Position numbers and translations under genes: made by a program. A stretch of 43,426 nt of DNA from Nakamurella sp. Lineage in GTDB: Bacteria > Actinomycetota > Actinomycetes > Mycobacteriales > Nakamurellaceae. Positions 1 to 43,426 of the stretch are shown here, piece by piece (the first letter of the stretch is position 1; the number at the start of each line of letters is the position of its first letter). The stretch is taken from positions 1-43,426 of the forward strand of contig JADGOY010000011.1 of the NCBI GenBank assembly GCA_017882715.1, in the 5' to 3' direction. Below the pieces are notes generated by a model that saw only the letters and a list, made by a program, of their open reading frames with translations, was not told where the DNA came from and did no database searches.

Positions 1-1100
1 AGGAAGGTGACCAGGAATCCGCAAGCGAACAGCATCGGCGTCTGGAAGCTGATCTGGCCCTTCCACATGGTGCCGATCCAGTTGAAGAACTTCAGACCGG
101 TCGGGACGGCGATCAGGAAGGTCATGAAGCTGAAGAACGGCAGCAGAACGGCTCCGGTGGCGAACATGTGGTGCGCCCACACCGCGACGGACAGCGCGGC
201 GATCGCCAGCAGCGCGTAGACCATGCCGCGGTAGCCGAACAGCGGCTTGCGCGAGAAGACCGGGATGACTTCGGAGATGATGCCGAAGAAGGGCAAGGCG
301 ATGATGTACACCTCGGGATGCCCGAAGAACCAGAACAGATGCTGGTAGAGGATCGCGCCGCCGTTGGCGGGGTCGAACACGTGCGAGCCGAAATGTCGGT
401 CCGAGGCCAGGCCCAGCAGCGCCGCCGTCAGCACCGGGAAGGCGACGAGGATCAGGATCGAGGTCACCAGGATGGCCCAGGTGAAGATCGGCAGCCGCCA
501 CATCGTCATGCCGGGGGCGCGCATGCAGATCACCGTGGTGATCATGTTGACGGCGCCGAGGATGGTCCCGAGGCCGGACACGGCCAAACCCATGATCCAC
601 AGGTCGCCGCCGACCCCAGGGGAGTTCACCGACAAGGACAGCGGGGCGTACGCGGTCCAGCCGAACGCTGCGGCGCCGCCCGGAGTGAAGAAGCCGGAGC
701 TGGCGATGATTGCGCCGAAGAAGTACAGCCAGTAGGAGAACGCGTTCAGCCGTGGAAAGGCCACGTCCGGGGCGCCGATCTGCAACGGCAGGACGAAGTT
801 CGCGAACCCGAACACCACGGCGGTGGCATAGAAGAGCAGCATGATCGTGCCGTGCATGGTGAACAGCTGGTTGTACTGCTCCGGGGACAGGAACTGCATC
901 CCCGGGCGGGCGAGTTCGGCGCGCATGAACAGCGCCATCAGCCCGCCGATCAGGAACCAGGTGAACGACGTCGCGACGTACATGACGCCCAGGACCTTGG
1001 GGTCCGTGGTGTGCAGGTAAGCCAGGAACTTCGAGCCACGCGCGGGTCGCTGAACCGGGTAAGGCCGGGTCACCACAGGGCGGGGAGCGACGGCGGTCAA
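1..1100 (-). CDS. ctaD: Cytochrome c oxidase subunit I, 5' part (cut by window edge)
   Basis: This is the catalytic subunit of the aa3-type terminal oxidase, a membrane protein that reduces O2 with electrons from cytochrome c and pumps protons. About 366 codons are present. The C-terminus lies beyond the left edge. Visible family motifs are MHGTIMLL (first haem-ligand His), FGHPEVY with the Tyr that cross-links to a CuB His, WAHHMF (CuB His pair), and the K-channel segment ending PTGLKFFNW. The start chosen is TTG at 1098-1100, because a GGAGG sits six bases upstream (1107-1111) and the next in-frame starts have no such site. It is the only oxidase subunit in the window. Confidence in identity is very high; the TTG start is an inference. 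Confidence 0.96.
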
Positions 1101-1317
1101 AGTTGGCCTCCAGGATGTCGGCGCACTGACTGGCCCCGGAGGTGCCCGGAACGGTTAGAGCTTAGTCCGCGGGTTGGCAGAACACCCCGCGAGGGCACGC
1201 CGTTCTCGTTCGAGGTTCTCCACGGGTGTCTGATCACGGGTTTCCCGAGGTGATGCCGACGGTCCCACGGGCCGTCCTGGACATTCGCCGGCGCCCGGCT
1301 GGCAGACATGGAGACGA

Positions 1318-1356
1318 CGACACCCCCGTTCCCTGAATGGGAAAACGGGGGTGTCG
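1318..1356 (-). terminator. Hairpin terminator downstream of tRNA-Ala
   Basis: Perfect 13-bp inverted repeat: CGACACCCCCGTT at 1318-1330 and its complement at 1344-1356, with a 13-base loop. It follows the minus-strand tRNA by ten bases and precedes ctaD, so it probably ends the tRNA transcript. The T-tract is weak, as is common in high-GC actinobacteria. Confidence 0.7.
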
Positions 1357-1366
1357 ATCTACCGGG

Positions 1367-1439
1367 TGGAGCTGAGGGGACTCGAACCCCTGACCCCAAC
1401 ACTGCCAGTGTTGTGCGCTACCAGCTGCGCCACAGCCCC
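1367..1439 (-). tRNA. tRNA-Ala, anticodon GGC
   Basis: A 73-nt tRNA read on the minus strand. The acceptor stem GGGGCTG pairs with CAGCTCC (one G-T pair), and the discriminator is A. The anticodon stem CAACA/TGTTG encloses loop CTGGCAG, giving anticodon GGC, which reads alanine GCC. The T arm carries GGTTCGAGTCC. The CCA end is not encoded. A strong hairpin follows downstream. Confidence 0.96.
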
Positions 1440-1556
1440 AAGCTGCCGGCATAGGTTACCAACTCGCCGCAGCGCCTCCTAATCGAAAGGCACGCCTGCG
1501 CGCGGGGCAGGCTTCGACCGCGCATCGACCCGGGGCTCATCGGTGAGGTCCGTGGC

Positions 1557-2414
1557 TCAGGACTGACCGAGCAGGGTGGTCAGCCAATTCACCGAGAGCT
1601 GCACCGGAGTCCCGTTCTGCACCACGGTCGGCGTCGCGACCTGTCCGCCGGTTGCCTTGCTCAAGGAGGCGGACGACGAGGTATTCGCGGCGGTCGCGGC
1701 CGCCATGTTCTGCCCGGATGTGATGCACTGCGCCGCCGACGCCGGCGCGCCCTTGGAAGTGGCCAGGTCGGCCAGCTGCTGGTCGGTCAGGTCGGAGGTG
1801 CCACCTTCGGTGGGTTGGGTCCCGGAGGCGTACAGCGCGCTGTGGTATGTCAGGTACATCCCCGGCTGCGAACCACCCTGCTGCGCCACGCAGAGCAGTG
1901 CGGCGGCCGCTCTGGTCGAGTAGTTCTGCGAATAGGAGTGTGAGTCCAGGAAGGTCAGCATGTGCACGTTGACGATCAGCTTGCCCTGGTCGACGGCCTG
2001 CGCGACCTGCTGGCCGAACTGGGCCTCGAACTCGGCGCAGATCGGGCACAGGGCGTCCTCGTAGACGTCGATGGTCTTCGGAGTCGTGCCCGTCGCCGAC
2101 GGGTTGGACACGGTGACGACCCCGTTGGCCTCGGTCGCCACCGACTGGGTGGACGCCCCGTAGCCGGGAGCCTGAACCGCGGTCTCCTTCTGGTTCATCA
2201 CGATGCCGATCACGATGATCGCGGCGATCACCACGATCGCGATCCCGCCGACGATGAACTGGATCCGGTTGCTCGACTTCGACTTGCGGGCCTGCGCCAC
2301 GGACTGACGGGAGATCGTTTGTTTGCCGCCGGGCTTCGGGCGCTCTGGCGTCTTCGACGCGGAACCGCCCGCGGCCTTGCCGCTCGGCTTGCGCCCGCTG
2401 TTGCCCTGCGCCAC
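1557..2414 (-). CDS. Membrane-anchored DsbA-like thioredoxin-fold protein
   Basis: A 285-aa protein with a basic Ser/Lys-rich cytoplasmic N-terminus (about 1-50), one transmembrane segment (52-74), and an extracytoplasmic thioredoxin fold of the DsbA/Thioredoxin_4 type. The redox motif is CPIC at 123-126, and the cis-proline loop is seen as TPTVV near the C-terminus. A second Cys pair (LLC and AAQC) may form a structural disulfide. The likely role is oxidation or isomerisation of exported proteins. The start is the GTG at 2412-2414, preceded by GAGGAGG; an in-frame extension to 2522 lacks protein-like sequence. It lies 67 bp downstream of a MauE/DoxX-type membrane protein, a pairing that suggests one electron-transfer unit. 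Confidence 0.88.
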   Translation of the reverse strand: MAQGNSGRKPSGKAAGGSASKTPERPKPGGKQTISRQSVAQARKSKSSNRIQFIVGGIAIVVIAAIIVIGIVMNQKETAVQAPGYGASTQSVATEANGVVTVSNPSATGTTPKTIDVYEDALCPICAEFEAQFGQQVAQAVDQGKLIVNVHMLTFLDSHSYSQNYSTRAAAALLCVAQQGGSQPGMYLTYHSALYASGTQPTEGGTSDLTDQQLADLATSKGAPASAAQCITSGQNMAAATAANTSSSASLSKATGGQVATPTVVQNGTPVQLSVNWLTTLLGQS

Positions 2415-2481
2415 TGTGCTGTCCTCCTCGCGAAGGGCACGAGGCGTGCCCGCTTCACCCGCGTGACCGCAGGTACTCCCA

Positions 2482-2985
2482 CTATGCCGTCTGTTCGGCC
2501 CGCCGCCGCACGAACCGATCAACGGACACCTGGGTATCCGGACGGATCACCAGGAACACAGCCAGCGCGAGAAACCCGATGTCGCGCAGCACCTCCATGG
2601 TGTATGCGGTCGCTCCCGCCTGCACCTGACCGCCGCCGCCGAAGCACCCGCAGTCGATGGACAGCCCCCGTACTGCGGCGGAGATCACGCCGCCGATGAA
2701 CACCAGCAGCAGCGAGGCCGACAGGATGGCGGCCAGTCGAGTCGCGAATCCGAGCAACAGCAATACGCCGAGCGATATCTCCAGATACGGCAGGGCGCCG
2801 GCGACCGGGGCGACCAGCGATTCGGGAAGCAGTTGATACGCACGGACCGCCACGGTCGTCGCTCGGGGATCGGACGCCTTGGCGAACCCCGACAGGAACC
2901 AGACCGTGGCCAAGCCCAGGCGCGCCAGCAAGCCGGCAGTGCCCAGGACGAGGACACGCCGCGAACGGGTCTGCGCCACGGTCAC
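2482..2985 (-). CDS. MauE/DoxX-family membrane protein
   Basis: A 167-aa integral membrane protein with about four hydrophobic segments (roughly 12-34, 63-80, 84-107, 133-148). Between the third and fourth is the CGC motif at 112-114 in SIDCGCFGGGG, characteristic of the methylamine-utilisation MauE family. These proteins are thought to pass reducing or oxidising equivalents across the membrane to thioredoxin-like partners. The next gene downstream encodes such a partner. The start GTG at 2985 is likely leaderless: a TAGGCT -10-like hexamer lies six bases before it. The amine-oxidation genes of a true mau cluster are absent, so a general thiol-redox role is more likely. Confidence 0.85.
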   Translation of the reverse strand: MTVAQTRSRRVLVLGTAGLLARLGLATVWFLSGFAKASDPRATTVAVRAYQLLPESLVAPVAGALPYLEISLGVLLLLGFATRLAAILSASLLLVFIGGVISAAVRGLSIDCGCFGGGGQVQAGATAYTMEVLRDIGFLALAVFLVIRPDTQVSVDRFVRRRAEQTA

Positions 2986-2991
2986 CCAATC

Positions 2992-2997
2992 AGCCTA
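2992..2997 (-). promoter_or_regulatory. -10 element TAGGCT for leaderless MauE-like gene
   Basis: TAGGCT fits the actinobacterial TANNNT -10 consensus and ends six bases before the GTG start at 2985, so transcription would begin at the start codon. No convincing -35 element is seen. Confidence 0.45.
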
Positions 2998-3009
2998 GTG
3001 CAGATCGCC

Positions 3010-4047
3010 TCACGACGACGTCGACGTCTGTACCAGCACGTCGAGCACGGCGGCGATGGACGGCTGGGATTGTCCGGTCGACGAGTTCGTCTGGGCTGGG
3101 ACCTGCACCAACACGCGGCTGCCCAAAGGAACGCCGGCCAGACCCGCGAAGGGACCGCCGGCTGCCACCGGGAGCTCCTGCGGCCCGGTACCGCTACTGC
3201 TGTCCGTGGCCGCACCGCTCGGCCAGGTCGACCCGGCCGACTCACCGGTCCAGGTGACGGCCACGTACTGGGCCAGCACGTTGCCGTTGGCGATGGGCGC
3301 GCCGGTCCCGGTGGCCAGCACGGTGACGGTCGGTGCCGTGGGCTCGGGCGTGCCCGCCGGAACCGTGATGGTCGGCATCACACCGAGCGCACCGGCGACC
3401 TGCGGGCCGGTGGCCGGGGCGGGCTGCGGCGTCGCGTCCACCTGTCCGCCCGTTGTCGGGCCGATGGCCTGCACGATGTCGATGACGAACACGATGGTGT
3501 CGGTGCCCGCGATGCCCGCGCTCGAGCTGCCGGCGGAGCCGTACCCGTCTGCGGGCGGCAGGCTCAGCAGCACCCGGCTGCCGACCGGTATGCCCACCAG
3601 ACCGACGTCCCAACCCGGCACGACCTTGCCCTTGCCGATCTGGAATGCGCTCGTACTCCCGCGGTCGTAGGAGTTGTCGAACACCTTGCCGTTCCAGATC
3701 TGACCGAGATAGTTGGTGATCAGCCAATCCCCGCTCTGAGTGACCGGCCCCGTGCCCTGCGAGAGGATCGTCCGTTGCAGGCTGGGCACCGCGGGCGTGG
3801 ACGGGAACGTCAAAGTCGGCTTCTCACCGAACGCGCCGCTGGCCGTGGGCAGCAACGCGGCGTCCACCGGATCGGCCACCGCGGTCGCGGCCGGCACCGA
3901 CGGCCCGAGGGTGGCGGGCTCGCTGGAGCTTGCGGTACCGGAAGAACCACTCGTCGGCGTGGTCGAACTGCTTGACGAGCACGCCGCCGCAGCTATGAGC
4001 GGCAGGACGATCAACGGCACGACGACGAGTGCGGCACGCAAACGCAT
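3010..4047 (-). CDS. Lipoprotein with two FKBP-type peptidyl-prolyl isomerase modules
   Basis: A 345-aa exported lipoprotein. The signal peptide ends in IAAAAC, with Cys23 as the lipidation site, followed by a Ser/Thr-rich linker. The first FKBP module (about 95-195) is well formed, with GDWLITNYLGQIWNGKVFD, the GWDVGLVG turn and GSRVLLSLP. The second (about 235-340) keeps GLAGVPLGSRVLVQVP but has lost most of the active-site aromatic residues, so it may only be structural. The likely role is folding of exported proteins; the DsbA/MauE-like genes lie just downstream on the same strand. The start chosen is the ATG at 4045-4047, with GAGGA upstream. An ATG nine bases earlier is possible. Confidence 0.88.
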   Translation of the reverse strand: MRLRAALVVVPLIVLPLIAAAACSSSSSTTPTSGSSGTASSSEPATLGPSVPAATAVADPVDAALLPTASGAFGEKPTLTFPSTPAVPSLQRTILSQGTGPVTQSGDWLITNYLGQIWNGKVFDNSYDRGSTSAFQIGKGKVVPGWDVGLVGIPVGSRVLLSLPPADGYGSAGSSSAGIAGTDTIVFVIDIVQAIGPTTGGQVDATPQPAPATGPQVAGALGVMPTITVPAGTPEPTAPTVTVLATGTGAPIANGNVLAQYVAVTWTGESAGSTWPSGAATDSSSGTGPQELPVAAGGPFAGLAGVPLGSRVLVQVPAQTNSSTGQSQPSIAAVLDVLVQTSTSS

Positions 4048-4300
4048 TGGGGACATCCTCATCAGTGGCTGGTGCCAGGCCCGGTGGCGGTGCTGCTCGC
4101 CCTCGTGAGCGGATGACCGCGGGCCCGACGACGACAACCCGTCACCCTACGCAGTGCTGGTGTCCGATCCGTGTGAACGGGCCGTGTGCTGGGTCGGTGA
4201 ACCCGCGCGCTCCGCGGTGTGTCGTGGCGAACGCCGCGTGAACGGGCCGGTCACGGCCGTCGGTGGCCGCGCCCCGCGTCTGCATTCTGCCCGCGCGTCC

Positions 4301-4306
4301 TAACCT
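4301..4306 (+). promoter_or_regulatory. -10 element TAACCT for leaderless MgtE-like gene
   Basis: TAACCT (TANNNT consensus) is followed by six bases and then GTG at 4313. No ribosome binding site is present between, consistent with a leaderless transcript. Confidence 0.45.
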
Positions 4307-4312
4307 GTGCTC

Positions 4313-5722
4313 GTGGCCCCCAACACCCGAGTCTTCGTCGCCCGGCTCGACGGGCTGCCGGTGTTCGGCCCGAGCGGCGAGTCCATCGGCAAGGTGCGGG
4401 ACATCGTGGTCGCGCTCCGGCTGGACCGCAAACCACCTCGTGCGCTCGGTCTGGTCGTGGAGTTGCCGACCCGACGGCCGATCTTCGTGCCGATGCTACG
4501 GATCAGCAGTCTGGAGTCGCACGCGGTCGCGTTGGCCACCGGATCGGTCAGCATGCGCCGATTCGAACAGCGCACCTTGGAGTTGCGGTTGATCGGTCAG
4601 CTGCTGGGCACGCAGGTGCAGCTGGCCACCACCGCGAGCGCGGCAATCGTGGTCGACGCGGCGATGGAACGCACCCGCACCCGCGACTGGGTGGTGTCCC
4701 GGCTCGCGGTGCGGGAGCGGACCAGACGGATCGGCCGCCGCGCACCGGTCCAGGTGGTCGGCTGGACCGATGTCCGGGGCATGGACCCGGCGCAACTGAC
4801 GGGCCATTCGGTGCGCGGCGCGCAACAGGTGCTCGCCTCGTTCGAAGGGCTGCGCGCCGCGGACGCGGCCGGGATCCTGCGCGAACTCGACACCGAACTA
4901 CGGTACGAGGTGGCCGACACCCTGGACGACGACCGGCTGGCGGACGTCCTGCAGGAGATGCCGGAGGACGACCAGAAGGACCTGCTCGCCCACCTGGACG
5001 AGGCCCGGGCGGCCGACATCCTGGAGGCGATGGACCCCGACGACGCCGCAGACCTGCTGGCCGAGCTGCCCACCGGGATCCAGGAACGGCTGTTGGGCCT
5101 GATGGAACCGGAGGAATCAGGGCCGGTCCGTCGGCTGCTGCAGTACTCGGCGGACACCGCCGGCGGCCTGATGACGCCGGAGCCGGTGGTGCTGACCCCC
5201 GACGCGACGATCGCCGAGGCTCTTGCCCGGATCCGCTCTCCCGACCTCACCCCAGCGCTGGCGTCGATGGTCTTCGTGTGCCGATCCCCGCAGGCCACCC
5301 CGACCGGCCGTTATCTGGGTAGCGTGCACACCCAGCGGCTGCTCCGCGAGCCGCCGTTCGAACTGGTCGCCGGCGCCGTCGACACCGAGATGTCGCAGCT
5401 CTCGCCCGATGCGGCGCTGACCGATGTCACCAGGTTCTTCGCGTCCTACAACCTGGTCTGCGCACCGGTGGTCGACGACGAGGAACACCTGCTCGGTGCC
5501 GTCACCGTCGACGACGTGCTGGATCACCTGTTGCCGGACAACTGGCGGGAAGAAGGGCTGTCTGACGACGCGACCGGCCAGGACGACGCCGACGTGGAAA
5601 CCCACCTCGGCCGGCACAGCCAGGCGGGTGGCCGGCGGGCGATCCTGCGGTCGATGACGACCAAGGATAGTCAGCCACCCACGCCGGGCTCGCGGAGCGC
5701 GGCCGGAGGAAGCCGTGGCTGA
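4313..5722 (+). CDS. Soluble MgtE N-domain/CBS-domain protein
   Basis: About 469 aa. The N-terminal part (1-200) contains PRC-barrel-like segments (VFVARLDGLPVFGPSGESIGKV and a second copy near VQVVGWTDVRGMD). Next comes an MgtE N-terminal superhelix rich in AADAAGILREL, RLADVLQEMPEDDQ and DAADLLAELP repeats, then a CBS pair (about 285-410). The transmembrane Mg2+ channel of true MgtE is absent, so on its own it is a sensor or regulator and not a transporter. It overlaps the next gene by eight bases and is probably cotranscribed with it; the same MgtE-like/DUF1003 pair is known in mycobacteria. The start is GTG 4313, with GTG 4307 as alternative. Confidence 0.85.
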   Translation: MAPNTRVFVARLDGLPVFGPSGESIGKVRDIVVALRLDRKPPRALGLVVELPTRRPIFVPMLRISSLESHAVALATGSVSMRRFEQRTLELRLIGQLLGTQVQLATTASAAIVVDAAMERTRTRDWVVSRLAVRERTRRIGRRAPVQVVGWTDVRGMDPAQLTGHSVRGAQQVLASFEGLRAADAAGILRELDTELRYEVADTLDDDRLADVLQEMPEDDQKDLLAHLDEARAADILEAMDPDDAADLLAELPTGIQERLLGLMEPEESGPVRRLLQYSADTAGGLMTPEPVVLTPDATIAEALARIRSPDLTPALASMVFVCRSPQATPTGRYLGSVHTQRLLREPPFELVAGAVDTEMSQLSPDAALTDVTRFFASYNLVCAPVVDDEEHLLGAVTVDDVLDHLLPDNWREEGLSDDATGQDDADVETHLGRHSQAGGRRAILRSMTTKDSQPPTPGSRSAAGGSRG

Positions 5723-6341
5723 CGCGCCCCCACGCCGCCGGCTGGATCAACCCAAGAGCGGACGACGGTTCAGTCTCGACATCGACCCCGAGACATTCGG
5801 ACGGATGTCCGAGAACCTCGCCCGGTTCATCGGCACCGGGACATTCCTGTTCTGGCAGACCCTGGTGGTGATCATCTGGATCACCCTCAACCTGGCCGCG
5901 GTCAATTATCGGTGGGACCCCTACCCGTTCATCCTGCTCAACCTGGCTTTCTCCACCCAGGCCGCCTACGCCGCTCCGCTGATCCTGCTGGCGCAGAACC
6001 GGCAGGACGACAGGGATCGCATCACCCTGGACGAGGACCGCAATCGGGCTGCCCAGACGAAGGCCGACACCGAGTTCCTGGCCCGCGAGTTGGCCGCGCT
6101 GCGGATCGCGATCGGCGAGGTCGCCACCCGCGACTACCTTCGCGGTGAACTCGAGCGGCTGCGGATCGACCTGAACGAGGGCGTCACCGATCCCTCGGTC
6201 CGCGGCAAACCCGTCAAACGCTCCGACAAGAGCAAGGGTGGCGGTCGAGGTGCCGGCGGCAAGGGCACCGGTCCGGCCGCCGGTGTCCGCACCAACGAGA
6301 AGGCCGAACCGAAGCCCGAGGACGTCCCCAACCCCGGCTGA
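5715..6341 (+). CDS. DUF1003 family membrane protein
   Basis: A 208-aa protein. A soluble lead (RFSLDIDPETFGRMSENLARFIGTG) is followed by two transmembrane segments (about 50-72 and 79-97). A charged helical region (DRDRITLDEDRNRAAQTKADTEF) then leads into a basic, Gly-rich tail. The order and motifs match DUF1003. The function is not established. Its GTG start overlaps the MgtE-like gene by eight bases, implying translational coupling, and it could provide the membrane partner that the channel-less MgtE protein lacks (inference). Confidence 0.88.
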   Translation: MADAPPRRRLDQPKSGRRFSLDIDPETFGRMSENLARFIGTGTFLFWQTLVVIIWITLNLAAVNYRWDPYPFILLNLAFSTQAAYAAPLILLAQNRQDDRDRITLDEDRNRAAQTKADTEFLARELAALRIAIGEVATRDYLRGELERLRIDLNEGVTDPSVRGKPVKRSDKSKGGGRGAGGKGTGPAAGVRTNEKAEPKPEDVPNPG

Positions 6342-6597
6342 GCTCGGAATCGAGGCTGAGGTGAGGTTTCGGTGTAGAAGTTCGGTCCCAGGCACGGCTT
6401 CCCGGCACGACACCTCGACAAAGCCATAGCGGCTAGCCAAGCGATTAGCTAATGATATTCAGCTCATAGTCGATGGGACTTCTGATGACCACCATCGCAA
6501 GCCTGGCCCGCCGTGGGGACATGCGCTCCGGGGGTGCTGCAGACAATCGCGCACCCGGCCGACGGCCGTTCGTCCGGGCGCCTGGGCGCTCGGCGCG

Positions 6598-6951
6598 GTG
6601 CTGCTGCTCGGCTGGACGATCTTCGAGGCCGCCGAGCACGTAGGCGCCGCCATCCCGCTGGCCGTGCTGGGACTGGTCCTGCCGGACCTCACGTTCCCGC
6701 AGGGGATCGGACATCCCCACCTGGCGGGACACCTGCCACGGTCGATCGTGACGGCCTATAGCCTCGCCCACCACCCGCTCGTCCCGCTCGTCCCACTCGT
6801 CGTGCTCAGCTTCGCCCCCGGTCAGCCGGGGGACATCGTGGCGATCTTCACCTTCTTCCTCGCTTGGCTCACCCACATCGCCGCGGATCGCGCGGCCGGA
6901 TACGGCCGGCGCAAACCCCGACGGATCGCTGACGCGCTAAGAATGGGGTGA
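6598..6951 (+). CDS. DUF4260-like small membrane protein, 5' end uncertain
   Basis: A 117-aa hydrophobic protein. The pattern VLGLVLPDLTF, then an AYSLAHHPLVP segment, then the C-terminal WLTHIAADRAAGYGRR matches DUF4260 (unknown function). The GTG at 6598 cuts into the first hydrophobic helix. The reading frame is open upstream to 6430 without any ATG, GTG or TTG, and the protein-like sequence (RPGAWALGAV) continues before 6598. An ATG at 6473 or 6485 in another frame leads into RRPFVRAPG, which would join this frame after a one-base shift. The gene is therefore either truncated or frameshifted at its 5' end. Confidence 0.6.
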   Translation: MLLLGWTIFEAAEHVGAAIPLAVLGLVLPDLTFPQGIGHPHLAGHLPRSIVTAYSLAHHPLVPLVPLVVLSFAPGQPGDIVAIFTFFLAWLTHIAADRAAGYGRRKPRRIADALRMG

Positions 6952-6985
6952 CCAAGCCACCCTGAAACTGAACCGTGCACGAGAA

Positions 6986-7011
6986 AGGCCCCGCCGGTGT
7001 CGGCGGGGCCT
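6986..7011. terminator. Bidirectional terminator between DUF4260-like gene and tmRNA
   Basis: Perfect 11-bp stem AGGCCCCGCCG (6986-6996) with loop GTGT and its complement at 7001-7011. It is followed by TTCTCTT on the plus strand and by TTTCTC on the minus strand. It lies between two convergent transcription units and can serve both. Confidence 0.8.
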
Positions 7012-7035
7012 TCTCTTCGTGCGACCCACGATGCG

Positions 7036-7404
7036 TGGAGGTGGCGGGAATTGAACCCGCGTCCAGCGTTGCTTCGTGAGGGCTTCTCCGGGCGCAGTCC
7101 GCTAGGTCCCTACTCGGCCCCACCAGTCTCGCGAACACGCTGGTGCGACAGGCCCAGTCGCTGTGAGTTGTCCCTCAGGATCCCGCGACCGGATCCTTCG
7201 GTAATCCCCCTGGCTGACGTCAGGCTCCGGGTCGGAGGAACACCCGGTCTGACGGAGTCGCTACTCGCTCAGGCGGCGAGGGCGACATCGCGCTGATTGA
7301 CATCGGCGCTTGATTTTTTGCGACGTATGGTTAACGAGATCGTCGTCGCCTTCCTCGGCCCGCTTCACCTCACTCGACATCCGCTGTCGAGACCGATCAC
7401 CCCC
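7036..7404 (-). ncRNA. ssrA: tmRNA (transfer-messenger RNA)
   Basis: A 369-nt tmRNA that rescues stalled ribosomes by acting as alanyl-tRNA and then as mRNA for a degradation tag. The ends form a tRNA-like acceptor stem: 5' GGGGGTG (down from 7404) pairs with 3' CACCTCC, discriminator A at 7036. The T arm reads GGGTTCAATTCCCGCC. The internal reading frame encodes ADVNQRDVALAA and a stop. CCA is not encoded. The smpB gene lies just upstream on the same strand, and a bidirectional terminator lies downstream. Confidence 0.96.
7269..7307 (-). other. tmRNA tag-peptide reading frame
   Basis: Thirteen codons within the tmRNA: resume codon GCC at 7305-7307, peptide ADVNQRDVALAA, stop TGA at 7269-7271. 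The ALAA end is the protease recognition signal. The QRD core resembles tags of other actinobacteria. Confidence 0.9.
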
Positions 7405-7440
7405 GGGAAACTGCCTGTACTCGGGGAGAACAGCATCTTC

Positions 7441-7446
7441 ATCATA
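7441..7446 (-). promoter_or_regulatory. Possible -10 element upstream of tmRNA
   Basis: TATGAT on the minus strand (TANNNT consensus) lies about 37 bases before the mature 5' end of tmRNA. This leaves room for a leader removed by RNase P. No clear -35 element is seen. Confidence 0.3.
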
Positions 7447-7494
7447 CCTGGGCCTGGCAGCTCGCGGTCGACCCGTGCGTGCTGCGGCGAGCCG

Positions 7495-7530
7495 GGCGAC
7501 GTGGGTGCGCCCGGCGACGTGGGTGCGCCC
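7495..7530. repeat. 18-bp tandem duplication between smpB and tmRNA
   Basis: GGCGACGTGGGTGCGCCC occurs twice in direct tandem (7495-7512, 7513-7530), beginning five bases downstream of the smpB stop codon. It is probably a slippage product; no function is apparent. Confidence 0.85.
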
Positions 7531-7534
7531 GGTG

Positions 7535-8035
7535 TCAGCCCATGCCCTTGGCCCGGCGCCCCGCGTACCTGGCCAGCTCCCGGTCGGCGTCCCGCTTGGC
7601 CATGTCCTGCCGCTTGTCGTAGGACTTCTTGCCCCGCCCCAGGCCGAGTTCGACCTTGACCCGGCCTTCCTTGAAGTACATCGACAGCGGGATCAGCGCG
7701 AGCCCGCCCTCTTTCAGCTTGGCGGAGAGCCGATCCAGCTCCATCCGGTGCACCAACAGCTTGCGGACGCGCCGTGGTGCGTGATTGGTCCAGGTGCCCT
7801 CGGCGTACTCGGCGATGTGCACGTTGCGCAGCCAGAGCTCGTGATCGGTGATGGTGGCGAAACCGTCGACCAGGGAAGCCCGACCGGCGCGCAGCGACTT
7901 GACCTCGGTGCCGGTCAGCGCGATGCCGGCCTCGAAGGTGTCGAGGATCGAGTAGTCGTGGCGCGCCTTGCGGTTGGAGGCGATGATCTGCCGCCCGCCG
8001 GGGCGGTTGCTGGAGATGATCTTGTTCCTGGCCAT
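7535..8035 (-). CDS. smpB: SsrA-binding protein SmpB
   Basis: A 166-aa cytosolic protein that binds the tRNA-like part of tmRNA and delivers it to stalled ribosomes. Family signatures are [31 protein letters not shown], the [10 protein letters not shown] segment and the basic tail [21 protein letters not shown] that enters the decoding site. The length is normal for the family. The start ATG at 8033-8035 gives the conserved MARNK lead. It lies between ftsX and ssrA, the usual actinobacterial arrangement. Confidence 0.97.
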
Positions 8036-8117
8036 GACTCGTCCAGGGTAATCGCCGCGGCGACCGGTTTTCCCGCATCCGCTTCCGTCCGCGGGCGCCG
8101 GCCGTGTCGACGAAGCG

Positions 8118-9020
8118 TCACAACCTGACGTAGAGCCTGAGGGTGACGTACGCCGACACGGCGGCAAGTCCGGCGCCGATGGCGATCAGGATCGGCGAAA
8201 CCCACACCAGCGTGGCCCCGTCGATGTCCGGCAGGATCCCGGACCGGATCACCGGGCCCAGCGCCTTGTCCACGAACAGGAATTTGGCACCGATCAGCCC
8301 GAGGATCGCCAGACCGGCGCCGATGATCCCGGCCGTCACCGCCTCGATCATGAAAGGAAGCTGCGTTCGCCATCGGGAGGCGCCGACCAGTCGCATGATC
8401 GACGTTTCCGTCCGCCGGGTGTACGCCGCGATCTGGACCATGTTGGAGATCAGCAGCAGGGCGGCCAACGCCTGGATCAACGCGATGATGATGGTGGCGT
8501 TACGGATCCCGTTGAGCAGGCTGAACAGCCGGTCCAGGAAGGCGCTCTGGTCGGCCACCGACTGCACGCCGGGTTTGCCGTCGAACTGCTCGGCGATGAC
8601 CCGGTAGCGCTGCGGATCGAAGAGCTTGACGTGAAACGAGGCAGACAGAGCCTCCGGCGTACCGATCTCCAGCAACTCCGGCTGACCGGCGAACTGCTGC
8701 TTGTACCGCTCGTACGCCGCGGCCTGGCTCTCGTAATCGATGGTCTCGACGTCGGTGTTTGCCTGCAGCTGCTTGTTGATGTCGGTGCACGGGGAGGCCC
8801 GGCAGTCGGGATCCTGCGCCGACTGGTCGGGCGTCAGGTAGATCGTCACCTCGACCTTGTCGCCGTAGACATCGCGCATCTGGTCGGTCATCCGGGCGAT
8901 GATCAGGCCGCCGCCGAGCAGGCCGAGGGAGATCGCGGTCGTCAGGATCATCGCAATCGTCATGGTGATATTGCGGCGAAACCCGTTCAGGACCTCGGTG
9001 ACGACAAATCCGGCTCGCAT
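8118..9020 (-). CDS. ftsX: Cell division protein FtsX
   Basis: A 300-aa membrane subunit of the FtsEX ABC complex, which couples ATP hydrolysis to peptidoglycan hydrolase activation at the septum. A cytoplasmic start ([17 protein letters not shown]) is followed by TM1 (about 20-42) and a large extracellular loop containing a Cys pair (DPDCRASPC). Three further transmembrane segments occupy about 170-300. The motif [20 protein letters not shown], just before the third helix, is the conserved coupling segment. It lies 112 bp downstream of ftsE on the same strand. Confidence 0.96.
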
Positions 9021-9132
9021 GTGTGCCTTTCATATCCAGCATCGTTGGCCGCGCCCGCGCGACGGGCTTTGCTGCTACCTCGGGTACCTCGGACCATTCA
9101 GGCCCGTGGCCAGTTCAGAATGGACCGCGCGG

Positions 9133-9822
9133 CTACCGTCCGACGCCGTACACGCCGCGCGCCTCGTCACGCACGACCTTGCCCAGCTGCAGTTCGATGA
9201 CCCTGCGACGCATCGAGTCGACAATGGCGTTGTCGTGGGTGGCCATCACCACCGTCGTGCCTGTGCGGTTGATGCGCTCCAGCAGCAGCATGATGTCCGC
9301 GCTGGTGTCCGGGTCCAGGTTGCCGGTCGGTTCGTCGGCCAGCAGCAGCAGCGGGCGGCTGGCGAACGCCCGGGCGATCGCGACGCGCTGCTGCTCGCCG
9401 CCGGACAGCTCGTTGGGCAGCCGGCTGGCCTTGCCGTCCAGCCCGACCATCTCCAGCACCTCGGGAACGACCTGCTTGATCGATGCCCGGGAGCGCCCGA
9501 TCACCTCCAGCGCGAACCCGACGTTCTGCGCCGCGGTCTTGTTGGTGAGCAGCCGGAAGTCCTGGAAGACGCATCCCAGCCGGCGGCGGTGAGCGGCCAC
9601 CTTCGACCGCCGCAGATGCACCAGGTCGGCTCCGCCAACCTCGAGGTCGCCGCTGGTCGGCACGTCCTCACGCAGCAACAACCGCAGGAACGTGGACTTC
9701 CCTGACCCCGAAGGACCGATGAGAAACGCGAATTCGCCCTTCTCGACGTCGATGGTCACGTCCTCGAGAGCCGGCCGGGTGGATGTCTTGTAGCTCTTGG
9801 TGACATGCGACGAATGAATCAC
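9133..9822 (-). CDS. ftsE: Cell division ATP-binding protein FtsE
   Basis: The 229-aa ABC ATPase of FtsEX. It shows Walker [10 protein letters not shown], signature LSGGEQQR, Walker [11 protein letters not shown] and the switch His in MATHD. The start chosen is GTG 9822, which gives [12 protein letters not shown] and the usual length of about 229 residues; the upstream in-frame ATG at 9846 would overlap the -10 element. prfB, which often precedes ftsE in actinobacteria, is not here; the next upstream gene is hisN. Confidence 0.96.
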
Positions 9823-9830
9823 AACAGCGG

Positions 9831-9836
9831 AGTGTA
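9831..9836 (-). promoter_or_regulatory. -10 element TACACT for ftsE
   Basis: TACACT on the minus strand (TANNNT) ends eight bases before the GTG start at 9822, with no ribosome binding site between, so the ftsE mRNA is probably leaderless or nearly so. Confidence 0.4.
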
Positions 9837-9945
9837 AACGGTCCATCGCTATCTGGACGTGATCGGCGCGGCCCTGACCACCCTCTGTGACGCGATCAAG
9901 ACGTCAAGACGAGGCATCCGCCCAGTCCCGTGCAGCCGTCCGAGG

Positions 9946-10782
9946 TCAGGCCCCGTGCAGCAGGGCGAGTACCGGAGCGTGCAGGAGTCCATTGGTGGCC
10001 AGCGCGCTGGTGGACAGTGCGCCAGATGGCTGACCCCCGATGTCGGTCATCCGACCGCCCGCCTCGGTGACGATCGGGACCAGTGCCGCCAGGTCCCACA
10101 GGCTCAACTCGGGTTCGGCCGCGATGTCGACCGCACCCTCCGCCACCAGCACATACGAGTAGAAATCGCCGTAGGCGCGGGTTCGCCAGCAAGCGGCACA
10201 GACGTCGGCGAAGGCGGAGGCGCGATCAGCGGCCTGCCATTCGGACAATTCGGAATAGGACAGCGACGCGTCGGCCAGACCGGCCACCGCCGACACCTGC
10301 AACCGCCGCAGCGGGTGATCGGCGAATCTGGTGAAGGCACCCCGGCCTGCGGCCGCCCACCACCGGCGGGCCAGCGCAGGAGCCGACACCACCCCGACGG
10401 TGAACGCCTCGCCGTCCAGCAGTGCGATCAGTGTCGCCCACACCGGGACGCCGCGCACGAAGTTCTTGGTCCCGTCGATCGGGTCGATCACCCATCGCCG
10501 ACCGCTGGCGACTCCGATGGTCCCGGAGGCCCCGAACTCCTCGCCGAGAACCGCGTCATCGGGCCGCTGCGTCGCGAGCGCGTCCCGGATGGCCCGCTCC
10601 ACCGCGGTGTCCGCGTCGGAGACGGGCGTCAGGTCGGGTTTGGCGGTGACCCGCAGGTCGACCGCCCCGAATCGGGGCAGGCTGATCATGTCCGCGACGT
10701 CGGCCAGCTGCATAGCCAGCGCGAGGTCGTCGCCAGGGTAATTGTCCCCGATGACGTCGATACCGGCGATAGATGCGGTCAC
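9946..10782 (-). CDS. hisN: Histidinol-phosphatase, inositol monophosphatase-type
   Basis: A 278-aa cytosolic phosphatase matching actinobacterial HisN, which dephosphorylates histidinol phosphate in histidine biosynthesis. Metal-binding motifs of the IMPase superfamily are visible: GEEF, the [16 protein letters not shown] block and [19 protein letters not shown]. Substrate choice rests on close resemblance to mycobacterial HisN, including [20 protein letters not shown]. No other his genes are nearby, which is usual for hisN. The start is GTG 10782, preceded by TAGGGT; GTG 10791 is the alternative. Confidence 0.93.
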
Positions 10783-10789
10783 CCGGCTC

Positions 10790-10795
10790 ACCCTA
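10790..10795 (-). promoter_or_regulatory. -10 element TAGGGT for hisN
   Basis: TAGGGT on the minus strand ends seven bases before GTG 10782. It covers the alternative upstream GTG (10789-10791), favouring a leaderless start at 10782. Confidence 0.45.
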
Positions 10796-10934
10796 GGTCG
10801 ACGTCAGCCTGCCCCGCACGCAGGCAGTCCGCCCCGCGCGAGGCAGGCTGCCGCTGCGACGAGCAGACTTGACCCGGTCGGGGTCGGAGCCGAAGTCCGC
10901 CCGCCACAGCGGGACATCCGCGAAGGGAGTCGAC

Positions 10935-11990
10935 ATGTCCGAGACCACTTCGCCGACGAGGGGATCTTCCGACCACCGAACAGCCATGCCGGCGCAGGTG
11001 CTCTCGGTGACCGAATTGCTGGCCGGAGCGCAGGACGTGCGCCCGTTCGAGGCTCCCGGAAAGTCCGGCGCACAGCTGGAGAAACTGACCTTGGGCGGGG
11101 TCGACATGATCGTCAAGTACCTCGATCCGACGCTCGACTGGACGGTGCGCGCCTCCGGCGTGCTGGGCGGTCCTATGCAGATGCTCTGGACCAGCGGGAT
11201 CCTGCACCGACTGCCGGACTGCCTGGTGCAGCCGATCATCGGTGTCGCCGTCGACGACCGCGGACCCGAGGCAGGACGCCGGCGGACCGTTCTTCTCATG
11301 CGTGACGTCGGTGCCCAACTGATCCCGGCGACGGACGAACCGCTCGCGCCGGCGACGCACCTGCGGTTGCTCGACCACATGGCGGCCATGCACGCCGCCT
11401 TCTGGGGCGGCGGTGCGGAGATCGACGTGGTGCCCGCCATGCACCGCTACCTCGAGCTGTCACCGTGGACCGCGATGGCCGAGTCCGCTATCGGCTCGAC
11501 GCACCTGGTGCCCCAGCTGATCGGGCGGGGCTGGCCGCTGCTGGCCGAGGTGGCACCTGCCGCGGCAGCGGTGGTGACGCCGCTGGCCTGGGATCCCGGC
11601 CCGCTCGTGCAGGCACTGGCGGACACGCCGCAGACGTTCGTACACGGCAACTGGAAGCTGGACAACCTCGGGACCGACCCGACGGGACGCACGATCGTGC
11701 TCGACTGGGAGATGCCCGGACGCGGCGCACCGTTGAGCGACCTCGCCTGGTACCTGGCGATCAACTGCCGCCGCCTGCCGCACGCCAAAGAGGCCGCCAT
11801 CGAGGCGTACCGAGGAGCGCTGGAGGGCCGCGGAATCGACACGTCCCCCTGGTGGGAAAGACAACTCGCACTGTGTCTGCTGGGGGCGCTGGTTCAGTTC
11901 GGGTGGGAGAAGGCACTCGGCGGGTATGACGACGAGTTGGCATGGTGGGAGGACAGGGCGGTCGCGGGCGCACGACTGCTACCCGGGTGA
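10935..11990 (+). CDS. Aminoglycoside-phosphotransferase-like kinase, substrate unknown
   Basis: A 351-aa cytosolic protein of the APH/choline-kinase fold. The catalytic loop reads VHGNWKLDNLG and the metal loop IVLDWEMPG, followed by LSDLAWYLAINCRRLP, which defines a common actinobacterial family. In the catalytic loop the usual HGD Asp is Asn (HGN), so activity may be reduced, or the nearby Asp may substitute. The start ATG 10935 has AAGGGAG upstream; the longer frame back to 10869 is not needed. It is divergent from hisN. There is no basis for calling it an antibiotic resistance gene. Confidence 0.82.
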   Translation: MSETTSPTRGSSDHRTAMPAQVLSVTELLAGAQDVRPFEAPGKSGAQLEKLTLGGVDMIVKYLDPTLDWTVRASGVLGGPMQMLWTSGILHRLPDCLVQPIIGVAVDDRGPEAGRRRTVLLMRDVGAQLIPATDEPLAPATHLRLLDHMAAMHAAFWGGGAEIDVVPAMHRYLELSPWTAMAESAIGSTHLVPQLIGRGWPLLAEVAPAAAAVVTPLAWDPGPLVQALADTPQTFVHGNWKLDNLGTDPTGRTIVLDWEMPGRGAPLSDLAWYLAINCRRLPHAKEAAIEAYRGALEGRGIDTSPWWERQLALCLLGALVQFGWEKALGGYDDELAWWEDRAVAGARLLPG

Positions 11991-12069
11991 CCCGGGGGCT
12001 CTGCCGTTCGGCTGGCCGCCGGACACCGAACACTGGTCCCAGACTGCCTGCGGGGTAACGAGTATCGGG

Positions 12070-14766
12070 TCACAAGGTCAATTGCCGGAGCAACGGATCA
12101 GGCCTGGGATCCGCCGCGGCCACCCGGATCCGGGCGTCCACCACGACGACGTTCTCACGAGCGCAGATCACCGGGTCGAGCTCGAGTTCTGCCACTTGCG
12201 GCAGGTCGTCGGCCAGCGCACCGATCCTCACCACCAGATCGCAGAGCGTCGCTCGGGAGCCGGCCGGCGTTCGAAGGTAGCCATCCAGCACCGGGGCTGT
12301 TCTCAGCTCGCTGAGCATGTCATCGGCGTCTTCAACGGTGAGCGGCGTCAGCCGGAACGTCCGATCGGCGATGAAGTCGGCCAGGATCCCCCCCGCGCCG
12401 ACCATCACCGCAGGCCCGAAACGGTCGTGCTGGACAGCTCCGATGATCATCTCCATCCCTGGTGGCGGCATCGGTTGCAGCAGCACGTCGGACGTATCAG
12501 GGGGCTCGGAGGTATCCCGGAGCATTGCGGATACGTCGGCGAACACGCGGCGCAACGAGACCTCGTCCGTCACGGTCAACCTGGCCATGCCGAGGTATTT
12601 CGGATGGCGTTCTCCCGCGGCAATGGAAACCGCCAGTGGATATCCGAGTTGGGCGGCCGCTCTGACCGCGGCATCGACATCAGCGACCACGCGTTGTGCG
12701 GAAACCGGAATGCCGTAACAGCTCAAGAGCAGGGCGACCTCGTCGGCGGCGAGCCACGAGGCCCCCATCGACACGGCTCGGTTCACGATCTCCAGAGCGC
12801 CGATCTGGTCAATCCCCGCCGGCCGGACGATGGCCGGTGTCCGCGCCGAGCGGATGGCGGCGTACCTGACGGCAGCTGCCAGGGCGGCCGCGGCCGGCTC
12901 TGGAAAGGTGAACACGGGCAGCGCTCGCGCCGATCCGCCAGCCGCAATGGAGGATGGTTCGGCTCCCACCCGTGCAGCAACGACCGGCTTGTCGGCCGCA
13001 TTTGCCGTCTCGGCGATCTGCTTCATCGCCCAGTCCGCGTCGGCCACCGCGGTGTCACTGAACACTGCCAGCACCGCGTCGATCTCGGGAGCGGCAAGGA
13101 GTACGCGTAGCGCGTCGCCGATCTGGGTCGGATCGGCTTCTGCACCCAGGTCGACAGGGTTGCGGCACGACGGAGCCATCGGTGTCAGCTGTCGGAGCCG
13201 CGCTTCTGTTGCGGGCGTCAGTGTCTGGACGGTCAGTCCAACACCGTCGGCGGCGTCGGCCGCCAGAATGCCGGTGCCGCCGGAGTTCCCGACGACGGCG
13301 ACCCGATTCCCGTGAGGCAGCGGTTGATCGCACAGAACCCTTGCAGCGTCGAGCATCTGGTCCATGGTGTTCACCCGCAAGACGCCCGCCTGGGCGAAGA
13401 GGGCATCGACCACGTCATCGGACGCGGCCGCAGAGGCGGTATGCGACAGCCCGGCGAGTTGGCCGGCAGCAGACCGCCCGGCCTTGATCGCGATGATCGG
13501 CTTGTGTCGCGCGATCCGCCGCGCGATCCGGGACAACCTGCGCGGGTTGCCGAAGGACTCGAGGTACATCGCGATCACTCGGGTGCGCTCGTCGTGCTCC
13601 CACGCGAGCAGCAGATCATTGCTGCTCACATCGGTCTTGTTTCCCACCGACACGAATTGCGAGACACCCAGTCCCCACCGTGCCGCGGCGTTCAGGACCG
13701 CGACACCCAGCGCGCCGGACTGCGATACCAGACCGAGACCGCCCGGCTGCATGGGCAGCGGCGTAAATGTGGCGTTCAGCTGCACCGCGGGGTCGGTGTT
13801 CAGCAGACCGAGACAATTCGGGCCGACCAGTCGCATGCCGCTGCCGCGGGCAATGTCGACGATCGCATCTTGGCGGGCCTGACCCTCCTCGCCGGTCTCG
13901 CCGAATCCTGCTGTGATCACCACAGCGCCATGGACTCCGCGCTCACCGCAGTCACGGACAACGTCAAGAACCTGGTCCAGTGGAACGGCGATCACCGCAA
14001 GATCAGGCGCCTTCGGCAGCAGCCGGGCGGAGGCTACACACGGCACACCCAGCACCGATTCATTGCGTGGGTGAACTCCGAACACCTCGCCGCTATAGCC
14101 ACCGGACAGGATGTTCTTCAGAATCTGATGACCGACTGAGTTCGCACGTTCACTGGGCCCGACCACAACGACCGAAGCGGGCGCCAGCACCCGACGCAGA
14201 CTGGCTGCATCGGCCGACCGTTCCCGCTCGCCGATCACCCCTACCGATAGGGAATCGGGGGTGAGTTCGATCGTGACCACCGCAGTGCCGCCTTCGAACT
14301 GGACCTGAGTCGGGAACCCGCCGTTGCGCAACGCACGCATCGCCGGGTAGTTCGAGCTGAGCACGTCGGCGACGAATCGGCTGATCCCGGCCCGGCGAGC
14401 GATGACGGCCAGATGCTCGACCAGCAGGGTGCCGATGCCCTCGTGTTGGCGGGCATCGGTCACCAGCAGTGCCAGTTCGGCGGAGTCATCGGTCAACCGC
14501 TCGTAGGCGGCGACACCGGCGATCTGCCCGCCAACCCAAGCGGTCAGCGCCTGATGCTCAGCGCTCGCGGGTCGCACCAGGCGTTCGGCGTACTTTTCCG
14601 TGGCGTACCGGCCGAACCCGAAAAAGCGCAGATATAGGGAACGGTCTGATGCCCCGGCGTGCAACTCTTGCAGCGCTTGCAAATCCGTCGCCAACGCCGG
14701 GCGGATGTGCACCAGTCCCCCGTCGGCGCGCACCGCATCAATTCCGGCTAATCCCCTCACCCGCAC
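12070..14766 (-). CDS. GNAT + NDP-forming acyl-CoA synthetase-like protein (Pat-type lysine acetyltransferase)
   Basis: An 898-aa multidomain protein. Residues 17-170 are a GNAT acetyltransferase with the acetyl-CoA loop RQHEGIGT at 106-113. Residues about 195-290 are a CoA-binding Rossmann domain, and about 300-620 the succinyl-CoA-ligase-like domains (GPNCLG at 315-320, phospho-His position H442 in LSHTAS). The rest is an ATP-grasp-like domain. The architecture matches large bacterial protein lysine acetyltransferases that acetylate and silence AMP-forming acyl-CoA synthetases. GNAT is at the N-terminus here and at the C-terminus in E. coli PatZ. Start GTG 14766; GTG 14760, six bases after CATAAT, is an alternative. 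Convergent with the upstream kinase gene. Confidence 0.88.
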   Translation of the reverse strand: MRVRGLAGIDAVRADGGLVHIRPALATDLQALQELHAGASDRSLYLRFFGFGRYATEKYAERLVRPASAEHQALTAWVGGQIAGVAAYERLTDDSAELALLVTDARQHEGIGTLLVEHLAVIARRAGISRFVADVLSSNYPAMRALRNGGFPTQVQFEGGTAVVTIELTPDSLSVGVIGERERSADAASLRRVLAPASVVVVGPSERANSVGHQILKNILSGGYSGEVFGVHPRNESVLGVPCVASARLLPKAPDLAVIAVPLDQVLDVVRDCGERGVHGAVVITAGFGETGEEGQARQDAIVDIARGSGMRLVGPNCLGLLNTDPAVQLNATFTPLPMQPGGLGLVSQSGALGVAVLNAAARWGLGVSQFVSVGNKTDVSSNDLLLAWEHDERTRVIAMYLESFGNPRRLSRIARRIARHKPIIAIKAGRSAAGQLAGLSHTASAAASDDVVDALFAQAGVLRVNTMDQMLDAARVLCDQPLPHGNRVAVVGNSGGTGILAADAADGVGLTVQTLTPATEARLRQLTPMAPSCRNPVDLGAEADPTQIGDALRVLLAAPEIDAVLAVFSDTAVADADWAMKQIAETANAADKPVVAARVGAEPSSIAAGGSARALPVFTFPEPAAAALAAAVRYAAIRSARTPAIVRPAGIDQIGALEIVNRAVSMGASWLAADEVALLLSCYGIPVSAQRVVADVDAAVRAAAQLGYPLAVSIAAGERHPKYLGMARLTVTDEVSLRRVFADVSAMLRDTSEPPDTSDVLLQPMPPPGMEMIIGAVQHDRFGPAVMVGAGGILADFIADRTFRLTPLTVEDADDMLSELRTAPVLDGYLRTPAGSRATLCDLVVRIGALADDLPQVAELELDPVICARENVVVVDARIRVAAADPRPDPLLRQLTL

Positions 14767-15193
14767 ATTATGACCCCCGCGAGCCTTCGCCGAACCTATC
14801 CTCGCGCGAGTCGAACGACCGGGTCACCCTCCTGGTGCCTCTTGGTGAGACTCCGCTCACAACTCTCCTCTGGTCGACCTCCTCTACCGCCGGCAGACTC
14901 TGCGAAACTCGCGAACGTGACTTTCGGCACTGGTTTGCCTGCGCGTGACGATGCAGTGTGACAAAGGCGGCAGTGGTCGCAGCGACAGGACCGGTCACGA
15001 GGTTGGCGATGGGTACGAACCAGCGCGCATGGGACCTGTGTCCAGCCCGCTCGGACAGTGCGCTGACCTCGGTGGTCTGCCGCGACCAGCGGCACCGCCC
15101 AGTCCCGCACCGAACGACTGGGCTGCAACCGTGCGAGGTCCCTGGATTCTCAGCTCACCCGAAGGACATCGATCCGATCAGGAAGGCAGCGAC
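14767..15193. other. Intergenic region, divergent promoters, no gene recognised
   Basis: A 427-bp stretch between the divergent acetyltransferase gene and the GyrI-like gene. Reading frames exist on both strands but their translations are low-complexity and resemble no family I know. It must hold both promoters. CATAAT on the minus strand next to 14766 is a possible -10 for the acetyltransferase. Confidence 0.6.
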
Positions 15194-15784
15194 ATGGCAT
15201 CCACTGATTCGTCTCGAGGCGTCGGTCAACCACCGAGGGCCAAGCCCGGCACGGTGCAGGAGGTCCACGTTCCGAAGCGGAAGTATCTGATGATCGATGG
15301 CACCGCGGAACCGGGCGACCAGGACTACCAGGACGCCATCCAGGGTCTCTACAGCTGCGTGTACACGATCAAATTCCTACCGAAGTCCGGCATCGAGGTC
15401 ATTGACTACGAGCCGTTTTCGGTGGAGCCACTCGAGGGCCTCTACTCGGAGTTGGACCCGGCCCAGAATTGGACCCTCCTCATTGCCGTGCCGGACTTCG
15501 TCACGGATGAAACCGTGCAATTAGCCCGCGAATCGATGCGGCGCAAAGGCAAGGAAATAGATTCAGGCGTCAGATTGGAAGAGTGGGAGCAGGGCGATGT
15601 CATTCAGACCCTGCACATCGGCCCATATGACAAAGAGCAGCCCGCCGTCGAGATGTTGCACCGGTACGCCGAGACCAACGACTATGCCTTGGCCGGCCGC
15701 CAGAACGAGATCTACCTGAATGACCCACGAAGGGTGGCGCCGGACAGGATCAAGGTCATCATTCGCTATCAGGTCAAGAAGTGA
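15194..15784 (+). CDS. GyrI-like small-molecule-binding domain protein
   Basis: A 196-aa protein of the GyrI-like family (a SOUL/BacT-effector-type fold). Recognisable features are VPKRKYLMIDGTAEPG at the N-terminus, YTIKFLPK, the EEWEQGDVIQTLHIGPYDKEQP segment near the middle of the second repeat, and the C-terminal IYLNDPRRVAPDRIKVIIRYQV. Relatives bind hydrophobic small molecules or act as hydrolases; the ligand cannot be predicted here. It has no DNA-binding domain. The start ATG 15194 has GGAAGG upstream, and the in-frame extension to 14945 looks non-coding. Confidence 0.88.
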   Translation: MASTDSSRGVGQPPRAKPGTVQEVHVPKRKYLMIDGTAEPGDQDYQDAIQGLYSCVYTIKFLPKSGIEVIDYEPFSVEPLEGLYSELDPAQNWTLLIAVPDFVTDETVQLARESMRRKGKEIDSGVRLEEWEQGDVIQTLHIGPYDKEQPAVEMLHRYAETNDYALAGRQNEIYLNDPRRVAPDRIKVIIRYQVKK

Positions 15785-15866
15785 CAGGGGCGAACCGAGC
15801 GGTCATCGGGCGCGAGGGCAGACCCCTGCGGTGGTGCACGGCGGTAGTGCCCGCTGCCCGCGCGGC

Positions 15867-16232
15867 TCATCTGACCTGACGGACCACATCCGAAGAACCC
15901 CAGGCGGTGTCGGCGGTCCACACGGTCGCGCCGAGGCGATCGGCGGTCGCCAGACACAAACGATCGGCGAGTGAGAGACCACTCCCCCGCACCCACATCC
16001 GAGCGGCTCGCTCGGCATCCCCACGGGTCACCGGCTCGACGTCCAGGCGATAACTCAGCAACACGCCCGCAGCGACGTCCCAGTCGCCGTCATGCGCCAG
16101 GACCTTCTGGGCGATTTCGGACCAGTTCGCCGCGCTGCAGCAGCCACCGCGCTCCAATTCCCGCTCGACGGTGTCCGAGCCGGCCTCATCACGGAGCAGG
16201 CAGAGCAGTGCCGATGCGTCGAAGACGTTCAC
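15867..16232 (-). CDS. vapC: PIN-domain toxin (VapC-type)
   Basis: A 121-aa PIN-domain ribonuclease, the toxin of a type II toxin-antitoxin pair. Acidic catalytic residues are visible in VFDASALL, in SEIAQKV, in LSLADRLCLATA and in VWTADTAW. The GTG start at 16230-16232 overlaps the antitoxin stop codon (GTGA), so the two genes are translationally coupled. The RNA target is not predictable. Confidence 0.92.
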   Translation of the reverse strand: MNVFDASALLCLLRDEAGSDTVERELERGGCCSAANWSEIAQKVLAHDGDWDVAAGVLLSYRLDVEPVTRGDAERAARMWVRGSGLSLADRLCLATADRLGATVWTADTAWGSSDVVRQVR

Positions 16233-16474
16233 GCCCCATCCTCGGCGGCCGCCTGGCGCCGCCGATCCGACAGCAACTCCGCAACCAGGTCCTGACCCTC
16301 CAGCGACTCGCGCACGATCGCTCGAGCTTGATCCCGTGTGACGAGAAGGACCCCTCGGGGGGTGTCTATCAACAGCAGCGGCGACCCGGCCTCGATCTTC
16401 ATCCGCTCGCGCAGCTCGGCGGGGACGACCAGCCGACCACGGTCTCCCATTACGACCGGGTATGTCCCACTCAC
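16229..16474 (-). CDS. AbrB/MazE-type antitoxin
   Basis: An 81-aa antitoxin with a SpoVT-AbrB DNA-binding domain at the N-terminus (PVVMGDRGRLVVPAELRERM). Its C-terminal half is acidic and helical (IVRESLEGQDLVAELLSDRR) and would wrap the toxin. It probably autorepresses the operon. The start GTG 16474 lies six bases after TACGGT and looks leaderless; the in-frame ATG 16501 has no supporting signal. Confidence 0.9.
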   Translation of the reverse strand: MSGTYPVVMGDRGRLVVPAELRERMKIEAGSPLLLIDTPRGVLLVTRDQARAIVRESLEGQDLVAELLSDRRRQAAAEDGA

Positions 16475-16480
16475 GAAACA

Positions 16481-16486
16481 ACCGTA
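16481..16486 (-). promoter_or_regulatory. -10 element TACGGT for the toxin-antitoxin operon
   Basis: TACGGT on the minus strand (TANNNT) ends six bases before the antitoxin GTG at 16474, with no Shine-Dalgarno between. This is the expected position for a leaderless transcript. Confidence 0.45.
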
Positions 16487-16700
16487 CCACCGAGTAGGCA
16501 CGGTGGGATGCTACCCGAGCAGTACATGCCACCGGTGACGTCCGGGAGTTGTCCGTTCGGCATGTTGTGATTGTGGACAGATTCCCGCTCACCCCTTCAG
16601 CCGGGTTACCGTCACGGACACCATCAGCGGTCCCGCGGCCGGGCCGGCCACACCGAGACCAGCCCGGCAACATCGCCGCACGACGTCAGGAGGGACTCCC

Positions 16701-17939
16701 GTGGCCCCGTCCACTGCCACCGAACACATCCACGACGAGGTCCGCGAACTGATCCGCCGCCGCGGCATCGACCCCGTCACCGACCACCGTTCCACCCGGC
16801 TGTTGATCGACGAGGTGATCAGCCACTACGAGGAACGGGTGCCGGTCTCGGCCCTCCCGCCGCTGCTGGACCGGGTCGGGGCTGTGCGTCATGTCTTCGA
16901 CACGCTGGCCGGGTTCGGGCCGCTGCAGCGCTATCTCGAGGACCCCACGGTCGAGGAGATCTGGATCAACCAGCCCGGCCGGGTGTTCGTCGCCAGGCAT
17001 GGCCGCTCCGAACTCACCACCATCGTGTTCACCGGTGACGAGGTCCGCGACCTGGTCGAACGGATGCTCAAACCATCCGGACGTCGCCTCGACCTGTCCT
17101 CACCGTTCGTGGACGCGCTGCTGCCGGACGGCAGCCGACTGCACGCCGTCATCCCGGACATCACCCGCGAGTATCTGAGCCTGAACATCCGCAAGTTCGT
17201 GGTGGCCGCCAGCGGCCTGGAAGACCTGGTGACGCTCGGTACCGTCACCGCGCACGCCGCGCGGTTCCTGGAAGCGGCGGTCGCCGCCGGACTGAACATC
17301 ATTGTCGCCGGCGGCACCCAGGCGGGGAAGACCACCTTGCTCAACACGCTGATCAACTCGATCCCCGCCCGCGAGCGGGTGATCACCTGCGAAGAGGTCT
17401 TCGAACTCCGGCCGAACCTGCCCGATGTGGTCGCGATGCAGACCCGTCAGCCCAACCTCGAGGGGCACGGCGAGATCCGGCTCCGCAGGTTGGTCAAGGA
17501 GGCGCTGCGAATGCGTCCCAGCCGGATCGTGGTGGGTGAGGTGCGCCAAGAGGAATCGCTCGATCTGCTCATCGCCCTGAACTCAGGCCTTCCCGGCATG
17601 TGTTCCGTGCATGCCAACTCCGCCAGGGAGGCCGTGGTCAAGCTGTGCACCCTGCCACTGCTGGCCGGCGAGAACGTCACCGACGCTTTCGTGGTGCCCA
17701 CAGTCGCAGCGTGCGTCGACCTCGTGGTGCAGATCGGCATCGATCCGGACGGGTCCCGCCGAATCCGCGAGATCGTTGCACTGCCTGGGCGTGTCGAGGG
17801 CGGCGTGGTGGAAACCGCGGACGTCTTCACCAGCCGGGATGCTCGGTTGGTCCGGGCCGAGGGTTTTCCGCCGCACCCGGATCGGTTCGAGCAGCACGGC
17901 ATCGACTTGCCTGGCCTGCTGGCCGGCCGCTCGACATAG
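16701..17939 (+). CDS. tadA: Tad pilus secretion ATPase TadA (CpaF family)
   Basis: A 412-aa cytosolic hexameric ATPase that powers assembly of Tad/Flp pili. An N-terminal helical domain precedes the ATPase core: Walker A GGTQAGKTT (Q-A replaces the common G-S), ITCEEVFEL Asp-box region, RMRPSRIVVGEVR (Walker B), and the SVHANSAREAV His-box. The GTG start has AGGAGG ten bases upstream. No tadZ lies beside it, and tadB/tadC are found only at 40984, 23 kb downstream on the same strand. Confidence 0.94.
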   Translation: MAPSTATEHIHDEVRELIRRRGIDPVTDHRSTRLLIDEVISHYEERVPVSALPPLLDRVGAVRHVFDTLAGFGPLQRYLEDPTVEEIWINQPGRVFVARHGRSELTTIVFTGDEVRDLVERMLKPSGRRLDLSSPFVDALLPDGSRLHAVIPDITREYLSLNIRKFVVAASGLEDLVTLGTVTAHAARFLEAAVAAGLNIIVAGGTQAGKTTLLNTLINSIPARERVITCEEVFELRPNLPDVVAMQTRQPNLEGHGEIRLRRLVKEALRMRPSRIVVGEVRQEESLDLLIALNSGLPGMCSVHANSAREAVVKLCTLPLLAGENVTDAFVVPTVAACVDLVVQIGIDPDGSRRIREIVALPGRVEGGVVETADVFTSRDARLVRAEGFPPHPDRFEQHGIDLPGLLAGRST

Positions 17940-18102
17940 CGCCGCGTGCCCACCGCCGCACGACCCCAGCGGTTCACCGAGAGCTCTCCGCACGGATGGC
18001 CATCGAAGCCTGTGTGCGACTGATTCCCCAGTTCCGGACCCGCCAAGGGCCGGCGAGGGGTCCGATAGTGGCGACTCGACGGACCAGGTGGGCCCGCGAC
18101 GC

Positions 18103-18501
18103 TCAGCCCGACGAGGGCCCAGCACTCACGGCGCAGTCGAGGTACTCGGTCGCACCGATGGTCCGCAGAATCTGTCGCGCGGGAAAGGGCGCCCACGAAA
18201 CGGCCTTGTCCGACGCGAGTCGAGGTTCGGTGAGCGAGACCTCATGCCCCACGGTGTCGATGCGGCAGCCGCCTCCGGCGATCACGTTGCGCACCCAGTC
18301 GGTATCGGCGCCGTAGGTCAGCGCGAACCGGTAACCGCCGGATCGCCGGAACACATTGACCGGTGTCCGGTACTCGCGTCCGGACCGCCGACCGCGATGC
18401 GTCACCATCGCGAAGCCCGGAACCCGGCCGGCGAACAAACCAGTCACCCGATTGGTCGCAATCCGGTTGAACCGAGCGATCTTCTTCGGCAGGGTCACCA
18501 T
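18103..18501 (-). CDS. Nitroreductase/deazaflavin-dependent (F420) oxidoreductase family protein
   Basis: A 132-aa small split-barrel protein of the deazaflavin-dependent nitroreductase family. Visible are FNRIATNRVTG, the VTHRGRRSGREYRTPVNVF segment typical of the family, and YGADTDWVRNVIAGGGCRI. Members use F420H2, and many have unknown substrates. The start ATG 18501 has GAGGGAG upstream; the longer frame to 18633 is less likely. It is divergent from trmO. Confidence 0.88.
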   Translation of the reverse strand: MVTLPKKIARFNRIATNRVTGLFAGRVPGFAMVTHRGRRSGREYRTPVNVFRRSGGYRFALTYGADTDWVRNVIAGGGCRIDTVGHEVSLTEPRLASDKAVSWAPFPARQILRTIGATEYLDCAVSAGPSSG

Positions 18502-18613
18502 TGGCTCCCTCGTCTCGGGCGGCCTCATCGGCTTCACCCCGACGAATATCACCACAGGCACTGCGACCGGCACTGGGCGCCCCCGCCGGTCGCCGATGGA
18601 CCGAGTTCTCTTG

Positions 18614-18650
18614 CACAAGATGAGAGGACACAAGATGAGAGGATGAGAGG
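18614..18650 (+). repeat. 15-bp tandem repeat at the trmO ribosome binding site
   Basis: CACAAGATGAGAGGA occurs twice in tandem (18614-18628, 18629-18643) followed by a partial third copy TGAGAGG. Each copy carries a GAGAGG Shine-Dalgarno-like core. The repeats also form a tiny reading frame (ATG 18620, MRGHKMRG, stop 18644-18646) just before the trmO start. Confidence 0.8.
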
Positions 18651-18656
18651 CGAGTC

Positions 18657-19067
18657 ATGACCCGGTACGTGATAGACCCCATTGGTTGGGTGGAATCTCC
18701 GCTGGTCGACCTCGACCTCGCCCCGCGACAGGGTGACGAGGGGGCGCCGGACGCCTGGCTCGTGTTCGGTCAGCAGGCACGCTTGGGTATTCGGGATTTC
18801 ACCGTCGGCACCGAGATCATCGTGTTGACGTGGCTCGATCGCGCGCGCCGCACGGTGCTGGCCGTCCATCCGCGCGGTGACCAAGACCAACCCCTGCGCG
18901 GAGTGTTCAGCACTCGGTCCCCCGACCGACCGAATCCCATCGGGCTGCACACCGTGCAGATCGTCGAGATCGACGACATCAGGATCCTCGTACGGAACCT
19001 TGAGGCCCTGAATGGAACGCCCATCATCGACGTCAAGCCCGTCCTGGAGCCACTGGGCGAACGGTAA
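18657..19067 (+). CDS. trmO: tRNA (adenine(37)-N6)-methyltransferase TrmO-like
   Basis: A 136-aa protein of the TrmO/YaeB (UPF0066) family, which N6-methylates t6A37 of tRNA-Thr(GGU) using S-adenosylmethionine. The signature GVFSTRSPDRPNPIGL is complete, preceded by the IGWVESPL start and followed by NLEALNGTPIIDVKP. It is a short form: the C-terminal extension found in E. coli TrmO is absent, as in many actinobacteria and archaea. The ATG start has GAGAGG upstream, within a tandem repeat. Confidence 0.9.
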   Translation: MTRYVIDPIGWVESPLVDLDLAPRQGDEGAPDAWLVFGQQARLGIRDFTVGTEIIVLTWLDRARRTVLAVHPRGDQDQPLRGVFSTRSPDRPNPIGLHTVQIVEIDDIRILVRNLEALNGTPIIDVKPVLEPLGER

Positions 19068-19212
19068 CCGGAGCAGAACGACGGTTCACCTCCGTCCACC
19101 ATCAGGTGTATTGCAGTCACGCCGGGTCATTGCGGCGATTCAGACGCCGAATGCCCGCCGTGCGGAGGCATCCTGGAAGCCTGACGAGGATGAGCAGTGA
19201 CGGCCGGGGTGA

Positions 19213-20523
19213 ATGGGGGTGGTGGCTGTGCGTCGAATAGCTTTCTCGGCCACCGCCATCCTGGCTGCCGTCCTGCTGGCCGCCTGTACGGGACCGACAA
19301 CCCCGATCGCTTCGTTGGCCGGACAGACCGGCCCGGTGTCCACGGTCGCGTCCACCCAGGCCACGGGAGGGGAGACGGTCCCGCCGTCGACCGCGTCCGT
19401 CACCCCCTCGAGCAGCGCAAAGCCCACGCCCACAGAGAAGCCCCCGGTTGCTGTGGTCAGCTCCAACCCGGCGTTCGGGGCCGGCGATCTGTCCCCGACA
19501 GGTCCACTCGCGATCAGCGTGGCCCAGGGCACGATCACCTCCCTGCAATTCACGGACCCGCAGGGCGAGCCGGTCAACGGGACCACCGCGCCCAACGGAT
19601 CGACGTGGACGCTCGCCGAGCCACTGGGTTACGGAAAGACCTACAAGATGACGGGCATCGCGACGGGCACCGACGGTAAGGCTGTCCCGTTCACCGGCAC
19701 GTTCAGCACAGTGACACCCGTCGACGAGGTCACCACCGGCATCTCCCCTGACGCCGGGACGGTGGTCGGGGTGGCCGCCCCCGTCATCGTCTCGTTCGGG
19801 TACGCACCGGCCGACCGCGCCCTCGTCGAGAGCCACGTGCGCGTCACCACCACTCCGCAGGTCGAAGGTGCGTGGGCGTGGATCAGACACGACGGACAGG
19901 ATCACCCGTCGCTGGACTGGCGTCCCAAGGACTACTGGCCCTCCGGTACGCAGGTGCACGTCGAATCCGACATGTACGGCCTCGATTTCGGCGGCGGCTA
20001 TTTCGGCGGCGACAACGCAGTCAGCGACTTCACCATCGGGCGCAACCAGGTGGTTCTGGCCGACGCGCAGGCCTTTCAGATCGTGGTTCAACGAGATGGT
20101 CAGACGGTGGCTACGTATCCGGCCTCCTTCGGCAGCGGCGACGACATCGGAGACCCGAACCGGGTCACCCGGTCCGGCATCCACGTGGTCAGCTCCAAGG
20201 AGGAAACCACCAAGATGAGCAACCCGGCCTACGGCTACACCGATGTCATCGAGCACTGGGCCGTGCGGATCAGCGACAACGGCGAGTTCATCCACCAGAA
20301 CCAGGGCACGGTGGACGACCAGGGCAATACGAATGTCAGCCACGGGTGCATCAACCTGTCGGCGGAAAACGCCGAGGAATACTTCAATTCCGCCATCTAC
20401 GGCGATCCCGTCGAGGTGACCGGCACCAGTGTCCCGCTGTCCTCCGACGACGGGGACCTCTACGACTGGGCCATTCCCTGGGATCAGTGGCTGACCATGT
20501 CCAGCGGCGCCGCCAACCACTGA
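19213..20523 (+). CDS. L,D-transpeptidase lipoprotein (Ldt type with Ig-like domains)
   Basis: A 436-aa exported lipoprotein that forms 3-3 cross-links in peptidoglycan. The lipobox is LLAAC, with Cys25 lipidated. A Thr/Ser/Pro-rich linker leads to two Ig-like domains (about 75-265), then the YkuD catalytic domain. The active site is SHGCINLS with H377 and C379. The C-terminal extension ends YDWAIPWDQWLTMSSG, as in mycobacterial LdtB-like enzymes. The start ATG 19213 is followed by several in-frame GTGs that could also serve. The flanking IS relic begins about 120 bp downstream. Confidence 0.94.
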   Translation: MGVVAVRRIAFSATAILAAVLLAACTGPTTPIASLAGQTGPVSTVASTQATGGETVPPSTASVTPSSSAKPTPTEKPPVAVVSSNPAFGAGDLSPTGPLAISVAQGTITSLQFTDPQGEPVNGTTAPNGSTWTLAEPLGYGKTYKMTGIATGTDGKAVPFTGTFSTVTPVDEVTTGISPDAGTVVGVAAPVIVSFGYAPADRALVESHVRVTTTPQVEGAWAWIRHDGQDHPSLDWRPKDYWPSGTQVHVESDMYGLDFGGGYFGGDNAVSDFTIGRNQVVLADAQAFQIVVQRDGQTVATYPASFGSGDDIGDPNRVTRSGIHVVSSKEETTKMSNPAYGYTDVIEHWAVRISDNGEFIHQNQGTVDDQGNTNVSHGCINLSAENAEEYFNSAIYGDPVEVTGTSVPLSSDDGDLYDWAIPWDQWLTMSSGAANH

Positions 20524-20639
20524 CCGTCCGTCCGGGGTCGAAGACTCAGGTGGCGTATGCGTCGTGGTGTCGTAGCCAGGCCATCATCGGGCTGTCGCTG
20601 CGCCCACGGACAGCGACTCGCGCCCGCCGGAGGACTATG

Positions 20640-21211
20640 GCGGGGTGAGGTGGTGTACTGCGTGGACGAGAAGTCGCAGGTCCAGACATTGACCCGGGCG
20701 CAGCCAGCGTTTCCATCATCTCCGACATGCCGGAGAAACGGAACTAGGACTCCGTCCGGCACCGCCCTACGAGTCCGGGGGCACCTCCCGCTCGCGGGGA
20801 GTCGCGGCGTTCAACACCGCCCACGGCACGGTGATCAGCAGCCTGCAGCGACGGCACCGTACCGATCGAGTTCGGCAAACTATTCCTGGCCAAGATCGAC
20901 TCCGCAGTCGCGGCAGACCTGGCCGTTCATCTGGTCTGCGACAACTACGGCACCCACAAGACCCCGGCGATCCGCAAATGGCTGGCCGACCACCCGCGGT
21001 TCGACATGCATTTCACCCCCACTCATTCCAGCTGGATCAACCAGGTCGAGCGGTGGTTCGCCCACATCGCAGACGAATTGATCCGCCGCGGCGACCACCG
21101 CTCCGTCCAGCCGTCCAGGTACTGGAAGCCGACATCCGCGCCTGCGTCAAAGCCTGGAACAACGACCCGAAGCCCTTCATCTGGACCAAAACCGCTGAGA
21201 AGATCGCCTGA
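20640..21211 (+). pseudogene. IS630-family transposase relic
   Basis: C-terminal part of an IS630-type DDE transposase, broken across frames. One frame gives EVVYCVDEKSQVQTLTRAQP. After shifts, others give AKIDSAVAADLAVHLVCDNYGTHKTPAIRKWL and FTPTHSSWINQVERWFAHIADELIRRG, and the last gives VLEADIRACVKAWNNDPKPFIWTKTAEKIA. The N-terminal DNA-binding half and the terminal inverted repeats are not seen. It marks the left edge of the accessory island and ends 40 bp from the convergent GTPase gene. Confidence 0.85.
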
Positions 21212-21250
21212 ATCGGACGACTTGTGCAGAGGGTCAAGGCGCGGGGACAC

Positions 21251-23731
21251 TTAAGCGATGCGGTCTTCAAACACCGCCGTGGGAGTCGGTGGGGTGTTCA
21301 GCCTCAGACCAAGACCAAGATTCTGCAAACCATCAACGGCTGCGCTGAGCTTTCGCGCACCGGCCTCGATAGCCGAGAGTCCAGCCGCAACTTGCGCTGC
21401 ACCGCCATCGAAATCGCCCGGCCAGACCTCTTGCCGGATGGGGCCGCAGAGCCGCACGTAGTCATATTCACTCTTGTCCGACTCCATCGCAGTGTCAAAG
21501 AACAGGTCGACGGCGGCAGCCAATGTGCGTGGCATGAGCCTCGCCTCGGCTAGCAGCGCCTTTTCCAGATCCGCGATGCAAGCATCGACATTACGGACGA
21601 TTTCGTCGGTTAATGTATTCGCGGTCCAACCACCGCTCACCGGGCTACCATGGGGCGCCCCCTGTGAGGGGGCACTGGACTGCGCCCACCAATCGTTTTC
21701 GGTCAGGAATCCGGAAACCGGGATTGGCGAGCCGAGCGCCGCACCAACCGAATCTGCGGCAACGCCCGCAGCCGCCTTTGCGGCGTCTTTCACAATACCT
21801 CCGGGGACGCCGCTGAATTGCGGTGAGTCGTAACGAATATTGCGCAGTATCGGCCGAGTGACCCGCAGGACGATGCTTCCGTAATTAACCTTGAGTTGCA
21901 GGAGTTCGCTGATTGCGGGCGATAAGAACTGCGCTCTTCTGGTCCGCGCCGTCAGCTCCAGTTGCGGCAAAGCATCCGGTCTGTTAGGAACGAGTTCGTC
22001 CGTCAAACGAACCCGGAGCTTTTCGGCTATTTCCTCCCAAAGTCGACGGACCGCGGCCTCAAGGGAGAGATCTATACGACCGAAAATCCTGGCGACCTCT
22101 GCGCGGGCACTGTTGTACTCGTTCTGCCTCACCTCGGGACCACGCACGGCAATTGCGTTGTGCAGCTCATCCAACCAGATCTGTCGACTACCCCGCCCGA
22201 AACCGCCGTTGATCCAAGCGCGTGCTTCCTCCGTCGCGGTTTTGATTCCCTGAGTCAGTTCGGCGTCGGTATCGCCTGCCGCCACACGACGATCATAGTC
22301 GTCACGAAGGTCTCGCAGTCCTCTCCCGAGTGCATCACGCAGTTTCTCGGCGCGATCCACAAGAAGCTGTTCTTGGTCGGGAAGACCGGCCTGCCAATTT
22401 TCGACTTCTTCCACAAGTCTGTCTGCCAGGATACGGAGGTCAGTGCTCACTCCGTTAACCACGTCCAGCGCGAGCCCAACTGCGGCCCGATCCATCTCCG
22501 CCAACCTTGTCGCCAGGTGCTCTAAAGCCGGATGCATGACGTTATCCATCGCACTCGTTGCCACACTCACGTCGGAGACAGCAACGCGGATTCCGCGGAG
22601 CTTGACCCTTTCCTTAATGGTGGACAGCGCATTCTTGAAAGCTTCCGGATGCTGGGAAACAAGATCCGGATTTATAATCACAATTACAAAATCGTTCAGC
22701 CCCACGCCGCCACGAGCGGCGTCCGCTGAGTCAAGTGTGTTGTCGTCTTCGGTGGTAAAGAATGCGTCCTTGGCTGTCGGCCGCTTGACCATCAGCAGTA
22801 GGTCGACTTCGTTCTTCAGCTGATTCAGGAACTGCTTGTCGACGTCGAGGCCGGCCTCGCCCGAACCTGGGAGATCGATCAGGCCCAGATCCCGGACATT
22901 CAGGTTGGGGAAGCGGTGCTCGATTCTCACGCTCTTTACTGCATGGTAAGGACGTGATTCCTCGGTAGATCCGGCGTCAAGGGGGTAGGCCACATATGGA
23001 CGCAAGTCGAACTGAGTCAGGTGCAGCGGTTCGGACCTGTGCAGCAGTCCCTCGTAGCCAGCGAACGTCGCCTGCGCGATCCGCAGCTTGTCCACGTAGC
23101 GTTGGTCGCCGTAGACCTTGGTGAGCGGTGGATAACGGTACCCGCGGAACTCAGCGGCAGTGGTCGGAACAGGGTCAAGGCCCGAGGCGTGGTGCAGACC
23201 CGTCAAGTATGAGTCTCGAAAGGACCCCCAATTGTGCAAATCCACGGTGGCGGTAAATTCGCCAGTAACATGATAGATTCGGCTGGGGGCTGCGGTTGTT
23301 GGGTTGTGCGCCGAGGATGGAATGACGCTTTCGGGGAGGCCCGTGATCGTCCGAAGAAGCGTGCTCTTCCCTGACTTAGTCGTGCCGACGACTCCCAGAT
23401 TGACCGTGTCGCGCTGGACGCGGTGTTGCACGGACGACACGAGGTCGCCGGCCTCTGCAAGGCGCCGTCGGAGATCCCCGCAGGAACCCATGTGTCCGCG
23501 TTCGCTTCCACTCAGCAGCGCAGATATCGAGTCCGCGAACTTTGTCTGATTTGATGTGCGATTACTTAGCGCGCGTACGGATCGCTCCGACTCTTCGAGG
23601 GCGCCGACCAGAGCTTCGAAATCGCTTTCCAGAGCGGTTTGAGCCGCGACCAATTGTTCGACAAAGCCGCGTTGGCTCCGCCGCCGATCGAGAGCCTTGG
23701 AAATTCGGCTCGGGATGTTATCAACAACCAC
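21251..23731 (-). CDS. Dynamin-like large GTPase
   Basis: An 826-aa protein. An N-terminal helical segment (1-105) precedes a GTPase domain: P-loop GTTKSGKS at 116-123, G3 LIDLPGSGE around 285-292, and a G4-position INPD at 353-356 in place of the usual T/NKxD. Long charged helices (about 430-640) form a likely stalk. A Gly/Ala-rich weakly hydrophobic patch (about 650-690) could be a membrane paddle. This order fits bacterial dynamin-like proteins, which remodel membranes; some act in phage defence. GTG start with GAGGAGG. It is last in the operon, 60 bp after the kinase gene. Base composition is lower in GC than the flanks. Confidence 0.78.
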   Translation of the reverse strand: MVVDNIPSRISKALDRRRSQRGFVEQLVAAQTALESDFEALVGALEESERSVRALSNRTSNQTKFADSISALLSGSERGHMGSCGDLRRRLAEAGDLVSSVQHRVQRDTVNLGVVGTTKSGKSTLLRTITGLPESVIPSSAHNPTTAAPSRIYHVTGEFTATVDLHNWGSFRDSYLTGLHHASGLDPVPTTAAEFRGYRYPPLTKVYGDQRYVDKLRIAQATFAGYEGLLHRSEPLHLTQFDLRPYVAYPLDAGSTEESRPYHAVKSVRIEHRFPNLNVRDLGLIDLPGSGEAGLDVDKQFLNQLKNEVDLLLMVKRPTAKDAFFTTEDDNTLDSADAARGGVGLNDFVIVIINPDLVSQHPEAFKNALSTIKERVKLRGIRVAVSDVSVATSAMDNVMHPALEHLATRLAEMDRAAVGLALDVVNGVSTDLRILADRLVEEVENWQAGLPDQEQLLVDRAEKLRDALGRGLRDLRDDYDRRVAAGDTDAELTQGIKTATEEARAWINGGFGRGSRQIWLDELHNAIAVRGPEVRQNEYNSARAEVARIFGRIDLSLEAAVRRLWEEIAEKLRVRLTDELVPNRPDALPQLELTARTRRAQFLSPAISELLQLKVNYGSIVLRVTRPILRNIRYDSPQFSGVPGGIVKDAAKAAAGVAADSVGAALGSPIPVSGFLTENDWWAQSSAPSQGAPHGSPVSGGWTANTLTDEIVRNVDACIADLEKALLAEARLMPRTLAAAVDLFFDTAMESDKSEYDYVRLCGPIRQEVWPGDFDGGAAQVAAGLSAIEAGARKLSAAVDGLQNLGLGLRLNTPPTPTAVFEDRIA

Positions 23732-23791
23732 GGCGATTCCTCCTCATGGCTGGTGCTCTGAAATGGGGCTGACGTGAATTCGTGTGCAGCC

Positions 23792-25075
23792 TCATCGACG
23801 TCGACCCTTGTATCTGCGACTGCTCATGACAGTCAACGTCACCAGGAGCACGACGGCGAAGGTTGCGAAGAACACAGCCGTTTCGTTAGCTCGCTTGGCT
23901 GTGCTCGCCACGGCTCCCGTGACTACCCCTGCCACCACCAGCGCAGTTAGCAATGCGGCGGTGATTGTCCACCACACTGATGATTGTGGATGATCGGGTA
24001 TCGGCGGCCCTTTTCGTTGGTTCGATTGTTGGCGGTCGGGTACCGGTCCAGTCCCGGTCCACCAAGCGCCGGGCGGTGACTGCACGCCGGGCTGCGCGCT
24101 AGTGACGTGCGGCGGACCCGACGGGATCCGCTTCTGTTCCTCGCGCGCCGGGGTCGCGACCGGCGGAACCCACCAGTTCGATTCTGTCAGGAGCGGCTCG
24201 AGCGGGCCTGGGGGTGCCCAATTCGGCTCACAAAAGGACTTGAGACGTGTTGTCAACTCCGAGAGCCTTGAATCTCGGACCATCTCCACCCGATTCCACG
24301 CCGAGCTCTGGAAGGGATACCGGAAGTCATCTCTCCGGAACAACAAGTTCTCGCCGTTGTAGAGTTCGTACCAATGCTGGGTGCTCTTGGAGAGCGCCAC
24401 GAGCGATGTATAGATAACCATCCCTGAGAAGGTGTCCATCCATGGACCCCACGGCCGGTCGATCCGCTGGTAGTTTGGGTGCCCCCATTCGTGGGGTGCC
24501 GGCTCGCCAGCGAGCGGTTGGACCCAAACACCATCGAAGTCGACGAGCCGGATATCACCGGACGGGCCAACAAGAACGTTTCCGTGCTGGAGATCACCGT
24601 GCGCGAAACCTGAGAATTGGAGTTGGCCGACGACAGCCCGCCACGACTCAGCCAGCTTTGCGAGCGCTATAGCGTCGCTCATTTGAACCAGGTTTGCTAC
24701 GTACTTGTCCAGAGTCAGCCCGCGAACCCATTGCATTCGGATCATCGGCAGCGGCCGACCGCCGACCGTTATCGCTTCGTCGATCCATTCTGCAGTTGCC
24801 AAAGAATGCGTCAGGCTCCCGCCGGTGAGATAGGGGTGGATAGCGGTGTAACGGCCCCTGCTCGAGGCGTCGTCGCGGGTAAAGAACCGCAGAGCCTGTT
24901 CGACGCCGTTGACCTGCGCCTTGAATACCACGGCCGTGCTACCAGGAATTCCGAGCGGCATTCCGAGCTTTGTGTGTTCGAACTGCGCATTCTTGAAATC
25001 CCTGATGTTGAACGCGCGATCAGGATTCTGTAACGCAATTGCGTAGTCACCTGCACTCGGAAATGATGTGTTCAT
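23792..25075 (-). CDS. Membrane-anchored protein kinase of the vWA/PP2C/kinase triad
   Basis: A 427-aa protein. Residues about 30-290 form a kinase domain: glycine-rich-like loop LGIPGSTAVV, then ALRFFTRD in the beta-3 position, where Arg63 replaces the usual Lys. The catalytic loop is HGDLQHGN at 159-166, and the metal loop is DFDG at 179-182. A proline-rich linker leads to two C-terminal transmembrane helices (about 368-391 and 398-418). The sequence belongs to the kinase family found beside vWA and PP2C genes in TerY-P-type systems. Its ATG overlaps the PP2C stop (ATGA), so translation is coupled. Confidence 0.85.
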   Translation of the reverse strand: MNTSFPSAGDYAIALQNPDRAFNIRDFKNAQFEHTKLGMPLGIPGSTAVVFKAQVNGVEQALRFFTRDDASSRGRYTAIHPYLTGGSLTHSLATAEWIDEAITVGGRPLPMIRMQWVRGLTLDKYVANLVQMSDAIALAKLAESWRAVVGQLQFSGFAHGDLQHGNVLVGPSGDIRLVDFDGVWVQPLAGEPAPHEWGHPNYQRIDRPWGPWMDTFSGMVIYTSLVALSKSTQHWYELYNGENLLFRRDDFRYPFQSSAWNRVEMVRDSRLSELTTRLKSFCEPNWAPPGPLEPLLTESNWWVPPVATPAREEQKRIPSGPPHVTSAQPGVQSPPGAWWTGTGPVPDRQQSNQRKGPPIPDHPQSSVWWTITAALLTALVVAGVVTGAVASTAKRANETAVFFATFAVVLLVTLTVMSSRRYKGRRR

Positions 25076-25869
25076 GGGAACACAACCAGTTCGGCGGCCG
25101 TCGTCATGTCGATATTTATGCGCAAGAGTGTGACATCGTCATTCTCCAGTTCCGCCGAATTGCGCAGATCACTGACCAGCCGGCGGAACACAAACCAGTT
25201 ATCCAGGTCCCCCAACAATCTCCAAAGCTTCCGATCGTCCCCGTTCGATCGCGACAGCATCCAATGCGCCAACGCATCTGTCGCCATGAACAACATGTCA
25301 CCCGGTATCAGTTGTCCTGCAGCGAATCGGAGGTCGCGTGTCATCTGACTTAGCCGGACGGGCAATGTGTAGGCCAGGTCAGGTGCTAAACCGAACTCCG
25401 ACGGCCGAATCGGTGGGAAATGGGTGACCAATTCATCTCCGCGAACATGGAAAAGTATCGAATCGCCTAGGGCGACCGCATTCCAGGACAACCCCGATGA
25501 GCGCCTTACGAGTTCACAGCCGAGTAGCGTTGCGTAGGAACCCTCAGCGCGGAATTTGCGTTCGGACCAGGGGTTCGCAAAACTCGTTGGCGCAATGGCC
25601 TTCCAGTGTTCTTGTAGAAGTTCGAACCACGCCCTCATTGCGGCAGGAGCGAGCGCAGGACGTTCGCTCTCGCTGATGAAGGATGCGACTAGTATCCGCA
25701 CCCATTTCAACGAATCATATGCCGCTGTCGCACCATCGGAGATAACAAAGCGCGGTGCCGACCCGGTGCTCGGGTCACCGAAGTGACCCGCTGCCCCGTC
25801 CTCCCATTCCTCTGGAGCGTTGCCTGCTTTGTGTTCTGCAAAGGCCACAGCCCTGAGCGACGTCATCAT
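25072..25869 (-). CDS. PP2C-family protein phosphatase
   Basis: A 265-aa metal-dependent Ser/Thr phosphatase. Metal-binding acidic motifs are in order: EDGA (23-26), FVISDGAT (D45-G46), ALGDS (G135-D136), MATDALA (D198) and ENDDVTLL (D244-D245). All key Asp positions look intact, so the enzyme should be active. It most likely reverses phosphorylation by the downstream kinase. It starts five bases after the vWA stop codon and its own stop overlaps the kinase start. Confidence 0.88.
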   Translation of the reverse strand: MMTSLRAVAFAEHKAGNAPEEWEDGAAGHFGDPSTGSAPRFVISDGATAAYDSLKWVRILVASFISESERPALAPAAMRAWFELLQEHWKAIAPTSFANPWSERKFRAEGSYATLLGCELVRRSSGLSWNAVALGDSILFHVRGDELVTHFPPIRPSEFGLAPDLAYTLPVRLSQMTRDLRFAAGQLIPGDMLFMATDALAHWMLSRSNGDDRKLWRLLGDLDNWFVFRRLVSDLRNSAELENDDVTLLRINIDMTTAAELVVFP

Positions 25870-25874
25870 GACTC

Positions 25875-26744
25875 CTACCAGTCGTTGCCGATTCGATCAG
25901 CACCACTTGTGAGTCCTGTCCCAATCTTCAAAGATTTGACCAGGGCCATCAGATCGGCATTGAACACAAGTCCGCGAGCACCTTCGGATACCCGAATCCC
26001 TTCTTGTGCGGCACTGGCGATCATTCGCGGAGGCAACAGACTGCTCGCCTCAAACAGCAGTGGACCTGGATCAGGCAGTTTCCCCGACGTTGAAGGGTAA
26101 TAGACCGGCGATTGTGCCGATTTTGAAAGGAATACGTTGAGGAGGAGTGTAGCACCGTCGGCGGTACTAATTCCTGTCAGCCGTTGAGCCCACCCAATCA
26201 AATCCGTGCCTTTGAACGGGCTGTCCGACACCCACCCATCGGTCATGTTTATGACAATCGGGGGAAAGGAGTTTGGATGCTTCAGCGACCAGTTCTTGAC
26301 GTGCGCACCCACCTCCGCGATCGCTGCGCACATAGGTGTCTGATAACCATGGGCAGGTTTGACCCATATCGGTACGCGAGCGACCGCACCAGGGTCACCG
26401 ATGACTGACTGCTCTGCCAATTCGAGTGGGTTGTCCGCAAGTACGTTGAGTGGTACCAACGTCTGGCCCGCGAGCCCCCCCGAGAATGCTGGCTCGACTC
26501 CTTCGCCGAATGCGACAGGACGTACCCCATATCCCCATACTCCGACGTCACAATAGTTGCGGACGTCGTCCGGACCCTTTGTGGCCATCGCGACAAGTTC
26601 GTATAGTAGTTTGTTCAGGGCCTGCGCGGACCCTTGCGCTAATGAGATGCCCGAACCCTTCCAGGCGTCTTTCATGGAATCTGAGCGATCGATCAAAAAG
26701 ACAATACAACCAGGGGTTTCGCGAGTGAAAAGCTGGCTGTACAT
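25875..26744 (-). CDS. von Willebrand factor A domain protein (TerY-like)
   Basis: A 289-aa cytosolic vWA protein. The MIDAS motif is complete: DRSDS at 19-23, a conserved Thr in GYQTPMCAAI and Asp in NMTDGW. Such domains bind a divalent cation and a partner acidic residue, and in TerY-P-type systems they are thought to scaffold the kinase and phosphatase. The C-terminal zinc ribbon of many TerY proteins is missing here; a zinc ribbon is present in the neighbouring upstream protein. Its start codon directly abuts the stop codon of that gene. Confidence 0.87.
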   Translation of the reverse strand: MYSQLFTRETPGCIVFLIDRSDSMKDAWKGSGISLAQGSAQALNKLLYELVAMATKGPDDVRNYCDVGVWGYGVRPVAFGEGVEPAFSGGLAGQTLVPLNVLADNPLELAEQSVIGDPGAVARVPIWVKPAHGYQTPMCAAIAEVGAHVKNWSLKHPNSFPPIVINMTDGWVSDSPFKGTDLIGWAQRLTGISTADGATLLLNVFLSKSAQSPVYYPSTSGKLPDPGPLLFEASSLLPPRMIASAAQEGIRVSEGARGLVFNADLMALVKSLKIGTGLTSGADRIGNDW

Positions 26745-27377
26745 TTACGTCATCCTTTCACTACGACTGTTGCGGGTTCGATCTACTTTGAGTCCCGGCC
26801 AGGACGTTCCCGGCGTCCAGGACCAGAAGTGGCCGCAATCCACACACCTCAGCGAGTAGCCATTGGAATGAGGGTGGGATACGTCAAGCCGAAAGTTGCC
26901 GCACGCCGGGCACTGCGCAATCTGCGATCGTTGCTTGTACCGGTCGAGATCGACGGGTACGTACTCGTGGTCCGTTTGCGACTGTTGGCTCAGATCCTCA
27001 TGCGGCTGATCCCACCATGAGATATCTGGTCGACTCTGGCTATTTCCGACGAGAACGGCCAAGCCGTGGTCGAGAATAGCGTCCTCGGGCACGTCATCCC
27101 CAGGGCTTGCCACGTGCGCCTTCACGTCGCTTCCTCGTGCCTTGGGTATTTCGTGAGATGGGTCCAGTGCGGCCGGTAGTCGGGCAAGTGATTTTGGCCA
27201 TCCGACGATTGAGAGCGCGGCAGCGGTCGCGGCAGCGCTGACGACCAGCACCACAACAGACAGGAAGAAGGGATCACCTCGCCATGCGAGGCCGCCGGCG
27301 AGGCAGCCTAGAGCGGCACCGAGATACGTGCCGGCGGCGTTCGCCAATTGGCTCGCGCTGAGGGACCAAGATCTCAC
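26745..27377 (-). CDS. Membrane protein with C-terminal zinc ribbon, function unknown
   Basis: A 210-aa protein with two close transmembrane helices near the N-terminus (about 11-30 and 34-55) and a hydrophilic linker. The C-terminal zinc ribbon reads CPACGNF and CVDCGHFW, with 22 residues between the two Cys pairs. I recognise no family. The start chosen is GTG 27375-27377, which overlaps the preceding gene's TGA as GTGA and has GGGAG upstream. A longer frame to 27494 would overlap that gene by 121 bp. It may supply in trans the zinc ribbon that the vWA protein lacks (inference). Confidence 0.72.
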   Translation of the reverse strand: MRSWSLSASQLANAAGTYLGAALGCLAGGLAWRGDPFFLSVVVLVVSAAATAAALSIVGWPKSLARLPAALDPSHEIPKARGSDVKAHVASPGDDVPEDAILDHGLAVLVGNSQSRPDISWWDQPHEDLSQQSQTDHEYVPVDLDRYKQRSQIAQCPACGNFRLDVSHPHSNGYSLRCVDCGHFWSWTPGTSWPGLKVDRTRNSRSERMT

Positions 27378-27907
27378 CCGCCACTCCCGTCGTCTCGTCC
27401 GGGCACGAATTCGATATTGGCGGTCTGCCCGGACGTATACGCCACGCACGAATAGCCTGAGATCTCCGTGGTCGCTGGGCTTGTCACGAACCATCCATCA
27501 GGTAGTCTCACGCAGACAAAGGCCGCTCGCTGTGCGCCCTTTTGGCGATATTCGCCGGACGATGGGTCGACGGCGCCACTCTCGATTGCGTTCTTGCTGG
27601 CGTCCAATATCTGGATAGATGTTGCGGCCGCGTCCAGGGTCGGCGCGAGCAACACACTGATCCGGCCCGCGGATAGGTCGGAGTCCGTGACCACGGATGA
27701 TAGGGATTCCGTGGTCCTGGAGATGGTGTTCGTGGCGCTTGCAGATGGGGGCAAATCGGTAGCGGACTGCGGCGTCGGCTGCTGGGCACCGGCTTCCGCA
27801 GTGACACTTTCCTTGCCAACCAGGACGCCTGCCGCTATCACGACGAGAAACGCGATCGTCAATGCGTAGATAGGCCCAAGAGCGGGGTGGCGAAATGATT
27901 CGGCCAA
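27374..27907 (-). CDS. Anchored extracytoplasmic protein, first gene of the operon
   Basis: A 177-aa protein with one transmembrane helix (about 13-31) and a Thr/Ser/Pro-rich linker. A small outer domain (about 75-170) holds two Cys (VCVRLPDGWF and GYSCVAYTSG) that could form a disulfide. No family is recognised. The start is TTG 27905-27907, with a G-rich stretch upstream. As the only operon member predicted to lie mostly outside the membrane, it is a candidate signal receptor (inference). Confidence 0.65.
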   Translation of the reverse strand: MAESFRHPALGPIYALTIAFLVVIAAGVLVGKESVTAEAGAQQPTPQSATDLPPSASATNTISRTTESLSSVVTDSDLSAGRISVLLAPTLDAAATSIQILDASKNAIESGAVDPSSGEYRQKGAQRAAFVCVRLPDGWFVTSPATTEISGYSCVAYTSGQTANIEFVPGRDDGSGG

Positions 27908-28918
27908 TTGCTCGCCCCCCAGCAGCCAGGATCAGGTGGGTCAGTTGCTTGCGTCGCTGAGCGCTTAACCGAACCGAGCAATGCTATCGTTCACCCGATC
28001 AGCTCAATGGGCGGAATGAGTCTCGCGTGCACCGATTCTAGGGGAAATGCGGTCCGTGCGCTAGGCAGTTCTCCTCAACGCTGGGCAGTTCTCCTAGAGT
28101 TGGGGTCCACCAGGGGTCCACCGGGTGCACCCTTGGGTGTGCTCGCTGCGCCCGCCAGGCCGCCTCGACCGCCCTTCACGTCGCGACGACGCCGCAGCCA
28201 GGGGGCTCCATCGCCGCTTTGGCGGCATTCGCCCAACACGGCGAGAGCGGCCAACGCCGTCCCTGTCCGTCCGCGACCTCCACGACAGGCCACCTCGACT
28301 ATTTGCCGTCACACCGCCGCCTCACGCGTAGGACCCGAGTCGATCCGCGGTTGACCGCGCTGTACGCCGACCCGGAGTACACGGTGCGGCTGCGCCGACA
28401 CCGGATTCCGCGTCGGCACCAACTGGCGCAAACCGCTGACCGCTTGCCGACCCCACCACAAAATGACCGCGGGATTCTGATTGCACGCCGTGCGCAGATC
28501 CGGACGGCGTTCCTTGCTGTCCTCGGCGATCCGTGGCAGCCCCAGGCCCCGAACCAGTGCGCGCCCTCCTGGAAACCGCCGTCGATCACATCGACCCATC
28601 ATCGACCTGGAACGGTGCACGCCTGCGGACCGAAGCGCGGTCAACGTTGTGATCGACCTGCATCGCAAGCACAGGGCGTGGACGGCGCCCGGACGTGTGG
28701 CACGCGATGACCCAGGCCGGGCGACCAGCCACTCATCCCGTGATACAACCTTCGGATCATCCATCGCGCTCTCCCTTTGCGGGTCTCGACCTGATCCAGA
28801 CCTGATCCAGACCGCCCGCGCGCAATTCCTCGGATGCTGCCGATTCTTTGCCACCCGGTCTTTGCCACTCACGCGGACCCGCGAAAAGGCTCACACCCGA
28901 CAGTCGATCGAGCGGAAG
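27908..28918. other. Decayed region, no intact gene
   Basis: About 1 kb between the operon and the ZIP gene. Near 27908-28130 lies the operon promoter region, with short direct repeats (GGCAGTTCTCCT at about 28064 and 28084, and GGTCCACC twice). From 28340 to 28700 on the plus strand, protein-like pieces appear in shifting frames (LTALYADPEYTVRLRRHRIP, and LLETAVDHIDPSSTWNGARL ending in a stop). These are relics of genes I cannot name. A DUF899 5' fragment follows at 28717-28764. Confidence 0.6.
28717..28764 (-). pseudogene. 5' fragment of a DUF899 family gene
   Basis: ATG 28762-28764, with GGGAG upstream, begins MDDPKVVSRDEWLVAR, closely matching the N-terminus of DUF899 (thioredoxin-like) proteins. 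The match ends after 16 codons and the downstream frame is unrelated, so only the promoter-proximal start of the gene survives. Confidence 0.55.
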
Positions 28919-29776
28919 TCAGGCGCCGGCGGCGGCAATCACGAAATCTGTGGCGAAGCCCAGGAACAGCCCCAGCAAGAGCGCCCAGCAGAGCAGTTCG
29001 CGGTGACCCAGTCGGTCGGCGACGCGCAATAGTTGCATCACGACGTACAGGATCGATCCTGCGGCAAGGGCCAGGAAACCCACTGACAGGACCTCGCTGA
29101 CCACCGCCTGCCCGACGAGCGTGCCGACGAAGGTGGGACCACCGCCGATCAGGCCGAGGAGCGCCAGGAATCCCCACCCGGCTCGGTCCTGCCCACTCGG
29201 CAAGGGGGCGACGATCCCGAACCCCTCCGTCGCGTTGTGCAGTCCGAACCCGACGATCAGCAGCAGCGCCAGACTGATCTCTCCGCTGGCCGCGGACTGC
29301 CCGATCGCCAGACCTTCGGAGAAGTTGTGCAGGCCGATACCGACGGCGATCATCAACGCCAATCGGCGCCCGGCGTCCCGCGCAACGCCAGGTGACCCGG
29401 TGAGTTCCCCCACCGCGGCGGTTCCCGGGCCGAACGACCGAGCCGAGGTGGCGGTCCGCCGGCCCGCCATCCACTTGTCGTAATACACCAGGCTCATCAA
29501 GCCGACGACGACTCCCGCCGCCACGGTGGCCGCCAGCTCAGCGAACCGCCCCCAGCTGCCGGTGTGATCGACGGCCGCCGCAGTCATCGCGGTCTCCACC
29601 GGCTCGACGGCGTTCACCAACACGTCCCAGAGCAAGAAGAGCAGGATGCCGATCGCGGTGCCGTTCAGTAATACCCGCAAACCCAGCGATGGGTGACGAA
29701 CCCGGCCGAAAGGCAAGCCCAGGAAGATTGTGAAGCCGGCGATGGCGCCCAGCAGGGCGATACTCCACGAACTCAT
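28919..29776 (-). CDS. ZIP family divalent metal transporter
   Basis: A 285-aa membrane protein with about eight transmembrane helices. The two metal-binding helices are recognisable as IGLHNFSEGLAIG and GFGLHNATEGFGI, the classic HNxxEG pairs of the ZIP family. A variable cytosolic loop (about 103-135) contains few His residues. Metal import (Zn, Fe or Mn) is expected; specificity is not predictable from sequence. A DtxR/IdeR-type box lies 18 bp upstream of the start, which argues for iron or manganese. Confidence 0.92.
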   Translation of the reverse strand: MSSWSIALLGAIAGFTIFLGLPFGRVRHPSLGLRVLLNGTAIGILLFLLWDVLVNAVEPVETAMTAAAVDHTGSWGRFAELAATVAAGVVVGLMSLVYYDKWMAGRRTATSARSFGPGTAAVGELTGSPGVARDAGRRLALMIAVGIGLHNFSEGLAIGQSAASGEISLALLLIVGFGLHNATEGFGIVAPLPSGQDRAGWGFLALLGLIGGGPTFVGTLVGQAVVSEVLSVGFLALAAGSILYVVMQLLRVADRLGHRELLCWALLLGLFLGFATDFVIAAAGA

Positions 29777-29794
29777 TCCACGACCTCTCGGACA

Positions 29795-29813
29795 CCAACC
29801 TAGCCTTACCTAA
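29795..29813 (-). promoter_or_regulatory. Candidate DtxR/IdeR-type metal box upstream of ZIP gene
   Basis: On the minus strand, TTAGGTAAGGCTA (29801-29813) matches the first 13 positions of the actinobacterial iron-box consensus TWAGGTWAGSCTWACCTWA. The last six positions match poorly. It ends 18 bp before the start codon and overlaps -10-like sequences, a repressor-like position. Confidence 0.5.
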
Positions 29814-30111
29814 TCTGGCCAGTCTGGCGTCCGGGCGCCGGTCGGTCAAGGGGCAGCCGCTTCACGTCATCGAACACAGCCGCCAGAACACCGTCATCGT
29901 CCCGGTCGGACCCGACGGGGCGTTCTGGCCGAGAAGGCCGCCGCGGATGGGCCAAAGTCCCGTGCGACAGCACTCGATCGCCCCCTGGGCTGTCGTGCAT
30001 CGGTTCGCCCAGTCGCCGCAGACCGCAACGGCGGCCCGGCCCGGGCGACACCCGCGTCGCCGTTGACGCTCCGGCCGCCCGTCTTGGCCGGCCCGTCTCC
30101 CCCACAGCGCG

Positions 30112-30132
30112 CGGGCCGTCGAAACCGGCCCG
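30112..30132 (-). terminator. Possible terminator hairpin after alpha/beta hydrolase
   Basis: CGGGCCG (30112-30118) and CGGCCCG (30126-30132) form a 7-bp GC stem with a 7-base loop, starting five bases past the hydrolase stop codon. No T-tract follows. Confidence 0.4.
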
Positions 30133-30136
30133 TGGT

Positions 30137-31033
30137 TCAGGCGGTCGCCCGCCGAGCCTCTCCCGCTTCCACTGTCCGGGTGATCTCGTCGGCGAAGCGC
30201 GCCCACAACGGCTCCGGGAGGTCGTGACCCATCCCGGTAAACCTGACGAACCGGGCGTGGGGTATGGCGGCAGCGGTGGCCGCGCCCCCAGACACCCCGA
30301 TCAGCGGATCGGCCTCGCCGTGCATCACCAGGGCCGGAACCGCGACGCTGCGCAGCGCGGAGGTGCGGTCGGGTGAACCCAGGATGGCTGCGAACTGGCG
30401 GCGTCCGCCGGCCGGGTCGTACCTGCGGTCGTAGGCCAGCCCGGAGATCCGGCGCAGCCGTTCGACGTCGAACGGATAGCCCGGCGAACCGATCCGGCGG
30501 AACATCGACTCGCTCAGCGCGATCGCCTCCTCCCGATCCTTGGCGGGCTTGCGCAGCAGGAGTGTGGCGGCCACGTCCAGCCGGGGGTGTCCGACTCGGC
30601 GGGATCCGGTGCTGGACGAGATCGACGTCAGGCTCCGCACCAGCTGCGGGTGGCCCAGGGTCAGACTCTGGCTGATGCACCCGCCCATCGACACACCGAC
30701 GACATGCACGCTGCCGACGTCCAACTGGGCGATCAGACCCGCGGTGTCCTGCGCCATGTCGGCAATCACATAGGCCGGTCGCCGGCCGAGAAAGGCGCCA
30801 ACCGGTCGCCCCGGCGCGGCCTGGTCCAGGTGCGTGGACAGGCCGATGTCGCGGTTGTCGAAGCGGATGACGTGATGACCACGATCGGCGAGCATCGTGC
30901 AGAAATCGTCGTCCCACGCGATCATCTGGCCACCCAGGCCCATCACGAGCAGCACGGGCACCGCGGACGGGTTGCCAAGGGTTTCGTAAGCGATGCTGAT
31001 GCCGTTGCTGGGAACGACACGAACCGGGCTCAT
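30137..31033 (-). CDS. Alpha/beta hydrolase
   Basis: A 298-aa cytosolic alpha/beta-hydrolase fold enzyme. The oxyanion region is VMGLGGQMIAWDDDF. The nucleophile elbow is GVSMGG with Ser115. The acid is the Asp in HGEADPL and the His is in TGMGHDLP. It resembles esterase and epoxide-hydrolase-like enzymes of unknown substrate. It stands alone on the minus strand, preceded by a 16-bp tandem repeat array. Confidence 0.9.
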   Translation of the reverse strand: MSPVRVVPSNGISIAYETLGNPSAVPVLLVMGLGGQMIAWDDDFCTMLADRGHHVIRFDNRDIGLSTHLDQAAPGRPVGAFLGRRPAYVIADMAQDTAGLIAQLDVGSVHVVGVSMGGCISQSLTLGHPQLVRSLTSISSSTGSRRVGHPRLDVAATLLLRKPAKDREEAIALSESMFRRIGSPGYPFDVERLRRISGLAYDRRYDPAGGRRQFAAILGSPDRTSALRSVAVPALVMHGEADPLIGVSGGAATAAAIPHARFVRFTGMGHDLPEPLWARFADEITRTVEAGEARRATA

Positions 31034-31065
31034 GACGGTCAGTGTGCGCCACAGCAGGTCGGGCC

Positions 31066-31129
31066 CGACGTGACCGGGGCCCGACGTGACCGGGGCCCGA
31101 CGTGACCGGGGCCCGACGTGACCGGGGTC
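31066..31129. repeat. Four tandem 16-bp repeats
   Basis: The unit CGACGTGACCGGGGCC is repeated four times without spacers (31066-31081, 31082-31097, 31098-31113, 31114-31129); the last copy has one C-to-T change. It sits between the alpha/beta hydrolase start and the end of dhaM. There are no unique spacers, so it is not a CRISPR. Confidence 0.92.
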
Positions 31130-31236
31130 CGGTGGTCAGCGGGGCTGCGGCCACCCGATGAGTTTCCGACGGCCGCGACGTCGTCCTACGCGTCGCCGCG
31201 AGGACAACGGCGCCGGCGCACCGTCTCGGACGCCAG

Positions 31237-31662
31237 TCAGCCGTCCAGATCGTCGAGCGAACGAACCCCGCCGGGGCCGTCGGCGCGCCGGGCCTCGAGG
31301 GCACCGGAGACGACGGCCCGCAGATCGCCGCCCACCTGTGACGAGATGGCCGCCGACACCGCGCCCTGCACCAGTGGAGCGTCGACGATCACCACCCGCT
31401 CCGCCTGCTCGGGATCCAGGAACTCCACCGCGGTCGACGCGGTGAGGTACCCGCTGCCCAGGTCGTACAGCAGGATCGCGCCGTCGCCCTGATCCGCTTG
31501 CGCGATCGCGGCCGAGATGAGGTCGAACGACGTCCCGATGCCGCCGTCGTCGGTACCGCCGGCCGGCACGATCGACACCGACGGCGCCATCTGCCGGGCC
31601 ACGTCGGCCAATCCCTGCGCCAACGCTCGACTGTGTGACACCAGGACAAGTCCGACGCTCAC
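31237..31662 (-). CDS. dhaM: PTS-dependent dihydroxyacetone kinase phosphoryl donor DhaM
   Basis: A 141-aa EIIA-Man-type domain that relays phosphate from HPr to the ADP cofactor of DhaL. The phospho-His lies in VLVSHSRALAQG. The segment GTDDGGIGTSFDLI and the ILLYDLGSGYLTAS motif are typical. The HPr and EI domains fused in E. coli DhaM are absent, so general PTS proteins must supply phosphate. The GTG start at 31662 has GGAG upstream. Last gene of dhaKLM. Confidence 0.92.
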   Translation of the reverse strand: MSVGLVLVSHSRALAQGLADVARQMAPSVSIVPAGGTDDGGIGTSFDLISAAIAQADQGDGAILLYDLGSGYLTASTAVEFLDPEQAERVVIVDAPLVQGAVSAAISSQVGGDLRAVVSGALEARRADGPGGVRSLDDLDG

Positions 31663-31702
31663 CCGTTCTCCCTTCGACTTCGACCCACCGCAGATCCCGG
31701 AC

Positions 31703-32335
31703 TCACCCCGCAGCCGCTCCCGCCAGTGCCCGCAGCAGATAGGCCGTGCTCTGCGCACCGGGATCCACGTGACCGATCGACCGTTCACCCAGGTAACTGG
31801 CCCGGCCCTTGCGGGCCTGCATCGGCGTGGTGGCGACGGCGCCGTCGGCGGCCGCGTCGGCCGCCGCGGACAGCACTTCGGGCACGCCCCTGCCACCATC
31901 GGCCGCTGCATTGGCCGCGTTCACCGCCGGGGTCAGCGCATCCACCATCGTCTTGTCGCCGGATTCGGCCTTCCCGCGGGCGACGACCCCGTCCCTGGCC
32001 GCGGTCAGAGCGGCCGCTACGGCGGTGCCGTCCAGCGTCTCGGCCGCGCCCACGGAGGTGGAGGCGCGCAGGAACGCGGTCCCGAACAATGGCCCCGATG
32101 CCCCGCCAACAGTCGAGATCAGCGTGGTGGCAACGAGTTTGAGGACCGCTGTCGGCGTTTCCGGAGAACCGGCGGCCAGCTTGGTGATCACCGCGGTGAA
32201 TCCGCGGGACAGGTTCTCGCCGTGGTCGCCGTCACCGATGTCGCGGTCGAGGTGGGTCAGTTCCACCCTGTGTTCGGCGACAGTGGCGGCCACAGCGCGA
32301 ATGGCGGCCACGGTGGTGGCGGCGTCACAGACCAT
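31703..32335 (-). CDS. dhaL: Dihydroxyacetone kinase subunit DhaL
   Basis: The 210-aa ADP-binding subunit, which carries a tightly bound nucleotide that is rephosphorylated by DhaM and phosphorylates DHA held in DhaK. The metal-binding loop DRDIGDGDHGEN is intact, along with GGASGPLFGTAF, GDKTMVDAL and GRASYLGERSIGHVDPGA. It starts three bases after the dhaK stop codon. Confidence 0.95.
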   Translation of the reverse strand: MVCDAATTVAAIRAVAATVAEHRVELTHLDRDIGDGDHGENLSRGFTAVITKLAAGSPETPTAVLKLVATTLISTVGGASGPLFGTAFLRASTSVGAAETLDGTAVAAALTAARDGVVARGKAESGDKTMVDALTPAVNAANAAADGGRGVPEVLSAAADAAADGAVATTPMQARKGRASYLGERSIGHVDPGAQSTAYLLRALAGAAAG

Positions 32336-32338
32336 CGG

Positions 32339-33340
32339 TCAAACTCCCCAGCGCAGCGCTGCGGTGTGCACGGGCGCGTCCCACAGCTGGGTGAACTCGT
32401 CGTCGAGCTTGAGCAAGGTGATCGACATGCCCTGCATCTCCAAAGAGGTGATGTAGTTGCCCACGAGCGAACGGGTGACCTCGATCCCCTTGTCCTTCAG
32501 ATACTTCGACGCGGAATGGTAGGCCAGGTACAGCTCGATCTGCGGGGTACCCCCCATCCCGTTGACGAACAGCAGGGTGTTGTCGCCGGCCTCGAAGGGC
32601 AGATCCTCGACGATGGAACCGAGCAGCGTGGCGACGATTTCGTCCGCGGGGGCGAGCTTCACCCGTTCCCGGCCGGGCTCGCCGTGGATGCCGATCCCGA
32701 TCTCCATCTCGTCCTCGGCGAGGGTGAAAGAGGGTTCTCCGGAGTGCGGGACGGTGCACGGCGTCAGCGCCATGCCCATCGACCGCACCTGTGCGTTGAC
32801 CCGCTGCGCGATCGCGGTGACCGCGGCCAGGTCGTCACCGCGAGCCGCGGCGGCACCGGCGATCTTTTCGACCAGGACGGTGCCGCCGACCCCGCGGCGC
32901 CCCGCCGTCCAGGTGGAGTCCTTGACCGCGACGTCGTCGTCGATCACGACAGCGCTGACCTCGATGTCCTCGGCGGCGGCGAGTTCGGCGGCGGTCTCGA
33001 AGTTCAACACGTCGCCGGTGTAGTTCTTCACGATGTGCAGGACGCCCGCGCCGCCGTCGACCGCCTTGGTCGCATCCAGGATCTGATCGGGCGTCGGTGA
33101 GGTGAAGACCGCTCCAGGTACTGCAGCGTCCAACATGCCGGCACCCACGAATCCGCCGTGCAGAGGTTCGTGACCGCTGCCACCTCCGGAGACCAGGGCG
33201 ACCTTGCCGGTCACCGGTGCGTCGGCCCGCGCGATGAAGGCGGGCTCGAACTGCACGGTGATCAGGTCGCGGTGGGCTTCGGCCATGCCGTGCAGGGCTT
33301 CCTCTACCACGGTGGTCGGATCGTTGATGATCTTCTTCAC
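32339..33340 (-). CDS. dhaK: Dihydroxyacetone kinase subunit DhaK
   Basis: A 333-aa subunit, the usual family length, that binds dihydroxyacetone covalently through a His. The start MKKIINDP, the [15 protein letters not shown] loop and GIGIHGEPG (substrate His) are conserved. With DhaL and DhaM it converts dihydroxyacetone to the glycolytic phosphate. The start is GTG 33340, since the longer frame to 33412 extends beyond the family N-terminus. No DhaR-like regulator is nearby. Confidence 0.96.
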
Positions 33341-33560
33341 GACTGGACTGTCCTCTCGACGCTGACGGACGGAATCGGTGACCGGCAGTGACACACTCGG
33401 GGAAGGCCGCACCTCCGGCCAACGCCACGCTGCCGCTCTCCTGATCTTGCCCCCGGTTGTCGAACTCGGCCAGGCAGAAGGGTGAACTGCGAAAACGTCG
33501 GCGGACCTTGCTACGTTCAGTAACTGCCCAGGGGCCGCCGGTGACGTCAGCCGGGCCCCG

Positions 33561-34346
33561 CTACGGCCTCGGCTGCGCCGGCTCGGCGCGCAGTCTTACC
33601 GACAGACAGGTGACGCATCCCTCGAGTTTCTCGAACTCGCCGATGTCGACCGGGACCGGGGTGTATCCGAGGTCCGAGATCAGCTCGGCCGAGCGCTGCG
33701 CCCCGGCCGACAGCAGCAACCGACCGTCACCCAGATCGACGACATGCGAACCTGCCTCCTCTGGCATCGGCCGGAAATGAGGCCAGAACCCTGGATCGTC
33801 GACCACGGGCGGATAACCGATGATGGTGCCGTCGGGCAGCGCGGTGACCGCCGACTTCAGGTGCAGCACCTTGGTCACCGGTACGGCGATCACGGTGACG
33901 CCCAGCGGCTCCGTGATGCGCCGGAACTCGGCGATGCCGGCTGCGCTGGTTCGCAGCGTCCGGCCGATGTAGATCCGGTCCCCGACCTTCAGCACGTCAC
34001 CGCCGTCCAGGGTGCCCACCCGCATCGTCCTGACGTCGTATCCTGCTGCCTCGAGAGTCGTTGCGGTAGCGGCGGTTTCCGGTTTCCGGGTGGCCGCCGC
34101 CGGGCGGCTGATCACCGCGGTGGCGCCGATCATCACCACGGTGTCCTCGACGAACACCGAGTCCGGGCAGTCGTCGGCGGCCGGCACCTCGACGGCGGCC
34201 CAACCGTTCCCGGTCAACGCATCGACGTACCGGGCCCACTGCTCACCGGCCAGCCCGACGTCCACGGGGACGCGGTCCAGGTGGGTCAGCAGGCCGTCGG
34301 CGAGCCGCGGCGACGGTCGGCGGACGAGCGCCCGATTGCCGGTCAA
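33561..34346 (-). CDS. Dimethylarginine dimethylaminohydrolase family protein
   Basis: A 261-aa guanidino-group hydrolase of the DDAH type, which cleaves methylated arginines to citrulline and methylamines. Visible are [10 protein letters not shown], the [10 protein letters not shown] loop, [10 protein letters not shown], the catalytic His in KVLHLKSAV and the catalytic Cys in GCVTCLS near the C-terminus. Start TTG 34344-34346 overlaps the nhaA stop as TTGA, so expression is coupled to nhaA. An ornithine- or arginine-related substrate remains possible. Confidence 0.87.
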
Positions 34347-35635
34347 GTGCCTTGCTCGTAGATGTCCGGGATCCCGTCGTGATCCTGGTCGATGTTCTCC
34401 TCTTCCCACATCGCGCGGTACCGCCGGTTGCGGGCTCGCAGCAGGATCGCGGCCAGCACCGCAGCGGCGACCGATCCGGCGAGCACCGCGATCTTCACGT
34501 GATCGTCCGCGGCGGAGTTCCCGCCGAAGGCCAGTTCACCGATGAGCAGTGACACCGTGAACCCGATGCCGCCGAGCAACGCGACACCCGTGAGGTCGGG
34601 CCACGTCAAACCCTTCTGCAGCGGCCGACGGGTGATCTTGGAGGTGAGGAACGTGGAGATCAGGATGCCGATGGGCTTGCCCACCACCAGGCCGGCGATC
34701 ACGCCGATCGCGATCGGATCGGTCAGCGCGGACTGCAGCCCGGACCAGCCGCCGATGACGACGCCGGCGGACAGCAGGGCGAACAGCGGCACGGCGACGC
34801 CCGCCGAGATCGGCCGCCAGTGGTGTTCGAAACGCTCGGCCATGCCCGGCCGGTCGTCGTCCTTGCCCTTGACCTTGCGCGCCCGCACCGGGACCGCGAA
34901 ACCCAGCAGCACACCCGCTACGGTGGGGTGCACGCCCGAGGCATGTACGAGCGCCCAGGTGGCGAAGGCCAGCGGGAGCAGCAACCACCACCAGCTGATC
35001 CGGCGTTGCACCAGGAACGTGAACAGACCCAGCGGCACCATGGCCAGCAGCAGCCACTGCAGGTGCAGATCCTCGGTGTAGAAGATCGCGATGACCGTGA
35101 TGGCCAGCAGGTCGTCGACGACCGCCAGGGTGAGCAGGAACGTGCGCAGCGCGGTGGGCAGGTGGGTCGAGATGACGGCCAACACGGCCAAGGCGAAGGC
35201 GATGTCCGTCGCCGTCGGGATCGCCCAGCCCTTGGGCGCCGTCGATCCGGCGATGGCGAAGTAGACGATCGCCGGGACGATCATCCCACCCACTGCCGCA
35301 GCCACCGGGACCACCGCCCGCTGCGGATCGCGGAGATCGCCGGCGACGAACTCGCGTTTCAGCTCCAGCCCGGCGACGAAGAAGAAGATGGCCAACAACC
35401 CGTCGCCCGCCCAGGCTTCGACGGTGAGGTTGAGATGGAGAACGGCTGGACCGATCTCGGCGTCCAGCAGCTGGAAATAGCTGTCCGACGACGCGGAATT
35501 CGCCCAGATCAACGCGATCACCGTGCCGACGAGCAGCAGCGCGCCGCCGACCGTTTCCTTGCGCAGGACCGCCGCGACCCGGCCGTCCTCCGCCCACGTC
35601 CCTGGTGAGAACAGCGACTCACGCTTCGTGGCCAC
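34343..35635 (-). CDS. nhaA: Na+/H+ antiporter NhaA
   Basis: A 430-aa inner-membrane antiporter with about 12 transmembrane helices. The ion-binding Asp pair is in [10 protein letters not shown], and the discontinuous helix [11 protein letters not shown] is conserved. It exports Na+ in exchange for protons. After the last helix a charged tail ends in [13 protein letters not shown] (D416, D418, D420, G421), like the calcium loop of thrombospondin type 3 repeats. GTG start with GAAGGA upstream. The TGA stop overlaps the next gene. Confidence 0.96.
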
Positions 35636-35795
35636 GGGCTTGTCCTTCCACCGAGGGCTTCGGCGTCGTCAACGACGTTCTGCCGACCAGACTTCCCGGC
35701 GCACCTCGGCGAAGACTAGCCGAGCCGCGCTCCTGGCACCCTTTCGATGTTCCTTTGCCGCCGCCGGGTCCGCTTCGGTGAGTAGCGTGGCGCCC

Positions 35796-36287
35796 ATGCC
35801 CACCACCGCCGGCCACGCCGGACGGTCGGTCACGATCCCCGCGCCCGACGGCGCCCGGTGGATGGTTCCGTCGATCGTGGGTTACCGGATGCCGCCGACG
35901 CCCGGAGTGCATCGCGGGCTTCCCGGTCCCAGGCCGAGGCGGCAGTCGGGCACCTGGTGGACATCGTCGGCTTCACCGTGCCGGTCGTGCACCGATCAGA
36001 CCCGACGACCGATCGCGCACGCCGAGCTGCTGTGGCCCGACGGTGGCGGCATCATGTTCGGCGCGGAGCCGCGCGAGGAGCGCTGGTCCGGCGCGGCGGG
36101 CGCGCAACGCCACCGCCACCGCGTACCTGTCGACCGACGACGTTGCGGGCCTCGCGGTACGGGTGACGTCCGCGGGCTGGCGGGTCTTGCGGCCAATGGC
36201 CGAGACCGATTACGGGGCAACAGAATTCGCGTTCCTCGATCCGGAGGGCAACGCCTGAAGCGTGGGCAACAACCGCGGTGAAGGCGG
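35796..36287 (+). pseudogene. VOC (glyoxalase-like) family pseudogene
   Basis: A broken gene of the vicinal oxygen chelate family. Pieces appear in three frames: MVPSIVGYR from ATG 35862, then VDIVGFTVPVVHRSDP. AHAELLWPDGGGIMFGAEPREERWSGAAGAQ follows after a shift, and then TAYLSTDDVAGLAVRVTSAGWRVLRPMAETDYGATEFAFLDPEGNA. A TGA at 36256-36258 stands where family members have Trp, and SVGNNRGE continues behind it. At least two frameshifts and one nonsense change are therefore present. Confidence 0.82.
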
Positions 36288-36328
36288 CTGACCACAGCGA
36301 CCGATCTGACCAGCCACTGCCGCTCGGA

Positions 36329-38023
36329 TCAGTACGGCGACGCGCCCCACACATACACGCCGTCACCGACCGCCAACGTGTCGAAGAAGACCTCCGATGC
36401 GTCATCGGAAAGGTGGACGCAGCCATGGGACTCTGCCTCCAGGCTGCCTGCGTGGAACGCGATGCCACCGTCGAAGAACACCGAGTTCGGCATCGGGGCG
36501 TCACCGAAGATGCTCGACAGGTGGTTCTTGTCCCGCCAGTACACGGAGAACATCCCGTCCTCGGTGCGCGCCCCGGCCCGGCCAGAGGTGATCGGCACCG
36601 GGCCGTAGGTGATCTGGCCGCCGGTCTGCAACCAGGCCTGCTGGTTCGACAGGTCGACGCAGGCCGACGCCGATGCCGGGCACGGGTTGCTCGATTGGAC
36701 CGCCGCGGCGCCACCGGAATTCGGGTTGGCGACCGGCTCCTTCACGGTGAGCGTCGAGCTGGCGCTCTTCGGCTGGAAGCGGACATCGCCGGAGTATTCG
36801 ACCGTGATCGTGTGGTCCCCGGCAGCTACCGCGGACGCCGCCGCGCTGAGCGTGCCGTCGACCAGTTGCCCGGTGGCCACCGGATTTCCGTCGACGGACA
36901 CGGTGGCGGTGCCGGTCGGTTTCTGCGGAGTGCCGATCACCGAGACGCTGATGATCGCGTCCTGGCCGGGCAGCACCCCGGTCGGCGGATTGACCGCGAT
37001 GTCGACGTTGGTCTGGGTCGTCTGCACGACGAACACGGCCTGTGCGGCCTCGACGGCATCCGAGCCCGCGAACGTCACGGTGTAGTTCTTCGTCCCCGGA
37101 TCGGCGGTGTTGTAGAAGGGCAAGGACGCACGCCCGGTCGCATCGGTCGACCCCTGCGCGACGACCGTCGACCCGTCCAGCACCGTCACGCCGCCGCTGA
37201 GATCCACTCCGGGCGCGCCGGCCACGGTGACGTCGAAAGATCCCTGGTCGCCGTACCGGATCGCGTCCTTGTCCGCGGCAGCGTTGACCGACGACGTGGC
37301 CTTTGCGACCGAGACCGTGGACGTGGCAGAGCCGTTCGACACCTGGGCGGGGTTGTCCGAGGTGAACTGCGCGGTGATGGCGTGCTGGCCCACGCCGACC
37401 GACGCGGGCACGTCGATGGCGGCCTGGCCGCCGGACACCGGTTGCGCGTCCAGCGCTGTGCCGTCGATGTCGAACGTCACTGTCCCGGTCGGCGCCACGC
37501 CGGTCGCGGTGGTGAACGCGGCAAGCACAGTCGAGCCGCCACCCTCCTTCGGCGTGACGGTGAGGGTCGCGGACGCGGCGGCCGGCGCGACGGCGACGGT
37601 GGCGCTGGTCGATGCGGCGAGGGCCTGATCCCCGCCCGCGTAGCTGACTGTGATGGTCTGGCTGCCCGCGGGCAGCGACCCCGGCTGCAGCGTGACGGAA
37701 CCCGCGCCCTTCGCGTCCGTGGTCGCCGCCGTTTGCTGGCCGCCCACCGAGACCGACACCGACGCATTGGGCAGCGGGGCGCCCGCTGCGGTCAGCACGA
37801 AGCCGAGGTTCAGCGGGGCACCGTAGGGAATGATCGTGCTCGCCTGGGTGAGGACCAGTTGCGCCGCACCCCCTGCCGCCTGCTGCTGGGCCGCACCGCC
37901 GGCGCTGACCTGGTCGCGGGTCGCGTCGAGCGCACCCTGACCCGGTCCGCACGCCGACACCGCAGCCAGCGCCAGAGCCGCCCCGACGGCCGTGATGGTC
38001 CTGCCCCACCGCCTGTCAGACAT
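36329..38023 (-). CDS. L,D-transpeptidase lipoprotein with multiple Ig-like repeats
   Basis: A 564-aa exported lipoprotein. Lipobox LAAVSAC (Cys19) is followed by four to five bacterial Ig-like repeats (about 50-445), each with the pattern GTVTFDIDGT or ATVSVDGNPV, ending with YSGDVRFQPKS. The C-terminal YkuD transpeptidase domain has SHGCVHLS with H533 and C535. The repeats probably span the wall so the catalytic domain reaches its peptides. Start ATG 38023 has GGAGGT five bases upstream. It is the second Ldt in the window and is divergent from dinB. Confidence 0.93.
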   Translation of the reverse strand: MSDRRWGRTITAVGAALALAAVSACGPGQGALDATRDQVSAGGAAQQQAAGGAAQLVLTQASTIIPYGAPLNLGFVLTAAGAPLPNASVSVSVGGQQTAATTDAKGAGSVTLQPGSLPAGSQTITVSYAGGDQALAASTSATVAVAPAAASATLTVTPKEGGGSTVLAAFTTATGVAPTGTVTFDIDGTALDAQPVSGGQAAIDVPASVGVGQHAITAQFTSDNPAQVSNGSATSTVSVAKATSSVNAAADKDAIRYGDQGSFDVTVAGAPGVDLSGGVTVLDGSTVVAQGSTDATGRASLPFYNTADPGTKNYTVTFAGSDAVEAAQAVFVVQTTQTNVDIAVNPPTGVLPGQDAIISVSVIGTPQKPTGTATVSVDGNPVATGQLVDGTLSAAASAVAAGDHTITVEYSGDVRFQPKSASSTLTVKEPVANPNSGGAAAVQSSNPCPASASACVDLSNQQAWLQTGGQITYGPVPITSGRAGARTEDGMFSVYWRDKNHLSSIFGDAPMPNSVFFDGGIAFHAGSLEAESHGCVHLSDDASEVFFDTLAVGDGVYVWGASPY

Positions 38024-38207
38024 CGGTACCTCCGTCGCCTCACCGGTACGTCTGCGCACATGGAACCGTTCCGACGCACTCGCCCGGTAGCCCGCCTTGA
38101 CGATCGCGCAGGTGGACGCTACCTCGCCACGTCCACAGGTCCCAAACAGTAGGGCCTTTGCGCCCGACCACTGCGGCGTGGAGGGTGGCCTTTCGCGGGA
38201 CCGGATG

Positions 38208-38221
38208 CGAACATATGTTCG
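38208..38221. promoter_or_regulatory. SOS box (LexA site) at dinB
   Basis: The perfect palindrome CGAACATATGTTCG fits the actinobacterial LexA consensus GAAC-N4-GTTC. It also contains TATGTT (38214-38219), a possible -10. An in-frame ATG (38215) lies inside the palindrome, which suggests that translation starts further on. Confidence 0.8.
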
Positions 38222-38244
38222 TGCCGACTGAGCCGACGGCAGCT

Positions 38245-39435
38245 GTGCCGACTGTGGCGACGATCCTGCACGCCGATCTGGATGCGTTCTACGCATCGGT
38301 CGAGCAGCGCGACGACCCTCGACTACGTGGCCGGCCGGTGATCGTGGGCGCGGGGGTGGTGCTCGCCGCCAGCTACGAGGCGAAGGCCTGCGGCGTGCGG
38401 ACGGCCATGGGCGGCGCGCGGGCCCGCAGGCTCTGCCCGCAGGCGGCGGTGGTACCGCCCCGGATGTGGGCCTATTCGGCGGCGAGCAAGGCGGTATTCG
38501 AGGTGTTCCGCGACACCACCCCCCTGGTCGAGGGGATATCCATCGACGAGGCGTTCCTGGACGTCGGAGGTCTTCGGCGCGTTTCAGGCTCGCCGGAGCA
38601 GATCGCCATGCGGCTGCGCCGCGAGGTGCTGGATCGGGTCGGCCTGCGGATCACCGTGGGGGTGGCCAGGACGAAGTTCCTGGCCAAGGTGGCCAGCGCG
38701 GTGGCCAAGCCGGACGGGCTGCTGATCGTGCCGGCCGGCACCGAACTGGCCTTCCTGCACCCGTTGCCCGTCGAGCGACTCTGGGGTGTCGGAACGGTGA
38801 CGTCGAAAAAGCTCCACAACCACGGCATCTGCACCGTCGGCGAACTCGCGCGGCTCGGGGAGGCGGCACTGGTCGCGATGCTGGGGCAGGCCTCGGGACG
38901 TCACCTGCATGCGCTGGCCCACAACAGGGACCCCCGGCCGATCCAGGTGAGCCGCCGAAGAGGGTCGATCGGCTCGCAACATGCGCTGGGCCGCGGGATG
39001 CGATCGTTCGACGAGATCGACGCCGTGGTGATCGGACTGGTCGACCGCGTCACCCGGCGGATGCGGTCGGCGCGGCGGGTCGGCCGGACCGTGACGCTTC
39101 GCCTGCGATTCGACGACTTCACCCGGGCCAGCCGGTCGCACACCCTGGCGCGGTCGACGGCCCACACGGAGACGATCCTGGAAACGGTGCGCGCACTGGT
39201 CGACATCGCAATGCCGATGATTCGGCAACGCGGCCTCACGCTTGTCGGCATCGCGGTCGGCAACCTGGACAGCGACGACGCCGTGCAGCTCGCCCTGCCG
39301 TTCGACCGACGCAGCGGCGACGGGCTCGACACCGCGCTTGACGGGGTGCGCAACCGGTTCGGCACCGCCGCCGTCACCCGCGCGGTCCTGCTGCATCGCG
39401 ATCCGGGCATGACGGTGCCGATGCTTCCCGATTGA
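38245..39435 (+). CDS. dinB: DNA polymerase IV (DinB, Y family)
   Basis: About 396 aa of an error-prone translesion polymerase. Catalytic acidic residues are in ILHADLDAFYASVE and in SIDEAFLDV. Finger residues lie in ASYEAKACGVRTAM, the helix-hairpin-helix in RLWGVGTVTSKKLHNHGI, and the little-finger domain is complete. The C-terminal LALPFD resembles a beta-clamp binding peptide. Starts at ATG 38215, GTG 38221, 38245 and 38254 are in frame; 38245 was chosen because the SOS box covers the first two and the family begins a few residues before ILHAD. Confidence 0.94.
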   Translation: MPTVATILHADLDAFYASVEQRDDPRLRGRPVIVGAGVVLAASYEAKACGVRTAMGGARARRLCPQAAVVPPRMWAYSAASKAVFEVFRDTTPLVEGISIDEAFLDVGGLRRVSGSPEQIAMRLRREVLDRVGLRITVGVARTKFLAKVASAVAKPDGLLIVPAGTELAFLHPLPVERLWGVGTVTSKKLHNHGICTVGELARLGEAALVAMLGQASGRHLHALAHNRDPRPIQVSRRRGSIGSQHALGRGMRSFDEIDAVVIGLVDRVTRRMRSARRVGRTVTLRLRFDDFTRASRSHTLARSTAHTETILETVRALVDIAMPMIRQRGLTLVGIAVGNLDSDDAVQLALPFDRRSGDGLDTALDGVRNRFGTAAVTRAVLLHRDPGMTVPMLPD

Positions 39436-39909
39436 TCCGGCCGATTCGTCGTGGCCCGCTGCGGCCTGCAGTCGATTGCCGGGCGGCCGGCGGATTCATC
39501 CGAATGGAGGCCGGCGTTACCCGGTGGCCGGCCGGGTGAGTCACCACGATTGCCGAGGGCTGGCTGCCTTGTCGTTCAGTGTATTTGGCGAATCCCAATG
39601 CGCGAGGGATCCGGTGGGACAGGACGACGACAGGTGACAGCGAGCACTGGGGTTGTCGCCTCGAGACCTAACGGACCGACCCTGCCATGGAACCCGACAT
39701 GAACGCGTGGGTGACAGAACTCGCGTTCCGGTTGGCCGACTGAGGCGCCATCGGTCAGGTCCTCGTCCAGGTTCGGCGGAGCAACCGTCGCGGGTCGCCG
39801 CCGACCGGTCGGCAGTTCAACCATCCCGTGGAAACCAATTCGCACCCGGTCGTTTCGCCGTGTTCGCAGGTCAAGCCGACTGTCGGTGGCTGACGGCATT
39901 CTGCCTGCC
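39436..39909. other. Intergenic region, nothing recognised
   Basis: A 474-bp stretch between dinB and the LLM-family gene. Short frames exist on both strands, but none gives a translation I recognise. The LLM gene promoter should lie near its right end. Confidence 0.6.
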
Positions 39910-40761
39910 ATGACGAACACATCTGTGACAGGCCTCCGCAGCGGCATCGTGATCAGTAGCGCCAGCCCGCGGGAGTTCAGCGAACTGGCGGTGGCGGCCG
40001 AGGACGCCGGGTGGGACGCGATCTTCACCTGGGAGGCGGTGTGGGGGCAGGACGCCTGGGTGACGTTGACTGCGGCCGCCATGGGCACCTCACGGATCCG
40101 GTTGGGCACCATGCTGACCCCGCTCCCCCGGATCCGGCCCTGGGATCTGGCGAGCCGGGTAGCGACCCTCGACGACCTGTCGGGCGGGCGGGTGCAGCTG
40201 GCGGTCGGGCTGGGGGCGTTGCACGACGGGTGGCTGGCGTTCGAGGCCGACGAGGGCCGCAAGGTCCGCGCGGAGAAACTCGACGAGGGCCTGGCCATCT
40301 ACGACGGACTGATGCATGGACAGCCGTTCTCCTTCTCCGGCAGGCACTATCAGGTCCGCCCGACCACCTTCCGGCCGCCACCACCGCCGGTCCAGCAGCC
40401 CCGCGTGCCTGTCTGGGTCATCGGCGCTCATCCGTCGGAGAAGTCGCTGGGCCGGGCCGCCCGGTGGGACGGGTTGCTGTCGACCAAGGTCGGGTACGAC
40501 GCGGAAACTCCTTTCACCCCAGCAGATCTGGTCGACGTGGTGGGAGCGGTCCGGCCTCTGCGGGAGGCCGCCGGGTTGTCGTGGGAGGGCTACGACGTGG
40601 TCGCCGAAGGGATCAGCGAGCCCGGCCCGGCCGGAGACGAACACGTTCGCAAGTGGGCCGAGGCCGGCGCGAACTGGTGGGTGGAATCCGATTGGTCCAT
40701 GGAGGGCGACCCCGTGGCGCGGCACCGCAGGCGGATCGAGGCGGGGCCACCGAAACCGTGA
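39910..40761 (+). CDS. LLM class flavin/F420-dependent oxidoreductase
   Basis: A 283-aa TIM-barrel enzyme of the luciferase-like monooxygenase superfamily. Motifs include ELAVAAEDAGWDAIFTWE, RIRLGTMLTPLPRIRPWDLASRVATLDDLSGGR and the PVWVIGAHPSEKSLGRAARWDG segment. The Arg/Pro pattern PLPRIRPWDLA is frequent in F420-dependent members, but FMN use is possible. The substrate is unknown. Start ATG 39910; an in-frame GTG at 39886 is the alternative. Confidence 0.88.
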   Translation: MTNTSVTGLRSGIVISSASPREFSELAVAAEDAGWDAIFTWEAVWGQDAWVTLTAAAMGTSRIRLGTMLTPLPRIRPWDLASRVATLDDLSGGRVQLAVGLGALHDGWLAFEADEGRKVRAEKLDEGLAIYDGLMHGQPFSFSGRHYQVRPTTFRPPPPPVQQPRVPVWVIGAHPSEKSLGRAARWDGLLSTKVGYDAETPFTPADLVDVVGAVRPLREAAGLSWEGYDVVAEGISEPGPAGDEHVRKWAEAGANWWVESDWSMEGDPVARHRRRIEAGPPKP

Positions 40762-40983
40762 TCACCTCGACGCGGTTCCACCGGTGACCACCCGACACGG
40801 CCGGGTACAACCGCCACATTCCGATGCCGCTTTCCGGCCTTGTCGGCGATCTTGGACCGCCGCAACTCCGATCTTCACCGCTGTCGAGTTGTCCACATTA
40901 CGCAGCGTGAGATTTCTCAACTCACCGGAGCGATGGGTATCGTCCACCCGGTCGTGCCGTCGAGGCGAAAGGGGGCAGCGACC

Positions 40984-41838
40984 GTGGGAGCCTTTGTCGG
41001 CCTGCTCGCCGGCTTCGGACTGCTGCTGATCTGGCACGGCGCGACCGCAAGGCCGACGGCGCCGCGCACCCGGGTCCGGTCGCAGCGGACGCGCGAACAT
41101 CTCATCCAGGCCGGCCTGAACGGCGTCACCCCCGCCCAACTGGTGGCTCTGCAGGTGCTCGGTGCGCTGCTGGTCGGGGTGCTGGGCATCGCGCTCACCC
41201 AGTCGATCAGCGTCTCGGCCATCTTCGCGGTTTTCGCCGCCGCGGTCCCGAGGCTGATCGTGTCCAGGCTGCGCCACAAGAGGCAGGCCGACCTTCGCGA
41301 GCTGTGGCCGGAGGTCGTCGACAACCTCACCTCGGGTGTGCGAGCCGGGCTGTCCCTGCCAGAGGCGCTGTCCGCGATCGGCACCCGCGGGCCGGAGCAG
41401 TTGCGCGAACCGTTCAGGCAGTTCGGTGCCGACTACCGCACCAGCGGGCGGTTCAACGAGAGCCTCGACCGGCTCAAGGCTGCGCTGGCCGACCCTGTCG
41501 GCGACCGCGTGTGCGAATCGTTGCGAGTCGCGCGCGAGGTCGGTGGCACCGACCTGGGCCGGCTGCTGTCCACCCTGTCCGGATTCCTGCGGGACGACGC
41601 TCGCACCAGGGCCGAACTCCTCGCCCGGCAATCGTGGTCGGTCAACGCCGCTCGCATGGCAGTGGCGGCGCCGTGGCTGGTATTGATCTTGCTGGCGACC
41701 CAGCGCGAGACGCTGCAGGCCTACGACACTCCGACCGGCACGCTGATCCTGGCCATCGGCGCGATTCTCTCGCTGATCGCCTACCGGCTGATGATCCGGA
41801 TCGGGCGGCTCCCCGAAGAACGCCGGGTGCTGCGATGA
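40984..41838 (+). CDS. tadB: Tad pilus inner-membrane protein TadB
   Basis: A 284-aa protein of the T2SF (GspF-like) family that forms the Tad assembly platform. It has an N-terminal TM helix (about 2-20), helices at about 55-90, the cytosolic T2SF domain (ELWPEVVDNLTSGVRAGLSLPEAL, FRQFGADYRTSGRF) and two C-terminal helices (about 220-275). Start GTG 40984 has AGGGGG upstream; ATG 40933 is an alternative. Its TGA overlaps tadC as ATGA. Confidence 0.92.
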   Translation: MGAFVGLLAGFGLLLIWHGATARPTAPRTRVRSQRTREHLIQAGLNGVTPAQLVALQVLGALLVGVLGIALTQSISVSAIFAVFAAAVPRLIVSRLRHKRQADLRELWPEVVDNLTSGVRAGLSLPEALSAIGTRGPEQLREPFRQFGADYRTSGRFNESLDRLKAALADPVGDRVCESLRVAREVGGTDLGRLLSTLSGFLRDDARTRAELLARQSWSVNAARMAVAAPWLVLILLATQRETLQAYDTPTGTLILAIGAILSLIAYRLMIRIGRLPEERRVLR

Positions 41839-42773
41839 ACCTGGTGCTCATCGGTGCACTGCTCGGTGGCCTGGCCGGAGCCGGGCTGCTGATGGCGATA
41901 CTCGCCGCGCCGCCGTTGCGCCGGCCCACGCTCTCGGACCGGATCGCTCCATACCTCACCGACGCGGCCAAGCCGTCCCGGCTGCTCACCGGCAGCGCGA
42001 CCGGCGGCACCGTCACAGCCCTCGGCCGCATGACCGCGCCACTGGTCCGCGACGCGGTCAGGTTCATCGACAAGGTGCTCGGCGGCCGCGCCTCCGTCGC
42101 CCGCCGACTGGCCGCGCTGGATTCACGGCTCACCGTCGATCAGTTCCGGACCGAGCAGGTGTTGTGGGGTGCCGCCGGCGCGGCGGCAGGCGCCGGGATC
42201 GGCGTGCTGGCCGTGCTCGTGGGTCAGTCCAATCCCCTGATCCTGGTGCTGCTCATCCTCTGCTGTGCCGCCGCGGGGGTGCTCGGCCGGGACTGGTGGC
42301 TCAGCCAGGCCGTGGCCAAACGCGACGCCGAGATCATCGCCGAATTCCCGGTGATCGCCGAGATGCTCGCCCTGGCCGTGACCGCCGGCGAAGGCCCGAT
42401 GGGCGCCATCGATCGCATCACCCGACTCGCGCACGGTCCGCTGGTCACTCAGCTCGCCGGAGTCCTGGCGGAAACGCGCGCCGGCATGCCCTTCCTGACG
42501 GCCATCACCGGTCTGCGGGACCGGACGCGACTGGAGCCACTGGCTCGATTCCTGGACGGCATGGCCGTCGCCATAGAGCGCGGTACGCCGTTGGCCGACG
42601 TGCTGCGCGCCCAGGCTGCCGACGTACGAGCGCTCGGCAAGCGGCAACTGCTGGAAACGGGCGGCCGCAAGGAAATCGCGATGATGGTGCCCGTTGTCTT
42701 CCTGGTCCTGCCCATCACCATCCTGTTTGCCCTGTACCCGGGTCTGATCGCCATCACGGCGGTCGCCCAGTGA
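41835..42773 (+). CDS. tadC: Tad pilus inner-membrane protein TadC
   Basis: A 312-aa T2SF-family membrane protein that partners TadB. An N-terminal helix (2-24), two central helices (about 108-152), the T2SF segment FPVIAEMLALAVTAGEGPMGAIDRI, and a C-terminal helix ending PITILFALYPGLIAI are visible. The start overlaps the tadB stop by four bases, so the two are translationally coupled. Confidence 0.93.
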   Translation: MNLVLIGALLGGLAGAGLLMAILAAPPLRRPTLSDRIAPYLTDAAKPSRLLTGSATGGTVTALGRMTAPLVRDAVRFIDKVLGGRASVARRLAALDSRLTVDQFRTEQVLWGAAGAAAGAGIGVLAVLVGQSNPLILVLLILCCAAAGVLGRDWWLSQAVAKRDAEIIAEFPVIAEMLALAVTAGEGPMGAIDRITRLAHGPLVTQLAGVLAETRAGMPFLTAITGLRDRTRLEPLARFLDGMAVAIERGTPLADVLRAQAADVRALGKRQLLETGGRKEIAMMVPVVFLVLPITILFALYPGLIAITAVAQ

Positions 42774-42929
42774 CCATCTGCCCGGCCCGACGCCGGTGCC
42801 GCGACCCCATAGCCCCCGTCCACCGTGCCGCTCGGATCCAACCTGCCCGCTCCAACCCGATCCAGCACCCTGCTCCGCTCGCACCGAGCATCCACCCGCA
42901 CCCGCGGCCGACCACTCCAGGAGACCCAC

Positions 42930-43181
42930 ATGCCGACCAAGTTGACCCATGCCGCAGCGACATGGCTGACTGCCGTGACTCTCTCGCTCGTCGCGCGCGT
43001 CAATGCGCCAGCGACGGCGAATCGCAGTGCAACGGACGACCACGACCGCGGGGACGTGCCGGGCTGGGTGATGATCACCGTGATGACGGCCATCGTCGTC
43101 ATCGCCTTGTTGGCGGTGTTCCGCGAACAGGTGGTGACGGCGGTCCAGAACGCCTTCCAGTCGGTCTCCGGCGCGCGCTGA
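42930..43181 (+). CDS. Small pilin-like (Flp-type) membrane protein
   Basis: An 83-aa protein. A basic N-terminal region with a weak hydrophobic stretch leads to DRGDVPGWVMITVMTAIVVIALLAVF, a single hydrophobic helix, and then the amphipathic tail FREQVVTAVQNAFQSVSGAR. The position after tadC and the pattern are those of Flp-pilin-like proteins in actinobacterial tad loci. The start ATG 42930 has AGGAGA upstream. Direct identification as the major pilin is not certain. Confidence 0.75.
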   Translation: MPTKLTHAAATWLTAVTLSLVARVNAPATANRSATDDHDRGDVPGWVMITVMTAIVVIALLAVFREQVVTAVQNAFQSVSGAR

Positions 43182-43426
43182 CCCGATCCGGTCGCACTCC
43201 CCGACCGCCGACGGACTCCGACCGCGGGTCCGCGGTCGCCGAATTCGCGCTGGTTCTCGTACTGCTGCTGTTGCTGTTCCTGGCGTTGGTCTCGGTCGGG
43301 CTCTGGGCGTACACCCGCACCCTGCTGACCTCGGCTGCCGCTGACGCCGCCCGGGTGGCCGCGAACTACGACGCTTCGGCCGACATCGCCAGCGCTCGTG
43401 TTCGCGAATTGTTGGGCGACGGTGTC
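43178..43426 (+). CDS. tadE: TadE-like pseudopilin, 5' part (cut by window edge)
   Basis: The partial reading frame encodes a short lead ending DRGSAVAEFALVLVLLLLLFLALVSVGLW and then AYTRTLLTSAAADAARVAANYD, the TadE/TadG signature with the Glu near the start of the hydrophobic helix. The start is unclear. A CTG at 43178 overlaps the previous stop (CTGA). No ATG, GTG or TTG lies in frame between 42965 and the motif, and the only upstream in-frame ATG (42962) is inside the pilin-like gene. Confidence 0.82.
   Translation, partial: MTRSGRTPRPPTDSDRGSAVAEFALVLVLLLLLFLALVSVGLWAYTRTLLTSAAADAARVAANYDASADIASARVRELLGDGV

Follow-up and report, generated by a model that had tools for sequence, protein, structure and literature searches.

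The window, a 43,426-nt stretch of a Nakamurella sp. contig, carries six minus-strand open reading frames at positions 21251–27907, all present in the open reading frame list (Table 1). Junctions read from the sequence confirmed the operon described in the original prediction: the Outer and ZnR genes overlap by GTGA, the ZnR stop codon directly abuts the vWA ATG, 5 bp separate the vWA and PP2C genes, the PP2C and kinase genes overlap by ATGA, and a 60-bp gap precedes the GTPase gene, whose GTG start follows an AGGAGG.

Table 1. Genes of the operon, with window coordinates and the evidence for each assignment
Gene product	Coordinates	Strand	Evidence
Outer	27374..27907	(-)	ORF, predicted TM, AF2 model, Foldseek, similar proteins in relatives
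ZnR	26745..27377	(-)	Pfam Zn_ribbon_5 below cut-off, aligned relatives
vWA protein, TerY family	25875..26744	(-)	PADLOC TerY, intact MIDAS, tree
PP2C-family phosphatase	25072..25869	(-)	PADLOC PP2C, motifs
Ser/Thr kinase-like protein, two C-terminal TM helices	23792..25075	(-)	PADLOC STK_OB, alignment, hydropathy
Dynamin-like GTPase, 826 aa	21251..23731	(-)	Pfam Dynamin_N, alignment of 6 members

The vWA, PP2C and kinase genes are adjacent, and the TerY-P-type triad anticipated here was borne out by PADLOC matches to TerY (9.6e-52), PP2C (9.8e-29) and STK_OB (4.9e-41). The vWA protein is 51–53% identical to nine relatives, and its MIDAS is intact as proposed, with D19, S21, S23, T136 and D169 invariant across 10 vWA sequences. 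A Pfam scan of the PP2C protein returned no match; SDG, GDS, TDA and DDV, which we take to be PP2C phosphatase motifs, are visible in its sequence. The STK_OB match spans kinase residues 4–283 and ends at profile position 281 of 562, the rest of the protein being a linker and two transmembrane (TM) helices predicted from hydropathy at 371–389 and 399–417, with neither the OB-fold nor the zinc ribbon that marks TerY-P kinases at the C-terminus. Across 11 kinase rows, two such segments occur in seven, one in three and none in locus L082. The motifs HGDLQHGN and DFD are present, and the beta-3 Lys position is held by Arg (ALRFF) in the window and in all 14 membrane-type kinases compared, a set that leaves out L058 and L069; among other TerY-P kinases, this position is K or R. 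Given this Arg, the kinase may be called intact only in a putative sense.

Outer is predicted to be signal-anchored (TM 8–28), with a disordered linker leading to a CnaB-like beta-sandwich on the outside. Its AF2 model has a mean pLDDT of 63.5 (about 80 across residues 81–160), and Foldseek matched it to UafA (6.3e-5) and CnaB2 (6.4e-4) at low TM-scores of 0.38 and 0.28 by query length. ZnR combines an N-terminal membrane region with a C-terminal zinc ribbon (CPACG...CVDCG) that matches Pfam Zn_ribbon_5 at 3.4e-4, under the family cut-off. The ZnR start most likely lies at GTG 27377, giving about 210 aa, rather than at ATG 27494 of the ORF list, since the additional N-terminal residues of the longer version lack a counterpart in relatives.

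The GTPase carries a P-loop (GTTKSGKST) and a DLPG motif, and matches Pfam Dynamin_N at 28.2 bits (E 2.3e-6), just over the cut-off of 27; all six members of its alignment match the same family at E ≤ 0.01. The helical stalk or neck and the membrane-binding tip of the dynamin superfamily are putative here: a profile search against the PDB gave weak matches, dynamin-related protein 1A leading (E 0.0013) and most of the next ones being translation factors that align at the P-loop, and a single-sequence AF2 model (pLDDT 35.7) was unusable.

The five-gene module and its neighbours in relatives

Comparison with related loci shows a conserved five-gene module made up of Outer, ZnR, vWA, PP2C and kinase. 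The triad together with ZnR recurs at 16 other loci (10 in Frankiaceae, one in Pseudonocardia and five in further actinomycetes; contig ends cut two of the 16 kinases), and the match to ZnR is weak at one of them, L105 (E 0.0032). Outer-like proteins (E ≤ 0.005) were recognised at nine of the 16. In the vWA tree, the membrane-type proteins form one clade of 16 rows, the window among them, with support of 100/100; L082 dropped out of this tree, and its vWA and PP2C, like the vWA of L069, were read in broken pieces and left as such. A ZnR profile search matched five genomes besides its own among 297. The four matches at E ≤ 7e-8 directly adjoin a TerY vWA gene, and the fifth (8e-5) does not lie next to one; among the four, G938 and G1011 were themselves rows of the search profile.

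The co-occurrence of all six genes thus held for the two membrane proteins, ZnR throughout and Outer in part, but failed for the GTPase, which was found at none of the 16 module loci; 14 of these have sequence past the kinase, in two cases less than 1 kb. Conversely, TerY-P genes were absent beside the GTPase homologues at all eight loci examined, so that the GTPase, in contrast to ZnR and Outer, is found mostly away from the triad. A fixed six-gene system was rejected on these counts, the pairing of GTPase and module having been seen once, in the window.

GTPase homologues have company of another kind: five of six loci tested carry a DO-GTPase2-like neighbour, one of the five being the query's own locus, and Nostoc locus L006 has the homologue without that neighbour. 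A DO-GTPase2-like protein was not found in the window's own genome (88.6% complete), nor was the GTPase in the 11 genomes behind the module and planctomycete loci, both searches being run without a positive control. A GTPase search of a phylum-wide draw, weak because only two candidates per genome were scored among the rows listed, found it in one of 396 genomes, its own. The GTPase profile, likewise with two scored per genome, matched five of 397 in the order, its own included.

What stands beside the module differs by lineage: elsewhere an STPK-FHA-ABC transporter, a TIR protein or a patatin-like phospholipase, and in the window a dynamin-like GTPase. An STPK-FHA-ABC-like protein lies directly downstream at all nine Frankiaceae and Pseudonocardia loci that have downstream sequence (full domains by Pfam in 4/4 tested, the kinase start alone in L057 and L082), and histidine kinase (HK) and response regulator (RR) genes lie upstream at all 10 with sequence, by Pfam on one. 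The STPK query also had weaker partial matches away from the module in the window, L069, L102 and L103, which we take for paralogues of the general kinase or ABC kind.

The five order-level loci differ, with TIR by Pfam at four and patatin with TPR-S at the fifth, L101. The TIR proteins carry C-terminal hydrophobic segments; the L101 patatin has no predicted TM segment. Protein searches with the L102 and L105 TIR queries, in which L103 and L104 were the only independent finds, recovered no TIR at 26 other TerY loci or 11 Frankiaceae-type loci, across compared stretches of 5 to 20 kb. Because the TIR genes of L103 and L104 and the L101 patatin gene lie on the opposite strand, they need not share one operon with the module. 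The expected defence-type neighbours thus exist in relatives, whereas a protein search of the window gave no TIR match. Taken together, gene content suggests the GTPase as the swapped, variable and possibly output gene of the cluster.

Distribution and origin of the cluster

The cluster is apparently rare and acquired. Its G+C content is 59.0%, against 65.8–70.0% nearby, and because all six genes are low (0.556–0.614), the GTPase probably arrived together with the other five. None of 16 further genomes in the genus has the GTPase, vWA or ZnR gene, which, with the unusual base composition, agrees with the expectation that the locus is not core genome. Within the order, the module is patchily distributed, with 5 occurrences among 396 other genomes sampled. 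A nearby IS630 relic, also predicted, was not confirmed: the two fragment ORFs have no Pfam match. Since the ZIP gene occurs in only three of the 16 other genus genomes and the L,D-transpeptidase belongs to a multicopy family, an empty insertion site could not be demonstrated.

Pattern scans of viral contigs with the GTPase alignment A2 and with alignment A1 found no relatives. Among plasmids there were no records for ZnR, two each for vWA and kinase, which are the same two cyanobacterial plasmids and carry the triad without a GTPase match, and 10 for the GTPase, of which four were inspected.

A possible phospho-switch and its alternatives

With middling confidence, we prefer to read the cluster as a TerY-P-like phospho-switch that is tethered to the membrane, belongs to the biological-conflict type and has an exchangeable output, in this case a GTPase of the dynamin family. 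The Outer domain and ZnR would report a disturbance of the cell surface or membrane, such as phage lysis or a damaged envelope; the kinase, itself membrane-bound, would set a phospho-state together with PP2C; and the vWA protein may read or scaffold that state through its MIDAS. That state would release or recruit the GTPase, which might assemble on the membrane and either seal and stabilise it or limit spread by delaying lysis, by analogy with DynA of B. subtilis. In favour of this reading are the conserved module, the single vWA clade, the varying neighbour gene, the low G+C of all six genes and the precedents compared below. Set against it are the single pairing with the GTPase, the lack of a TIR match in the window, the Arg at the kinase beta-3 position, the uneven TM ends of the kinases, the opposite strand of the L103 and L104 TIR genes and the L101 patatin gene, and a GTPase membrane binding that is putative.

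A rather less probable account is envelope-stress or cell-wall signalling in place of defence. The CnaB-like domain, which resembles surface CnaB domains, would sense the wall, and the phospho-relay would adjust an envelope machine, tentatively the ABC exporter in Frankiaceae and a dynamin for membrane repair in the window. In Frankiaceae and Pseudonocardia, the HK/RR genes on one side of the module and the STPK-FHA-ABC2 protein on the other favour it, but the TIR, TPR-S and patatin neighbours elsewhere are typical conflict effectors, and the patchy distribution in the order also speaks against it. The link of the Frankiaceae module with a histidine kinase and with a protein of exporter type fits envelope homeostasis no less than defence.

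It is improbable that the GTPase gene is a passenger, a dynamin gene of no relation to the module that ended up downstream of it and does no more than share its transcript. The single instance, the 60-bp gap in which the gene has a ribosome-binding site to itself, and the usual DO-GTPase2-like partner, not found in this genome by a search run without a positive control, would suit such a gene, but it shares the strand and low G+C of the others and occupies the place downstream of the kinase that STPK-FHA-ABC takes in Frankiaceae relatives. A classic Ter or metal-stress TerY-P unit is very improbable: the three profiles match, but no ter gene was noticed in gene lists and selected Pfam scans of the neighbourhoods, and the kinase lacks the C-terminus of such units.

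Returning to the phospho-switch, a bolder and rather doubtful extension is that the module is an undescribed input and switch cassette to which evolution couples one or another membrane-linked effector: a TIR protein with TM ends, a phospholipase, a kinase-FHA-ABC transporter or a dynamin. The window would then hold the first bacterial dynamin under a phosphorylation switch, which would control lysis or the integrity of the membrane when phages attack. In this separable form of TerY-P, bound to the membrane, the core is constant and the neighbours vary, and this gives a way to study both the signal that TerY-P detects and the target that it switches. A dynamin output, if confirmed, would link phospho-signalling to the repair of bacterial membranes or to the control of lysis.

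Comparison with known systems

A TerY-P defence triad was reportedly described by Gao et al. in 2020. Parts of PMC7699616 and PMC11090510 describe this triad, and part of PMC10889362 reports that TerY-P protects against phages in Pseudomonas. Searches of open-licence PMC papers turned up no TerY-P-like triad combined with a dynamin-like GTPase; in the relevant part of PMC10855318, 'dynamin-like' and 'TerY-P' are given as separate systems.

DynA, which delays phage lysis in B. subtilis according to excerpts of PMC8844932, offers a bacterial dynamin at the membrane as a model for the proposed output of the window GTPase; it differs in being two-headed, and those excerpts mention no phospho-module for it. 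In actinobacterial GAP1-N2 GTPase systems, a kinase with TM helices is found with PP2C and a lone vWA (Kaur et al. 2020, PMC7159879). The window has the same three, and the likeness to the third actinobacterial theme of GAP1-N2/DO-GTPase systems lies in an active-type kinase-TM, PP2C and standalone vWA coupled to a GTPase in a membrane setting. The window GTPase, however, is of the dynamin family, a word absent from the main text of PMC7159879; the six proteins gave no Pfam match to GAP1 or DO-GTPase at E ≤ 0.1, and no DO-GTPase2-like gene was found. Type II and III-A CoCoNuT TerY-P, as outlined in part of PMC11090510, likewise has a triad added to a GTPase-bearing system and a zinc ribbon; there the ribbon is fused to the kinase and the GTPase is McrB-type, and no nuclease is seen in the window. 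The TerY-P triad itself has TerY vWA, PP2C and kinase in the same order; the window kinase ends in TM helices where that of the triad ends in an OB-fold, and the window and its relatives add two membrane proteins and variable neighbour genes.

A rare operon of low G+C content

As originally predicted, six minus-strand genes with overlapping, abutting or closely spaced junctions lie together in the window, encoding, from 5′ to 3′, an anchored outer protein (Outer), a zinc-ribbon protein (ZnR), a vWA protein, a PP2C phosphatase, a kinase with C-terminal transmembrane (TM) segments and a dynamin-like GTPase. The G+C content of the operon is 0.590, compared with 0.658–0.700 in 113 overlapping same-length windows from the rest of the window; it is low in every one of the six genes (0.556–0.614), and their GC3 is 0.58–0.69, compared with 0.84–0.86 in four neighbouring genes. 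The GTPase is present in 3 of 61 relative genomes, own genome counted, and searches with it and with the vWA and ZnR profiles found no match in any of 16 further genomes from the genus. The operon is real and rare, and was probably acquired. ORF fragments had been read as an IS630 relic at its 3′ end: the fragments are there, and the IS630 identity lacks Pfam support.

Features with coordinates in the window, and one module kinase in a related locus
Feature	Position	Strand	Remarks
tmRNA gene	7035-7404	minus	tag ADVNQRDVALAA
L,D-transpeptidase-like gene	19213-20523		seven matches in own genome, some of them pieces
ORF fragments	20557-21211		flank operon 3′ end; no Pfam match
Six-gene operon	21251-27907	minus	
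ORFs	28219-28872		immediately upstream of operon; apparently decayed; no Pfam match
Module kinase, order-level locus L101	L101:6098-8725		one hydrophobic segment, then DUF6777 (E 3.9e-54), in place of two C-terminal TM segments

The proposed TerY-P-type triad was upheld by PADLOC, which assigns the vWA protein to TerY, the phosphatase to PP2C and the kinase to STK_OB, only the first half of the last model being matched; the window kinase has a C-terminal proline-rich linker followed by two TM segments. The vWA MIDAS is intact; the kinase, with Arg in place of the β3 Lys, may or may not be active. Outer is predicted, with modest scores, to carry a single TM helix that a disordered linker joins to a β-sandwich near CnaB domains. 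The GTPase clears the Pfam Dynamin_N cut-off by about 1 bit, and five aligned homologues also match this family (E ≤ 0.01).

The conserved membrane module

A TerY search of 394 genomes of the class returned 21 genomes, own included, and 26 loci besides the window; neighbourhoods were fetched for all 26, some ending at contig ends. Ten have a ZnR gene ahead of a vWA gene like that of the window, and the other 16 do not show this arrangement. A pattern-limited scan of genome contigs with the vWA alignment yielded 15 loci, comprising eight Frankiaceae loci among those ten, one from Pseudonocardia and six distant planctomycete loci; the remaining two of the ten (L053, L060) belong to the same family as the other eight. 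An order-level draw of 397 genomes added 15 other vWA loci, five of the window's kind (L101–L105).

All searches combined gave 16 module loci besides the window. The vWA, PP2C and kinase genes occur in every one, with the contigs of L058 and L069 ending inside the kinase, as does ZnR, which is weak in L105 (E 0.0032) and missed there at a threshold of 1e-3. Outer was recognised in 9 of 16 (E ≤ 0.005); in L102 and L105 its place is occupied by a short ORF whose N-terminus is hydrophobic, and the L057 contig is cut before its position. In a 47-row vWA tree, which leaves out L082, the 16 membrane-type rows, window included, form one group with 100/100 support, the window vWA being a deep, long branch. 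The ZnR profile matched 6 of 298 genomes, own included: four of the other matches (E ≤ 7e-8), two of them rows of the profile itself (G938, G1011), directly adjoin TerY vWA genes, and the fifth is weak (8e-5) and not beside one. One of the four adjoining vWA genes (G895, locus L106) falls outside the membrane-type clade.

Variable neighbours of the module

The proposal of a fixed six-gene system is not supported: protein search found no dynamin gene beside the module in any of the 16 other loci, 14 of which have sequence past the kinase (less than 1 kb in L057 and L082). A profile search of 50 TerY-type loci likewise found it at none of the 16 while recovering 6 of 6 control loci, three of them rows of that profile. 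Conversely, no TerY-P genes were matched near GTPase homologues at eight examined loci, one of which (L123) ends just past the GTPase; the genome of L122 does contain a TerY-P locus, at a distance of about 1 Mb. A DO-GTPase2-like gene adjoins the GTPase at 5 of 6 loci tested, being absent at Nostoc L006, with L007 and L008 outside the comparison; by Pfam, the partner in L013 matches DO-GTPase2 below the cut-off and that in L005 has no match. The pair recurs in actinobacteria (L013, L014, L122, L123 and L005, a Streptomyces plasmid), and is possibly a conflict system in its own right.

In Frankiaceae and Pseudonocardia, all nine loci with sequence past the kinase carry there a gene similar to a single kinase-FHA-ABC-ABC2 protein, L057 and L082 showing only its kinase start; Pfam found the full domain set in 4 of 4 proteins scanned. 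On the upstream side, all 10 loci with sequence carry genes for a histidine kinase and a response regulator of the LuxR type (Pfam on one locus).

Using queries from L102 and L105, protein search found TIR genes in four of the five order-level loci, and none in the window, 26 other TerY loci (a set that counts L106), 11 Frankiaceae-type loci or six GTPase loci. In L102 and L105 they share the module's strand and start off the cluster, 23 and 6 bp ahead of the short anchored ORF; in L103 and L104 they are on the opposite strand, right past the kinase. All four proteins are TIR_2 by Pfam, with C-terminal hydrophobic segments; CD225 exceeds the Pfam cut-off in that of L102 only. The L105 protein, also immediately before the module, shares an IFITM/CD225-like C-terminus, below cut-off. 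In L101 the neighbours are instead a TPR-S protein and a patatin similar to CBASS phospholipase effectors, and L105 additionally carries a TPR-S protein and a second TIR protein.

Proposed function and published precedents

What unifies these neighbours is that they are mostly membrane-linked: an ABC transporter, TIR proteins with TM ends, a phospholipase, a dynamin. Outer and ZnR could report surface or membrane events; a phospho-state would depend on the opposing kinase and phosphatase, the vWA protein, its MIDAS intact, would bind its target, and the neighbouring gene would act as output. We infer each of sensing, phosphorylation, defence and membrane action. That the operon is a new variant among TerY-P-like conflict systems, joining a conserved membrane module to an exchangeable output, strikes us as an evenly balanced proposition.

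Searches of open-licence PMC papers found no TerY-P-like triad combined with a dynamin-like GTPase. Each half has a precedent: Pseudomonas TerY-P protects against phage (PMC10889362), and DynA delays phage lysis (PMC8844932). Among actinobacterial GAP1-N2 GTPase systems, Kaur et al. 2020 (PMC7159879) described a theme made up of a TM-fused kinase, PP2C and a lone vWA. The planctomycete relatives carry GAP1-N2, identified by Pfam on one locus and, with the protein from that locus as query, by protein search in 5 of 6.
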